Below are positions 1 through 64,000 of a stretch of 64,000 nt of DNA, in pieces. The translations under genes and the position numbers were made by a program. Source of the stretch: Ustilago trichophora (lineage: Eukaryota; Basidiomycota; Ustilaginomycetes; Ustilaginales; Ustilaginaceae). The stretch lies in the NCBI GenBank assembly GCA_900323505.1, contig OOIN01000031.1:1-64000 (forward strand), read 5' to 3'. The stretch's first letter is position 1. Every line of letters starts with the position of its first letter. A model generated the notes under the pieces. It had not been told where the DNA came from. It saw nothing but the letters and a program-made list of their open reading frames with translations, and ran no database searches.

Positions 1-104
1 CCCTAACCCTAACCCTAACCCTAACCCTAACCCTAACCCTAACCCTAACCCTAACCCTAACCCTAACCCTAACCCTAACCCTAACCCTAACCCTAACCCT
101 AACC

Positions 105-145
<41 letters not shown>

Positions 146-181
146 CCCTAACCCTAACCCTAACCCTAAACCTAACCCTAA
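1..181. repeat. Telomere repeat array (CCCTAA)n at the chromosome end
   Basis: The first 120 bases are twenty perfect CCCTAA units. The array continues to about base 180 with an extra A near 127 and degenerate units at 163-180 (AAACCTAACCC). This is the C-rich strand of a TTAGGG telomere, so base 1 is at or near the physical end of the chromosome. The array passes directly into the middle of a helicase gene at 181 with no spacer, which looks like a healed break. Confidence 0.98.
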
Positions 182-2406
182 GAGCGGTGAAGACACTGCC
201 ATCATGCACAAAGAGGTTGCGTGGACCAACAAGCGTGTTGGTGTGCTGCAATTGGAGCAGCTCTGTACCTCTTGCAGGCAGACCGCTACCAAGCTCAATG
301 AGCACCGCAAGCAGCTTGGTGAATTCATTGTGCATGCTGAAGTACGCATTGGCAGCATCTGCATCGAACTCCAACTCATCAGAGTATGGATCCATGAGGG
401 GTTGCGCAGCAGGTACGTTACCAGCAGCAGCACGGCAGAGAACACTGCTGATGCTCTGCAGCTCCGGAGAAGCGGCCACAAAGCTGAAGTCTGGTTGCAT
501 GTTGCGGTGATCATCCAGAATGTGCTTCAGGTTGAGCGCAAGTGATGCATCCTCTGGCAAAAGGCAGAGCTGACGTAGCAAAGCTTCTGCCCGCTTTTGC
601 GCACCATGCATCAGAGCTTGGAGACGGTCCACTTGGATGGTCTCTGTTCCAAACTTGACGCTCTTGAGATCTTGCTGCCAGGAAAAGTGGAAGTTGGTGC
701 CATCATCTTGCGCAAGTACTGTGCCATACCGGTGAAGGGATTGTAGGTATGAGCTGGCGGAGCTGCTGGTGCTGTACAGATAGCGCTTCATCTGTAGATC
801 AACCTTGGCAGCAATCTCCTCAGCAGAGCGCTCAATGAGCACACCATCTTCTGGATCCAACAGCCACTGCCAGAGCACTGCACGGCAGCAGAACTCCAAG
901 CTGGCAATGATGGACGTAGCGGCATTGACTGGAATGGGAGTGCCATCTGCGCTGACGCAGAGGTGGAGGAACAGCCGTACCAAAGCAAGCTTGTCATTCT
1001 CACCATACACCTCTGGCTGTTGCGTGACCAAGAGGTGAGAGAGTTGGAGGAGGAGCGGCACTGCCTTGCTTGCCAGATCTTCATCAGTGAGCGGATCAAT
1101 GTCTGCATCTGCACCGTAGTAAAGATCATGCAGATCTTGCAGTACAGAGTCCAGGTGTGCGCTGAGACCAAGATGCTCAGTCTGGTCACTGTCACCGTAA
1201 TAACCAAAAGAGACACCGTCAAAGACCGCATGGATAAGCAGAGCAAGTAAAAAGGCCCACATGTCCGCACGTTTCTTGACTGTTGGTAGGCTGAGGTTGT
1301 ACGGCTGGCTTGGTTCAGGACTGTAGGCACGGAAAGTCTGTTGCACCTGCCTGCCAGTCTTGAGGAAAGCCATCATCCATGTTGCGGCTGCTTGCTGTGT
1401 CATGACCAATACCCAATGGACAAAGTCTATATGAGCACCAGGCCACACCTTTTTTGACTTGCTGAGTGCGCCGATGGCCACAATAGGCTTGCCAGCCCAG
1501 TACGCATGCCAACCCAGCTGCTTGGCCCAAGGACCAATGTTGCCGCTGGCAGATTCAGGCTGAATGCCTGGCTTGAGCAGGTCTGCTTCACAGAGGCAAT
1601 CTTCATTCTTCTTGAGGAAGGCATCCACCTTTGTCTTGATATTGGCGCTGATGGTGCTGGCATCCAGAGCGGTGGTGAGAATGGCAGGAGGCGGTGTGGG
1701 ATCCAGATCTTGATTGCGGACGTGAAGGTAGCGGATCTTCTTGCCGCACTCGTGCAACTTCTGCATGGGAACAGGATGGGTGTATGATGCTCTGCCTTTA
1801 GCATCAGGATGCCCACGCAGATGCTCGTAGAAAGCAGACTTGGCTTGGACGGCATAGGAGCACAAGTTGCAGCGGTAGCCTTGGAAGAGCTCACCCAGCT
1901 CAGGAATCATGCGCTCTGGCAGAAGATCCTTGTTGATGCAGACCGTGCCAGGAGACGGTACATCCAGTTCATCAAGGAGGCTACGCAGCATATCCTTGGC
2001 AGACCCAACCAGCGGCTTCTTGTGGACCTTCTTGATGTGAGCCGTGACGTGCTTGAAGTCTGGGATGAGCGGCAATTGAGGACAACAGCTGTCCAGGGTG
2101 CAGAGCAGGATGCGGGGATGGTCCACCAAGCGTAAGTTGAAGCGTGCCAGCTGAGCGGTGTGCTGAGGATCCACTGGAGTGGAAATGGTGGTTTCTTGAT
2201 TTGCGGCTTGGTTGGCAGCAGGGAGAGCGTGACTGAATTCAAAAAATGCAAATAGTGATGTCAGCTGCTGATCATTGATGATGTGTGGTGATGATTGCCC
2301 AAACATACCTGTCCGTATCACTGACTGCGTCCATTGTGTTGATGCCTGCATCAACAAGTTCAGCAGCAAGTATGCTGTCATCAGGATGGAAAGATTGCTG
2401 AGACAT
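123..2406 (-). pseudogene. Telomere-linked helicase, copy A, cut by the telomere
   Basis: Only the N-terminal half of the subtelomeric helicase protein remains: exon 1 2309-2406, a 76-nt intron 2233-2308 (donor GTATGT, acceptor TTCAG), then exon 2 from 2232. The sequence is identical to copy B up to 181. The helicase lobe and most of the recombinase-like segment are gone. The frame then runs straight into the TTAGGG array, where AGG-GTT is read as a run of Arg-Val dipeptides, and stops at 123 only because one telomere unit has an extra base. The start is the ATG at 2406 in the context caaccATG. An unspliced reading would start at 2489, but the consensus splice sites and frame agreement favour the spliced one. 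The product has two C2H2-type fingers but can have no ATPase activity. I regard it as a broken gene that could still make a truncated protein. Confidence 0.85.
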
Positions 2407-2518
2407 GGTTGAAGAATTTGCTGGCGGTGGATAAAAGTGGTAGAGTACGGTAGAGAGAAGCTGGAATGGATTGTTGGATTGATGAGCAATGACGGTCAGC
2501 AACGGTCAGAAAGGCACA

Positions 2519-2528
2519 GTATATATGC
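2519..2528 (-). promoter_or_regulatory. TATA box of helicase copy A
   Basis: GCATATATAC on the minus strand lies about 115 nt upstream of the ATG at 2406. The identical element precedes copy B. Position and sequence fit a TATA-type core promoter. No transcript evidence is available here. Confidence 0.5.
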
Positions 2529-3149
2529 TTCAGAGGAGACAAGCAGCGCACATAGCAAGCACAGTCAGATGTACACGGTCAAGGATTCCAGCAAGCGTAA
2601 TGGGTTACAGCAACAGCCACTTGGAATCAATGTGTCCAAGAGGGAAACGTACAAAGGCTGAGATGGGTTCACTTGCGCTCATGCTCATCCAGACACACAC
2701 CGTAAAGCAATCAAGTCAAGAAAGGATAGTGCAGAGCTGTGAGCGGTGTGTAAAGTTTTGTTTCAGTGGCGGACAGACAAAGCTGTGTGGTGAGCAACAA
2801 GCAGACAAAGATCTGTGGTGTGTGACGGACAATGGACAACAGACAAAGGTGTACAGCGTGTGAAGGACAGACAAGGGTGTGGGTGCATGGCGGACAAAGG
2901 ACAAGTACGTCAAAGTCAAGCTGTGAGAAAAGCTGTCCGTCAAACACAAAGCAAACTCAAAGCAACGGTCTGCATTTGGGAGCATCTGAGTTAGCTTTGT
3001 TGGTTCCAGCCGTGAGAGTCATTGACTGTTGTCTCAACATTGTCCTTCACACGCTTCCAGACAAAGGAGCCATGACTTGACGGACCAGCCGCTGTTCAGA
3101 GTGCTGTTGAAGGATGTACACGCTGCCAAGATGAAATTACTGAAATTTG

Positions 3150-3736
3150 ACGCGTCTGTCAGTCAGTCAGCGCAGAGTCAAATTGTGCGCGGTGCAATGA
3201 GAATCTGTCTACTCATGCCCAGATGCGTCACACTCCTTGCTCCAAGGACACATTGCGCTCTCAATTTTGAGGCCAGCATTCTGATCAGATTTTTGGCAGA
3301 CATGATTTTTGACATTGTCCGTCAGTGTTTGTATTTGAGTTTTGTCTGTCTGCTGCAGTCCATGGGTACACATTGGTCACCGTCACACACCTGATCACTG
3401 CATATGTCTGCAGCAGGAATCACTTCCTCAATCATGTCCGCCAGTCAGTCACGTCTGTCACTTCACCAAGCTTCTCAGTCAGTCAGTCATGTCCATCACT
3501 CATGCTGTCTGCCAGTCAGTGAAGTGACAAACAGCTCAGTGAGTCTGCTGGGTGAGTGGGCTGCTCAGCCAAAAAAGTTGGATTGGTCTGTCAGGCACTA
3601 GAGCAGTGTGGGTGAGTGTGTCTGTCACGCTAGCAATTTCCCTGAATTTTGACGCGTCCGTCACCCACCTGTCCGCTGCCCAGCCAAGGAAAAAGAATTT
3701 TCCGTTGCGGCACTGCACCAGTGTTTTTTGACGCGT
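3150..3736. promoter_or_regulatory. Three ACGCGT boxes and GTCAGTC repeats, copy A
   Basis: TTTGACGCGTC-type boxes lie at 3150-3155, 3652-3657 and 3731-3736, and GTCAGTCAGTC runs lie at 3158-3171 and about 3470-3490. ACGCGT is the MluI cell-cycle box bound by MBF-type factors in ascomycete fungi. A regulatory role in this organism is inference. All three boxes are conserved in copy B. Confidence 0.35.
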
Positions 3737-3739
3737 CCC

Positions 3740-6700
3740 TCAGGCTGACGGAGCGCGGTCAGGTTGGCCATTTTGGCGGGACGGACTGGTGCTTCTCCTG
3801 CGGCTGGCGCACTGCGGCCTAGGGCTAGGGTGAGCTTCAAGGAGACGCTTGATTTGGAATGGCATTTCCACACTTGATGTAAGTTGCTGGACCTTGTAGG
3901 AGATGTTTTTGCGGTTGGTGGCCGCCCTGATCATGCCAGTACCATCTTGCGGGAGACAGAGTGTGGTCTTGAAGGTGGGAACCAGAGTTGGTGGCAGCGT
4001 AGCCGTAAGGAAGTACTGCTGCACCCGCACAGCAGAGATGAGTGCCTTGATCTTCTCCATTGCCGGACGGAAGGTGTTTTGAGTTACGCAGACATGGCAC
4101 TCATCAAAGAAGATGGCTGCCAACCGCTTCTGCTGATCCAACTCTTGCGCCCAGTTGGCAAATGCTTGACTGTAGCAGTTCTCTGCTGCAACAAAGACCA
4201 GCTGACTGCCCTCTACTCTGTCTGCACTCCGGTAGCCTGTCCACTTGCTTGCCACAATTCCAACCCACTGACACTGCTCCATCAGATCATCTGTGAGTGC
4301 AATGAATGGCACCACCACAATAATGACAGAGGCTGGCGGCAGCCAATGCAGCGGTGCCATGAAAAGTGCAGACTTGCCGGACCCAGTGGCCATGACAATG
4401 ATCAGTGGTGTCTCCTTGGCATAGATGGCATTGAGCGCATAGGCCTGCTCCAGTGTCTTGGTGCGGTGGCTGCCGGTCACCTTGAAGAGTGCATTGCTGA
4501 CTGGTTCTGCTAGCACAGCAGAGCGTGAAATGGGGGCAGCAGGCACCGCACTTGTAGCGCTTGGTGGAGCAACTTCAATTGGATGCTCCAGCCTTTGCTT
4601 GACACACCGCATGTCCTCCTGCAAAGCATCCAGCTGCCGCTTCAGTGAAGATACTGCCTTGCAGTCATCTCCTGCTGCCTTTCCTGCCATGAGGTGGTCA
4701 TATGGCTTGACGTCCTCTTCAAAGCGGGATGGCATACCCCAGAATGCATGCCACCGCTCTGACACTTCCAACATGACATCCATGCTCTCTTGCGTGAGCT
4801 GATGCAGCATGCTTGCATCCAGGCCATAGTGCTGCTCTGCAGTCCGTGTTGAATGTCCAGCTTGAAGATCGTGAGCGCTGTCCAACACCTCTTCTGCAGT
4901 CATGGACCTCGGACGGATGAGCTTGCGGTCAATGCTCACTGCCAGTTGCCGCCAAGTGCGCATGTTGAGGCCAGCCGTGATAGAGCTGATGTGCTCCTGG
5001 CAGAGTGCTTGCAGCATCTTGGTGACGGCATTTGTCTCCCATGCATTGCCGTGATGGTCCACCAAGAGCATAGAGCTGGCCGCACGGGGCTGCAGCACTG
5101 CATTATGTAGGAGATGGACAAACGGCACCACCTGAGCTACGTAAAAGACCACCATGCATCCCACTGGGTATGGCAGGAAGCGTGGAATCACCTTTTGACG
5201 TCCAGTGCCTTTCTTGCTGGGCAGAGCGGTGAAGACACTGCCATCATGCACAAAGAGGTTGCGTGGACCAACAAGCGTGTTGGTGTGCTGCAATTGGAGC
5301 AGCTCTGTACCTCTTGCAGGCAGACCGCTACCAAGCTCAATGAGCACCGCAAGCAGCTTGGTGAATTCATTGTGCATGCTGAAGTACGCATTGGCAGCAT
5401 CTGCATCGAACTCCAACTCATCAGAGTATGGATCCATGAGGGGTTGCGCAGCAGGTACGTTACCAGCAGCAGCACGGCAGAGAACACTGCTGATGCTCTG
5501 CAGCTCCGGAGAAGCGGCCACAAAGCTGAAGTCTGGTTGCATGTTGCGGTGATCATCCAGAATGTGCTTCAGGTTGAGCGCAAGTGATGCATCCTCTGGC
5601 AAAAGGCAGAGCTGACGTAGCAAAGCTTCTGCCCGCTTTTGCGCACCATGCATCAGAGCTTGGAGACGGTCCACTTGGATGGTCTCTGTTCCAAACTTGA
5701 CGCTCTTGAGATCTTGCTGCCAGGAAAAGTGGAAGTTGGTGCCATCATCTTGCGCAAGTACTGTGCCATACCGGTGAAGGGATTGTAGGTATGAGCTGGC
5801 GGAGCTGCTGGTGCTGTACAGATAGCGCTTCATCTGTAGATCAACCTTGGCAGCAATCTCCTCAGCAGAGCGCTCAATGAGCACACCATCTTCTGGATCC
5901 AACAGCCACTGCCAGAGCACTGCACGGCAGCAGAACTCCAAGCTGGCAATGATGGACGTAGCGGCATTGACTGGAATGGGAGTGCCATCTGCGCTGACGC
6001 AGAGGTGGAGGAACAGCCGTACCAAAGCAAGCTTGTCATTCTCACCATACACCTCTGGCTGTTGCGTGACCAAGAGGTGAGAGAGTTGGAGGAGGAGCGG
6101 CACTGCCTTGCTTGCCAGATCTTCATCAGTGAGCGGATCAATGTCTGCATCTGCACCGTAGTAAAGATCATGCAGATCTTGCAGTACAGAGTCCAGGTGT
6201 GCGCTGAGACCAAGATGCTCAGTCTGGTCACTGTCACCGTAATAACCAAAAGAGACACCGTCAAAGACCGCATGGATAAGCAGAGCAAGTAAAAAGGCCC
6301 ACATGTCCGCACGTTTCTTGACTGTTGGTAGGCTGAGGTTGTACGGCTGGCTTGGTTCAGGACTGTAGGCACGGAAAGTCTGTTGCACCTGCCTGCCAGT
6401 CTTGAGGAAAGCCATCATCCATGTTGCGGCTGCTTGCTGTGTCATGACCAATACCCAATGGACAAAGTCTATATGAGCACCAGGCCACACCTTTTTTGAC
6501 TTGCTGAGTGCGCCGATGGCCACAATAGGCTTGCCAGCCCAGTACGCATGCCAACCCAGCTGCTTGGCCCAAGGACCAATGTTGCCGCTGGCAGATTCAG
6601 GCTGAATGCCTGGCTTGAGCAGGTCTGCTTCACAGAGGCAATCTTCATTCTTCTTGAGGAAGGCATCCACCTTTGTCTTGATATTGGCGCTGATGGTGCT

Positions 6701-7448
6701 GGCATCCAGAGCGGTGGTGAGAATGGCAGGAGGCGGTGTGGGATCCAGATCTTGATTGCGGACGTGAAGGTAGCGGATCTTCTTGCCGCACTCGTGCAAC
6801 TTCTGCATGGGAACAGGATGGGTGTATGATGCTCTGCCTTTAGCATCAGGATGCCCACGCAGATGCTCGTAGAAAGCAGACTTGGCTTGGACGGCATAGG
6901 AGCACAAGTTGCAGCGGTAGCCTTGGAAGAGCTCACCCAGCTCAGGAATCATGCGCTCTGGCAGAAGATCCTTGTTGATGCAGACCGTGCCAGGAGACGG
7001 TACATCCAGTTCATCAAGGAGGCTACGCAGCATATCCTTGGCAGACCCAACCAGCGGCTTCTTGTGGACCTTCTTGATGTGAGCCGTGACGTGCTTGAAG
7101 TCTGGGATGAGCGGCAATTGAGGACAACAGCTGTCCAGGGTGCAGAGCAGGATGCGGGGATGGTCCACCAAGCGTAAGTTGAAGCGTGCCAGCTGAGCGG
7201 TGTGCTGAGGATCCACTGGAGTGGAAATGGTGGTTTCTTGATTTGCGGCTTGGTTGGCAGCAGGGAGAGCGTGACTGAATTCAAAAAATGCAAATAGTGA
7301 TGTCAGCTGCTGATCATTGATGATGTGTGGTGATGATTGCCCAAACATACCTGTCCGTATCACTGACTGCGTCCATTGTGTTGATGCCTGCATCAACAAG
7401 TTCAGCAGCAAGTATGCTGTCATCAGGATGGAAAGATTGCTGAGACAT
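3740..7448 (-). CDS. Telomere-linked RecQ-type helicase with zinc fingers and a tyrosine-recombinase-like domain, 3'-truncated
   Basis: Exon 1 is 7351-7448, the intron 7275-7350 (76 nt, GTATGT...TTCAG) and exon 2 3740-7274, giving 1210 residues. Residues about 70-175 hold two C2H2-type fingers (C77, C82, H94, H98; and C154, C157, H170, H174) of OrsD type. Residues about 670-860 look like a tyrosine recombinase core: R687 in ARGTEL, R808 in RTWRQL, H840 and Y849 in GHSTRTAEQHY. From about 965 there is a RecQ-like ATPase lobe with the upstream Q motif, Walker A ATGSGKS (995-1001), DECH (1090-1093) and TAT (1123-1125). The second RecA lobe is missing. The frame crosses the unit junction at about 3830 and adds some 30 foreign residues before a stop. 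Subtelomeric RecQ helicases are known in Ustilago (UTASa), Magnaporthe and fission yeast. The truncation makes strand unwinding doubtful. The domain names are my reading of motifs, not a database match. Confidence 0.85.
3818..3830. other. Telomere-like motif at the junction of the two repeat units
   Basis: CCTAGGGCTAGGG sits exactly where copy A ends and copy B begins inside the helicase reading frame. The proximal end of copy B carries the same motif minus its last G (8865-8876). It resembles two degenerate TTAGGG units, but in the opposite orientation to the telomere at base 1. It therefore marks the unit boundary and is not a simple leftover of the distal telomere. Confidence 0.6.
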
Positions 7449-7560
7449 GGTTGAAGAATTTGCTGGCGGTGGATAAAAGTGGTAGAGTACGGTAGAGAGA
7501 AGCTGGAATGGATTGTTGGATTGATGAGCAATGACGGTCAGCAACGGTCAGAAAGGCACA

Positions 7561-7570
7561 GTATATATGC
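7561..7570 (-). promoter_or_regulatory. TATA box of helicase copy B
   Basis: GCATATATAC on the minus strand lies about 115 nt before the ATG at 7448, at the same distance as in copy A. The ATG has the favourable context caaccATG. Confidence 0.5.
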
Positions 7571-8200
7571 TTCAGAGGAGACAAGCAGCGCACATAGCAA
7601 GCACAGTCAGATGTACACTGTCAAGGATTCCAGCAAGCGTAACGGGTTACAGCAACAGCCACTTGAAGCACACAATGTGTCCAAGAGGGAAACGTACAAA
7701 GGTAAGATGGTTTCACTTGCGCTCACACTCACGCAGACACACACCGTAAAGCAATCAAGACAAGAAAGGATAGTGCAGAGCTGTGAGCGGTGTGGAAAAT
7801 TTTGTTTCAGTGACGGACAGACAAAGCTGTGTGGTGAGCAACAAGCAGACAAAGATGTGTGGTGTGTGACGGACAACAGACAACGGACAACAGACAAAGG
7901 TGTACAGCGTGTGAAGGACAGACAAGCATGTGGGTGCATGGCGGACAAAGGACAAGTACGTCAAAGTCAAGCTGTGAGAAAATCTGTCTGTCAAACACAA
8001 AGCTCACTCAAAGCAAAGGTCCGCACTTGGGAGCATCTGAGTTAGCTTTGTTGGTTCCAGCCGTGAGAGTCATTGACTGTTGTCTCAACATTGTCCTTCA
8101 CACGCTTCCAGACAAAGGAGCCATGACTTGACGGACCAGCTGCTGTTCAGAGTGCTGTTGAAGGATGTACACGCTGCCAAGATGAAATTACTGAAATTTG

Positions 8201-8783
8201 ACGCGTCTGTCAGTCAGTCAGCGCAGAGTCAAATTGTGCGCGGTGCAATGAGAATCTGTCTACTCATGCCCAGATGCGTCACACTCCTTGCTCCAAGGAC
8301 ACATTGCGATCTCAATTTTGAGGCCAGCATTCTGATCAGATTTTTGGCAGACATGATTTTTGACATTGTCCGTCAGTGTTTGTATTTGAGTTTTGTCTGT
8401 CTGCTGCAGTCCATGGGTACACATTGGTCACCGTCACACACCTGATCACTGCATATGTCTGCAGCACGGGTCACTTCCTCAATCATGTCCGCCAGTCAGT
8501 CACGTCTGTCACTTCACCAAGTCAGTCAGTCAGTCATGTCTGTCACTCATGCTGTCTGCCAGTCAGTGAAGTGACGGACAGCTCAGTGAGTCTGCTCCAT
8601 GAGTAGGCCGCTCAGCCAAAAAAGTTGGATTGGTCTGTCAGGCACTAGAGCAGTGTGGGTGAGCGTGTCTGTCACGCTAGCAATTTCCCTGAATTTTGAC
8701 GCGTCCGTCACCCACCTGTCCGCTGCCCAGCCAAGGAAAAAGAATTTTCCGTTGCGGCACTGCACCAGTGTTTTTTGACGCGT
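8201..8783. promoter_or_regulatory. Three ACGCGT boxes and GTCAGTC repeats, copy B
   Basis: ACGCGT occurs at 8201-8206, 8699-8704 and 8778-8783. GTCAGTCAGTC runs lie at 8209-8222 and about 8519-8536. All three boxes survive although the surrounding non-coding arm has drifted between copies. Confidence 0.35.
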
Positions 8784-8864
8784 CCCTCAGGCTGACGGAG
8801 CGTGGTCAGGTTGGCCATTTTGGCGGGACGGACTGGTGCTTCTCCTGCGGCTGGCGCACCGCAG

Positions 8865-8876
8865 CCTAGGGCTAGG
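8865..8876. other. Telomere-like motif at the proximal edge of the repeat unit
   Basis: CCTAGGGCTAGG is the last sequence shared with copy A before unique DNA begins at 8877. It matches the junction motif at 3818-3830, so the repeat unit appears to have a fixed end point. Confidence 0.6.
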
Positions 8877-9000
8877 CATATGCATTTTTGGACAAAGCTG
8901 CACATGGAGGTGTCCAATTGCAATTTCACTGCCAGATATGTGATCCTGACATGCTAGAGCATCAACAAGGCCATTCACATGTTAGATTGATGTCGGAGGT

Positions 9001-9026
9001 CCTTAGGGGTAAATTTACCCCTGAGG
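9001..9026. repeat. Near-perfect palindrome with TTAGGGGT arms
   Basis: The 18-base core AGGGGTAAATTTACCCCT is a perfect palindrome. It extends to 26 bases (CCTTAGGGG...CCCCTGAGG) with one mismatched pair. The arm TTAGGGGT recurs at 9138, 9151 and 9532 and in inverse form at 9472. Confidence 0.8.
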
Positions 9027-9136
9027 CTGTCGGACCAATTCTGGCTGCTGAGAGTGTGACATGGAAGGGCACAGCCTACTGATCATATATCTGGAGAAAA
9101 GAAGGCCAATTAATAAGGCCGCTTATGCTGGAGACC

Positions 9137-9180
9137 CTTAGGGGTAAAACTTAGGGGTAACGTTTTCACGTTAACCCCTG
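9137..9180. repeat. Direct and inverted CTTAGGGGTAA repeats
   Basis: CTTAGGGGTAA occurs twice head to tail (9137 and 9150). The second copy forms an imperfect hairpin with ACGTTAACCCCT (AGGGGTAACGT, short loop, ACGTTAACCCCT). The sequences just before the arms are related to those at 8995 and 9470 (GGAG/GAGACC before CTTAGGGG). Confidence 0.7.
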
Positions 9181-9526
9181 TACCATCATGACCGTCCAGC
9201 TTCAGGCTGTGACACTGTGCATACCTCCATTTGGCACCATTGTGCACATCTTTCATTAAGAGACCAAGGCAAAAGGGCTCACTTTTTCCGAAAAGTTGGT
9301 GCTACAATGGTCCCCCCTTTGGATTTGGCCGTTTTTTCCACTTTTTCTGCCCCTACACCCTCAATTCACATCTGATGGCTCTGCAAACTCTGGAAACATA
9401 GTTTGTAGCCTAGATGCATCCAACAAGTCTTCAAGTTGCCAGATTGGAGCAAAAAAGTTTTTTACCCCTAAGCTCCGACCCCAACTTTGATGCAACCCTA
9501 CGCAAAATTTTATTATGCTTTCAGCC

Positions 9527-9982
9527 TTAGGGGTCACCAGCACTTTTGATAAGCACCCAAAATGCTACATGAATCCACAAAAAGCAGCACTCAACCCTGT
9601 GCGGGGAGTACCTTGTAACCCAAAGCATCACCAGTTTGCTCTTCTCCTCCTCCTTGGACCGCATGCGATGCTCCAAGTCCTTCTCCCAGGTCTCTACCTG
9701 ATCATCATCCAGCAGCACCGACATACGGCTGCGTGACACCAAACGCGAAAGTCGCGTGGCAGAGTGATACGCCGCTTTGGCTTTTGGCTTGTCTTGGTTC
9801 GCCTTATGAAATTGGGCGAGGGAGAATGGCGAGGCGATTGAAGTATAGTTGGTGAAGATGAGAGTATAGTTGATAGGTCCAAATTGACAAAAAGACGTGA
9901 TGCAGAGCAAGAGAATTGCTGAGCTGCGCACGCGCCTCCATTTTGGACGCACAAGCCGAAAAAGCTCCAGTTGTGCTGCCAT
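9527..9982 (-). pseudogene. Possible decayed exon, no family recognised
   Basis: One open frame contains a stretch that looks like real protein (about 9620-9790: basic, then SVLLDDDQVETWEKDLEHRM and a Lys/Glu-rich helix) ending near a GT that could be a donor. The two ends of the frame look non-coding and no start with good context is present. It may be a relic of a gene disrupted at the subtelomere border. I do not recognise it. Confidence 0.22.
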
Positions 9983-10223
9983 CCGCCCGATCAGCCCGAT
10001 CAGCCCAATTCAGAACGGCTCTGTGCAACTCTCTTGATTGGCAGAGAAGCCATTTTTTGTATGATGACGAGGCTTCAGAAAAAGTCACAATCATGATCAT
10101 CGACGAGGTAATCGTGGTCGTGGTTGCACTCATTATCACCATGTCTGTTGATGCTGGACATGACGGACAAGGTCCTAACACCCTTGATGCTGTTTGACAG
10201 TGTATTTATGATGAAGATCATGA

Positions 10224-10260
10224 TGGTGGTGGTGGTGGTGGTGGCGGTGGTGGTGGTGAT
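10224..10260. repeat. GGT microsatellite
   Basis: About twelve GGT units with one GGC interruption. It lies in non-coding DNA downstream of the esterase gene. Confidence 0.9.
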
Positions 10261-10424
10261 GAACCAGGTCAAGCAAACGAAGTACACATGCATACAAGCC
10301 GCCAGCCGCGATCGGTGAGATGCGAGGAAGGCGGAATTGGAGTGAATCTGTCATCACGATGGATTGAAGCGAGATATATTTGCTGCGAAAAACACGCACA
10401 CATTGGCCTCTGCAGCGACAGAGC

Positions 10425-11444
10425 CTATAGTTGAGCTTTGTGCTGAGCAATGGAGCGAGTCCAGGATTGGCGGAGGAAGTCAGTGAACTCGTTGTAAACA
10501 TGGTCTCGACGCTGTATAGATGCAGGCCCACGAGGAAGCTTATCAAAGCCATGGCCTTCTTTTTCTATGCTGATGAAACGTGCATCTGACCTTCCTGCAT
10601 CGTTGAGTTTGCGGACGAGCTTCTCCGAGGCATAGTGGAGAGTGTCGACTTGACCGGATGCAAGGAGGAGCGGTGGGAAGCGAGCGGCATCTACGTAGTA
10701 GACGCTGCAAAGTGGATGTGATCTGTCTTGTTGACGAACAAAGTAGGAGTCCATGAAAAAGTTGGACAGCCAAGCTGGTAGTGGGAGGCCGCTATCTGGT
10801 CGATCTTTGGTGGGCAAGGGACGGTCACCGGGTTTGACGGTGAAGTCTACGACAGGGTAGAGTGCAGCAACGCCAGCGATGCGTTGTGGGCCGAGGTGGG
10901 CACCAACGACCAGAGCCAGGTTGCCTCCTGCTGAGAATCCACCGAGAGTGACACGGTCTGAGTCATAGATGTTTGGGTGAGCGAGAATGTAGTTGACAAG
11001 ATCCTGAGCATCGTGACTTGCTGCGGGGAAGGGATGTTCGGGTGCTTTACGATAGTCGGCATCGATAAAGATGCAGTTGGGACCGAGCTTGTCCAAGACG
11101 TGTGTGATGTATGCAAAGTCGTCGCCGAGATTGGGGAGAACAAAGCCGGAGCCATGCCAAGAGATGTGAACGGGCAGAGGAGCGGCGACACCGTCCGAGG
11201 TTGGTGCGACGCGGTTTGAGCGGTAGATGTGTGCTCGGATGGTGCGACCAGGCTGGCGTGAAGGAAGGTGGACAATTTGACGTTGGAATCCATGAGGGAG
11301 CGGTGATCGTGAGCCATGAAGGAGGGGTCGAAGTGAGTTGAGGGATCGCATGAGGAGAACAATGGCTTTGAGGCGTACGTATTGGAGACTCCAAGCATGT
11401 AGCGTTTCTTGTGGCGGTGTTGATGGTGACGAAGAAGATGACAT
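10425..11444 (-). CDS. Alpha/beta hydrolase, hormone-sensitive-lipase-like esterase
   Basis: A 339-residue serine hydrolase with all the parts of the family: oxyanion-hole motif HGSG (97-100; the usual form is HGGG), nucleophile elbow GFSAG with Ser171 (usually GDSAG), Asp267 in GQVDTLHYASE and His298 in EGHGFD. The segment DADYRKAPEHPFPAA is the conserved strand and turn before the elbow in this family. It would hydrolyse carboxyl esters of small or lipophilic substrates; the substrate cannot be told. I see no signal peptide, so a cytosolic enzyme is likely. The ATG at 11444 is the first in the frame; the 17 upstream codons begin only with TTG. It is the first intact gene from the telomere and points towards it. 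Confidence 0.9.
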   Translation of the reverse strand: MSSSSSPSTPPQETLHAWSLQYVRLKAIVLLMRSLNSLRPLLHGSRSPLPHGFQRQIVHLPSRQPGRTIRAHIYRSNRVAPTSDGVAAPLPVHISWHGSGFVLPNLGDDFAYITHVLDKLGPNCIFIDADYRKAPEHPFPAASHDAQDLVNYILAHPNIYDSDRVTLGGFSAGGNLALVVGAHLGPQRIAGVAALYPVVDFTVKPGDRPLPTKDRPDSGLPLPAWLSNFFMDSYFVRQQDRSHPLCSVYYVDAARFPPLLLASGQVDTLHYASEKLVRKLNDAGRSDARFISIEKEGHGFDKLPRGPASIQRRDHVYNEFTDFLRQSWTRSIAQHKAQL

Positions 11445-11907
11445 GGTTGCGAGAGCGGCAATGTAATTGCTATGGTCTATCTGTTCCGATTCCAAAGTTC
11501 AAGATTGGGAGGCAAGAGCCAATGATTGACGATGAGCAAAGAGAAGAAAACAGCAGCGTCAATGTTGGGAGCACCAATCCTCCAATCCTCTCAGCAGGCA
11601 GTCTATACTTACAGGCTGGAGCAAAGTTGGCGCAGATCTGTGGCTATCAGCTCGTCTGGAAATGTCGTCGACTCACACAACAAGTTGATTCGATAATTGT
11701 AAACTGTGCCTTGCCATGTCAAGGTCGAGTGTCTAGTCTGTTGTGGCCATGATCAATAAACACGTCGCGTTAGGTGTTGACACAAACGAGATCACTGTGA
11801 CAGGCTCTGTGTCGGTGTTGCACAGCCTGTGTCGGGTGTGTGTCGGGTGAGTGATGGCCTGTGCTCGTATGTGTGCTGTGTGGATGTGGAGGCAAAGATA
11901 GGCGCAC

Positions 11908-11939
11908 TACAGTACAGTACAGTACTGTACTGTACTGTA
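11908..11939. repeat. 32-bp perfect palindrome of ACAGT/ACTGT units
   Basis: Three ACAGT units are followed by three ACTGT units, framed by T and A, making a perfect inverted repeat centred between 11923 and 11924. Shorter versions occur at several other intergenic positions in this window. Confidence 0.9.
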
Positions 11940-12002
11940 CAGGATTCAGGGTCCAAGCCGTGATTGACAAGTCTTGCTCGGCATCCAACTTGTTAACGAG
12001 TC

Positions 12003-13398
12003 ATGACCACCATTTACACCGTTAACACTGCCATCATCTCATTCCCACTCTTTTTCTTTCCACAACTCACACACTCGCTCGTCAAAACCCCACTGCGTTC
12101 CTCACAAGCAGCGCCACCGCCGGAACGATCCTCGCGTTACAAGCGTCACTCTTCACGCGCTTCGATGCTGGAGCACACAGACGCGCGCACCCACTCCTGG
12201 CACAGGCAGCAAGGACACACATGCCACCAGCCCTGAAGCCAAGCAACGCTTTGCCTTGCCAACGTCGCCACGCTCGTCTGGTCTTTTACAGATGATGAGG
12301 AGACTCGGAGAGGGCCTGCTTCATGGCCAATAGGCGCCACAACTCCAGGCCGAATGCGTGCGCATCGCATCGCATTTCGGAAGCAACTCGCGCCCGAGAG
12401 CGGTCCGCCCACAACGCAAAGCACCTTTTCGCTGCTTGATCATACGAATGCGTCTCGACCCACCGATCGCTCCCAAGTAGTTGTGCTGCTCGAGCCCCTT
12501 GCTTCAGTCGCCAAAGCCGAGATTGAGACCTACAGTGAGTCGCCTGCGATCCTGCCTTCCTCCATCTTCCTGTCTCGCCAGACCTTCTTCCACGCACGGA
12601 CGCGCAACGGCAAGCCATCCTCTGCTCAAGCTGGATCGGGAGATCCGTTGCGCTGCGTACAGCGTCGAGGCTCGCGTTCGATTCAAGTCCGCCACACTGC
12701 TCGTATGGTAGTGCGCGAACCCCCGTCGGAAGATCCGAGCTCCTTTGACGACAGCCGGAGAATCCGGCCCTGGATGGTCTGCAAGGAGAAGCAGAGGAGT
12801 GCGACAGGGACGCTATCGAAGCAAGTCGCAGTCCAGCCGCTGTTGAGGCTTGTCTTTATCGCGCTGATCGGCAGACGAGCTTGACGGCGTTTCGGTCGGA
12901 CGCAACGCCAACAGTCTTGTTCAAGACTTTTATGTCGGTATGCTTGACGAAGACTCGGGAAACGCTACCATGACACGGTCACGATCGAGCCTGTCGCCGG
13001 CGCAAAGGATGAAGAGCACGGTCAACGCCCCCAAGGAGCTTGCCTACGCACTTCCGGCTGGTGGCTCGATGCGCTCGAGCTTGCTGAGCCTGAGCAGTGG
13101 CTTGACAGCGACGCTGGAAAGCAAGGTAGAAGCCAGGGTTGATCAAACAGCTCTGCGCGATAGCAGTCCATCCAGCTCGGATGGTCGCAGCAGTGGCAGT
13201 CAGAAAAGCGCAGCTTCTGGCTTGCTTTGTGCAGGCAGCAAGGAGACGCACACAACAGACAACTCTTCTATTGACATGGCTGCTGAAATGGATAGCTCGG
13301 CAAAGAACATCACAGACAAGGCGCTGGACATCCCTGGCGTGCCAAAGCCTATCAGCACTTCTGGCGGCGGCAAAAAGAAGAAGAAGGGAGGGCGCTGA
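12003..13398 (+). CDS. Probable multi-exon gene, exon structure unresolved
   Basis: Several protein-like open stretches in alternating frames follow each other on the plus strand: about 12200-12330, 12354-12540, 12560-12705 (LDREIRCAAYSVEARVRFKS), 12760-12930 and a last one open to a stop at 13396-13398. The last segment (ATG-containing from 12940) is Ser-rich, with a C-terminal GGGKKKKKGGR tail. A consensus donor GTGAGT at 12534 and a donor-like GTATGG at 12705 with acceptor GACAG at about 12757 suggest short introns. I could not find one set of splice sites that keeps the frame throughout. The product is not recognised. Alternatives are a decayed gene or sequencing indels. The coordinates mark the outer limits only. 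Confidence 0.4.
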
Positions 13399-13802
13399 AA
13401 CAGATTATCAGCCGAAAGTACCTCGACTCACATCCTCTGTTGATGACGAACGAACAAAAATCATGCTGCTATATACCATACCACAAGTAAAGATGCAGAC
13501 GAATAACTTGTTCAGCCGAACAAAAAAGGGTATAATCCAAACATCCGAAGACACTTTTGAACGCGAAGCTGAGAGTTACAGACCTGAGCTTGGTGTACGC
13601 ATGCAGCCAAGGAATCGAGAGGTCATAATGCAATAAAGCAGAAGCACGACATTTGCAGTCATCCCAAGTTGCGTTGGAGCTGATATTGCCTCGAGTGCGT
13701 TGCAAAATGACAGTCCAATTCTCAATCTGATCTAGATGTGGTGACAAAGAGATTGTTTGCAAGAGTGCAAGAAGGTAAATTGGATGCAAAGTGTGTGTGT
13801 GT

Positions 13803-16800
13803 TCAGAAGCCGGTGCGACCGCTTCCGGCACCCCCGAGAGTCGGACGGTGTGGCAAGCCGAGACCGAGACCAGTATGTTCATTGGACATTGAAGCAGCAG
13901 CAAGATTCCGTGGAGAGACCGACAGTTCATGAGATGCTGCTCCGCGGGCTGCGGCCTTGTTCAGTGCCGCGATAGACGGCGTCTGCCGCAAAGCGGGACC
14001 TCCAGGGCTGGTGGCCGCGGAGCTCGGCTGAATCGGTGCGCCAGAGCCCACGACGCCGCCACTGAGGAAGGAAAGTACCTTTTCTGATCTGCTGAAGATA
14101 GAGCTGGCCACGCCGCCGGCAATCCCCACGGCGCCAGGAGTGAGACTTCCAGATCGCTCTGAAGAGACAGATGGCGAGGCATTGCCGTCATCGCTGCGCC
14201 TGTCCTGTTCGATATCAGATGTTGGAACGACTGGTGCTGCGCTTGGCGTAGAATGCAGCGATAAAGTTGCGGGTGTGATGATGCGCGAGATCGGAGAGGG
14301 CCGGATTCTATTCGCTGCTGGCGAAATCGGTCCTGCACCGACGCCATCGGCCAGATCGATAAAGGTGCTTCGTACAGAGCTATCACTGAGGCCTCGGGGT
14401 CGCAACGTGCGCTCGAGCAGATTTCTACTTCCGTGCATTTCGTCTTCGGAGCCATCATCGTCGCTGTCGCCAAACACTTGCTGCCGAATGGCTCGGCCGC
14501 GATTGATGCTAATCTCGTCGTCATCCACGATCCTGGACAAGGGGCGCTGCCAAGGCTTCGCTGTCTTCGTAGCATCTTTTCTAGGCCTAAGGGAGCTCGT
14601 CTGTGCAAGGCTGCTGCTAAGATCTGAAGATCCCCCCCGAGCCGCTTCTTGAAATGCGTGGGATGAGGTCAGACTACCCGCAAAGAGCCCCGAGAGATTC
14701 CGTGACTGCACGCGTGTCAGTGAAGTCTGCGATCGACCGCGCTGAGGGCGAGGTCCGGCTCGGAGGCCCCCACCGACTGGTGTTCTTGGCGAGACAGACG
14801 ATCGAGATTGCGACGATTCGGCCGCAGAAGCGTGCGTACCTTTGACCTCGACAGCGAGTGTGGAAGAGACAACGGCCGGCGAAGCTCGCGGAGCAAGGTG
14901 GCCAACATAGCTGCCAGAGGTGGTTCTGCCCGTCAGAGGTCGGCCAGCCTTGGCACCACCTGTCCCCGGTGCATCCGGCACGGTGAGCATTCCGGCCGAG
15001 CTTGTAGCGCCAGGCGATGGCGTAGAAGGCGTGCCGCTTGGCCCACCGAGCAAAATCTTACCCAGCCAGTTCACTGCTGACGGGATGGGAATGAGCGACC
15101 TATCCTCTGCAGTGTTTGCACCGAGATGGTCATGGAGGAGCTTGGCAGCCTGACCTGGGTTGAGATGAATATCGTTGATACAGAGTCGGAGCTTGGCGAG
15201 CTCGCAAAGAATGTCGCGGAAAGCCTTGAGTAGTGCGAAAAACTCTTTCCTCGCGACCAGACTCTCATTGGCAAAGTCCTTGGAGTGTGAAGAATTGTCG
15301 TCTCTGGAATGATTGCGCGCCTCAGTTTCGATGAGCTTGCGGAAGTGGTCACGCAGACCGTCGACATCACGCAGGATAGAGTGGACAGTGGTGCGGGCTA
15401 GGTGACCTGCATCTCCTGCGAGGTTTTGCCTCTGAAGCCGACGCGTGAGCGTGTCGACGTCTGCGGTAGAGAGGCGTGTGAAGAGTCGATTGATATACTC
15501 GAGGAGGTTGCTGAGCTGTGCGGTGCGGCTTTCGCGACGAGCGGGATCAAAATGCAGGAAGTCAGAGGTCTGCTTTTCGGTGTCTCGGCTGGTCTCGCTG
15601 GATCGCGAGCTTGGGGCAAACGAAAGGGATTCTGGGGCCTGGCTTGCCGCGCTGCTGTCTGTGGTGTATGCGAGCGAGCCACTGCGGGTGATCGGTGCAC
15701 TGTATCCTTCTGCCTCTGTGGGGGACATGGGAGGGAAAGTGAAGGTGCTTGTGGAAGACGCGTGTAAAGGCTTGGCTGGACGAGTCGACGAGTTGTGCGT
15801 GTCGGCCTTGTTTGCCTTGTCTGCATCCGTGTCCGTCTGCAGTTCATGATAGAGATTGTCCTGTGGCTCGCCTGGTACAGCTTCTGTCGCGTCCATGACT
15901 TTCGCTGCAGCGGATCGATTAGAATCTTGTGCCTCGAGATACGAAGATGCGTTTTCATCAAACTTGGCGAGATCTGGAACAGGCGATGCGACGATGGTGA
16001 TTGCGTTGGTGACTGAATGACGAAGCGTGTCGAGCTCTTCGTTGCAGGTGTCAACGAGACTTCTGAGCTTGTCGTTATCATTGCGCAAGGCTTCGTTGTC
16101 GCGAACAAGAGCCTGGATGGCCTGGGTATGTTCAGCGTCATCACTGACAGACGAGGCGTCTGTGCCTAGAGAGAAAGTGCGTTGGTGACGAAGACCTCGG
16201 GTGAGCCGATCCCTTGCAGATTGAATAGCGTCGTCATCAAAGAGGACGCGATTGCTTGCACTAGTATCGACGCTGACATCTTTGCGAGCGTTGTTGAGGG
16301 CGTCCTTAAGCTGGGCGGACTTGAGTTCGAGCTTTTTGGCCCTTGCGTCGGCTGCTTGTGCGCATTTGCGTTCTGCGGCAAGTTCCTGCTTGAGATCGTC
16401 GAGCTCACGCTGAAGGGACTTTGCCCTTTCATGTGCGCCGCTGAGACGAGTCTGGCTAGCCTTGAGCTTGTTGATCTGATTGCGGGCTTCGTCGAGCTCA
16501 TGAAGCAGTGCGCGATTGCTGCTGTCGCCCGCCTCTAGATTCAAGTTGGATTTGGCGAGCTCTCGCTCGAGGGCAGAGGTCTCCTTGTAGCTCTTTGTCA
16601 AGCGGCTCATGAGACCATCGCGCTGCTGCATGTACTCCTCTGCCTGCTTCTGGAGCTTTGCCTGCATAGCATCGTGACGTCGGAGCAAGGCTTGGCCGAT
16701 CTCTGCACTAAGGCGAAGATCGGCTTCGAGGTCGCGCCATTCCTGTCGAGCTCGGAGCGCGCGGGGACAGTCGTCCTTGTTGCAGCAACATGTACATCTG

Positions 16801-17507
16801 ACGGTCTCTGCTGCCTCACTGCGCTGGTCGAGGCTGTGATGACTGGCGCTGGCGGGGAGGTTGGTGGTCTCATGAGCCAGAGATCCAGCGAGAGAGTCAG
16901 GATAGAGTGTGTGACGGTTCATGCGGAACTCGCTGATGATGTTGGTAAAGTCTTCGATGGTTTTGGACTGGCGGACGCTGTTCTCGATCTCGTCCATGCC
17001 AGCCGGGTCGACGACGGAAAGCACGGAGGCCGACATGCTTTGGTCGCCATTGTACACCGACCCTGCTTCGGAGCGAGAGCCGAAGCGAGAATGGCTGGGT
17101 GAGTCGGCGGGGTTGGAATCTGACATGGTGGCGGTGGCAGTGGCAGTGCGGGTACGGATGCGTTGCGAGGAAGGAGTAGACGAGGTCGGCTCGTCCTCCT
17201 CTAGAATTTCTGCTGATGGGTGGCGAGAAGCTGAAGCATGGGAGGCGAAGCTGGCCGCGGACTGGGATGAATAGGTGCGAATGTGATGTACTGCCTTCTT
17301 GGCACGATGAAGTCTCGTATCGTGCAAGGGAGCTGCGGCCAAGCCGTCCGCGCGCTGGGAGGAGCACCTCTCGGATGAGTTGGGAGACTCTGAGGCAGCG
17401 GATCGGATGGACGCCGCCGAAGAATCGTTTTGAAGGCTTTCAGAACGAGACGGTGGCGAGAAGAGGTCGGTGGTGTCGACGTCGCGTAACGTCAGAGACG
17501 ACGACAA
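13803..17507 (-). CDS. Large coiled-coil protein, function unknown
   Basis: The open frame is 1234 codons, but its first codon is TTG. The first ATG is at 17126, in the strong context gccaccATG, giving 1107 residues. The 127 codons upstream also look coding (Ser-rich), so an additional 5' exon is possible. In long-frame numbering, a Cys-rich patch (CTCCCNKDDC) at about 235-250 precedes a long heptad-like coiled coil at about 250-410. Then come Ser/Thr-rich linkers, a second helical region at about 680-800, and a disordered Ser/Arg/Gly-rich tail with many phosphorylatable SP and RS sites. There are no membrane segments. The layout suggests a cytoskeletal or polarity scaffold, but I do not recognise the family. 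No introns are needed in the body of the frame. Confidence 0.75.
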   Translation of the reverse strand: MSSSLTLRDVDTTDLFSPPSRSESLQNDSSAASIRSAASESPNSSERCSSQRADGLAAAPLHDTRLHRAKKAVHHIRTYSSQSAASFASHASASRHPSAEILEEDEPTSSTPSSQRIRTRTATATATMSDSNPADSPSHSRFGSRSEAGSVYNGDQSMSASVLSVVDPAGMDEIENSVRQSKTIEDFTNIISEFRMNRHTLYPDSLAGSLAHETTNLPASASHHSLDQRSEAAETVRCTCCCNKDDCPRALRARQEWRDLEADLRLSAEIGQALLRRHDAMQAKLQKQAEEYMQQRDGLMSRLTKSYKETSALERELAKSNLNLEAGDSSNRALLHELDEARNQINKLKASQTRLSGAHERAKSLQRELDDLKQELAAERKCAQAADARAKKLELKSAQLKDALNNARKDVSVDTSASNRVLFDDDAIQSARDRLTRGLRHQRTFSLGTDASSVSDDAEHTQAIQALVRDNEALRNDNDKLRSLVDTCNEELDTLRHSVTNAITIVASPVPDLAKFDENASSYLEAQDSNRSAAAKVMDATEAVPGEPQDNLYHELQTDTDADKANKADTHNSSTRPAKPLHASSTSTFTFPPMSPTEAEGYSAPITRSGSLAYTTDSSAASQAPESLSFAPSSRSSETSRDTEKQTSDFLHFDPARRESRTAQLSNLLEYINRLFTRLSTADVDTLTRRLQRQNLAGDAGHLARTTVHSILRDVDGLRDHFRKLIETEARNHSRDDNSSHSKDFANESLVARKEFFALLKAFRDILCELAKLRLCINDIHLNPGQAAKLLHDHLGANTAEDRSLIPIPSAVNWLGKILLGGPSGTPSTPSPGATSSAGMLTVPDAPGTGGAKAGRPLTGRTTSGSYVGHLAPRASPAVVSSTLAVEVKGTHASAAESSQSRSSVSPRTPVGGGLRAGPRPQRGRSQTSLTRVQSRNLSGLFAGSLTSSHAFQEAARGGSSDLSSSLAQTSSLRPRKDATKTAKPWQRPLSRIVDDDEISINRGRAIRQQVFGDSDDDGSEDEMHGSRNLLERTLRPRGLSDSSVRSTFIDLADGVGAGPISPAANRIRPSPISRIITPATLSLHSTPSAAPVVPTSDIEQDRRSDDGNASPSVSSERSGSLTPGAVGIAGGVASSIFSRSEKVLSFLSGGVVGSGAPIQPSSAATSPGGPALRQTPSIAALNKAAARGAASHELSVSPRNLAAASMSNEHTGLGLGLPHRPTLGGAGSGRTGF

Positions 17508-17904
17508 GGTGGGAGAGCAGAGAGAGAGATGCTTTAGATGGCGTGGACGCGGAATGGTGAAAGTAGTGTCGTTGCTGGCGACACTGTGCTGCCGTCACAG
17601 TGCACCCGAGTTGGCAGTGCAAGGGCGAATAGCGACGATTTGTTTTGGTGATGTGAGAGCTAAATGAAGTGAAGGGCGGTGCCGCCTTAGCACAGCATAC
17701 GCCGATGATGCGGGTGAGGTAGAAAAGGGCCCGATGCGAAGGCTGTCGAAAGCGGCGATGGTGGGGAGCTTTGCTGTGATTGAAGCAAGGTTGAGAATGG
17801 AAGCCAGATGGCTAAAGTGGATGCTTTTCCGTTGTGGTATCTCGAGTTTGAGCGATGATGGTGCTTGTGTGGAAGAGGAAGAGGAAGTCCAGAGATGTGG
17901 TGCA

Positions 17905-17918
17905 GTACAGTACTGTAC
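17905..17918. repeat. Palindrome GTACAGTACTGTAC
   Basis: A perfect 14-base palindrome of the same type as at 11908, located upstream of the coiled-coil gene. Confidence 0.85.
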
Positions 17919-18144
17919 AGTGGCCGATGTGTGAATCGACGCGGACAGCGTGTGTGTGTTGGTCTCTGCAGGTGTTGTGTGCTGAGTCTAGGTGAGGCCA
18001 GAGTGTGGGATATGCACCCTTTTTTTCTCGATTTTTTCTCGACTGGATATCGGAGCATTTTTTTTTTTAAAATAAAACAATTTTATTCTCTTTACGCCAG
18101 CTGGGCTGCTCGTGACAAGGCGCGGAGGCAAAACACGAGGATTA

Positions 18145-18160
18145 CTACAGTATACTGTAG
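18145..18160. repeat. Palindrome CTACAGTATACTGTAG
   Basis: A perfect 16-base palindrome related to the TACAGTACTGTA family, in the intergenic region downstream of an A/T-rich tract. Confidence 0.85.
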
Positions 18161-18860
18161 CATCTTGCCAGCGCGTGTTTTGTTCTAGTAGTTTTTTGAG
18201 GGATTCATGCTAAATGCAGGTGTTGATCCTTCTCAAAAGGGGGAATGGTTTCTCTTGTGGCATGCAGCCTGTGAAGGATTTTAAGAAGTGTGTTGCTCTC
18301 GCCGAGCCACACTGCAGCTGGCTTTTAACTACAGTAGCCTGGTCCACCTTCTCAGCCTCCCAGACACGTCTGGCTCTGTGCGATCCATATTTTAGAAAGA
18401 TAACATGGTGCAGTTGGCTGCACTGAACAGATCTTGATGCAGTCCTTCAAGGAGGAAGCGGCAAGTCAAAGCTTGCAGCGCCCTGAGGTGGGAGCCGATT
18501 GAGTCTGCTTCGAAAGGCTTCCTGACTCGCTGCTCATCTCGACAGATGCAAGCCTGTTCTGGCGTTAACCGAATACAGGGGTTGTCTGCAACAAGGTAGG
18601 CCCCGCCCTACATTGCCGATCCAGACTGCCCTGTACCGCTTGTTCCAGTCTCAGGAACCCAGGATGGAACAAGCTCGTGTGACCACGTCAGCATTCCTCG
18701 CTCGCCTCTCTCAGATTCACGGTGCTGGTCGATCTCCACCACATCATTCTCATTGAACAGGCGTGAAGCAAGCCTAGGCTTCACGATCTTAGTCTCAGCA
18801 TGTACGACAGACTATCACGCACAGCCAATCATGGTGGATTTCAGCTCGGATTGTGTCGCT

Positions 18861-20432
18861 CTACTGCGACTTATCCGATTCCTTCCTGCCTTCAAAGTAC
18901 TGTAGCGTCACAGAGGAAGGGTCAAGTATTGTCGCAGTTGTCGAGTCAGTATACTAGTGTCGGTCTCTGCTGGTCAGAACGATGTCGCGATCAACCTTAG
19001 CACTCACCTTTCCAATCTTGGCTCCGACGTATCGCAACGTCCTGGTAAAGCCGGCCGTATAGATTCCTTTGAGAGACTGCGACCATGCCGGGCCTTTCAC
19101 AGTTTCGGCGATCTTTTGTACAAGAACCTGGCCGAATTCACCCCTCTGGACCACTGCGCGCCAGAAGGCATTCAAGGTCTCTTCACGCTCGATACTCGAT
19201 GGACGCCGCGGAACAGTGTCCAATGTCTTGGACAGAGACAGCTTGAGGAAAGCAGGATCCAAGTTTGGCTGCGACGTGTAGTGGTCTTGCACCTTTTGCC
19301 GTAAACATCTTGGCAGTCGAGCCGCATACGAGGCCCGCGTCGAGACAGAGTCATCTTGGGTAATCTTGAAGCGGTTGCCATTGATCTCTTCGACCGAGAG
19401 CGTACCCAGGTTGCGCATCAGTCCAGCATACAGTCGGCGGAACTCTTCCCGTTGGTTGACCACAATGTTGCGCACTTTATTCGAGTTCTCGCCTCCAGGC
19501 ACCGACATCCTGAAGTCGCCCGTGTAGCTGAGAGAAGCGATTTGTGTGTAAAGCTCCACCTCCGTAAACTCCTTTGGCAGCAAAAGCAGTGCAGTGCGCA
19601 GTGCCGAGGCGAGATTCACTTGCTGTGCCAGACGCACCCTGGCATCCGAGGTGATGAGCGCCACCGGCTTGTGCATACGTCCACTTACGTAAAGTGTCTC
19701 CCAGTCGAGTAAGTCGGCACACAGGTCGTCGACGCTCATGATACCGTACTTGACCAGCTCGTCTTCCAACGGCACGTAAGGGTTGTACCAGATCTTGGCT
19801 CCTCTCTGCTGCACCAGTCCGATTCCCACGCTGCCAAGCAGCCGACTGAGCATCGAGTAATGCTTGGGATGCTGTGCCATGTTGAGCGAGTGCCAATGCT
19901 GTGGGTGGGTGACTGCCATGATAAAGTCGATCATCTTCTTGCCTTGCTTGGTAGCGGGTCTTTTTGAGTGTTCTGGACCCGCTTCCTTCTGGGAAAAGAC
20001 ACCGGAGCCATATGCGAATGCGAAGCGGACTGGAGTGTCGAAGCATGCTAGAATGTTGTGTAGGCGTCGGCTTGTTTCGTCAGAGACCGGAACCAGTTGG
20101 TTCTCCCCAAAAGATGGTGGAAAAGAGGGAGGCGGGAACTGCGTGCGAGAGACCGGGCTAGATGGAACCAGGCGAGGGAGCGCATCGGAGGATGATGTAT
20201 GTGACGACGCTGACGAGCATTTCGAGGATGTCGAGGTGAGAGGACGTTGTGACGTCGATCTGAAGAACCGTATCTGAGTTGTTGCGACAACACTACCGTC
20301 AAATGCTATGCCAAAGGCGCTGCGAGACGAAGGGGTAGACCTGAAAGTAGATCCCCACTGCAGCAACACGGCTCTGGTCGAAGGGACTGACGCCGACCTT
20401 GCATGACATCCCTGCTGCACAAGGGACAGCAT
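18861..20432 (-). CDS. TAM41: TAM41, mitochondrial CDP-diacylglycerol synthase
   Basis: TAM41 makes CDP-diacylglycerol from CTP and phosphatidic acid at the matrix side of the inner mitochondrial membrane, the first committed step of cardiolipin synthesis. The nucleotidyltransferase signature AYGSG is at about 140-144 and KMIDFI with the metal-binding Asp at about 169, followed by the family hallmark HPQHWHSLN. The C-terminal GIYTAGFTRTLRYVGAKIGK is also typical. The first ATG is 20432; the frame upstream opens only with CTG. The N-terminus is rich in Ser/Arg and fits a presequence. A consensus donor GTGAGT at 19007 and acceptor CTACAG at 18900-18901 define a 108-nt intron with matching phase. 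The last exon (18861-18899) then adds 12 residues, giving 487 in all. Without splicing the protein would end at 18954. Confidence 0.9.
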
Positions 20433-20806
20433 GACCTCAAAATTATGGAAGGATAGTCGGTTGAGAGGATATGTGTAGGTTGAAGGAGTCAGCACAAGAC
20501 GAGGTCTGACTCAAGTGTGTCGTTGGGCAAGAAGATTTGTAATTGCAAACGAGCACAGACCGCGCGGGTGCAGCGGCACGAAGAGTGAAAAAAAGAAAAA
20601 GGTCGGTGATACTCCACATCCACGGGCCTGTTTCCGCCGGCGAGACCGACGCTGCGAGAGCCAAAAAAGAAAAGCGCTGTGGTTCGGCTTTTCTGCAGAC
20701 GAACGAAGCAGCATGTACAGATGCTCTCGTCGAAGATACTCAATGAATGCCAGTCCAAGCTTGAGGAAGATTCAGAATGAAGCGAATTGTGGCTTGCAAT
20801 GCGAGA
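20433..20806. other. Intergenic region between TAM41 and the next gene
   Basis: 374 bases hold the TAM41 upstream region and the 3' side of the next minus-strand gene. I see no gene or clear motif here apart from A-rich patches near 20588-20600 and 20662-20674. Confidence 0.5.
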
Positions 20807-21607
20807 CTAATCTGACAGAGGGGGTGGAAGGGAGTCTGGGTCGACAGCATCGTCCTCTTCCTCTTCGACATCGGTGAATTGGACGATGGGTTGCGAGATG
20901 GAGGCTGTAGCAGGAAATTCGACAAGCCAAGCCGGTACAGTGAAGCCGTCGAAGTCGGCAATGTGAAGTCGAACGGGCGGAAAGATGCGAGGAATTCGAG
21001 GTAGTAGGTGATATCGGTGGGATGGAAGAGATCAAAGATGCCGAGGAGAAAGATTCAGTCAGCGGTCAGCCAGCGTGAGGACGTTGCTTTCGGCTGTGTT
21101 TCATACTTACACGCTCCCCGTGCACGGAATCCGACGCAGACGACATCCGAGTCTTTAAGACCAGCCTTTCGCACAGTAGCATCGGCTTGAGCGGTATCTT
21201 GATCGAGCGGCATAAAGATGACCATGCCTTCTGCTACGTCATCGCCTGTACTTCCAGCGACAAAGAGACCGATGTCTTGCTCCGCATCCATCATGCTCCA
21301 GTCTGGGTACGACTTGCCGTCTGGTTGTGTGTATTGAGGTAGAGTAGAAAGATCAGGCTGGTTGGTAGCGCGAATGGCCGAGAGAAGGTCGCCTTTGAGC
21401 CAAGACAGCGGCGTTGTGGGCTGACATGTGACGAAGAGAGTGGTTTTGTGGTATTTGAGGCGGAGCACAAGGGCATCCTTGGTCTCGGTCAAAGAGACTG
21501 GCTGTTTGGTTAGAGCAAGGCAAGGGACACGATCTGGGCATCAATCAGCATCATCCTTCACTGGATCTGAAGAGTGTGGACCTGAGGTGATTCGATCGAC
21601 CTACCAT
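20807..21607 (-). CDS. Small protein with a likely ubiquitin-like fold
   Basis: My model has three exons: 21605-21607 (ATG alone), 21111-21501 and 20807-20904, coding 163 residues. Intron 1 (21502-21604) starts GTAGGT right after the ATG and ends CTAACCAAACAG. Intron 2 (20905-21110) starts GTAAGT and ends CTACAG. All phases agree. Exon 2 alone has no ATG in frame before its protein-like part, which supports the split start. The beginning (ALVLRLKYHKTTLFVT...LKGDLLSAI) and the end of exon 2 (AGLKDSDVVCVGFR) resemble strands of ubiquitin-like domains such as Elongin-B. The C-terminus is acidic (EEEEDD). I cannot name an orthologue. The acceptor of intron 2 is far from its best branch site, so exon 3 is the least certain part. 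Confidence 0.6.
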
Positions 21608-21747
21608 GTTGAGCGCTTCTATTTCTCAGTGCTGAGAGCAGCTCGTGTAGTACGATGATGCTGATGAGCGCGCGATGCCAAACTGAGGAGCGACGAAGGC
21701 GACAAGATCAGTGGCATGCATGACAAGTGGGGCGGACCCTTGACGCG

Positions 21748-21835
21748 TGTATTTAGTCCAATTTCTAAGCGCGCGTTCCTTGCAATCAAACCACATTCCC
21801 CTTGGCCTCTAACTCGAACGCGTAATCGCACAACA
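21748..21835 (+). repeat. 5' LTR (88 bp)
   Basis: Begins TGTATTTAG, ends CACAACA and is identical to 27466-27553. At 88 bp it is unusually short for a Gypsy LTR, which leaves little room for a conventional promoter. Confidence 0.95.
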
Positions 21836-21837
21836 CT

Positions 21838-21850
21838 TGGTAGCTTCTGC
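21838..21850 (+). other. Primer binding site
   Basis: TGGTAGCTTCTGC begins two bases after the 5' LTR. TGG pairs with the CCA end of a tRNA, and TGGTAGC would match an initiator-methionine-type acceptor end. The tRNA identity is inferred from seven bases only. Confidence 0.6.
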
Positions 21851-21889
21851 AATCTCGATCACTCCTCAAAAGTATCAACACTCAACAAG

Positions 21890-22696
21890 ATGTCATTCAA
21901 TCAATCTAGTCAGGATATGATGAACATGATGCCAGTTGATGGCAGTGGTAACAATGGAGTAAGTGGTTCGATGCACAATCCCCAGTTGGGTGGTGCATCG
22001 AGGGATATGTCAACTACGAGCGAGGTCGAAGACCTTCGAAGGTTGGTTCACAGCATGATGCTGGAGATAAGCACCCTTCGAGCCTCTGCTCAACCCACTC
22101 AAGCTGGAGCCAGGCTGGTGAGTACCAGACCTGCGCTGTTCGATGGCACCGTAGAGGACAATGCGGTTCGAATGTGGATCATGCAGGTTCGAGACTGTAT
22201 CAGTCTCCTTGAACTGCAGGGATGCCTCTCGAGCGAAACCGAGAAAATCCTCTATGCAGCCAACAGCTTGACTGGCTCAGCCAAGGAAGCTTGGGCTATC
22301 GAAAGGACAAAGCTCGAAAGGACTTTCAACAATGCTGCAAGCCCTGAACTTCAAAGGAACCTTTACCAGCAACTTACCCTTGAAGGGTTCCTCGAATGGA
22401 TCAAGATGGAGTTCGAAGACATCAATGCAAAGCGAAAGCGCCAGAAGGACTATGACAACTGTGTCCAAGGCAAGAGATCAGTTGGAGAATATCTCATCGA
22501 GTTCTCTAAGTTTGCTGAACGTATCGAACCTCCCATTCCAGAAGATCTAAGGACCGAGAAGTTCAGGAGCGGCCTCAATCGAGAAGTCTTGAACAGACTC
22601 AGCCTTGTTCCTGATGAACCTCAGACACTTAGAGGTCTAGCTCGATTTGCAGACAAGATCTATAGCAGGTATCTAGAGGATCAAGCTATGGAATGA
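21890..22696 (+). CDS. gag: Retrotransposon gag (capsid)
   Basis: 268 residues from the ATG at 21890 to a TGA at 22694-22696. The N-terminus is Met/Ser/Asn-rich. From about residue 85 the fold of retrotransposon capsid proteins is visible: FDGT...VRMWIMQVRDCISLL, then LTGSAKEAW, FLEWIKMEFEDIN and a major-homology-like FRSGLNREVLNRL. It would form the virus-like particle. The frame stays open beyond the TGA as far as the zinc knuckle, so the full Gag was probably one protein. The longer reading from 21716 begins in flanking DNA upstream of the LTR and is not used. Confidence 0.88.
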   Translation: MSFNQSSQDMMNMMPVDGSGNNGVSGSMHNPQLGGASRDMSTTSEVEDLRRLVHSMMLEISTLRASAQPTQAGARLVSTRPALFDGTVEDNAVRMWIMQVRDCISLLELQGCLSSETEKILYAANSLTGSAKEAWAIERTKLERTFNNAASPELQRNLYQQLTLEGFLEWIKMEFEDINAKRKRQKDYDNCVQGKRSVGEYLIEFSKFAERIEPPIPEDLRTEKFRSGLNREVLNRLSLVPDEPQTLRGLARFADKIYSRYLEDQAME

Positions 22697-22951
22697 GCTT
22701 CGAAGCCAATGCAAGACAGGCCAAAGTCTTCGAAGAAGGGATCTTACCAAAACCAAGGGAACTCGAACCAAGGTCAATCTAATCAAAGGATGGAATTCCT
22801 CAAGAAATGTCGAAGGGAGAACAGATGTTTCAAATGTGGGCAGACTGGACATCGATCCTCTTCCTGCATAGTAACTGTACCCAACGAACGTCGATTGACT
22901 TTGATCGAAGAGTCAACCCAATCCCAGGGAAATGGTCAAGATCGAAGCTAA
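22697..22951 (+). CDS. Gag nucleocapsid part with CCHC zinc knuckle, behind an in-frame TGA
   Basis: Same frame as gag and open from directly after the TGA to TAA at 22949-22951. A basic Gln/Asn/Lys-rich segment leads to CFKCGQTGHRSSSC (22826-22867), a textbook C-X2-C-X4-H-X4-C RNA-binding knuckle. It has its own ATG at 22709. It would be made by TGA read-through, by internal initiation, or not at all if the TGA is a mutation. It overlaps the start of the pol frame. Confidence 0.8.
   Translation, partial: ASKPMQDRPKSSKKGSYQNQGNSNQGQSNQRMEFLKKCRRENRCFKCGQTGHRSSSCIVTVPNERRLTLIEESTQSQGNGQDRS
22927..22933 (+). promoter_or_regulatory. Probable -1 ribosomal frameshift site GGGAAAT
   Basis: The heptamer reads G-GGA-AAT in the gag frame, the canonical X-XXY-YYZ pattern, and slipping back one base gives GGG-AAA in the pol frame. 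It lies 15 nt upstream of the gag-frame stop TAA (22949) and inside the 22807-22951 overlap of the two frames. I did not establish a downstream pseudoknot. Confidence 0.7.
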
Positions 22952-25900
22952 GTCAGGGGACTATCGATCATAACATGTCTCCTGACAAAGCTACATCCAA
23001 TTCAATGGATGAGGATTTGGCACGAAGGGTCGAACACTTGAATCTAGGAACTAATCAAGAAAATCCTGGCGATTTCTGCTTGATCGAACTGAAAATCAAA
23101 GTCGAAGGTCGCTACTTCATGGCTTTGATCGATACAGGTGCTTCGAGAACCTTCGTTTCAAGATCTATGGTGGACAAGTGTCAACTCCAGGTGGATAAAG
23201 ACAGTCCAGAAACACAGAAACAGGTTAAGCTAGCGGACGGTTCAGCTCTTGGAGTCGAAGGAACTGCGCAGCTTCGAATAGAGCTAGATGGCTTCGAATA
23301 TCCAGGGACAGCTTTGGTGTTGAATATGCCTCAACACGATGTTATCTTGGGGATCGAGTGGCTTAGACAGCATAGAGCCAACTTAGATTTCCCATCGAAC
23401 ATCATAAGTTTCCACTCAAAGGAGGGATCATTCAAGCATGCTCTAATGGGCAGGCGATCAGATCGAGTCTTGCAATTAGATTGCTTAGACCCGGATCGGC
23501 CCTTAGATCTCCTAAATCATAAGGAGATGAACTCGGTCTTCAAGACAGAGGGACACTGTTTCCTCTTAATGATGCGAGAAGAGCTCGATCTGAACTTAGA
23601 TGGGTATCGTACCCAAGTTGCAGATCAAGGCTTAAGAAAAATCCTCGATAGGCATAAAGGGGTGTTTAGAACAGACATACCCCAGGATGAGAGGATCGAG
23701 TCTATACCGATGCTTCGACAACTACAGGACAGCATCATCTGCACAGGAGAGGAAGGACCTAAAAACATTCGAGCATACAATTTGACAGCAAGTCAGCTTC
23801 GAGAGCAAGAAGAACAGGTTAGAGCACTTCTGGATCGAGGTATGATCCAAGAAAGCTCGAGCCCATGGGGTTTCCCTGTTATCTTTGTTCCTAAGAAGGA
23901 TGGGGGATGGCGCATGTGCATCGATTATCGAGCACTCAATGCCATAACTGCAACAAATGGTTACCCATTGCCTGTTATCCAACAGTGCCTCGATCAGCTA
24001 GGTCAAGCTCAATGGTTCTCGAAGATAGACCTAACCTCAGGATACTGGCAGATTAGACTCAAACCGGAAGACGTATCGAAAACGGCCTTTAATACTCGAA
24101 TAGGGAAGTTCGAATTCTTGGTCATGCCATTTGGACTCAAGAATGCCCCTTCGGTTTTCCAGACACTGGTCAATCGAGTACTTCGACCTTACCTAGACAA
24201 ATTTGTCATTGTCTACCTAGATGATATCTTGATCTACTCGAATACACTGGATGAACATCGAGAACATGTGTCAAGGATACTGGAGATCCTCGAACAACAT
24301 CGACTCTTTGCAAAACCATCAAAGTGCATCTTCGGGACTACTTCGATCGAGTTTTGCGGTCATCTAGTAGGACAAGGGAACATCAAACCCCTAGAAGACA
24401 AGGTGAAGTTAATTCGAGACTGGCCTAGACCAACATCGATACATGACCTGAGATCTTTCTTAGGATTGTGCTCGTATTATCGAAGATATGCCAAAGGGTT
24501 TGCTTCGATTACAGCACCACTCTTTGATCTCCTCAAGGTCGAAAAAGGGAGCGGCTTAGATATCTCATCGAAGAACAGCAGAAAAGTTCCGGTCATCTGG
24601 AATGATCGAGCTGATCTAGCCTTTAGAAAGATCAAAGGCCTACTCTGTTCAGCACCAATCCTTCGACAACCCAATCCGGATTCGAAGTACACCATCAAAA
24701 CGGATGCCTCTGACTGGGCTATTGGGTGTGTGCTGTTACAAGAGGATCGATCTACTGGCAAGATGCACCCAGTTGCATTCGATGGTCGAAAGATGTCCGA
24801 AGCAGAGCTCAAGTATCCAGTTCATGAAAAGGAGCTGTTGGCCATTCGACATGCCCTTCGAACTTGGAGACATTATATACTGAATGGTTGCAAGATTACC
24901 ATTCTCACTGATCATCAAAGCCTAGCCCAGATACCAAAGACCAAGATTGCTTCAAAGAGGTTAGAGAGATGGATTGCGGAGTTCGGAGAATACGATCTAG
25001 ACATAAAGTATCGAGCAGGGGAGGAAAACACAGTTGCTGATGCAATTTCCCGTCGAACAGACTTTTTGATGTCTCTAACTGCCGAACCAGATCATCTCGA
25101 GGACATCAAAGCATATCTAAGGGATGGAGAGATACCTCCAGGGCCCGAACGGTCATTAGTGCTTGAGGAAGCAGGACACTGGAGGCTTGATGCTGATGAT
25201 CAATTGACTCGCATTCTCGAAGATGGCGCTCAAGCACCATACCTGGAACCGATGCATCGATCGCATTTTCTGGATAAAATGCATCAATCCTATGGACATC
25301 TAGGAGCAGCTGGACTGCAAAACCTAGTTCGAACCCGCGCATACTGGCCTCAAATGCAAACAGACTTATCGAAGTTCTGTCGAACATGCCCAGCATGCCA
25401 GGTATCTCAGGGATCACGCTCGAACCAGGATCGAGAATTGGCACAAGTCATGGCAAGTTCAACCATCCAACCTTTTGAAAGGTGGGGGATCGATTTCATT
25501 GGACAACTACCGAAGACAGCCGATGGTAACCAATGGATTCTAACAGCAATCGATTATGCAACTGGCTGGCCCATTGCAAAAGCTCTACCAGATGCAAAAG
25601 CCTGGAGAGTAGCCGACTTCATCTACGAAGAGATCGTACTCAACTTTGGAGCACCGAAGGAGATTCTAAGCGATAATGGTTCTAACTTCCTGGCCGAAGT
25701 GGTCGAACACTTGCTTAGAACCATCAAGACGCGGCATCGATTAGCTACAGCATACCACCCAAGGACAAATGGGAAGGTTGAAGCCCTAAATGGAATGATT
25801 GGAAGGATGCTGACACGTTCGATGGTAGGGAAGAGCACGAGGCTATGGGATCAGTATCTAGCCAATGCTATCTTTGCCTGCAGGGTTCGAAGGTCAGTTG

Positions 25901-26661
25901 CTACAAATCAAAGTCCATTCTTCCTAACCTATGGCATCGAGCCTAGGTTACCGACAGACGAACTGCAGCCTAGAGTCATTAATGGACGGATCGAAGACCC
26001 AACAACTCGATTGCCCAACCTCAGGACTCAAAGACATAAGGCAGTTCAAGCAGCTTACAATCGAGCAGTTAGAGCCAAGACTCTGCATGACGAGAAGGTG
26101 AAACTGCATAAGCTGGAGATCGGAGACTGGGTTCTGATTCGACATCAGAATCCATTGAAGTTCGAAGCAAAATGGTTTGGACCCTATCAAATCATGGCTA
26201 AACAGGCTTTAGGTACATACAGCCTGGCTTCGAGTAGTGGTCAGACACTTCGAGCGCTAGTACATGGTAATCGGTTGCTCAAAGCATACCCTCGAGATAA
26301 CCTAGTAGAGGACTTCTGGAACAAACCAGCATTCCAGAGATTCTTTCGAAGTCTTCGAGCAGTCAATCCTGATGTAGCAGGCCTAGATCAGGAGGACTTG
26401 CATCAAGATATAGAACGGTCAGTTCGAGAGGAGTATGAGGATGAGAACCAACAGGCTCGAAGGGGACCAGACCCAACTACAGGGGAGTTGCAGGCACAAC
26501 AGCAGCAACATACCCTGGAAGCACATTCAGAGGTGGACCGAACACAGTTGCAGGCCATCGATGGACAGGGAAGTGACCTGGTTCCATTAGAGGAGGATCC
26601 CTCGAGGCCACATGAGGAGCTCGAAGAGTTAGAGCAGTCACAGGTTGACTCTCAACTCTAG
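22930..26661 (+). CDS. pol: Retrotransposon pol polyprotein (protease, RT, RNase H, integrase)
   Basis: Open from 22807 (ATG) in the -1 frame relative to gag; the translated part probably starts at the slip site. Numbering from the ATG at 22807: aspartic protease LIDTGAS with catalytic Asp109; reverse transcriptase with YLDD (470-473) preceded by VMPFGLKNAPSVFQ; RNase H TDASDWAIG from Asp633; an HHCC zinc-binding region from about His817 to CRTCPACQ; the integrase core with Asp896, Asp956 and Glu992 (35 residues between the last two, as expected for DD35E); and a C-terminal GPY/F-like part (KWFGPYQIM). No chromodomain follows; the tail is Glu/Gln-rich. All catalytic residues are present and no stop or frameshift interrupts the frame. 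Confidence 0.93.
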   Translation, partial: KWSRSKLSQGTIDHNMSPDKATSNSMDEDLARRVEHLNLGTNQENPGDFCLIELKIKVEGRYFMALIDTGASRTFVSRSMVDKCQLQVDKDSPETQKQVKLADGSALGVEGTAQLRIELDGFEYPGTALVLNMPQHDVILGIEWLRQHRANLDFPSNIISFHSKEGSFKHALMGRRSDRVLQLDCLDPDRPLDLLNHKEMNSVFKTEGHCFLLMMREELDLNLDGYRTQVADQGLRKILDRHKGVFRTDIPQDERIESIPMLRQLQDSIICTGEEGPKNIRAYNLTASQLREQEEQVRALLDRGMIQESSSPWGFPVIFVPKKDGGWRMCIDYRALNAITATNGYPLPVIQQCLDQLGQAQWFSKIDLTSGYWQIRLKPEDVSKTAFNTRIGKFEFLVMPFGLKNAPSVFQTLVNRVLRPYLDKFVIVYLDDILIYSNTLDEHREHVSRILEILEQHRLFAKPSKCIFGTTSIEFCGHLVGQGNIKPLEDKVKLIRDWPRPTSIHDLRSFLGLCSYYRRYAKGFASITAPLFDLLKVEKGSGLDISSKNSRKVPVIWNDRADLAFRKIKGLLCSAPILRQPNPDSKYTIKTDASDWAIGCVLLQEDRSTGKMHPVAFDGRKMSEAELKYPVHEKELLAIRHALRTWRHYILNGCKITILTDHQSLAQIPKTKIASKRLERWIAEFGEYDLDIKYRAGEENTVADAISRRTDFLMSLTAEPDHLEDIKAYLRDGEIPPGPERSLVLEEAGHWRLDADDQLTRILEDGAQAPYLEPMHRSHFLDKMHQSYGHLGAAGLQNLVRTRAYWPQMQTDLSKFCRTCPACQVSQGSRSNQDRELAQVMASSTIQPFERWGIDFIGQLPKTADGNQWILTAIDYATGWPIAKALPDAKAWRVADFIYEEIVLNFGAPKEILSDNGSNFLAEVVEHLLRTIKTRHRLATAYHPRTNGKVEALNGMIGRMLTRSMVGKSTRLWDQYLANAIFACRVRRSVATNQSPFFLTYGIEPRLPTDELQPRVINGRIEDPTTRLPNLRTQRHKAVQAAYNRAVRAKTLHDEKVKLHKLEIGDWVLIRHQNPLKFEAKWFGPYQIMAKQALGTYSLASSSGQTLRALVHGNRLLKAYPRDNLVEDFWNKPAFQRFFRSLRAVNPDVAGLDQEDLHQDIERSVREEYEDENQQARRGPDPTTGELQAQQQQHTLEAHSEVDRTQLQAIDGQGSDLVPLEEDPSRPHEELEELEQSQVDSQL

Positions 26662-26737
26662 AGAGTTTCGAGTCTCTTCGAGAGACTGGCACATGGGTTC
26701 GATTACATTCGATGTGCAACTAAATACAGGTAAGTGA

Positions 26738-27391
26738 TTAGAGCTCAGGCACCTCACCTTCGAGCTCATTGGCAGCTCGAAGGCCCTTGAAGTGCTTGAT
26801 CCAGAGAGCTCGAGTCTCTTTGATAGCCTTGATGTCTTGATCGAATTCTTTGATCCTAGCTCGAATAGCTTCGAGGTTGTCTTTGGCTCGATCATTCACT
26901 TCGATGGGAGGGGGAGCATCGATCGAAGCATGCTTGCGCTTCGAAGGGTTCGATGTCTTCGAGCCAGTACCTTTGAAGGTGGTTTGAGCTGGAACCCAAG
27001 GTTCGATGAGGGTCGTAGCAGTTCCAACAGGTCGATTGGGGTTCGAAGCAGCTCGACGCTGGAGGTAAAGAGTTCGAGTGTGTTCGAGCTTGAAGGCAGG
27101 GATTTGGTCATTAACATTGCAGTTGACTGTCTGCTGTCTGCAGTAGGTGCATTTGTTCGAGCCGGGTTCGAGCTTGCATCGAAGAGGCTGGGCCTTGCAG
27201 TTGAAGCAGACCAGAGTAGCTGGAATTTCCTGATTTTCTTGATTTTCCTGATTTTCCTGATTTTCCTGATTTTCCTGATTTTCCTCCTGGGGACCCGGAA
27301 TGGGATTTTCGGAATTTTCGCAATTTTCGGTGTTAGACCTAATGGTGACGCGTTTTTTTGCGCGCATGTTGTTAGATTGCGGAGGAGCCAT
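26738..27391 (-). CDS. Antisense ORF inside the retrotransposon encoding a Zn2Cys6-type protein
   Basis: A 217-codon frame runs against pol between the end of pol and the 3' LTR; the ATG is at 27391. Residues 35-55 are an ENQ tandem repeat. They are followed by six cysteines (62, 65, 72, 81, 84 and 91) spaced C-X2-C-X6-C-X8-C-X2-C-X6-C, which fits the consensus of fungal Zn(II)2Cys6 clusters. Next come a basic stretch (SKRKHAS) and a C-terminal helix rich in charged residues (about 165-205) that could dimerise. The arrangement resembles a small DNA- or RNA-binding protein. Its 5' end faces the 3' LTR, which may supply the promoter. I know of no standard Gypsy gene like it. It could be a captured host gene or a regulatory protein of the element. 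Some Zn-cluster residues usual in transcription factors (the basic RxKxK loop) are weak. Confidence 0.65.
   Translation of the reverse strand: MAPPQSNNMRAKKRVTIRSNTENCENSENPIPGPQEENQENQENQENQENQENQEIPATLVCFNCKAQPLRCKLEPGSNKCTYCRQQTVNCNVNDQIPAFKLEHTRTLYLQRRAASNPNRPVGTATTLIEPWVPAQTTFKGTGSKTSNPSKRKHASIDAPPPIEVNDRAKDNLEAIRARIKEFDQDIKAIKETRALWIKHFKGLRAANELEGEVPEL
27225..27290. repeat. Minisatellite of a 9-bp unit (ATTTTCCTG)
   Basis: About six to seven 9-base units, one with a T for C change. In the antisense ORF they encode the Glu-Asn-Gln repeat. Because the unit is three codons long, length change keeps the frame. Confidence 0.9.
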
Positions 27392-27451
27392 TTTTTCGAA
27401 TTGGAATTCCTTAGAGCTGGTTAGATGGTGGTTAGAAGGATAGTTACACTT

Positions 27452-27465
27452 TAAGGAGAGGAGGG
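27452..27465 (+). other. Polypurine tract
   Basis: AAGGAGAGGAGGG lies directly before the 3' LTR, the usual site where plus-strand DNA synthesis is primed. Confidence 0.85.
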
Positions 27466-27553
27466 TGTATTTAGTCCAATTTCTAAGCGCGCGTTCCTTG
27501 CAATCAAACCACATTCCCCTTGGCCTCTAACTCGAACGCGTAATCGCACAACA
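27466..27553 (+). repeat. 3' LTR (88 bp)
   Basis: Identical to 21748-21835. It is followed by CGCG, which matches the four bases before the 5' LTR. Confidence 0.95.
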
Positions 27554-27557
27554 CGCG

Positions 27558-28527
27558 AGGAAAATACTCCCACAGATTTGTGACTAGCCATCGCTCTGAC
27601 ACTGCGCTCTGCTTTTTTGGAGAGCGGTAGTGGCGGTTGGCGCGGTTGAATTTCCCCGGTCTGTGCGTGTGTGGAGTCAAGTTTCGCTAGAGCAGCTGCA
27701 ACCCGTAGCACCCGACGCGCAATGGCAGACACGGAGAGCAATGCAACTTTTGAGCTGTCGTGCAGCAAAGAGGTCAAGATATTTTGCTTTTTCCAGGCTT
27801 GAGATTGGCCGTCTGGGCTTCGAGTCGTATCAGAGTCCCATCGGAACTCGAACAGGATTGATAGCCGTTCTAGTGGTGGCACGAATTGGACAGCATCTGC
27901 AAAGGCGACTGTAATGGGGACTGCACTGATGCTGAAAGTTGACTACTCTGATGCTTCTTGGTGATAGATTGTGGTCACGATGTCCATCTCGGCACAACCC
28001 GAACCCTGACTCACTTTGGTCAGGCTTGCGCGCTCGTCTGTTTCTGACATTCGGTCCCATATATAGACGAAGTTGGCCCGTCCTTGCCTCCGATTCGATC
28101 CTTTTTACCATCACTGTCCGCTTCCGTTCCAGTATCCGCTTCAGTAGCGATCCCATCCGCATTCCCTGAGGTAAGTTGACTTGCCCAATCTGTGCTCAAA
28201 AGTCGCAGATATACATGCCACGACGTCGCTTTGGTTCAATTTCTTCTTATGGTGGAGACAGAATCTTTCAAATGGCACGCGAGCAAAGTGGCGGTCATGG
28301 CGCCTCCACCTCAGGATGACAACGCCCATGCTGAATCACTCGCACTCCAAGCACAAAACGCACAGACGTGACTGCATCGACTTTCTCAACTATGACGATC
28401 TTCTCTTCCATTCTTTCTATCAACGCACTTTGCTGACACTTTCACTGCTTCACATTCGGCTCACATCGCTTCTCACATCTTTTTCGTATCACCGACGATC
28501 CTGCTTGTCGACACCAGCCTACATAGC
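27558..28527. promoter_or_regulatory. Upstream region of the dehydrogenase gene, with TATA box and possible leader intron
   Basis: No convincing gene lies in these 970 bases. TATATA at 28060-28065 is a likely core promoter for the gene at 28528. A strong donor GAG|GTAAGT at 28171 and an acceptor TACATAG at 28525-28526, one base before the ATG, could mark a 356-nt intron in the 5' leader. Pyrimidine-rich sequence precedes the ATG. The leader intron is inference. Confidence 0.4.
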
Positions 28528-30192
28528 ATGCTTCGCTCTGCAGGCCGATCAACCATCTCTTCTGCACTTCGCTCCGTCGTTTCATCTCGAACTCCTCTAG
28601 CACAGCGCTCTACTTTCTTTCTCGGTCAAGCCGCAACTCGTTCCCTTTCTGCTCCCCGATTGATCCACACTACAGCTTCTTTCAAAATGCCGCACATGCC
28701 ACAAGGAATCGTCAAGGGCGGCAAAGAAGACCTCAAGCTTAACAATCAGTCCCTTTGGCAGACAAAAGCTTACATCAACGGTGAATGGGTAGACGCCAAC
28801 GACAAGGCCACCCTCAAGGTCTTCAACAAGGCCACCGGCGCCGAGATCGGCCAGGTGCCAGACATGGGCGCCAAGGAGACCAAGGCTGCCATCAACGCCG
28901 CTGAGCAAGCTTTCAAGTCCTGGTCCAAGACCACTGCTAAGCACCGCCACGATCTCCTCATGAAGCTCTACTATGCTCACCAGGAACATGCAGAGGACCT
29001 CGCCAGAATCATCGTCGCCGAGAACGGAAAGGCCTTCGCCGAGGCCAAGGGCGAAATCGGCTACTCGAATGGTTTCCTCGAATGGTTTGCCGAGGAGGCT
29101 ACCCGCACCTACGGTCACACCGTTCCCTCGCCACTCCCTGGCGTTCGCAACGTCGTCCAGATGCAGCCTGTCGGTGTCGCCGGTCTCATCACCCCTTGGA
29201 ACTTCCCTGCCGCCATGATCACTCGTAAAGCGGCCCCCGCCCTTGCTGCAGGATGCACCGTCGTCATCAAGGCACCCGCTGAGACCCCTTTCTCTGCGCT
29301 TGCCTTTGCTCACCTCGCTGAGAAGGTCGGCTTCCCCAAGGGCACCATCAACGTCGTCACCTGCGCCAAGGGCGACAACGAAATCGCTGTCGGAAAGGAG
29401 CTCTGTGAGAACCCTACCGTCCGCAAAATCTCCTTCACCGGATCCACCCGTGTCGGCAAGATCCTCATGAGCCAGTCCGCTTCCACCCTCAAGAAGCTCT
29501 CGATGGAGCTCGGTGGTAACGCTCCTTTCATTGTCTTTGAAGACGCCGACCTTGACAAGGCGGTCGAGGGTGCCATTGCCTGCAAGTTCCGGGGCTCTGG
29601 CCAGACATGCATCTGCGCCAATCGAATTTACGTCCACGCCAGCGTCAAGGATGAGTTCCTCAAGAAGCTCGCTGCCAAGGTCGACAACTTCAAGGTCGGT
29701 TACGGCATGGACGAGGGTACCACCCACGGTCCACTCGTCAGCGAGGCTGGTCTCAACAAGGTCGAAGAGCACGTAAACGAGTCGGTCAAGAAGGGTGCAA
29801 AGGTCGTTGTTGGTGGCAAGCGCGGTGAAGGTCTCTTCTTTGAGCCCACCGTCATCACGGATCTACCCGAAGATGTTCCCACAGACCGAGAGGAGACGTT
29901 CGGCCCCCTCGCGGCCGTCTACACTTTCACTAGCGAGGAGGAGGTTGTGCGAAAAGCCAACAACGTTGATGTCGGTCTCGCAGGCTACTTCTTCTCCAAG
30001 GACACTGCCCGTTGCTGGCGTGTCGCCGAGGAGCTTCAGGTTGGCATGGTTGGTATCAACACGGGTCTCATCTCGCAGAACTCGGTTCCCTTCGGTGGTG
30101 TACACGAGTCTGGTTTCGGTCGCGAGGGCGGCCGCACCGGTATCGACGAGTATCTCGTTCAGAAGCTCATGGTCTTCGGTGGCGTCAACTGA
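28528..30192 (+). CDS. Succinate-semialdehyde dehydrogenase (NAD(P)+), probably mitochondrial
   Basis: A 554-residue aldehyde dehydrogenase of the GabD/Uga2 (SSADH) branch, which oxidises succinate semialdehyde to succinate at the end of the GABA shunt. Seen: coenzyme-binding TPWNFPAAM and FTGSTRVGK, general base Glu327 in MELGGN, catalytic Cys361 in GQTC, and the C-terminal NSVPFGGVHESGFGREGG. Residues 1-53 are Arg/Ser-rich without acidic residues, a typical mitochondrial presequence. A second ATG (MPHMPQG, residue 54) could give a cytosolic form. The codon use is strongly biased (many C-ending codons), suggesting high expression. A paralogue lies at 55.2-56.8 kb in this window. Confidence 0.92.
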   Translation: MLRSAGRSTISSALRSVVSSRTPLAQRSTFFLGQAATRSLSAPRLIHTTASFKMPHMPQGIVKGGKEDLKLNNQSLWQTKAYINGEWVDANDKATLKVFNKATGAEIGQVPDMGAKETKAAINAAEQAFKSWSKTTAKHRHDLLMKLYYAHQEHAEDLARIIVAENGKAFAEAKGEIGYSNGFLEWFAEEATRTYGHTVPSPLPGVRNVVQMQPVGVAGLITPWNFPAAMITRKAAPALAAGCTVVIKAPAETPFSALAFAHLAEKVGFPKGTINVVTCAKGDNEIAVGKELCENPTVRKISFTGSTRVGKILMSQSASTLKKLSMELGGNAPFIVFEDADLDKAVEGAIACKFRGSGQTCICANRIYVHASVKDEFLKKLAAKVDNFKVGYGMDEGTTHGPLVSEAGLNKVEEHVNESVKKGAKVVVGGKRGEGLFFEPTVITDLPEDVPTDREETFGPLAAVYTFTSEEEVVRKANNVDVGLAGYFFSKDTARCWRVAEELQVGMVGINTGLISQNSVPFGGVHESGFGREGGRTGIDEYLVQKLMVFGGVN

Positions 30193-30396
30193 TCCATTCA
30201 CTCAACAAAAGGAACAGATACGCCTGGTATGCACGACAATCAGATGCTGACAACCCCGTGCTTCGCGAGTCTGACGGCGTGATTGTGAGCGATGGGGAGT
30301 GAAATTGCTTGACGACAATGACATGGCATTGGAAGAGGAAAACGTGCAGGGTATGAATAGTGAATTGATACGTGCAACCGTGCACAAGACTTGGAG

Positions 30397-33219
30397 CTAT
30401 GACGCCCTCCAACCGTCGAGCAAAGCGACCATGGGACGGAATTCCACCAGTCGACATTTCAGCGCATTCGCATTGTCTGAACCCGAGCGTCTCGACTGTG
30501 ACGAGGCATCGCGGCGATACATGTCAAGCACCGTCGAACCTGATACGTCGCCCTCTGCTCCAGTCCTAGGCAAGGTGGTAGCAAGCTTGTACCATCCGCC
30601 AGACGTGGTCACAGCGATTAGGCGGAAACGATCTCGGGGGTCGCAATCGGCCGGCAATGCATCTGAAACTTGGCCCGTCGCATCCGCGGATGATGGCGGA
30701 GGGCGAGCGCGCGCTTTATCTGCGCGTGATTGCTGACCACCTTGTCTGGAGCCTTTTGTTGCCAGTGGGTCAGAAGATGAGGTGCCCTCGACGATCCAGC
30801 AGAGAAAAATCTTCTCGTCTACGCTCGCTTCGCCTTTGCGGATGTCGCTGATGCGGCTCCGCATCTGTGCCCATGCACCCTCGGTTGACTTTTCTGTACC
30901 CACAGGCGCACCGGAAGCAGTACCGGTGCTGTGGATTCCGACATCACTTGCTGTCGAGGGCGCAGAATAGTGTCTAGAAGAAGCACCGAAGCTCTTCAGA
31001 GGGATACGGAATTGTGCACTACTCCATTCCGATCTGAGATATTGCGGCAGCACCGACTCGGGGATTTGACCAGCAAGGCTACCGATCCCAGCCGGAAGAT
31101 ACTGTGCTGCGACCCGTCCAAGGTTGGCAGCGCGCGATGTCGAAGAAGGTGATGACCTTCCTTGTTGTCCGAGGTCGAAGTGCGTTGTGCTCATAGTGTC
31201 AGCGAGTAGGAAGATGTGAATAGTGCCTTTATCGCTGGCTGCCGCGACGAGAGATGCATCCGGAGCAAAGGAAATGCTCAAGATGGTAGCCGGGTCGGTG
31301 CCGCGACGTAATTCGCGTATCAATTTCGCGCCGAACCCCGTCCTCCCTGGCATAGTTCCTCTTGTCGGTTGCGTAGCAGTACGACCACTGTCGGTGCTCG
31401 ACCCTGCCACACCAGAAATGTTGTTCGACCAGACTCGGATGAGCGTGCCTTTGGACGACGCAGTGGCCAGCAGATGGCCATTCGGACTCAAGGTTATGGC
31501 GGCGATGGAAGACTCGTGTGCAACAATAATGCTCGCGGCACCGACAGAGGGTGTAGCATTTGATAGCACTGGGATCACATCGATTGTGTTAAGGCTCTGT
31601 AGATCAATACGTAATAGCTGAACGTGACCCTTTTGTCGGCCCGGTATAGCGACGAGTGCGCTCTTCTGAGTTGACGAACGCGTGGCTGGATCTTCGTAGA
31701 AGGGGGCAACGGAGCCGAGACCTTTGAGATTCCTGTATGTCTGGACGGCCGTCTTCTTTTGGATCCTCCAAGCGGTGCTTGCTGGGGGGTCCTGCAGGTT
31801 GCGAGCGGTGGGTGGAGGCGACAATTCGAAGACGATGGCCTTGGAAGACAGAAGAACAACTAGAACAACGCAGATCCTGGACGCTTCGACCTTTCGCGTG
31901 CTACTCGAGTCGACAGAGGAACGACCTTTGCCCTTTGTGCCATCCTGCTTCTGCTTCGGCATGACCGCTTGCACTGAGGTGGCATAGATCCCACGCACTA
32001 CTTCACTGAACTCGAGCTCGGCCACTTCGCGACCACGCAAAATCTTTGGTGGTGCCTTGGCAGTTGCATCCGTGGCGGTGGTTGCCATGCTAGAAACTGA
32101 GTCGACAAGTCCAGCTCCAAGTTGCCGTTGTGCTTGACTCGAGAACAGACGCTGATGAGAGAGAACAGGCTGCGCAGTATCCGACGTTGGATCATCTGAT
32201 GACATCGAGCTTTCCGCGGGGGACAAGCCTTTTGGATCAGAGCTACCTTTGACAACGTTGCGCCTGATGGAATATGGACTAGAATCTGTTGAACGAGCGC
32301 CATCTTCGTTGAAGGGGTCGGCAAGGTTGGCGGAGCTGGCCATAATAGAATGTGAACGATACGAGGAGGACATATGCTGATGATCATCTTCGAGCAGGGC
32401 AGATGCTACGCCCTCGCGATCAGATTCCCCTGATAGGTAAGAATATTCCATGCGGCCAATACCAAGAGAACTTGTTCCAATGCTGTTCTTCATGCTATTC
32501 TCCATGTGGTCCCTTTCTCGCGCAGAGGAAACGGCGGGATCGACACTAGAGCTGGCGCCGTCTTCGTCCTCTCGTAAATCGTCGTCATGAACCAGCGATG
32601 AGGTGGAGAAGCGAAGGCTATCAGACGGAGAGGAGGAGCGACGCATGTTGCGCTCTGAAGTGTTGAAGTCTTCAGAGTCTTCCGGACGAGTTTTGCCGTA
32701 TGCGTCGAATTCGGAACCAGCCGAGAAGATGGTGGAAGCACGTCTTGATGCAATGGAGCCAGCATCGTCATCATCAGAATCAGGGTCCTGAGCAGCCCCA
32801 GTTGGCAGCTTGGGTGTATACTCGGCAGCCTCATCCCACAGGACAACTTTATTGGGCGCGAAACGAGGCACGCGACCCCCGCCAACCAAGAACAGAAGAG
32901 AAGTGTGCTGAATGGGGACTGCGTGGGAGAGTCCTCCTTGCGAGGATGACCAAGATCTGTTCGCGACGAGTTTCAAAGGGTCCGTTTGTGCAACTAAAAA
33001 GCCACTGGTGCTCGCGCAGCTGAAGACGGCCGGTTGAGAGAGCTGATCGGAACCCGCGCTTCCACTTTCACACATTTGCGCCGAGTCGAACAGGGAGCGA
33101 CTGTGCAAGCTTGAAAGATCCGGTGAGCAAAAGCTTGCATGCTGAAAGAGTGGGCCGGCGGCGTGAGATTCGATTGTATGCCGTGGAAGATGCATCGCGG
33201 AAGGGAGTAGCCAAGACAA
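30397..33219 (-). CDS. PROPPIN (Atg18/Hsv2/WIPI family), WIPI3/4-like
   Basis: The open frame is 940 codons, beginning with TTG at 33219, so the true start is in an upstream exon or at an internal ATG. An intron ending in GCCACAG at about 33228 and a start exon near 33470 (MSRK followed by a GTCAGT donor) are candidates. PROPPINs are seven-bladed WD40-like proteins that bind PI3P or PI(3,5)P2 and act in autophagy. Seen: FSCASTSGFLVAQTDPLKL, LFLVGGGRVPRFAPNKVVLWDE (the LVGGG..P..PNK form typical of WIPI3/4), ITLSPNGHLLATASSKGTLIRVW, and the lipid-binding motif here as LRRG (usually FRRG) in LIRELRRGTDPATI. An unusual acidic, Ser-rich insertion of about 250 residues separates blades 2 and 3. 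Another disordered segment near the C-terminus precedes the last blade. Confidence 0.85.
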   Translation of the reverse strand: MSWLLPSAMHLPRHTIESHAAGPLFQHASFCSPDLSSLHSRSLFDSAQMCESGSAGSDQLSQPAVFSCASTSGFLVAQTDPLKLVANRSWSSSQGGLSHAVPIQHTSLLFLVGGGRVPRFAPNKVVLWDEAAEYTPKLPTGAAQDPDSDDDDAGSIASRRASTIFSAGSEFDAYGKTRPEDSEDFNTSERNMRRSSSPSDSLRFSTSSLVHDDDLREDEDGASSSVDPAVSSARERDHMENSMKNSIGTSSLGIGRMEYSYLSGESDREGVASALLEDDHQHMSSSYRSHSIMASSANLADPFNEDGARSTDSSPYSIRRNVVKGSSDPKGLSPAESSMSSDDPTSDTAQPVLSHQRLFSSQAQRQLGAGLVDSVSSMATTATDATAKAPPKILRGREVAELEFSEVVRGIYATSVQAVMPKQKQDGTKGKGRSSVDSSSTRKVEASRICVVLVVLLSSKAIVFELSPPPTARNLQDPPASTAWRIQKKTAVQTYRNLKGLGSVAPFYEDPATRSSTQKSALVAIPGRQKGHVQLLRIDLQSLNTIDVIPVLSNATPSVGAASIIVAHESSIAAITLSPNGHLLATASSKGTLIRVWSNNISGVAGSSTDSGRTATQPTRGTMPGRTGFGAKLIRELRRGTDPATILSISFAPDASLVAAASDKGTIHIFLLADTMSTTHFDLGQQGRSSPSSTSRAANLGRVAAQYLPAGIGSLAGQIPESVLPQYLRSEWSSAQFRIPLKSFGASSRHYSAPSTASDVGIHSTGTASGAPVGTEKSTEGAWAQMRSRISDIRKGEASVDEKIFLCWIVEGTSSSDPLATKGSRQGGQQSRADKARARPPPSSADATGQVSDALPADCDPRDRFRLIAVTTSGGWYKLATTLPRTGAEGDVSGSTVLDMYRRDASSQSRRSGSDNANALKCRLVEFRPMVALLDGWRAS

Positions 33220-33871
33220 GCTGTGGCTTTAATTAAAGTACCGGTGACATCGCAAGCGTGCTTACCCTCGCCCAGCAAAGGAGAGGATAACAGTGGTCAA
33301 GATCTGCTCCCTGGACGGCCTGAGATTGCGAGGCTCTGTCGATTCCAACAATGAGCCAGCAAAAATGTGTGAATGTCAAAGTGAGGATCTTGTGGAAGTG
33401 AGAGAAGAGGGTTGGTTCGCAATTCAGCGTCTTGAAGTACTGTATTGTTGCACTGACCTTGCGCGACATGGCTGAGTTGGGTTGGGGGCCCTTGCACTTG
33501 ATAAAGCAGGTGTGGAGTAATTTTTTGTTGTGCTTGGTGTTGCATCGCGCCGATCCGACAAAACAGAACTTGCGAAAAACCCTGCGTTCGGCTCCGTTGC
33601 AATTCGAGGTTGTAGACTTCAACCCTTCCTTCTCCGCATTCTACACTCTATCCTCCCCCATCCACATCCACATCCACAGTAGCCGGATCTAGAGCAAGTC
33701 ATATACAGCAAGACCGGAAATACTCCCGAACTGGACGATCAGCAGGATTCGAAGAGCATCAAGAGCTCGAAGCACCAAGGCGAAAGTTCGATACCACTAT
33801 CGCGCTTTGCCTCGTATCCACAACGACCGTCTCCAGTACTCAGCTTCAATCCACCCGCAATTGCCGTAGCC
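33220..33871. other. Divergent promoter region between the PROPPIN and U1-C genes
   Basis: It probably contains the 5' exon(s) of the PROPPIN gene on the minus strand (candidate ATG near 33471, donor-like GTCAGT after MSRK). On the plus strand the 200 bases before 33872 are a pyrimidine-rich leader. Nothing else is supported. Confidence 0.4.
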
Positions 33872-34625
33872 ATGGGGAAACATTACTGCGACTACTGTGA
33901 CGTCTTCTTGACACATGATTCGGTCTCGGTACGAAAAGCGCACAACAGCGGACGCAACCACTTGCAGAACGTTCGCGAATACTATCAGAACCTCGATCCA
34001 GATCAGATACAGCAAGTGTTGGACACTTTAGCCAGGGAATATGATCGACGCGGCATCGAGAAGCCAAGAGATCTTCTTCAACCAGCTGGCTCTTCATTCA
34101 TGACCTTTGGTGCAGGACCACTCAGCGGCACATCGGATCGAGGTACGTATCCTCACACGAGATTTCGTTTCGAAAGAGGAGGAGTAGCAGACTGACTTGA
34201 CTGATTCACTTGACCCAACAGCATTCCGATCACAAGGCCCGCCTCGAACTTCGATGGGAGGGAGTAGCGGTGGAAGCGGAGGACAGGACCGAAACGGTGG
34301 ACCGAGAGGCGGATCGGGAGGATACGGTCGATACGGCAACAACGATGGATCTTCCAGAGATCACGGTGCACCACCCAATTACAACCGTCCACCGCCTCAG
34401 GGTGGACCTTATTCTCGACCCCCTCCGAACATGATGGGTGGCGGCGTACCAGGAGCCAATAACGGCGGCTATCCCCCAAGAGGTCCGCCGCCGGGCTACG
34501 GAGGACCACCGCCTGTCCCGTACGCTTCTGGACCGCCATCGAATATGCGCGGTCCACCTCCTTCCCTGCCACCCAACGGCTCTTATCCTCCTCCACAATC
34601 ACGATCTGGATACGGATCACGCTAA
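33872..34625 (+). CDS. YHC1: U1 small nuclear ribonucleoprotein C
   Basis: Exon 1 is 33872-34142, the intron 34143-34221 (79 nt, GTACGT...CCAACAG) and exon 2 34222-34625, giving 224 residues. U1-C binds U1 snRNA with U1-70K and stabilises 5' splice-site pairing in the nucleus. The N-terminal matrin-type zinc finger is intact: C6, C9, H24, H30 in YCDYCDVFLTHDSVSVRKAH, followed by the conserved HLQNVREYYQ helix. The C-terminal half is low complexity, rich in Gly, Pro, Asn and Arg, as in animal U1-C. Start and splice phase are unambiguous. Confidence 0.96.
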
Positions 34626-34802
34626 GGCAAGTCCTCGGCAGATCCAGAGCAAAGTGAAGGCCACCATCTGTACTTTAGCGCAATCAAAGAAATATCCATG
34701 GCATTCATATCAGATGACGATCACATTGGTACAAGCACAGGAGCATTCGAATCGGTCAGCTTGAGCAGTCGGTCGTTTCGTTAATCCGGTTGAGCACTGG
34801 TT

Positions 34803-35432
34803 TCAAGTTGCGGGGCGGAGGGCGCGCAATCGCTCAGCCAGTGCGTCGTCTTCCTTGTCCTTGACTTTGCTATCGGGAACCTTGGGTACCAAGTCGGCCA
34901 CCTTGCCTTCGAGCAATCCGCCTTCGCCAAGCTTGTGATTGATCTCGATGCCGTTTTCGTCCGCAACCTGCTGCATGAGCAAGTCGACCTGGTCCTGAGG
35001 CATGCTTTGGGCAGTGGTGGCACCGATGGTACCTTCCATGTACGAAGTCTGCACATCCATGTCTTCGAACTGGGTTTCAAACTTGTCCATGACCATGGAT
35101 ATGCGCTCGAGGTTCATGCTCTCCATGGCCTTATCCATTCCTTTGACCACAGAGGCCATGCTTCCCGATACTTGGCGCATGGTGACGGCGGTCTCCACGC
35201 GGCTTGCAACTGCATCGATGCGGCTTCCTAGACGTAGGAGATTGAGAGATTCGTTCTTTTTACGGATGGCGTTGGAGGCATAGATGCGTGCTCCTTCTGT
35301 GTTGCCTTGTGCAAGCGCCTTCTTGAGTTTCGCCTTCTCGGCCGTTTCGTCTTTGGTTGCCTTACGAGCCTGTCGCTGGAGCGACTTTGCGGTAAACTTG
35401 AGCTGGAACAATGACTTTTCGAGTCCCGACAT
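34803..35432 (-). CDS. DID2: ESCRT-III protein Did2/CHMP1
   Basis: 209 residues from the ATG at 35432; codons further upstream begin with TTG and end in a possible acceptor (TTTCAG). CHMP1/Did2 recruits the AAA ATPase Vps4 to ESCRT-III filaments on endosomes during multivesicular-body sorting and disassembly. Seen: the basic N-terminal helix pair ([37 protein letters not shown]), the [15 protein letters not shown] segment highly typical of CHMP1, an acidic C-terminal half, and a terminal MIT-interacting motif ([12 protein letters not shown]). Length matches the family. It converges with U1-C, about 175 bp apart. Confidence 0.95.
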
Positions 35433-35730
35433 CTTGGAAGAGCTGAAATCGAGTGACAATTATGCCGACTGAGATATCTATGCAGCTATGCTGGTGGTGA
35501 TGGTGGATAGTTCGACGTGCGATGATCAAATTGGCGACGGGGCTGATGCGATTCACGCAAGGGTGGATGTGGATGGACTGCGGTGGAGACGAGCGTCTTC
35601 TGTACAATGAGCTACAGAATGGTACTAGGTCGAGATTGTAGCGCGAGACTATGCTGAAATAATGCTGCGTAGGAAGTTTGATAAAGAGTGCGATTATCTG
35701 TAGTCAAGACGGTGAAGGTAGGGTTGGAAA

Positions 35731-35762
<32 letters not shown>

Positions 35763-36186
35763 TGGAATGATGGGCGCCGGTGGTGATTGCAGACCCGAGT
35801 TGAGCCACGAGCCACGCACAGCCGCGCACACTTGATTTCTCCACACATCGTGCGGTGCAATTTGGCCGAATCCCGATATCGGTGGAATTTGCTGACTTTC
35901 CGATACATACTGTACTGTACTGTACTGTACAGTACGTCGGCGACCTTGAATAGCTCATGCAAGATTTCAGAATTCAGAACAAGGGTTGCCGTCGCCGCCG
36001 ACCTTTTTGAGCCTTATACTCAAGATGGACCGCATATACGCGGTAGAGGCTTGCAAACTGTAGCTGCACACGCACGCATGAGAAATCAAGGCTGGGCTGT
36101 GACAAACGAAAAGATGGTCTGATGATTCCATGCGGGTATGGTCTATTAATCAAGTGATACAAGGCGAGGTGAACGAGATGAGAAGA
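35433..36186. other. Intergenic region with TG repeat and palindrome
   Basis: No gene is seen between Did2 and the dioxygenase gene. A (TG)n run lies at 35734-35762, and TACTGTAC repeats end in the palindrome GTACTGTACAGTAC at 35922-35935. Confidence 0.6.
35911..35935. repeat. TGTAC tandem repeat ending in a palindrome
   Basis: Four TGTAC units followed by AGTAC; the last 14 bases form a perfect palindrome. Related to the motif at 11908. Confidence 0.85.
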
Positions 36187-36732
36187 CTACGCTGGCAGCT
36201 CGCGAGCCCCCTGTGTGTAGCCACACTGGCCACATTTGCGACCAGCCTCATCGTTGACCCAAGCATCGATGATGGGTTTTAGCTGTGTTCCGAGATCGGT
36301 GCACTGGAACTGGACCTCCTTAACCAGAGTAGGGGTGTCGCCGTGAGCTTGTTTGTTGGCGCAGTACCATCGCATGGCGTCTGGACTTCCTTCTGGTCTT
36401 GTGCGCTCGACAACGATACCAACAGTGTTGGCAAAGCGGACTGGCGAGTGTGGTGTGTGGGCGGGAAGCATGAACATCTCACCTTCCTTGATGGGAATGT
36501 CCTGGAACTTGCCATCCTCGTCGATGACCTTGAGAAGCATATCGCCTTTATATTGGTAGAAGAATTCCTCGGTGGGCTGGTAGTGGTAATCGGACCTGGC
36601 ATTAGGGCCACCGACTGCCATGACGGTGTAGTCGCGTGTGCGGAAGAGGCAAAAATTGCCTACGGGTGGCTGTAGGAGGTGCTCATTCTGTGAGAGCCAC
36701 TTTGGAAAGTTGAGCGGTAGTGGGAAGGGCAT
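36187..36732 (-). CDS. BNA1: 3-hydroxyanthranilate 3,4-dioxygenase
   Basis: 181 residues from the ATG at 36732 (MPFPLPLNFPKWL). This cupin enzyme opens the ring of 3-hydroxyanthranilate on the kynurenine route to NAD. The iron ligands are visible as His50, Glu56 (DYHYQPTEEFFYQ) and His95 (LPAHTPHSP), with the substrate-binding Arg in GPNARSD. Length fits fungal enzymes. The C-terminal rubredoxin-like zinc site of fungal and bacterial enzymes normally has two CXXC pairs. Here the second pair is present (CGQC) but the first reads CANK, so one ligand seems replaced. The open frame continues 69 codons upstream but that part looks non-coding. No other kynurenine-pathway gene is nearby. Confidence 0.95.
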   Translation of the reverse strand: MPFPLPLNFPKWLSQNEHLLQPPVGNFCLFRTRDYTVMAVGGPNARSDYHYQPTEEFFYQYKGDMLLKVIDEDGKFQDIPIKEGEMFMLPAHTPHSPVRFANTVGIVVERTRPEGSPDAMRWYCANKQAHGDTPTLVKEVQFQCTDLGTQLKPIIDAWVNDEAGRKCGQCGYTQGARELPA

Positions 36733-37650
36733 GTTTGTTGGGCGTCCGTAAGCTGATGCTGTGATTGAAAAGAAGATCGGGATAATGAGTCGTGCTGTGG
36801 TGGGAGTAATGGTGGAGGAATCGACAGACGGTTTTGTAAAAACGTGTCTTATGACATCCGAGAAGGAGGGATGTGCTTTCAGGGTTCGCTTAACAGATGA
36901 CGGCAAGCTGCCGTAGGCTTTGTGCGTGTTGAAATTCAAGGCTCACGTTCGAAATGCATTGCCACTTTGATTCGCTTATGACACACAAACAAATTTCTCT
37001 CTCTCTCACTCTCTCTCTCTCGCTCTCTTATCTGATGCCAGCCCGACGACTACTACTGCTTTATTCTCAGCCGTCTTGACGTCGATCGTGTACAGTAGTG
37101 AACTCAATTGACGCAGCTGCATGTATTTGCATTCGTATCATCGTCGATTCTCGTCTCGAGGCTTGCAAGATGATCAAGCAGAGATCGGAAGCACCCGAAA
37201 ACAGCTTGAGTCACATTCTTCAATACTATACTGTATCAGTCAAGGCGCGCGAGTTTCAAATCGACGAATTTGACCGATCCGATTTGGATGCCCGATCCGG
37301 GCGATGAACTTGTCGAATAAGCGCTGCAAGGATTCGTGGCTGCAGCCCAACTTTACCTCTAATCAACGCCGTCTTGGATTGGCGCCAATTCATTCCTTGT
37401 TCTTCTCTCTACCTGGATCCTCCCTGATCATCACTCGCTGAACCCCCTCTTCAGCACGAGTTACAAGCGATTCTTGCCCGCCAACACCACCATGGATGTC
37501 TGAACCCACCATCTTTGTACAAGCGTCTTCGACACACGAAGCAAACCTTCGCTCAGGGCGAGTGCGTGGTCAGCCTTGACCTTCTCCATCATCTTGGCAT
37601 CACACCTAGCACGGATCGCAAATCACGCTCGAGGTGCTCGATCTTTCGCC
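36733..37650. other. Divergent intergenic region with CT-rich tract
   Basis: A CT microsatellite with a few interruptions lies at 36996-37028. I see no gene. The part near 37400-37650 is the pyrimidine-rich leader of the next plus-strand gene. Confidence 0.55.
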
Positions 37651-40600
37651 ATGGGGCGCCTCACACAAGGTCATTTCGACAATGTCTTCCTCAACAAGAT
37701 CAAGCAGGCTTGCATACACGTCCTAGATCAGCTCAATGAAGCAAACGAGATCGACCAGGCTTTTGATCTGTGCCCTTCCATCTCACGCCGTAACCGTGTC
37801 ATCTTGTCCTTTCTTCGCGATGCGGACCAGGTCACTGGTGCCGCCTCGGCTTCTTCGAGCAACGCTACCGCCTCGTCCTCTACCTCTCCAGCTCTTCCAA
37901 GCTTGCGCCCTCCCACTTCCATTCGTCCATCAAGACAGGGTTCTTTGGGCACCGACAGCGTGGCAAGCCTCTCCGCACAGCGCAGGAGACGCGAAAGAGA
38001 GATGCAGTATGTTCGAGACCCCAACGACTCCAACGATGATTCCGACTCACAGGCCACCATTGGCCCTTCTTCGTCCGCCAATCATCATCTCGACCCTGCA
38101 TCGGCGCGCAACCCTTCCATGTCGCAGCCAGACTACACCTTTGAACAGTTTGTAGATCATCTTGATCCCACCGACAAACTTCTCAAGCGCAGCTTCGAGA
38201 TCATCATCAAAGAGACCGCTCGTCAGGCGCTTGCCAAGAAAAGAGATCCATCTGCATCTTCTTCTGCAACACCTTTGGCGGATCCGTCGGCCTCTCTTCG
38301 ATCTGCAATCTCATCCTCTCACCTGAATCGTCCAAGTGACATTGATCCGTACCGTTCTATATCTGGGCGCGCCTCGCGTAATATCAACATGCGTGACTCG
38401 CACACAAGGTCCGCTGCCCTTGACCATACCTATCAGCTCCTTCGCTCGCTTCGGTCCTCCAGCAACTCTCTCAACGATCACAACGAAGCACACGGCGCTT
38501 TCTCGGGCCCATCCAACGCCACGGACCGCACAGCCCGACGCACTCTCCGCGACTTCCTCCTCACCTCCACCGACGGCCTTCTCGGCTCCACTCAAGACCT
38601 GTTGGATTCCACCGCAAATCCTTCATCATTCACATCACGTGCTGCGCGTTCTTCAGCTTCCGTGCCCTCAGTGCCGAACAGAAGCATCCGTACCCTCCCC
38701 AGCCGAAATGTTGAACCATCTACCATCTCACCAGACAGCTTGATGCCACAACTTGCGCAGCGCAGATCCGCGCCTCGTCCAGCGTCAACATTGGGCATCT
38801 CTCCGCAAACCATTTCTGCTAGACTCGCTGAGGCTTCCAGGCGCAATGCCGAAGCTGCAAGAGCCATTGGTGAAGCCGAGCGTCTCAGATCCAGCCAGTT
38901 CATCCGTACCTCTATCGAGTCCTTGCGTGCCTCACTCTTCCAACTGCATATGGATCTTGCATGCACACAGCTGCAGCATGCACAACGTGACAATACCCTG
39001 ACGCAGCACGGCAGGACATCCAACATACCCGACATAGGTTCCTCCTACGCTCTCGTCATGGACACAATTGAACTCTTCGATGATACCCTCCGCCGCTTAT
39101 CCTGCCTTGTGTCCAACACGAACCGCGAAGGCGGGCCTGATCGACAAACAACAAGCACGCAGCAAAACACCGACTCGTCCCAGATGCGAACGTCCCTATG
39201 GAGAGCACGCAATCTCTTGCTCCTATCCTCCTTGGTTCGACGCCCGAATCGAAGCGAAGCCGCTCCAGACAACACCAACCGATCTGCGGCCAGCTCCGGC
39301 GACGCCGAATTGAGAGCCCACCGACACTGGCTTGCTACCATGGAAGAGTCGCATTGGTCTCGTGCCGATGCACAGCCGCCTTCCTCTGACTCTATCCGTG
39401 CCTGGCGGCGCAAGCTCGCTGCTTGGTATCATCTAGATCGTAACGCCACCCGATACCCGGATGCACCACGCTCAGCTGGCGATCGCGAAGAGACCTATGC
39501 TCGATGGCATCCAGACCTAGAGCTCCCATACGCACTCGATGACGAGATCCTGGCACCCATGACCGCTGACGCTGCCTCTGCACGCCCAGATCCCATCGCC
39601 GATCCCCGTGGCGCATGGCTTTATGCTCGCAGACATGATCCTTCTTTGGCCGACGATCTGAACCAGGACGTGGACGTGCGCGCTGCTCTTGAGGCAGGCT
39701 CGGTTGCTTCCGCCTTGCAACAACTGCTGATTGTGCGCGCCGAGGTTGAGGTTACGCAAGGAACAACAAATGGGACGGGGTTACAAAGGACTGCAGTTGA
39801 TCAAGCCCAAGCAGTGCCGGGTAATGGTGCCACAATGGAGGTTGATCCCGACGTCTCTCTGACACGAACCACCTCCCTGATCCGCCGCAACGCCGTGCGC
39901 GGGCAGCCACTCACGAACTCGGATGCATCAAGTATCCGCTCTGTGCGATCCTCTCTGTCCTTGCGACATGCTCGGGATCCATCCAGTCTCGCGAACCAGC
40001 CAGTACAGCCTGCAGCAGCCGCTTCGGACGACAACGATGCGGTGGAAGAGGACGTCGTCGAAACGTCCATCGAGATCGGCACCGTTCCTCATTCTCCTGT
40101 AAACTCTACCGTTGCTTCATCGACACAACAGCATTCCGTCGACGCCTCCGGATCCTCCCTCTTACCCCCTCCGGACCGCCCTCGCGCTGGCCGAAGCGGT
40201 TCATTCACCTTCATCACGACCCCGGCTGCCGTCTTGCGATCACGTCAACGTAGCCAGAGTCGTAGCGGACCACACATTCAGTCACCCGCACGAGCTACAG
40301 CAGATGTGGACGGAGCACTTGATGAAGACGACTCTGAAGCGGAAGAGTACATCGACCTGGACTTGGATCTCGGCATGGCGGGCGAGGACGCGTTCGACTT
40401 CAACCTAGTCGAGATCCTGCAATCCGAGTCGAGGCGCAATGCTCGCCATGGTTTGGATGACGACGCCGGGACCGGCTTTGCTGATGACTCTCCACCGCCG
40501 CGTCTACGCCGTACTAGAGATGGTGAGAGTATAGCGAGCGGCAGTGCCTCGCCTACGGGCATTCGCGTTTTTGTTTCCGGTTCAGGCGCTTCGACACCAG

Positions 40601-40872
40601 CTGAAGCTCGGCAGGCTACATTTGAGGCATATGCCCAACGAGCAAGATTGCTCGAGCGTCGTCGAAGGATGGAACGGCAGAGACAAGGTCAGGACGAGGA
40701 CGATCATGACGATGGCGAAACGCGTGTTGATGGCGGAAACGGATCTGAACAACCCTCTCCCGAAAGCAGACGACGAAGAAGGGGCAGATACATTGGCGAC
40801 TCCAGTACAGTTGCGGAAGACAATCTGGATCGACGTAACTCGCTCCCTTTCCCTCGGGCTTCAGAACGCTGA
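37651..40872 (+). CDS. Large Ser/Arg-rich protein, function unknown
   Basis: 1073 residues from the ATG at 37651 (context gccATGg); 25 more codons upstream are open but unlikely to be used. Only a few segments look folded. One is the N-terminal helix bundle (MGRLTQGHFDNVFLNKIKQACIHVLDQLNEANEIDQAFDL). A helical segment near 380-450 and a region around 560-660 (HRHWLATMEESHWSRA...RAWRRKLAAWYHL...EETYARWHPDLELPY) also look structured. The rest is Ser/Arg/Asp-rich and probably disordered, with acidic patches near 900 (DEDDSEAEEYIDLDLDLG) and a basic C-terminus (RRRRGRY). No signal peptide or membrane segment is seen. I do not recognise the family. The frame is uninterrupted and the codon use resembles its neighbours. 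Confidence 0.8.
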   Translation: MGRLTQGHFDNVFLNKIKQACIHVLDQLNEANEIDQAFDLCPSISRRNRVILSFLRDADQVTGAASASSSNATASSSTSPALPSLRPPTSIRPSRQGSLGTDSVASLSAQRRRREREMQYVRDPNDSNDDSDSQATIGPSSSANHHLDPASARNPSMSQPDYTFEQFVDHLDPTDKLLKRSFEIIIKETARQALAKKRDPSASSSATPLADPSASLRSAISSSHLNRPSDIDPYRSISGRASRNINMRDSHTRSAALDHTYQLLRSLRSSSNSLNDHNEAHGAFSGPSNATDRTARRTLRDFLLTSTDGLLGSTQDLLDSTANPSSFTSRAARSSASVPSVPNRSIRTLPSRNVEPSTISPDSLMPQLAQRRSAPRPASTLGISPQTISARLAEASRRNAEAARAIGEAERLRSSQFIRTSIESLRASLFQLHMDLACTQLQHAQRDNTLTQHGRTSNIPDIGSSYALVMDTIELFDDTLRRLSCLVSNTNREGGPDRQTTSTQQNTDSSQMRTSLWRARNLLLLSSLVRRPNRSEAAPDNTNRSAASSGDAELRAHRHWLATMEESHWSRADAQPPSSDSIRAWRRKLAAWYHLDRNATRYPDAPRSAGDREETYARWHPDLELPYALDDEILAPMTADAASARPDPIADPRGAWLYARRHDPSLADDLNQDVDVRAALEAGSVASALQQLLIVRAEVEVTQGTTNGTGLQRTAVDQAQAVPGNGATMEVDPDVSLTRTTSLIRRNAVRGQPLTNSDASSIRSVRSSLSLRHARDPSSLANQPVQPAAAASDDNDAVEEDVVETSIEIGTVPHSPVNSTVASSTQQHSVDASGSSLLPPPDRPRAGRSGSFTFITTPAAVLRSRQRSQSRSGPHIQSPARATADVDGALDEDDSEAEEYIDLDLDLGMAGEDAFDFNLVEILQSESRRNARHGLDDDAGTGFADDSPPPRLRRTRDGESIASGSASPTGIRVFVSGSGASTPAEARQATFEAYAQRARLLERRRRMERQRQGQDEDDHDDGETRVDGGNGSEQPSPESRRRRRGRYIGDSSTVAEDNLDRRNSLPFPRASER

Positions 40873-41126
40873 ACACTCACTCGGTATCAGATCCCTGTAT
40901 CGGCTCACAAAACCTCTGGCTCAGTTTGGATTTGTATTCTAACAACCGCATATCCGTATTCTGCAAGGCTACAATATGTAACTTGTCCCTCGCAGCACAA
41001 ATTTCAAAACAATTTCAAGGCCTGAATTTGATTGGCGATTTTTTATTTTCATCATTTTCACAGCGACATATGGAAAGAACGAGCCGATGTTGATGATGCA
41101 AGACGAGGATGGAATTGAACGAGTAC

Positions 41127-41858
41127 TCAATCGAATCGAACGTACTGTTGCGAGTTGTCACTAGTGAAGTGGACCGCATTGACGCCGTTGCCCTGTGGGT
41201 GAAGGTCGGCCTTGAAGTATTCGGGGATCTGGCCGTCGTACACATACCCTGTCTCGTTCCTGACTGGGAAGTAAGTGAGCACTGCACCACCAATACCTTC
41301 TTGCAGACGGAACCACTGTTTTGAGTCGGCATCGTTGCACCCGTCCAGCTTGAATGTGCCAGCTTCTCCGTTGGTGGAATCTTGAGGAGAAGCTGCGAGA
41401 CACCTGGTCTGGGAAGCCTGATTGGTGGAGGTGACATTGGTCACAACGCGCCCCCAAAACTCGAGTGGGGCGCCCATGCTGCCTCCCTTGTTTCGGGAGT
41501 AGGCTTGAGTGAAGCCTTGGTAGTTGCATGTCTGGAAGTCAAATTCATTTGCGCCTTGCTCGCCGCTAGTGGGGGCAATGGCGGTGAGAAGCTGGGTATT
41601 GGTGGCATCGGGAATGACGGAGAGGTAGGCGGTGGTCGAGTCGTTGTATGAGCGTAGTTGAAGTTTCTGAGGTTCTTGCAGGGCAAAGTCGCCGCAGGTA
41701 GAAGCCGAAGTGGATGCAACGGGAAGAGAGTCGTCGTGCAAGACTTGTCGTCGAACCATGCGCGAGACAAAGAGAGGCTCGGAAGGTGTAGGAAAGGCGA
41801 GGGCCGAAGTGGTGAATGCGGTACAGACAAGAGCGCTGAAAGTGAGGATAGACTTCAT
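41127..41858 (-). CDS. Secreted protein, weakly ricin-B-lectin-like
   Basis: 243 residues from the ATG at 41858. Residues 1-21 (MKSILTFSALVCTAFTTSALA) form a clear signal peptide, with cleavage likely near residue 20. A dibasic VRRQ follows at about 35. The mature part has Cys pairs, several N-glycosylation sequons (NDS, NVT, NET) and a segment CLAASPQDS...GTFKLDGCNDADSKQWFRL that recalls the QxW repeats of beta-trefoil lectins. It could be a cell-wall or host-interface protein. A carbohydrate-binding role is inference, and I cannot name a family with certainty. Confidence 0.75.
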   Translation of the reverse strand: MKSILTFSALVCTAFTTSALAFPTPSEPLFVSRMVRRQVLHDDSLPVASTSASTCGDFALQEPQKLQLRSYNDSTTAYLSVIPDATNTQLLTAIAPTSGEQGANEFDFQTCNYQGFTQAYSRNKGGSMGAPLEFWGRVVTNVTSTNQASQTRCLAASPQDSTNGEAGTFKLDGCNDADSKQWFRLQEGIGGAVLTYFPVRNETGYVYDGQIPEYFKADLHPQGNGVNAVHFTSDNSQQYVRFD

Positions 41859-42637
41859 GGTGGATGTTTGGCTAATCGTGGATGTGTGGTGGCGTGTAGA
41901 AGCAAGGTAGTGGTGAGGAAGCAACGGAAGATTTTGATGGACAGGCTACTACTGCCTTATGTATGAGACTGAACAAATGAGTTGTAGACAGGGTCCAAGC
42001 ATTTCCAAGTCAACACAGAAGCAGCCAGCCCAGAGGAAACTTTACATGCAGGTGCACGATGACAGTAACGACGCTTGGAGACCATGCTCTGCAGGCGAGG
42101 AGTTGACGGAATGAGGGGGGCATCAATTCTGCATCTACGGTACTGTGGAAAAGGCTGAATTCTACTCAGATGTCGGTTAGCGCATAAGGGGAAAAAAAGC
42201 GACAGCAAAGCAAGGTGACGGAAATTTATGCGCCAAGCCATGCCATAGACGAGGATCCGCAGTTGAGCGTCCTCGCTTGCGGACTGCCTTTCTTTCGACA
42301 CAGCGCACATCATGGCCTTCTGGGTTTAACCTCTTGGTATCAGTGCAAATCTCTTCATCATATGGAAAATCCTACACACATCGAAGTCGGGGAGCTAGAA
42401 TTGAAGCTGGATAAACGTTGGCTGATGGTTGCTGAGTGACGCGAGCTTGAGTGTTGCTGTGCTGGCATTTTTAGACCAAGAATAAAAAATAAAGTGAAAA
42501 TCAAAGTCGAGGAGAAGCATGTCCCTGTGCATCTCGTCGACGCCTTTTGACCCCGCAGTCGTTGTAGGATCTCCGCGGCCGCTCCACATTGACATCCCGG
42601 CCGTAATCGGTTGAACCCGAACCCATCGTCCATATGC
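41859..42637. other. Intergenic region, nothing clear
   Basis: About 780 bases upstream of the secreted-protein gene and downstream of the next minus-strand gene. Small ORFs are present but none is protein-like. No repeat of note. Confidence 0.5.
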
Positions 42638-42961
42638 TCAAAGCCTACATGGATTTCCGGTCTGCTGTGCCAGTAACCGGTCCTCTTGCAACTCCCTGTA
42701 CCGTTTTACGGCTTCGGCGTCCATCACCATATCCTCGAGCACCTCGTTTACAAATTCCATAATTTTGACGTAGCGCTTGAGTTCCTGCTCGATCCCAACC
42801 ATGCGAAGCGGATCGAAGATCATGGCGACTTCGTTCTCCAGGACAACGATGCAGTCAAAGACGTCTTGCACAGTAGTCTCGCATTTAATCTCGTACTGCC
42901 ACAGAGCCTCTTTTGCTTTCTGCAGGTAGTCGTCCTTTGCCAGAGAGCCTGTCTTTGGCAT
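42638..42961 (-). CDS. Small helical protein, function unknown
   Basis: 107 residues from the ATG at 42961 (MPKTGSLAKDDYL). The sequence is almost entirely amphipathic helix (DYLQKAKEALWQYEIKCETTVQDVF, IEQELKRYVKIMEFVNEVLEDMVMDAEAVKRYRELQEDRL), with no membrane segment or signal. The open frame reaches further upstream to 43171, but that part looks like leader. It could be a small subunit of a larger complex, for example a kinetochore or trafficking adaptor, but nothing in the sequence settles this. Confidence 0.65.
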   Translation of the reverse strand: MPKTGSLAKDDYLQKAKEALWQYEIKCETTVQDVFDCIVVLENEVAMIFDPLRMVGIEQELKRYVKIMEFVNEVLEDMVMDAEAVKRYRELQEDRLLAQQTGNPCRL

Positions 42962-43394
42962 CGTGCTGGCGGGCAAAGTTATATTAGAGTGAATCCTTGA
43001 GAGAAGAAGTTGTGTGGGTCTAGGTCGACTTCCTCTCCTATCAGCAAGGCACTTCGAAACGCTGCTTATATGTTCTTGTCGACGCCAAACCATAACAGCG
43101 TTGTTGTGGAGCTCATTGCCTGCTGTATGGAGGCGACTGCAGTCGCACCGGACAAAGGCGTTCCGAAGCAACGATTGTATGGAAGAAGGCTTAAGCGGGT
43201 GGAAGCGACACCTGCTCTAGCGCGAACATGCTTTGTGTGGACTTGTCGATTGCCAGCCTCTAGGCTTCCGGCAAGTAGTTGCCAAGATTCCAAGCGTAAA
43301 TGCTCTTTCCAACTGCCATTCCGCATGCTTTGTTGCATTTCCGCACACACACACAAGGGCAAGATCTATGTTACATTTTTTCGAGAAAGTCGGC
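42962..43394. other. Intergenic region, nothing clear
   Basis: About 430 bases between two minus-strand genes. Contains a short (CA)n stretch near 43345. No supported gene. Confidence 0.45.
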
Positions 43395-44651
43395 TCAATC
43401 CTGGCCATTGACGCCAATGATAACCTCCCACAGCTCGTCCTCGGCGAACAAAAGCTGTCTGTACTGGCCCGAGCTTGTCTTGCCGGCCCAGCAGAAGTTG
43501 GCGACACCCTTGCCGCCAGGGAGGACGAATTTTCCAATGAGCTTGCCGCTTCCATCATCTTGTGGCTTATAGACATGGACACCGTTACCATGACCTGCCC
43601 AGACGTTGCCCTCGGTGTCGACGTGGATACCGTCAGGCACTCCGCTGGTGGAATGAGCAAACTCTCGTCGTGACTCTACATCGACTGCCGGCAAGCCATC
43701 TTCAGAGGCCGAGTCAGGGAGGACTTTGTAAGAGTAAAGGAGAGAAGGACCGTTGTCGTCGACGTAAAAGTCACCCATTGAATCGTTGCGATGGAAGCGG
43801 AAGCGGCCGGTGTCGGACGTAATGAGCAGACCAGAGCCGTCGTTGGCGGGAGAGGCAACGAAGGTGACACCGTTGGGTTTGACGTAGTTTGAGGCGTCGA
43901 GAAGCTTGACTTGCTGAGTCTTGGGGTTCCAAACGTAGATACCGTTGGGGGCGTACTGTTTCTGATGCGACTTGAACGACTGCTCGACACCGTAGTCTGG
44001 GTCAGTGAAGAAGACGCAGCCGGTAGTCGGATGCTTAACAGTGTCGTTGAGACTGGAGAATGGCTTGCCCTCAAAGTGTGTGAGGGCTGACTTTGTTGTG
44101 TGGTCATTGACGTTGTGGATCACCAGGGTAGAGGAGACATTGCGGGAGTCGAGGCCCTGCTCACACCAAAGGAGGCTATCTTGATCCCAGTTGGTGGCGC
44201 CGTTGGGCATAGCAAGGTGCTCGGGAAGATCCTCAATAATCTCGAGTGCGGACCAGAGCTTTTCATGCTGCTCAGGAGAGAGCTCTGGCAGAAGGCCTTG
44301 TTGCGAGCTTTGATTGTTGCTTGCTGGTGGGATCTGGGCCAATGGTACGCCGACAATGAGGGCGCGTTGGCCATGCTGAGCGTCGGGAAGACGGTTGGAA
44401 GAAATGTAGACTTTGTCATGCTTGGGCAGGTAGATGCCGGCCTCGTGGAAGGTCTGTTGTCCTTTGCTGTCGACGAGCAACTTGCGCATGCCAGCCGAAC
44501 TGCCAACGAGACGATCAAAGTCGGCGTCGAGGCTGACGATGCCGAGCTGCTCCTTGGAATGGTCTGTCGCCATGTTGGTTGGCGTCGTGTGGCTTTCGAA
44601 GAAGTTGTGTGTACGATAGACTCGATGGTATAGAGGAAGGACAGACGACAT
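43395..44651 (-). CDS. SMP-30/gluconolactonase-type lactonase
   Basis: 418 residues from the ATG at 44651, or 392 from the better-placed ATG at 44573 (MATDHSKEQLG). Six-bladed propeller lactonases of this family hydrolyse sugar or other lactones with a bound Ca2+. Visible propeller signatures are AMPNGATNWDQDSLLWCEQG, the core SSLNDTVKHPTTGCVFFTDPDYG (the Asn-Asp pair contributes to the metal site), PNGIYVWNP, KPNGVTFVASPANDGSGLLITSD and VPDGIHVDTEGNVWAGHGNGVHVY. Similar fungal enzymes include the Fusarium lactonohydrolase. No convincing signal peptide is seen, so it may be intracellular. The exact lactone is unknown. Confidence 0.87.
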   Translation of the reverse strand: MSSVLPLYHRVYRTHNFFESHTTPTNMATDHSKEQLGIVSLDADFDRLVGSSAGMRKLLVDSKGQQTFHEAGIYLPKHDKVYISSNRLPDAQHGQRALIVGVPLAQIPPASNNQSSQQGLLPELSPEQHEKLWSALEIIEDLPEHLAMPNGATNWDQDSLLWCEQGLDSRNVSSTLVIHNVNDHTTKSALTHFEGKPFSSLNDTVKHPTTGCVFFTDPDYGVEQSFKSHQKQYAPNGIYVWNPKTQQVKLLDASNYVKPNGVTFVASPANDGSGLLITSDTGRFRFHRNDSMGDFYVDDNGPSLLYSYKVLPDSASEDGLPAVDVESRREFAHSTSGVPDGIHVDTEGNVWAGHGNGVHVYKPQDDGSGKLIGKFVLPGGKGVANFCWAGKTSSGQYRQLLFAEDELWEVIIGVNGQD

Positions 44652-46801
44652 CTAGATGAACGGCAAGTCTGGACAGAACAAGAAGATCAGAAGCAGATAG
44701 AAGGGCCAGGATGTTGCGGGCCGGACCTAAAAATAAAAAAAGGGGGGCGAAAGCAATCAAGTGGAGTGGGCACGGACCGCGAGCGTGAGCGTGAGCGTGA
44801 GCGGGATGAAGAGCCGCAAAGATTGATGGCAGCTAAGAAGAGGCGTAGCATAAGGCGCTTCGATGCAGCTGTGGAGAGGAGAGCTGTGCTGATGCTCGTC
44901 AAGACACATGTGCATGATCTCTAGACATGGCATGCATGCTAGGGCGAGCAAGGCAAAAGGAGGAGGTGTCAGCCGACGGTACGAGGTGGAGCTGAAGCGC
45001 GAGACTGTGCGAAATCAGTGTGGACCTGGGCAAGAGCACCGGAAGCAGAGCGGACCGTGTTGCAGCTTTACTATGCGATTCAACGGAGGTGCGGACCGGT
45101 CAAGCTTGCAAAATAAATAAATAAATAACTAAATAAAATAAAGAAGAATAAGCAAGGATGCCGCGTGGAAGCACACTTTGGCGAAGCAAGTGTGCATTAA
45201 CTTGAAAAGTTTCCGAGAGAGCGATTGGCTTTAGAGCAGAGTGCGGCGTGACACTCTGATCAAACACTGTGCTTTTCTGTATATCCCCGTCGGGACCGTT
45301 GGCAAGACCAGCTGAGTTGATTTGCTTTCATGCTGATCGTTTTGTATTCCATTGCCTGCTTTCAAACGTGGTGTAGAAGCGATTGCGGACCGCTTCTTGC
45401 TTGTTTCCCCACCCTCCGTAATCGAGTTCAGCCTGGCCGTGTAATTTGGGCAAACGATCCAGGATCGAGTGGGGCTCCACGCCATTGCCTAGCTGTACCA
45501 CAGATATGTCGAGAGTCAACACAGCGTCGACAGTGGTGTTGGACGGACGCTTGTCACACGGCCAGTCCCGTCAAGATCCGTCAATTGGTGACCTGAGAAG
45601 TGAGGTTTTGTTACATGTTTCTCAGATCAGTCTCAAAATTGGCCGAGTCTGGCACGCATGAAGAGAAGGAGTCGCGGTCCTGGATTGCAATTTTTAATTT
45701 TTATTTTTCCCACTTCTACTTCCACTTCCACTTGTGTACTGTACTTGCACGCGCCGCTGCACACGCCATGTCCCTGCCTCCACTGTCCGGCAGCGCAGCC
45801 GCGGCGAAACAGCGACGGCATTCGCGTCTCGAATACAGTTGCCACCGGTCCGCCATTCCAGACTCTGTTTGTGGCACGATTCGATTTCCTTTAATGCTTG
45901 TCCATTCCCTATCGGGACACAGACACTCACGTTGCTGTACAACTCAATTCGTCATGAGTCGTGATTGGCCATCATCGACAGTGTCGTGTTCTCTTCAATG
46001 TCGATGCATCTGTGCTCCCTGCAAAGATCGTACCGTTCAGCTCCGACGCCCCACAACATGATGTTTGTATTGTACAGACTTGTGCACAGTACAGAAGGCG
46101 ATGCTTCTTGCTGTTACCCCGCAGATTTCGATACAGTGTGTACAGTACAGACCAAGTACAGCATCCACACCTTGATTCTCACACGCTCCTCCATCGCATT
46201 GTCAATCCCACATCCGCTTTCCTGCATAGCCTCGCTTGCTCCAACCAATTCTTTTTCTCTCCGCGCAATCGCTTCTGCCCCACAACGGTCGGTCAACCCT
46301 TTTCTCCGCGATCCAGAACAATTGTATCCTGAATCCTTGCTGTCGTTGCTTAACTGTGCTTAAACTACCTATCCATCCGCAACCCTGCACCACACCACTC
46401 AATTTGCCAATACATCCGGCCCGGCGAGCCGTTTCCCTTCTACCATCAATCCTAGATGTCGTTCGGCCTCCGTCCCTGTTCCTGACTCTGTCAATTGCGA
46501 CAGCCCCGGAAACATCCCTTCTCGCAGCCTGCCGCCACGTTTTGTTTTCTTTCCACTACTTCCCATGCCCACTAGTGGGCCCCTCTTCATCTCGCCCCGC
46601 AGCCAAACTCAACGCAAACCTTGTCCTCCTCAGCCCCTCTTGTGTCGAGCATGACACCGCACACCCACCCTCACCCTCCCTGAACACAAAGCTCCCCACA
46701 TTTTGACCCTTTGTGTATAAGACCTCCCTTCCTCCAGAGCATCTTCAGCCTTCCTCCATCCACCATCATCTTCTTCTTCCCTCCTCTACACCTCCAACAC
46801 A
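44652..46801. other. Long intergenic region upstream of the sugar transporter
   Basis: About 2.1 kb without a convincing gene. It contains a GAGCGT minisatellite (44779-44803), AAAT repeats (45111-45140), several TGTAC motifs (45736, 46140) and a strongly C/T-rich stretch (46200-46800) that is probably the promoter and leader of the transporter. The open frames there are low-complexity and I reject them as genes. Confidence 0.55.
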
Positions 46802-48482
46802 ATGGCTTACGGTCACGACTTTTCCCCTCGCCGCATCCACAATGACTACTTCGGTGTCGACATTGGCCTCCGCGGCAACTGGTTGCTCACTGTCATTACC
46901 GCCAGTTGTGCCGCCGGCTTCTCTCTGGTAGGATATGGTAAGTGCCGTCAAAGACTCTTTGTCAAGCAACGTGCAATCAAGCTGATTAAATGGTTCATGT
47001 CCAACAGATAATGGAGTTATGGGAGGCCTCATCGGCTTGGGAGAATTCAACAAGACCTTCAACAATCCCGACGCCAACACCATCGGCAACATTGTTTCGC
47101 TCTACGAAATCGGCTGCTTCATCGGCGCCCTTTCTACCTTCGTCATTGGTGACTTCCTTGGGCGAAGACGCACCATCCTCATCAGCTCCCTCTTCATGAT
47201 CGCAGGTGCTATCATCCAGGCCGCCTGCTCTTCCGTTGGCATCATGATCCTCGGCCGCATCATTTCTGGTCTCGGAATGGGAGCAATCAACTCGACAGTG
47301 CCAATTCTCCAAGCCGAAACTTCGCCGGCCATCTCGCGTGGTCAGCTCGTTGCCCTGGATCTCACTGTGCTGAACATTGGAATCGTCGTCTCATACTGGG
47401 TTGACTACGCTTTCGGTTTCTCTGGTCTGACTGGCAGCAAGATCTGGAGAATTCCCATCGCTCTTCAGTGCGTTTTCATTGCTATCCTCATGGTCTGCAC
47501 CCTCATCATTCCCGAGACTCCCCGTTGGCTCGCATCCAAGGGTCGCGAGGCTGAGGCCATCGCTGTTCTCGAGCGTCTCCACAACGCCTCTATCGACTCG
47601 CCTGAAGTGCAGAAGTCCTTCGCTGGTATCCAGCAGGCACTTGAGCACGAGCGCGCCGCTTCCAACACTGGCTGGAACGCACTCTTTGCCTCGGACCGAA
47701 TCCAGACCCGCAAGCGTCTCTTCCTTGCCTGCTTCATTCAGGCCGCTCAACAACTCTCTGGAATCAACGCTCTGATCTACTACAGTGGAACCCTCTTCTC
47801 CCAATCGATTGGTCTCGACGAGCACAAGTCGGCTCTCCTCGCCGGAGGTCTCAACATGTGCCTTATCCTCGGCTCCACCATCTCTATCTTCCTCATCGAC
47901 CGAGTCGGCCGTAAGAAGCTTCTGATTCCCTGCATTGCTGGTATGTCGGCCGTCATGTGCGTCCAGACCGGCCTGGTCAAGAAGACCCAGGAGGGAGGTG
48001 GAGCCATTTACGGTCGAGCTGCTTCCGCCATGCTTTTCGTCTTCGAATTCTTCTTCTCCCTCGGATTCCAGGCCACCGTCTGGCTCATCCCATCTGAAGT
48101 CCTCCCTCTTCTCATCAGGACAAAGGGTTCCGCTCTCTCCACCGCCAGCAACTGGATCTTCAACTTCGCAGTAGTAAAGTTCACTCCGTCAGCCCTTGAG
48201 AACATCAAGTGGAAGACCTACATCATCTTTGCCATCCTCAATGCCTGCTGGGTGCCCGTCATTTACTTCATGCTACCCGAGACCAAGGGACGAAACCTCG
48301 AGGAGATTGACGAGCTCTTTACCACCGATGGATGGCACATTGACACTGCCCACGCCGCGGCCGACACCAAGGCTGCTGCTCACCGCACCAACGATGTCGA
48401 GTACGCTGATGTCGACACTGGCTCCAACAAGGGCAGCCACAAGGAGGAGGGAATTGTTACTTCCACCCTCGACTCCAAGTAG
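46802..48482 (+). CDS. Sugar porter (hexose transporter), major facilitator superfamily
   Basis: Exon 1 is 46802-46937, the intron 46938-47007 (70 nt, GTAAGT...CCAACAG) and exon 2 47008-48482, giving 536 residues. Splicing restores GYDNGVMGGL, the hallmark end of helix 1. Other sugar-porter signatures are GDFLGRRR (about 93-100), PETPRWLASKGR before the central loop, QQLSGINALIYYSGTLF in helix 7 (QLSGIN contacts the hexose), DRVGRKKL, and PETKGRNLEEIDELF after helix 12. It is a 12-helix plasma-membrane proton-sugar symporter or facilitator. C-rich codon use suggests high expression. The exact sugar cannot be told. The unusually long 5' region may hold carbon-source control. Confidence 0.95.
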
Positions 48483-49237
48483 ACTTTTGCACTCCTAGCT
48501 GATAGATAGGCTTCAACTGATACGATACCCAACGCTCTCGCTCAACCTCATCCTGCTATGGTCTCCTGAATGCGCTCATCACGCATCGCACATGCTTTAC
48601 TCTGTACAGTACGCATTGTCCAGTGTTTGAAAAGAAATCAAATAAATCAGAAAAACAAATTGTGGACGGGCGTGATCTCCATGGTGCAATGAATTGACCC
48701 TCGACCGAAGCATAATCAACAACTCTACGGTACGGATGCAAGCAACGATCACAGCTCCAGATAAAGGAATCCATTTCCTTGTAGTGTTCAGCAAGCAGCT
48801 GTAATGGAAGTGGATTTGGAGTAAAGATTGAACGACAGGCACGTACACTTCTTGAGATCCTACGGTGTCACTGCAACTGCAACTTTACACAGAGCTCTAG
48901 ACGCAAATGGTTGGATCATCCTAGACGGTGACTTGTTGCAAAGAATACGACAATCTTGAGAATCGACGACAGTCTTTGTATGCCACAGGACACACGTCCA
49001 TGGTCGTCTAGAACTGCAGGAACTGCAAACTCGAGATAAAGTTTTCCTGAACAGTGAACGAGAGCATTGACGGCGCAAAGTTACCTGCTTGCTTGCTTGA
49101 GATGTGCATTCTCATGGACGATGTCCCTTTGCTCGTTGGACTGCCTGGCTCAGTGAATCTGAAAAGATTCTCCTCGAATGGTAGATTGGAGTTTTGCATC
49201 CACCCATCGGCTATCTGTGTTGTATCAATCACGCTTT
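48483..49237. other. Intergenic region, nothing clear
   Basis: About 750 bases; the first part is the transporter 3' region. A CTGTACAGTAC motif lies at 48602. No supported gene. Confidence 0.5.
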
Positions 49238-49873
49238 CTAGATCAGACATCCAGCCGAAGATCCCGAAGCTATCCCGTGCTTTTCACACAAAAGCAGAGT
49301 GATTGTGTCCAAAAAGTCTTCATCAAGATCATATGGGTTGGAAGCCTTGTATTCTTCCATTCGCACGTTTGCAAGAAGTCTTGTCTCGTCATCGAGATCG
49401 TCCACATTGCAGTCTGAATTGTCGGAATCCGAGTCGATTGGCATTGCATCATCGCTCTCATCCTCCTCAGCGGTCACAAAGTCCTCCATCTCACTCTCCA
49501 GATTCACTCCAGCAGCCTCTTCCTCCATTTCCCTCTGCAACCTCTGCCTCCATGAAAGAACACTGATGGCTCGCCCTTGATTCCTTCTCATTTCTATGTC
49601 GCTCGTTATTGGAATGGGTCCATCGTTCTGGTGCCCTCCCAGCAATTCTATGAATTCCGCTTCCGGAAGCAAGTACACCACACCGAGCAAGAGTTGAGCC
49701 TTCAGCAGGACCTCCAACACCTCAAATCCGTCTTGAGCTATGTAGAATGCTGTTGCACTTGCTCTGTGGATCCCTTCATGGATGCTGTGAAGTGGAAACC
49801 ACTCTGTGAGAAGGATTTCGTCCAAGGGGTCGATGAGGGTGATGGTCGACGTCATCAGGAAGTATGTTGGCAT
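49238..49873 (-). CDS. Acidic protein, function unknown
   Basis: 211 residues if started at the ATG 49873 (MPTYFLMTSTITLID). The frame stays open to 50152, but the upstream part reads like untranslated sequence. The first 80 residues are rather hydrophobic (VLEVLLKAQLLLGVVYLLPEAEFIELLGG). The rest is acidic, with a run of Asp/Ser/Glu (DFVTAEEDESDDAMPIDSDS) and a final helix. No family is recognised and no intron is evident. It may be a lineage-specific gene or a misread frame. Confidence 0.4.
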   Translation of the reverse strand: MPTYFLMTSTITLIDPLDEILLTEWFPLHSIHEGIHRASATAFYIAQDGFEVLEVLLKAQLLLGVVYLLPEAEFIELLGGHQNDGPIPITSDIEMRRNQGRAISVLSWRQRLQREMEEEAAGVNLESEMEDFVTAEEDESDDAMPIDSDSDNSDCNVDDLDDETRLLANVRMEEYKASNPYDLDEDFLDTITLLLCEKHGIASGSSAGCLI

Positions 49874-50791
49874 TTCGGGTATGGTTTTGACCGTTAGTGG
49901 AGGAGGAGCTGTAAAAAGGCAGAACGGGCGAGTGTTTACGGATGTTGTGCTAGTAGGGCGAAGATGGGTTCTTCCCTTCTTGTCTGCTCTGCTGTCGGTT
50001 GGTGATTCCAGGAGGATATGACGTGAGGATGAGAAGAAAGGAAGATTAGAAGCGAGCCTGTTGCATCCGGTCTTCAATGTTGTCAAACCTCCCCATTCCA
50101 CTCCGCACTTTCCATTGAAGAAAATCAAGCCGCTTCCCGTCGAACAATGCATGGCGACAATCTTCTTCCGCTTCCTGAACTGTTTCGAGAACTGACTGCA
50201 GAAGATTGTCCAACTAATGCTTTCACCTTTTCCGCACTTTCTTTGCTCATTGGGAGATTCCTTGCATTGTCAGTTGCAAGCGTCCGCTGCTCTCGTTCGT
50301 CTTATTTGCTGATGTCCCGGTTCTCGTCGCTCAGAAAGCTTGACTGGAGTTGTTATATACAAACAGAGGGATAGGGTTGCCGGAGCGTCATGGTGATGAG
50401 TAAAGGAACGTCCCCTCGCATCCCCAATTGGTCCATGTATGCCTTTGCCAACCCATTCATTCTGCATGCTGTCCTTCCCGCGCATATTGCTGATTGACTG
50501 CCCGTCTTCAGCCAGTTGGGCAGTGGCTAGCCATTTGGCGTATCCGCTGCGTCGACACATCGCAGAGTACAAAGACCACCATTCACTACCAACTTCATCT
50601 CTTTCACAAACGAGCGCTCCCTTCACTTCTCCAATCATTCATAGCCCTGTCCAAAAATGACCGGTGACGCTCGCTCCGCACCGAAGCGGAGCCGCTAAAA
50701 TTACATTCAAGTTCGTAACAAAAACTGGATACGGCGGGTGTGTTCGGGGTATAAGGCCAACGCTGAAGTGACTGGGTTCCAGAAGCGCAGT
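49874..50791. other. Intergenic region, nothing clear
   Basis: About 900 bases between the acidic-protein frame and the transcription-factor stop. A plus-strand frame at 50147-50374 exists but has no distinguishing features. Nothing further is supported. Confidence 0.45.
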
Positions 50792-53700
50792 TCAAAAGAG
50801 AGAAAAGCCAAAGTCGAGTGGCTGAGTCGGAGCAGAGAAAGCAGCTGCTCCCGGGTTGAGCAACGAGGAAAGCCACTCGTCCGCATTGGAAAGGAAGATG
50901 TCGAGCGAATCAGCTGACGGGGTGACCGCGTTTGTGTTGGCAGGATTGAGCATGCCAGACACCGAAGCGGCGTCTCCTACTGCAGCTCCGTCGACGGAGA
51001 AGTTTGCGTTCTCTCCTCCCAGGTAGCCTTGTGACTGTGGATGAAGGTGTCCCGCCTGTGCGCCTGCACCAGCTCCGTTTGAAGACGGAGCAGAGCTGGG
51101 ATCAGATCGGCTGCTTGCCGAAAGCCTATCTTCTCCACTGGGCGGGATGCGGGTCGCATCGTCAATTCGCACACCTGCACGCGCCATGTTGAGCAACAGG
51201 TTCGCCGCGCTTTGCAGCTCCGTCAGCGTCATTGCTAGCCTATCTGCACATCCACCTGGGTATCGGACACCCAGTACCTGGAATCCCACGCTCTGTGGAT
51301 TGAGCGTCGCCACCTTATCCTGGATTCGCTTTAGCAGCGAACGCATGACGTAGAGCTCCTTCACGGCGAGATGGTCACCGCGAGACTCTTGGATGTTTGC
51401 GCGCACTGTGGCGACATACTCTTGAATGTAGCCAAGCTTTTCCTGCACTTCCTCGCTTTGAAGCAGCTCGCCGAATTCGAGCGCGAACAGCATGTCGCTT
51501 GCGATGATCGTGTTCATGCTGAGCAACGAGTAGGCACTGCCATACAGGTGGCATAGCATGGTGACGGGGATGCGACGCGACAGCAATCGTCGCCCGCGAA
51601 GATCACTGAGGGCGAGATCGACACAGATCTGGCGGGAATGCTTGAACTTGTCGGTAGAGACAAGATCCGATGACTCCATCCAGAAAGGTCGATGCAAGAG
51701 CGAGCGGAAGAAGAGGATCTGGTTGGTGCAGAGGTGGTGATAGAAAGTTGTGGAGAAATCCTGATGCCGCATAGCGCCACCAGAGAGGGGCAGTCCTGAC
51801 GATAAGCAGGGCGGCAGGTCATCGGTAAAGGCAACAATGTCGCGATCGATCTCGAGTGCTCGCTCGTAGATCCTGGACGCGGGCGAAGAATTGGAGCTCG
51901 CAGCGATCTCTTGGAAGAGGCGCGAAATGCGTTCGATGTAGATGCGGAAAGAGTCGCGGACGACGAGATACTGAGCACATGCCTGTTCGAGTCCGGCGTT
52001 GAGGTAATCTTGCAGTGTGGGAGTCGGTGTCGTCGAGAAAGGGATCTCCGTCATAGGTCGGCCGAAGAGCACGCTCCACTCGCGATCCTGATGGACAATA
52101 TGTGACCACAGGACTCGTCTCTGCAGAGTTGCCGAGCAGTTTTGCCCGAGATGGGCGCCATCCAGGTGCAATCCTAAATCAATCGCTCCTCGCATGCATG
52201 ATGCCACCTGCAGCCAAGTGGATCTTGGAACACGACAAAGATCGAGGTATCTACAGAGGTTCAACGACGCAGATAGCGAGTCGAGAGTGTGCAATCCCAA
52301 GCTTTCCGACAGCGATAATGCCTTTCGCGCAGCAAAGAAGTAAGTTCGTGATGAGCGCGTCGGGTACGGGCGTACGGCAAGGTCGAGTGTTGCCAGACCA
52401 AAGATAGACAGGCAGAAGGCCATGAGGGGCAACATCTGCACGTCGTCCGAGATTGGGCATCGATCAATGCAAAGATCAATTGACCTGACGAGCTCTGCTG
52501 GACTCGACGGGAAACGCGACCAGTTGAAGTCATCGAGATAAACCTGCAGCAGACGATGGGCCTCTGGCTTGCTCGGCAGCGACTGCTGGACAGAGCGAAG
52601 CTCATATTTCGGAATGACCAGACCGAAGCCTCTGCCGAGCTGACCAGTCCACGACAGGAGGTCGGTGCCAATTCCTTCATGACGACGGAACGGATTCCAG
52701 CCTAGACCATTGAGCGCTGGCTTGCCGATGAAAGCGTCATCTGCATCGACCATGCTGCGCTGATCCGAATCCAGCCCAGGCGCGCTATGCTGGCTGTGGG
52801 AAGAGGACGGAGCAGCAAGCACATTGCCTGTGATGGACATTTGCGAGCTTGCGCCGGAAGGTGCACCAGGATTTGCGCTTCCTCGCGACTGATGCCTCTG
52901 ATGCGATGCGTCTGGTTGCTGGTGTTGCTGTTGTAGTGCTGGCCACTGAGCTACCGTAGCAAGTTGAGCGAGTGCATCTGCGCCAGTATGCGCCATCTCG
53001 GATCCGGCATTCGCACCACCATGGCGTGCTGGCATGGATACTCTCGAGACGCTGGCGTGATGTAGGGTATCGGGTTCCTGCATGGAGGACGAACTGATGT
53101 CGGAAGGGCTGTGAGGCGGCGGCAGCATACGCGTAGGAGAAGAGAGAGAGTTGCGTCCCGCTGCCATACTGCGCGACAGGGTTGGCGTGCTCGAGAGCGG
53201 TCCAGCCTCAGGGTGGGCGTGCATCGAGTAAAAAGATTGCGAGCGACGATGCTGATGTGTGTCTGCAGGTTGATAACGATGTGGAGACAAAGGCTGCTGC
53301 TGCTGCTGCGGTGGGTGGTACGAGTAGTGGTGGACGCGAGGGTCATGATCGAGGTGTTGCTGCTGGTGCGGCTGATCATACGCTTTGCGATGTGGCGGAA
53401 AGATGCTGGCCGAATGATCAGAAGACCCCATCTGACTGAAAGATGGGTTCGACTGCAAGAAGTTGCCACCTGTCATACCAGCTGCGTCCTGCGATGGGTG
53501 TGGAGACGTGGCATCGTGCTCGTCGTCGAGCTCATAGGTATCCATTTCATCCATGTCATCGTGAGGCTCCTCCTTATCGCCATTACGAGGCTCACCGTTG
53601 GCTGCAAGAGCTAGCTTTTGTCGCATCCTGATTCGTCGTGACGGACGATGTAGATTGGAAGGCGGAGAGCAAAGGTGGGCGATGCCGCGCTGCATGCACT

Positions 53701-53923
53701 TCTCACAGGGAAAGGTTCTACTACATCGCTGTTTGCGGCGTTGACATTGAAGACAGCTGTATTGATATCGATTGCGTTTTCCGTTATCGTTGCTAGAAAA
53801 GCTTCGATTGTGAGCGTTGGCAGCGTTGAGGGCGTTGTGGCCGTTGCTGCTGCTGTTGCTGCTGCCTCCCGAGTTGGAGATGTAGGGCTGCTGCGGAGCC
53901 CCTTTGTGGGCGTTTGCAGTCAT
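50792..53923 (-). CDS. Zn(II)2Cys6 fungal transcription factor
   Basis: 1043 residues in one exon from the ATG at 53923. The binuclear zinc cluster is complete: C57, C60, C67, C73, C76 and C85 (SCLQCQRRKQRCSRTFPCEKCMQRG), with the basic loop RRKQR that contacts DNA. Low-complexity Gln/His/Ser-rich regions (about 170-400) follow. The fungal-specific middle homology region begins near 440 (PSKPEAHRLLQVYLDDFNW), with RSSRTYFFAARKALSLSESLGLHTLDS and LWSHIVHQDREWSVLFGRP, as in many fungal_trans-domain proteins. A Ser/Gly-rich tail and a hydrophobic-acidic C-terminus may activate transcription. Nuclear. The target genes cannot be told; the neighbours do not form an obvious regulon. Confidence 0.95.
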   Translation of the reverse strand: MTANAHKGAPQQPYISNSGGSSNSSSNGHNALNAANAHNRSFSSNDNGKRNRYQYSCLQCQRRKQRCSRTFPCEKCMQRGIAHLCSPPSNLHRPSRRIRMRQKLALAANGEPRNGDKEEPHDDMDEMDTYELDDEHDATSPHPSQDAAGMTGGNFLQSNPSFSQMGSSDHSASIFPPHRKAYDQPHQQQHLDHDPRVHHYSYHPPQQQQQPLSPHRYQPADTHQHRRSQSFYSMHAHPEAGPLSSTPTLSRSMAAGRNSLSSPTRMLPPPHSPSDISSSSMQEPDTLHHASVSRVSMPARHGGANAGSEMAHTGADALAQLATVAQWPALQQQHQQPDASHQRHQSRGSANPGAPSGASSQMSITGNVLAAPSSSHSQHSAPGLDSDQRSMVDADDAFIGKPALNGLGWNPFRRHEGIGTDLLSWTGQLGRGFGLVIPKYELRSVQQSLPSKPEAHRLLQVYLDDFNWSRFPSSPAELVRSIDLCIDRCPISDDVQMLPLMAFCLSIFGLATLDLAVRPYPTRSSRTYFFAARKALSLSESLGLHTLDSLSASLNLCRYLDLCRVPRSTWLQVASCMRGAIDLGLHLDGAHLGQNCSATLQRRVLWSHIVHQDREWSVLFGRPMTEIPFSTTPTPTLQDYLNAGLEQACAQYLVVRDSFRIYIERISRLFQEIAASSNSSPASRIYERALEIDRDIVAFTDDLPPCLSSGLPLSGGAMRHQDFSTTFYHHLCTNQILFFRSLLHRPFWMESSDLVSTDKFKHSRQICVDLALSDLRGRRLLSRRIPVTMLCHLYGSAYSLLSMNTIIASDMLFALEFGELLQSEEVQEKLGYIQEYVATVRANIQESRGDHLAVKELYVMRSLLKRIQDKVATLNPQSVGFQVLGVRYPGGCADRLAMTLTELQSAANLLLNMARAGVRIDDATRIPPSGEDRLSASSRSDPSSAPSSNGAGAGAQAGHLHPQSQGYLGGENANFSVDGAAVGDAASVSGMLNPANTNAVTPSADSLDIFLSNADEWLSSLLNPGAAAFSAPTQPLDFGFSLF

Positions 53924-55169
53924 GTCCGCCGCGACTTATATTGTCGGAACAGGCCGTCAGGGATGAGTGAGCGAGGAACGAGGACAAGTAACAATAATGT
54001 CGGCGGGGCCGATGAGGAATTAAAGCACGACTCGGTAATGGAAGGAGGAAGAGGGGACGACAAGAGAGAGAGCTTTACGCTGCGCGATTGGGCCCTATCT
54101 CCGAAATTGTGCAGGGTTGCGTCGCTTGATCCGATGTCTTTTGACAGGACGGGGCAACAAAAAATGTCAGGGTCCCTCGTGCTTTTGGCCTGGGGCCTGG
54201 CCTTGTGTCAGACGAGACTGATGTATTGCACCCTGCCGCTGTCCGAGTGTGCGTTCGCAGCACTTCGTTGAGACAACAAGGAGGAAACAGCCGACTCTCG
54301 AATGATGAGCAAGGTGTGTGATGAAGGCGAGATGCAAAGATGATGGTGCCCACCTCATCCACACCAGAATTGTCTGCGACTGTCTCGCTCCGTGTGCTTG
54401 CGGGAAGATTTTCGGCCAGCACGCCTAGCAAAGCTGGTGCATCCACTCGACTCAAATGAAGCGGACGCTGATCGGGTTCAAAAGCAGAGACGACACTCGC
54501 TGGAGCTTTGTCGACAGTAAGATCAAGATTAAGATTGAAACTCTTGCTATGCAACGAAGCGGATAAAGCGAATCCGCAAGAGTACCATAGTCAACGCGAC
54601 AGCACCAGAACAGCGTCCGAAGGGTATTTCCATTCAAAAAGCATTGCAACTTGAGTATCTAGGGCCCTTTCTCACCCACATCACACACATACGCAATTCT
54701 CACTGCTCGTCGCTTGGAAACGCGGCAACTTCCGTGTTTGAAGCTCGTGTAGCGAGCAGGTGCTGCTTTTGCGATCTACTGCAGTCAACGATGCGGCTTC
54801 AAGGACCTCGTTTCATTACGAACGAGGTTTAAACGCACTACCGACCTTCGTCTGGTACAGTTTGCATTCCAGTCCGACTAAAAGTGCATTCCAACTGTAA
54901 CAATAGGGGGTGAGGAGATAACCGAAAGCTGTCGAACCCCCGGCTGATCAAAACAATGAAGAGGTGAGGCAGAGGCTGTACGGTGCGACAATGGTAGGGA
55001 AGCTGGGCATGTGCCAGAATGGTGATGGTGAAGTCGTGGGAAAGGCATGGAAAGGGAGCGCAAGATTTCCAAGTGAGGCAACAAGGTTGGTCTGGTGGAG
55101 TTACTGTTACAGTGAGTCCCCTCAAAGTCTGAGAAGTGTTGTAAAGAAAGTGTGGTCGAGGTTGTTGGC
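53924..55169. other. Intergenic region, nothing clear
   Basis: About 1.25 kb made of the upstream region of the transcription factor and the downstream side of the dehydrogenase gene. Small frames exist on both strands, but none has recognisable sequence. Confidence 0.5.
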
Positions 55170-56761
55170 TCAAGCTATCGACATGGTGGCCGATTTCTCG
55201 ATCATATACTCTTTGAGTCCGGCGCCGATTCCGGCCTCCTTGCCAAAACCTGACTGATCGACGCCACCGAATGGAATCTCGGCCGCCGTGGTGCTGCCAC
55301 CAACATTGAGACCGACGTTACCCGCCTTGAGCTGTTCAAACATGCGCCACAGTCGCGCCGAGTCCTTGGTAAATACGTACGAGGTGAGGCCCATGTCGGT
55401 GTCATTGGCAAGCTCAATGGCCTCTTGCTCGGTGCTGAAGGTTGCGACGTTGATGAGCGGTCCGAAAGATTCCTCCTGGAACACGAGCATGTCCTTGCTG
55501 CAGCCTGCGATTAAGGTGGGTGCGACAAAGTAGCCCGAGCTTGGTACGGCGGCTTTGGAGGTATAAATGGTGGCGCCTTTGGCTTTGGCATCCTCGATGT
55601 GCTCGCGAGCTTTCTGCTGACTGCGTTCCGTCTGCAATGGACCAAGGGTAGTAGAGCTGTCGGAACCGTGTCCGAGCGTGACCTGGTCGAGCTGATCGGC
55701 GATGCTCTTGAGCACACGATCTACGACAGATGCGTGTACAAAGGCTCTCTGCGCCGAGATGCACGTCTGTCCTGCGTGTCTGAGCTTGTTGGCAACAAGC
55801 GCCGAAGCAGCCGCGTCAACATCTGCGTCGTCAAAGATGAGGTAAGCGCCCAGACCACCAAGTTCGAGCGTCATCTTCTTCAAGCTGGGCGCGCATTGCT
55901 GCATCAGCAAACGACCCACACGAGTGCTGCCTGTGAAGCTGAGTTTCTTGATGCGCGGATCGGTGCAGAGAGCTTGCCCGATGGCAGGGGTATTTCGATA
56001 GGAAGCGAGAACAATGTTGACCGACCCAGCCGGGAAGCCAGCACGATGAAGCAGGTTGGCGACAGCCAGCGTAGACAGCGGTGTCTCGGGCGAAGGTTTG
56101 GCTACGATCGTGCATCCTGCTGCCAGTGCGCTGACTGCTTTGCGGATAAACAGCGCGACAGGAAAGTTCCACGGCGTCAGGATAGCCACAGGACCGATCG
56201 GTTGCAAGACGGTGAGAAATCGGAGCGAAGGGTTGGTTGCGCTTTTGACAATCTGGCCTTGAACTCGTTCGGTCTCTCCGACGTACCACCAACTAAAGGT
56301 GAGAGCATACTGGACCTCTGTTCGTGCCTCTTCGAGCGGTTTACCTGTCTCGTAGACCAGGATCCACGCAAGATCCTCAAGGTTTTCACGGACGAGCCGA
56401 TCAAAGTTGAGCAACATCATCGCGCGTTCTCTCGCCGGAATCGCCGAATAGGTTGGAAAGGCTTCGCTGGCGGCCTGAATCGCTCGATCCACGTCCTTGA
56501 GGTTGGAAGCCTTCATGTTGCAGATCGGCATCCCCGAGCCAGGGTCTGTCGATTAGGTTCGGTATTGACGATCGATTGCCAAAGATTGTCTGCAGGTCAG
56601 TATCATTGGTAGTTGGCTCGTGTCACTGGTTGCCTCGACGTCTGTCTTTCTGACTCACCCATGACATCGAACGACTCGTTGTCCGAGGCATCAAGACTTC
56701 CTGGTGCCTTGAGAAAATCCGAGGCATCCAACAACGAGAGGTCCTTGAGCTTGGTATTCAT
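55170..56761 (-). CDS. Aldehyde dehydrogenase, succinate-semialdehyde-dehydrogenase-like paralogue
   Basis: Exon 1 is 56659-56761, the intron 56546-56658 (113 nt, GTGAGT...CGACAG) and exon 2 55170-56545, giving 492 residues. Splicing joins SFDVM to DPGSGMPICNMKAS, which restores the usual start of the fold; the unspliced frame would lose it. Seen: TPWNFPVALFIRKAVSALAAGCT, FTGSTRVGRLLM, general base Glu262 in TLELGG, catalytic Cys296 in GQTC, EESFGP, and IPFGGVDQSGFGKEAG. It matches the GabD branch but is clearly diverged from the SSADH at 28.5 kb (for example LELGGLGAY against MELGGNAPF). There is no presequence, so it is probably cytosolic. The substrate may be another short-chain or semialdehyde. 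Confidence 0.9.
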
Positions 56762-57448
56762 CGTCGTCGTCGACTCTTTCAAAGCGTGATTTTGTTTGTG
56801 GGCGATGGCGGGGTGGCAATTAAGCTGGGACAATTACAGTCGTGTGATCGGGTAATGGCGGTGCGCGGCTTCGTTTGAGTTGAGTGCAACAACCTAAGAG
56901 GCTACAGTCCCTTCGACTTTGCTGGAGATATAAGGAGTGCAGGGTTGTAGATAGGTTCTCTCGTTCCCCTGTTCGTTAAGTACGACTGGAAGCTTTTGAC
57001 GTTCAAGCCGCTGCGATGCAAGCAGATGGCCAGATAAAAGTGGGCGGACAAGATCCCGGATTCAGCGGATTAGGCTGGTGGACTGCTGCCGCTACAGCTG
57101 ATAGAAAGGATGAGTGGATTAGCTCGGAAGATCGGTCCAAACGGTGAGCTGTAGTAGATGGGAAGGATCGTATCCTTAGCAACGCGGCACTGGTGTCTAT
57201 CACGGTTCCTAAGTCCGTTCTCGGTTGAACAGGCCGCGGCAATCCCTCATCACGGTTGTCTCTGATTGCTCGCTTTTCGTTTCCGCTCGCCATTGTCATT
57301 TGGCTACATGAACGCGGCAGTTCATACGGCACAGAAACAGTACAGCAGAGAATATGGCCGTCGCTATTGAGCCCGCTTTGCATATGCCGGTCTCTTACAT
57401 CCCAAGGGCCGCTGGCAAACAACGAGCCATCTGCAGATCGGAACGTGG

Positions 57449-57495
<47 letters not shown>

Positions 57496-57943
57496 GGTTG
57501 TGTGTGGGGTTAAACTTTCAGCGTGGGCCAAGCACCAGAAAAAGGAAGAGCGAGGCAGATAAGCACGCCTTGAGAAGCGCGTCAACTCTCTGTCTCTCTC
57601 ACTCTCCTTTTTTGATCGGAATTTGGCGTCGGATTTGTGACAATCCGTGCTGGTTCCTGTGACCCTGTGTGTTGTGTGGGGGAAAACGTTGCTAAATCCG
57701 ACACGGGGCTAGAGGCGAGAGTAGCTACTCTCACAACCCAGTCTCACTTTACTGAGATTCCAACAAGAAAGAGGCTGAAATGCAGCAAGACCGAAGAGAC
57801 AAACTTCCATGATTATTTTCATCCATGATCACAGCATCGCTCAGCTTGCTTGATATACGCAGACGCTCAAGCTCAAGCATAGGAACAGTTTACCTCAATA
57901 ACAACAGCGAACCGTTGGCTTGGTTTTACTTTGCAAATTCAAG
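56762..57943. other. Divergent intergenic region with TC microsatellite
   Basis: It separates the minus-strand dehydrogenase from the plus-strand dehydrogenase at 57944. A pure TC repeat of about 41 bases lies at 57451-57491. No gene is supported. Confidence 0.6.
57451..57491. repeat. TC microsatellite
   Basis: About twenty uninterrupted TC units. Confidence 0.95.
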
Positions 57944-59319
57944 ATGACAACCACTAATGGCGACAGCGCCAACAAGGCGTTCAAGATCATGGTCCTGCAA
58001 GGCGATCACATCGGACCCGAGATCATGGCAGAGGTCTTGCCGCTGTTCGAGCTGGTTCAATCGCGGTTTCCCGTCACTTTCGAGAAAGTAGAGCGACTCA
58101 TTGGCGGATCCTGCCTCGACCAGCACGACTGTCCGATCCAGGACAGCACATTGCAAGAAGCTTCTAGCTGCCATGCCGTCCTCTTAGGTAGTGTAGGCGG
58201 GCCCAAGTGGGACGTAGGCGACTCGAGCAGAAGACCAGAAACAGGTATCTTGCGAATGCGCAAACATCTCAACCTCTACGCTAACGTTCGACCCGCCAAG
58301 ATCATTTCCGAGCGCCAACTCAAGCTCAGCTCTCTCAAAGACGATGTGGTCCGAGGCGTCAACATTATCACCTTGCGAGAGAATGCAGGTGGTATCTACT
58401 TTGGCAAGAAGCAAGAGCCAGATCAGAAAGCCATGAGAGGTAAGCATCTCTTACAATACAGCCCGTTGCTCAGACTAGGTTGCGTTTGTGGGCCATGACC
58501 GCGCCGCAATTAGCAGTGTCGCTGACCTCAGCCATCGCTCTTCAACTTCATTCTGTGACTTTGACTTTGACTTGTAGCATCGGATCTTTGCGAGTATACG
58601 CGAGAAGAGGTGGTTCGTCTCACCCGTGTTGCAGCAGCTCTTTCCCTCGCCAACAGCGAAGATCCGCTTCCCATCATCTCGGTCGACAAGGCCAATGTCA
58701 TGGCGACATCTCGTCTCTGGCGCCAGGTCGTTACAGAGACCATTCGTGATGAATACCCTCAGCTCGTCAACAAACTGAGCCACCATTTGGTTGATTCGGC
58801 TGCTATGGTGCTGGCGCGCGATCCTCGAAAACTCAATGGCGTCGTGCTGACTGAGAACGTGAGTACTAGCTAGACTATGACTGAGGGATGCTTTGATCCT
58901 TACTGACAGCCTGCCGCAATCTCCCAATTTGGCCTTCTCTGCAACAGCTCTTTGGCGACATTCTCAGTGATCTGACCTCAGTGATTCCCGGATCCCTCGG
59001 CTTGCTCGGATCTGCAGAAATCGATGCACCCCCCACTTCATCGGCTAGTGGCCGACTTCCGGTAGGTGTGTACCAGCCAGTGTCGGGTTCTGCTCCCGAC
59101 ATTGCTGGTAAGGGCATTGCCAACCCCATCGGCATGTTTGAGTCGTTCGGACTCATGTGCCGATGGTCTCTTGGTCTGCCCGAGGTTGCTGATGCCGTGG
59201 ACGGCGCAATCAAGCGCGCCCTTGAAACCGGACAATGCACCCGAGATGTTGGAGGCACTTTGTCGACGCAAGAGGCGGGAAGCGTGATGCGACAGTGGAT
59301 CCAAGAGTCATTGTCGTGA
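57944..59319 (+). CDS. 3-isopropylmalate dehydrogenase-like enzyme
   Basis: Three exons: 57944-58439, 58578-58858 and 58948-59319. The introns are 138 nt (GTAAGC...TTGTAG) and 89 nt (GTGAGT...GCAACAG), and all phases agree, giving 382 residues. The family oxidatively decarboxylates 3-isopropylmalate with NAD+ in leucine synthesis. Seen: GDHIGPEI (usually GDGIGPEV), [82 protein letters not shown] and [20 protein letters not shown]. Several invariant positions differ: [10 protein letters not shown] in place of RELTGGIYFG, and GLLGSAEI in place of GLLPSASL. This suggests a diverged paralogue of LEU2 rather than the housekeeping enzyme. No presequence is seen. Confidence 0.85.
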
Positions 59320-59639
59320 TCTTTGTCCAAATTCCAAATGTGCCTGTAGCATCCCTCCTTACCGAGTCAAAATGCCAAGCTAGAATCAAAACCTTGTCTT
59401 CCTGCGGTCATTCGCCCGCCTCCCCATTGTGAAAACGAGGAAGAATGCCGGTGGAGACCCGTCACTCTCTAGAGGAAATCATTCCGCGATGCTGTTTGTC
59501 TGTTGTCTTGAGAAGCTTCAGCTTTTCGTCTTGCACGAGCATGGGCGCAATACAAATCAAAGAGTGTCAATTGGCGATGAGATGACACGTGTATGCCGGA
59601 GTCTAGATGTCGCGTGAATGGTGCTGAGCCGGACACAGA

Positions 59640-60422
59640 TTATCCCCACACTGGGTTCTTCTTCTCGTGAATTTGAGCCTGTCCTTCTGGCGACCCGGGA
59701 ATGTTCTTGGCAAGTTTCTGCTCGGAAAGAGAGGGGAAGGAAATGGTCAAGAGGGTCGGAAATCAGCCTCTGTACAACGCTGCTGTGCACCTGACCAAAG
59801 TCATGCGGTATGTACGTACCAGCTTCTCGAATACGCATTGGTTGAGTGTCTTTTCTGGCTTCCTGCACCTGTAGAATTCCTGGTTGTGCTGTTCAAGACA
59901 GTTGAAGTGGGCCTCCCACTCCTTGCCACAGTTGTCGCTCAACTTTTTGATTCTGTGAAGAGGCGCGCCGTCATAGATCGTGTAGGCAGATGTTTGCATG
60001 GCCATGAGCGTAGAAGATATGAAAAGAAACGTAAACTGTCAGTATCAACTCTTCCGACCCCAGCAGCGATCTGGACTCTGTTGATCTTTGCGAGCTGCTG
60101 TAATGCAGAAAACTGCGGCCAGAGTGCGCGAGTACATGCAGCATCTCTGTCGCGGCGCCACCATTTTGCATACTTACAAATCGCGTGCGCATCTCGTTAC
60201 GCGGCGACCCTCCTTGAGGCAGTGGGCAGGATCACGGTTCTCGCTCTTGCAAAGCATAAAGTCCTCGTTGACATCCTTACAGTGCTCTCCGATGAAGAAG
60301 CTGGCAGACTTGAGCGGCGCAGAGGTGACACCGAGCTCCTCGATGTGTGGCTGGCTCGATGGCATGGGAGCTGGGTCGATGTAGGGCTTCCCTGGGAACT
60401 TGGCATCTCGGTGTGTGGCCAT
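59640..60422 (-). CDS. NADH:ubiquinone oxidoreductase subunit NDUFA8 (19 kDa, twin CX9C)
   Basis: Three exons: 60178-60422, 59820-59952 and 59640-59717, with introns of 225 and 102 nt (GTAAGT...CTTCACAG; GTACGT...GAGCAG). The phases match and give 151 residues. NDUFA8 is a complex I accessory subunit on the intermembrane-space side, imported by the Mia40 disulfide relay. Two CHCH units are complete: C48, C58, C68, C78 (first exon) and C90, C100, C111, C121 (second exon), each a pair of CX9C motifs. The C-terminus KLAKNIPGSPEGQAQIHEKKNPVWG agrees with the family's ending. No single open frame shows the gene; it appears only after splicing. Confidence 0.93.
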
Positions 60423-60788
60423 TTTGTGGGTTATGTGACTATCTGAGGCAAGTCGAAGACCTGAAATAAGTTGTTGGCTAGTACGTGTGAGGTCTGTCGT
60501 TGCCGTTCGTGTGATGGCTGTCAATATCGGCAAGAGATGATGGTGGTTGTGTGATACCAAAGGTGCAAGTCATCCAACCATCGGCGCGAAGCATTGGGAT
60601 CAAGCTTCCGATCACGACCCAATCAGGGCCAAAGGATTTCGGATCCGAATTTTGCTGATTGTGTACACGAAGGGTCTAACATTTTCCTATCTTTCCTCCA
60701 AAAAAATGTTGAACCTCTTTGCAGATTGCCGGAGAGGACCCTTTGTGTTCCTCCACTCGCGTGAGTACCAAGAAGAAAAAGAAAGTGA

Positions 60789-60813
60789 GAAGAAGAAGAA
60801 GAAGAAGAAGAAG
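60789..60813. repeat. GAA microsatellite in the leader of the PPR gene
   Basis: About eight GAA units upstream of the ATG at 60947. The open frame passes through it as an Arg run, but the ATG further down is the likelier start. Confidence 0.85.
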
Positions 60814-60946
60814 GAGCAAAAGCAGTGAGAAGAAACACTGGCGCCTCGATCGAGTCAAGGAGCTGTCTATCATTACACCTGAATCCTCTTCAAAAGGAAC
60901 GCTGAATCGGTCATTCGCGTTCGTTGGCTCAATCAACCCATCCGTC

Positions 60947-63931
60947 ATGGCGTGCTGCCACAGAGCGGCAAGGGTACCCAAACCCTACCAACGGCTCGTT
61001 CGATCTTCTTCTGTGGCGGTTCTTCCACCAGCATTCTTGGCACCGAGGATTCATGCTCAGTCGTTCTCTATACAGTCATCACGTCCAGCCTCAGCACCTT
61101 CATCTAAGCGGACATCTCCAAATTCAGCTCAAAACCTCAAAGGCACCCTTCGAAGGCTCGGCCAGGGCTCGAAATGGAGCCCACAATCTCCAACCAAGAC
61201 CCTCGATTCGAAAGATGGCGAGACCACCACGACTCGCAGTGTGCTTCGCCACTCATCATCATTGCCAGATAGGAAGAGAGGACCTGTTGGTGATCGAAAC
61301 CATCTGCTCGGCTTCCGCCTCAGGGCGAAAAGGCTATATGACCATCTTATCAAGGTCAGTCAAGAGCTCGAGGCTCGATTTCGACTTCGCGTACCACCAG
61401 CTCAGATCGAAGCGGATATCGCAGCCGTGCTCACTCACTTTGAGAGCGAGATGAAGGCGCTACGTGTCATGATCAAGTCCAAGGACGTCCTCGTCGACCC
61501 CGAAAACGCCTGGAAATCCGCTTCACGCATCAAGGCTCCTTACAACGCCGCCATGCGCTTATGCGTGCGGACGGGCAGATTCGAGCGCGCCTTCAGGTTG
61601 CTCAACCAGATGAAGAAGGACGGCATTTTTCCCAGCGCACCCACCTACACTGTCCTCATCCATGGTCTCACCAAAGCTCTCCTTGCGCAAGGAAAGCCTC
61701 CGTCGAGTGCTCGTGAACTTGAGGCTTGGCTCCAACGCAAAGAGGTCCAGCGCATTCGCGAACTCTTTCAAGACCTCGAGAAGCTGTGGAAGCAAGCCTT
61801 TCCTCGCTACTTTCAACGCTTTGGAGCGCCCAAGCCCAAAGACGCCCTCTCTCTCGACAAGGACGACTTTCACACACTGACTGACCAGGCACGTCGCAAC
61901 CTCGTCTCGCAACAGGCCAGCGTCCAGGAGGTTCGTGAGTTCCCCCATCTGCTTTCCAACTCCATCGGTGCCTACATCGCCTTCCTCCGCCTCTTGGGCC
62001 CCAATGAAGAGCTCGATAAGCTCTTTGATCAACTCTTTCCGTCCACACTGATCGACAGCATGGCCAAAGGTCTGGCACCGAACGCATCTCCCCAAGACAA
62101 GCTCGAGCTGGCGAATCGCAAGTTGTCGCAAGAGCTACCCCTCGGTGATGTGTCGACCTTTACGGCGTTTCTAGCCCTTGCCAAGGAATCACACGGCGCG
62201 GATCGTCTTGCCCCTCTCGAGCGCATGTGGTCTCGCTTTGCCAAATTGATGCAACTGGAACGTTACGAGCGATTTTCAGCATCTCAGCCTGCCTCCAAAC
62301 ACCATCAGAGCTTGAAAGCTTCGCGAAAGAAGGGCGTGTCGCATGTCGTCCAATCTGAGACAGAATCTTCCAGATTTGTCCCCGATGATCATTACATGGT
62401 GGACATCCTTCGCCAACTACAGCCGACTCCCAACGTGGAACCCGCTCCAAATCTTCGTCTCGGTCTTTCAATCTTGTCACAGGTCTACGGTCTTGACCTT
62501 GAGTCTTCTGCCGATGGCATCATCAGGGATCCACGGTCTTCTCAGAATTTCGAAAAGTTCGGGTTCCATCGCTACATCCGTGCCGACGCCAACGCGCTCG
62601 ACGGTCTCGGTCAGCCTGTATCCGAGTTACGAGACAACTCTGTTGCAACTTTTGCCCTGGGTATGTTCGCCACACCAGAGGCCTGGAAGCAATTCGTCGC
62701 GCTGTTCAACTACCTGTGGGCACGAGACTACGCTGATTACCATACTGCGAGTCTGCAGGCTGATACTTTGGGAAGCATACTTCCGAATGCATTTGGGCTT
62801 GGCAGTGCACTTCGCCCAGCCTCTGCGATGAGGTTGCTCTGGATCCTGGCCGAAGTCGGCGATCCTGCGGGTGCGCGCGTCGCCCTCGAGGCCATGAAGC
62901 AAGCGTCCGAGGCTGCATCAAGCGGAGACCAAGCTGTGCAGGACGTTGGCAGCGGACGAGCGCGTCGTTCGAGGCAGGCGGCTAATCAGTCGGAACAAAG
63001 AGAGAGTCTCAAGTGGAAACCAGCCGACATTTGCTACATTCGAGCTATGCGGGCCAACTTGGTCGCCATGCTGATCGGCCCAAGCGGTCTCACTGCGGCC
63101 ACAAGCGTAGTGGACACTTCCGAGACAATGGATTCGAAGAAGCGCAGGCATGACGCGTGGCCTGAAGCCAGATCCCTTTTTATTGAATGGTGTGAAGAGA
63201 GGGGCGCTCGCAACAGGCCTCAACCCTCTCAAGCCAGATGGGATGCGAACAACGCTGCTGTCGAATGGGACACTGTTGCATCTCGCATACGGGACGAGGC
63301 CCGCAATGGTAAGCAGGAGAAGCTGGCCCTCATCCACGCGGACAACATGCACTCTCTTTTCCTTCATCTGGCTCGGGTGTGCGCCGTCTCAGAGGGTAAG
63401 ACGGACGCCGCTGTGGCCCGAGAGGCTCTCGCCCTGCTCGAAGAGCGCGTTGGTCTCGAAGTGGTCGTCACAGCGACCAAGAGGGTGCAAGAAGAGGTCG
63501 CTGATTCGGCCAGGTCGAGCTCAAAACAGGAAGTTCTGGTGTCCTCTGCCAAAGTCCGTACTCTGACTCACCTGAGCAAGGTCTTGAGTCTCGCCCTAGA
63601 CACCTCGGAGCATTCCTTTGCGCCCAAGGCAGACGTGGAACTCTGGAAGCGCATTCGCAAGATGTTTCCGGCGCCATCCGAGAGTTTGCAACTCAAACCT
63701 CCACGGGAGAATCGCTCCTCCAACAATAGCCGGGACCTGCGCGGCCGGCATTCTGGAGGAAATCGATTGCTGCTCTCCAGAGACGACTACCTCGAATTGG
63801 AGGCCGAAGACGAGGTAGCTGACGAACTAGACGAGGTAGATCGAAATCATCGCGGCTCAAACAGGATGCAACGTCGTTCGCGCCACGTCGAGCAGGAGCT
63901 GGAACGCTGGGTGCGAGGAGCTTCGTCTTAA
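60947..63931 (+). CDS. Mitochondrial pentatricopeptide-repeat (PPR) protein
   Basis: 994 residues from the ATG at 60947; 76 more codons upstream are open but pass through a GAA microsatellite. The N-terminus is Arg/Ser-rich with few acidic residues (MACCHRAARVPKPYQRLVRSSSVAV), a likely mitochondrial presequence. At about 195-245 a clear PPR pair is seen (PYNAAMRLCVRTGRFERAFRLLNQMKKDGIFPSAPTYTVLI, whose GIFPSAPTYTVLIHGL is the typical turn). Weaker helical repeats follow, including AMRLLWILAEVGDPAGARVALEAMKQ near 640. Such fungal proteins bind organellar RNA to act in maturation, stability or translation of mitochondrial transcripts. The C-terminus is charged (EAEDEVADELDEVDRNHRG) and the protein has no SMR or DYW domain. 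The RNA target is unknown. Confidence 0.85.
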   Translation: MACCHRAARVPKPYQRLVRSSSVAVLPPAFLAPRIHAQSFSIQSSRPASAPSSKRTSPNSAQNLKGTLRRLGQGSKWSPQSPTKTLDSKDGETTTTRSVLRHSSSLPDRKRGPVGDRNHLLGFRLRAKRLYDHLIKVSQELEARFRLRVPPAQIEADIAAVLTHFESEMKALRVMIKSKDVLVDPENAWKSASRIKAPYNAAMRLCVRTGRFERAFRLLNQMKKDGIFPSAPTYTVLIHGLTKALLAQGKPPSSARELEAWLQRKEVQRIRELFQDLEKLWKQAFPRYFQRFGAPKPKDALSLDKDDFHTLTDQARRNLVSQQASVQEVREFPHLLSNSIGAYIAFLRLLGPNEELDKLFDQLFPSTLIDSMAKGLAPNASPQDKLELANRKLSQELPLGDVSTFTAFLALAKESHGADRLAPLERMWSRFAKLMQLERYERFSASQPASKHHQSLKASRKKGVSHVVQSETESSRFVPDDHYMVDILRQLQPTPNVEPAPNLRLGLSILSQVYGLDLESSADGIIRDPRSSQNFEKFGFHRYIRADANALDGLGQPVSELRDNSVATFALGMFATPEAWKQFVALFNYLWARDYADYHTASLQADTLGSILPNAFGLGSALRPASAMRLLWILAEVGDPAGARVALEAMKQASEAASSGDQAVQDVGSGRARRSRQAANQSEQRESLKWKPADICYIRAMRANLVAMLIGPSGLTAATSVVDTSETMDSKKRRHDAWPEARSLFIEWCEERGARNRPQPSQARWDANNAAVEWDTVASRIRDEARNGKQEKLALIHADNMHSLFLHLARVCAVSEGKTDAAVAREALALLEERVGLEVVVTATKRVQEEVADSARSSSKQEVLVSSAKVRTLTHLSKVLSLALDTSEHSFAPKADVELWKRIRKMFPAPSESLQLKPPRENRSSNNSRDLRGRHSGGNRLLLSRDDYLELEAEDEVADELDEVDRNHRGSNRMQRRSRHVEQELERWVRGASS

Positions 63932-64000
63932 GGACGCCTGATTATAAAGGATAGTACTCGCATTTCTGTGGCTAGAGCCAACGGACAGCATCATCCGTTG

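Follow-up and report, generated by a model that had tools for sequence, protein, structure and literature searches.

A RecQ-like helicase gene carried at the chromosome ends of the smut Ustilago trichophora is best explained as the gene nearest the precise terminus of an element carried at telomeres, and as the source of a three-part protein in which a tyrosine recombinase with R-K-R-H-Y catalytic residues stands between zinc fingers and a RecQ helicase. The recombinase domain is well supported, and from it and the structure of the element we infer the reaction. A 1998 report of RecQ-like genes at smut telomeres is cited in the available part of PMC10532341, and the available parts of PMC10532341 and PMC12857005 leave the function of telomere-linked helicases (TLHs) open. 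The conserved recombinase active site and the precise terminus described here make the function of the telomeric RecQ-like genes testable, and the surroundings of the genes suggest that the long-known fungal telomere helicases belong to mobile elements able to replace chromosome ends.

Layout of the window and architecture of the protein

The window, by which we mean the whole 64,000-nucleotide stretch of contig OOIN01000031.1 that was analysed, carries two tandem element copies after the telomere, both with their genes on the minus strand and directed at the telomere (Table 1). At the position of the 3827 join, intact copies read CGGC-AGGG-TGAGC; the homology of the inner copy to them ends near 3827, at the joined terminus of the other copy, and the codons of its open reading frame (ORF) past about 3827 are sequence of the outer copy. 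The spliced start, MSQQSFHPDD, is that of the annotated U. trichophora protein P0001 (1637 aa), to which the inner-copy ORF is 100% identical (rounded) over the part searched. Residues are numbered here on the window ORF, in which R687, R808, H840 and Y849 of the spliced protein become R704, R825, H857 and Y866.

Table 1 Features of the window, and target sites read at joins in the window and elsewhere in the genome
Feature	Position or locus	Strand	Remark
Telomere, CCCTAA repeats	1..180	+	Joined directly to truncated gene copy; read from sequence
Outer (telomere-proximal) element copy	181..3829	-	3′ side truncated by telomere; 98.4% identical to 5223-8876
Gene remnant of outer copy	177-2381		
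Terminus of outer copy	3818..3829	.	CCTAGGGCTAGG
AGGG at join of inner and outer copies	3827..3830	.	Common to terminus and target
Inner element copy	3827..8876	-	Cut inside helicase by outer copy's terminus
ORF of inner copy	3743..7423	-	1227 aa; spliced start at 7448
First RecQ/DEAD lobe	3818..4501	-	Residues 975-1202; Walker A 4370-4393, DECH 4094-4111
Catalytic domain	4724..5758	-	Residues 556-900; predicted fold
Predicted nucleophile Tyr, Y866	4826..4828	-	53/53
His III, H857	4853..4855	-	48/53
Arg II, R825	4949..4951	-	51/53
Lys, K738	5210..5212	-	52/53
Arg I, R704	5312..5314	-	53/53
Mostly helical region	5759..6469	-	Residues 319-555; predicted secondary structure
Second C2H2-type finger	6851..6919	-	Residues 169-191
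First C2H2-type finger, OrsD-like	7064..7150	-	Residues 92-120
Terminal 200 bp of element, inner copy	8677..8876	.	40 genomic matches
Terminus of inner copy	8865..8876	.	CCTAGGGCTAGG, abutting chromosomal sequence
Target inside element	Window 3827 join		AGGG
Target inside element	L065		AGG
Target inside element	L057		Ambiguous: AGAG in 33 sequences, AGGG in two (same genomic copy, C29)
Target in subtelomeric repeat	L048		TAGGGG
Target elsewhere	C21		AAGG; only GG common to join
Target elsewhere	C16		AAGG
Target elsewhere	C10		TGGG
Counterpart of window's own flank	C43		88% identical; no GG

A sequence-only reading of this DNA had described two C2H2 fingers, a tyrosine-recombinase-like core and one helicase lobe in a single frame. 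Both finger patterns are present, but Pfam support for them in the window protein is weak (OrsD, E 0.02; a zf-C2H2 model, E 0.013; both below the curated cut-offs). Across 23 family members Pfam returned mainly DEAD, Helicase_C, OrsD and ResIII (E up to 10), with OrsD matched at E≤10 in 17 of them. The single helicase lobe holds for the window copy but not for intact copies, which have both lobes (DEAD and Helicase_C in P0001) and whose closest solved relatives are RecQ proteins. One member of the family, a 2189-aa protein of Fusarium oxysporum (P0049), has PF05699, which we take to be the hAT dimerisation family, in its precomputed Pfam list; perhaps a transposon is nested there, or the gene model is a merged one.

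A tyrosine-recombinase domain with a constrained active site

The motifs ARGTEL, RTWRQL and GHSTRTAEQHY lie where the sequence-only reading had placed them, in the correct frame of a minus-strand ORF of 1227 codons, and the four catalytic residues that it proposed, R704, R825, H857 and Y866, are kept in nearly all homologues aligned. The alignment comprised a fragment of the window protein (residues 260-905) and 52 of 66 homologous proteins with 16-62% identity to it; P0001, P0007, P0011, P0012, P0017-P0021, P0026, P0049, P0060, P0061 and P0064 were omitted because they duplicated other sequences, were fragmentary or were fused. Arg I, Lys, Arg II, His/Trp III and Tyr were found at the frequencies given in Table 1, and the catalytic Lys, which the earlier reading had not listed, is thus conserved likewise. 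The exceptions are His at Arg II in P0008 and P0015, Arg at His III in P0043, P0046, P0048, P0050 and P0051, and Gln at Lys in P0050. Only three columns are invariant, Arg704, Glu707 and Tyr866. By their names the proteins come from smuts, Pezizomycotina and, in one case, Armillaria (P0066), and many are metagenomic.

Searching with the Armillaria protein returned that protein and 17 others, all 18 assigned by their names to Agaricomycetes. When 17 of the 18 (P0080 omitted) were aligned with P0001 and five other members, R687, E690, R808, H840 and Y849 of the spliced protein were retained in at least 90% of rows and K721 in all. The recombinase active site is under strong constraint, and the analysis shows purifying selection. 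This pattern bears on the reading of the domain as a dead, DNA-binding relic, the state of the tyrosine-recombinase domain in the kinetochore protein Ndc10: a binding relic need not retain five catalytic residues in very distant relatives, as is seen here, and we consider such a relic highly improbable.

The His of the HxxR motif, present in Xer, Cre, lambda Int and Tn1549 Int, is replaced by R822 in the window ORF, as had been noted from the sequence. The position holds Gln in 25 aligned proteins, Arg in 14, His, Ala and Leu in four each and Ser in two, so that the canonical His occurs in 4 of 53. Because this position also varies among other recombinases, its loss lowers the case for a recombinase only slightly.

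The predicted model of the catalytic domain has the fold of the tyrosine-recombinase superfamily, as the sequence-only reading had anticipated. In Foldseek searches the first 26 rows for the domain model were all recombinases; for a larger model just the first three rows were, with unrelated folds mixed in after them. Comparison with viral models gave a phage integrase in the first row (E 0.0027). Tyr866 matches the register of Tn1549 Y379, Cre and lambda Int by extrapolation, and the structural alignments with Cre, lambda Int and Tn1549 Int reach across residues 319-555 at an rmsd of 8-9. This mostly helical region is probably the core-binding part of the recombinase, to judge from the model.

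Sequence searches gave no such match. phmmer with the window protein against the PDB listed helicases and a few zinc-finger or other weak matches, with no recombinase among the matches listed; a profile of 53 sequences found helicases, with no recombinase among the best 60 of 309 matches; and Pfam reported no recombinase family in 23 members at E up to 10. A single-protein query of viral contigs, which reaches close relatives only, found no relative. The recombinase call therefore rests on the residues and the predicted fold, from which we regard the presence of the domain as hardly in doubt. Because Pfam missed it in all 23 members scanned, the domain may be overlooked in many genomes.

The R-K-R-H-Y set and the predicted fold are compatible with a type IB topoisomerase as well, and the protein could be a host telomere-maintenance enzyme in which the recombinase-like domain serves as a type IB topoisomerase or junction resolvase and works with the RecQ motor where telomeres recombine, much as RecQ–topoisomerase pairs do but in one chain. 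Xer and Cre have the top structural scores, however (12.7 to 9.2), somewhat higher than those of the topoisomerases, the gap being modest. The predicted helical region ahead of the catalytic domain is also recombinase-like, since recombinases have a mostly helical region there, and the precise element terminus described below would be left unexplained. We judge this reading quite improbable.

A precise element terminus at varied flanks

A protein search of the genome gave 39 matches, namely 38 gene copies, which is a lower bound, and one 29-aa fragment (C16:9767-9853) that was excluded. The RecQ gene is thus present at many chromosome ends, in the manner of telomere-linked helicases: the 38 copies are spread over 28 contigs, every one at most 9,847 bases from the nearest contig end and directed outward at that end. 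Many of the copies are 98-100% identical. The genome, at 38.8 Mb with many paired matches, looks like two haplotypes.

In all 31 copies at ≥90% identity, a terminus is located about 1.4-1.6 kb upstream of the gene. Among 47 termini examined, including seven of diverged subfamilies, 44 end in exactly CCTAGGGCTAGG, and six of the 44 have one GCTAGG unit more; those at L071, L074 and L075 are inexact. The 12-mer is an inverted repeat, CCTAG-GG-CTAGG. The exact termini abut 39 flank classes, as defined by our own grouping of the first flank bases at 75% identity. In 25 of 39 the terminus is followed by G (P 1.7e-6 relative to the G content of the window), and this G may belong to the terminus.

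For the seven diverged gene copies, termini were read for five (C10 and C28:145-2943 excepted). Two diverged subfamilies, whose proteins are 51-61% identical to that of the window, have the same final 13 bp, GCCTAGGGCTAGG, and the last 170 bp of both contain more conserved blocks, for example CCGTTGCGGCACT. BLAST aligned at most about 130 bp of the upstream DNA of the two subfamilies, at the very end, when a recent C12-type remnant on C14 and C43 is set apart; between the window type and the C12 type, 40 bp aligned. The earlier proposal that the helicase genes belong to a mobile element draws support from this conserved terminus at 39 flanks; the movement itself we infer.

On the telomere side the ends vary: seven loci show six different stopping points, with telomere added directly. 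Judged by the longest copy, which lies on C22, the element measures ≥14 kb. The copies examined showed one element end only, with no native far end among them.

The main rival explanation is passive spread by break-induced replication, in which the element is a subtelomeric repeat like yeast Y′, propagated by such replication or by ectopic recombination between ends, its recombinase domain uninvolved in the joins. The terminal position and outward direction of all 38 copies, the near identity of many of them, the variable truncations on the telomere side and the none to six bases common at the joins all agree with such spread, and the available parts of the literature discuss these genes as repeats that might act at telomeres and do not present them as recombinases. 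Homology-driven spread should not, however, give one exact element breakpoint against 39 flanks, nor the same final 13 bp in subfamilies whose upstream DNA can otherwise hardly be aligned, and the strong constraint on the recombinase active site also speaks against it. We consider a passive repeat unlikely, though clearly less so than a host enzyme.

The chromosomal flank of the window (8880-9880) is itself repeated, parts of it matching nine genomic places including itself; at one of these, the right end of C2, another element terminus is joined at TAGGGG. Further in, at 10425-11498 on the minus strand, lies a 357-aa ORF that by eye resembles an alpha/beta hydrolase of the HSL/esterase kind (GGFSAGGN).

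Target sites

Unoccupied counterparts of joined flanks were available in eight cases (Table 1), with GG at the join in six and AGG in five; one was ambiguous and one had neither. A preference for AGG(G) targets is suggested by these few cases. C10 and C11 form the only collinear pair, the element-bearing C11 starting where C10 continues for 63 kb, and are likely alleles to judge from 90% identity over 151 bp. C21 and C16 were considered as alleles and ruled out by orientation; C26 and C29 have the same orientation. The flank at L042 is part of repeats.

A proposed route of chromosome-end replacement

A fixed element breakpoint with variable targets is the trace of a site-specific recombinase, and such an enzyme is encoded by the element's first gene. 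We therefore lean towards a telomere-borne element that replaces chromosome ends when its tyrosine recombinase links the terminus to short target sites, often AGG(G). A role of this protein in the joins seems to us somewhat probable. The protein would bind the conserved final ~120 bp of its own element, cut near the terminal CCTAGGGCTAGG via Y866 and link the cut end to a short target, frequently AGG(G), in chromosomal DNA or in another copy; one exchange would then swap everything distal for the element and its telomere, and the helicase might help with opening or processing the junction. If the element has a telomere as its far end, a single exchange would be enough to replace the chromosome end, which would account for the one-sided joins and the uniform orientation. 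If the recombinase makes the joins, CCTAGGGCT/AGGG joins would depend on R704, R825 and Y866.

A broader proposal, which we hold to be possible and advance tentatively, is that fungal telomere-linked helicases are recombinase-helicases of a new class of one-ended elements, which replace chromosome ends by a single site-specific exchange and carry TET/JBP-like dioxygenase genes. If true, the telomeric RecQ-like genes would be site-specific recombinases that swap chromosome ends. Their spread and fixed orientation would then be accounted for, perhaps also their upregulation on telomerase loss, and the known eukaryotic mobile elements would be joined by a kind with a telomere at its end.

Comparison with known systems

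The family resembles the fungal TLHs, such as UTASa/UTASb of Ustilago maydis, in chromosome-end position and RecQ core, and some TLHs have an OrsD domain like the present family (available part of PMC10532341). A term search of the available text of that paper returned neither 'recombinase' nor 'integrase', and a literature search of partial coverage found no paper linking a telomere-linked helicase with a tyrosine recombinase.

Starships resemble the element in having a tyrosine recombinase as leading 5′ gene with other genes behind, and are described from Pezizomycotina, unlike the present element of a smut (PMC12134995, in its available part). Here, too, the recombinase gene comes first at the 5′ end with others behind; unlike in Starships, the recombinase is fused to RecQ and one end is a telomere. 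Pfam matched 24 families at E≤10 when 23 members were scanned, and the DUF3435 (PF11917) captain is absent from them, a search limited by the HMMER filters.

Cryptons are fungal elements that encode a tyrosine recombinase, and are likened to the present element, by description only, in host and encoded enzyme; to our knowledge they carry no RecQ helicase. The available part of PMC12134995 mentions them as fungal tyrosine-recombinase elements. The element works like a Starship or Crypton in its leading recombinase gene, and we file it with the tyrosine-recombinase elements. With Xer, Cre, lambda Int and Tn1549 Int the protein shares the predicted catalytic fold and the Tyr register, but differs in its HxxR position, in its fusion to zinc fingers and RecQ and in sequence (about 9-14% identity in structural alignments). 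The FoTeR and MoTeR retrotransposons are likewise telomere-associated but are reverse-transcriptase elements, whereas a Pfam scan of the element ORFs gave no reverse transcriptase. FoTeRs in Fusarium often adjoin TLH genes (available part of PMC12857005).

Telomere-side genes

Telomere-side ORFs were read in one long copy (L085; G000 C39:1-7600), and other long copies match its telomere-side DNA at >99%. Three ORFs lie there, at 5952-7445 (-), 4699-5754 (-) and 1526-2470 (+); identity to the first is 21% for the second and 23% for the third. Their resemblance to the Pfam family Tet_JBP is weak, the first giving E 6.9e-5, the second no match and the third 0.045, under the cut-off; the HxD motif is invariant. 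Their PDB searches returned just three hits, two Tet-like dioxygenases and a 5-methylcytosine-modifying enzyme (E 0.022, 0.033 and 1.5). The ORFs are possible DNA-base dioxygenases carried at telomeres. Between them, at 3730-4335, lies an imperfect palindrome of about 0.6 kb that is 77.6% identical to its own reverse complement.
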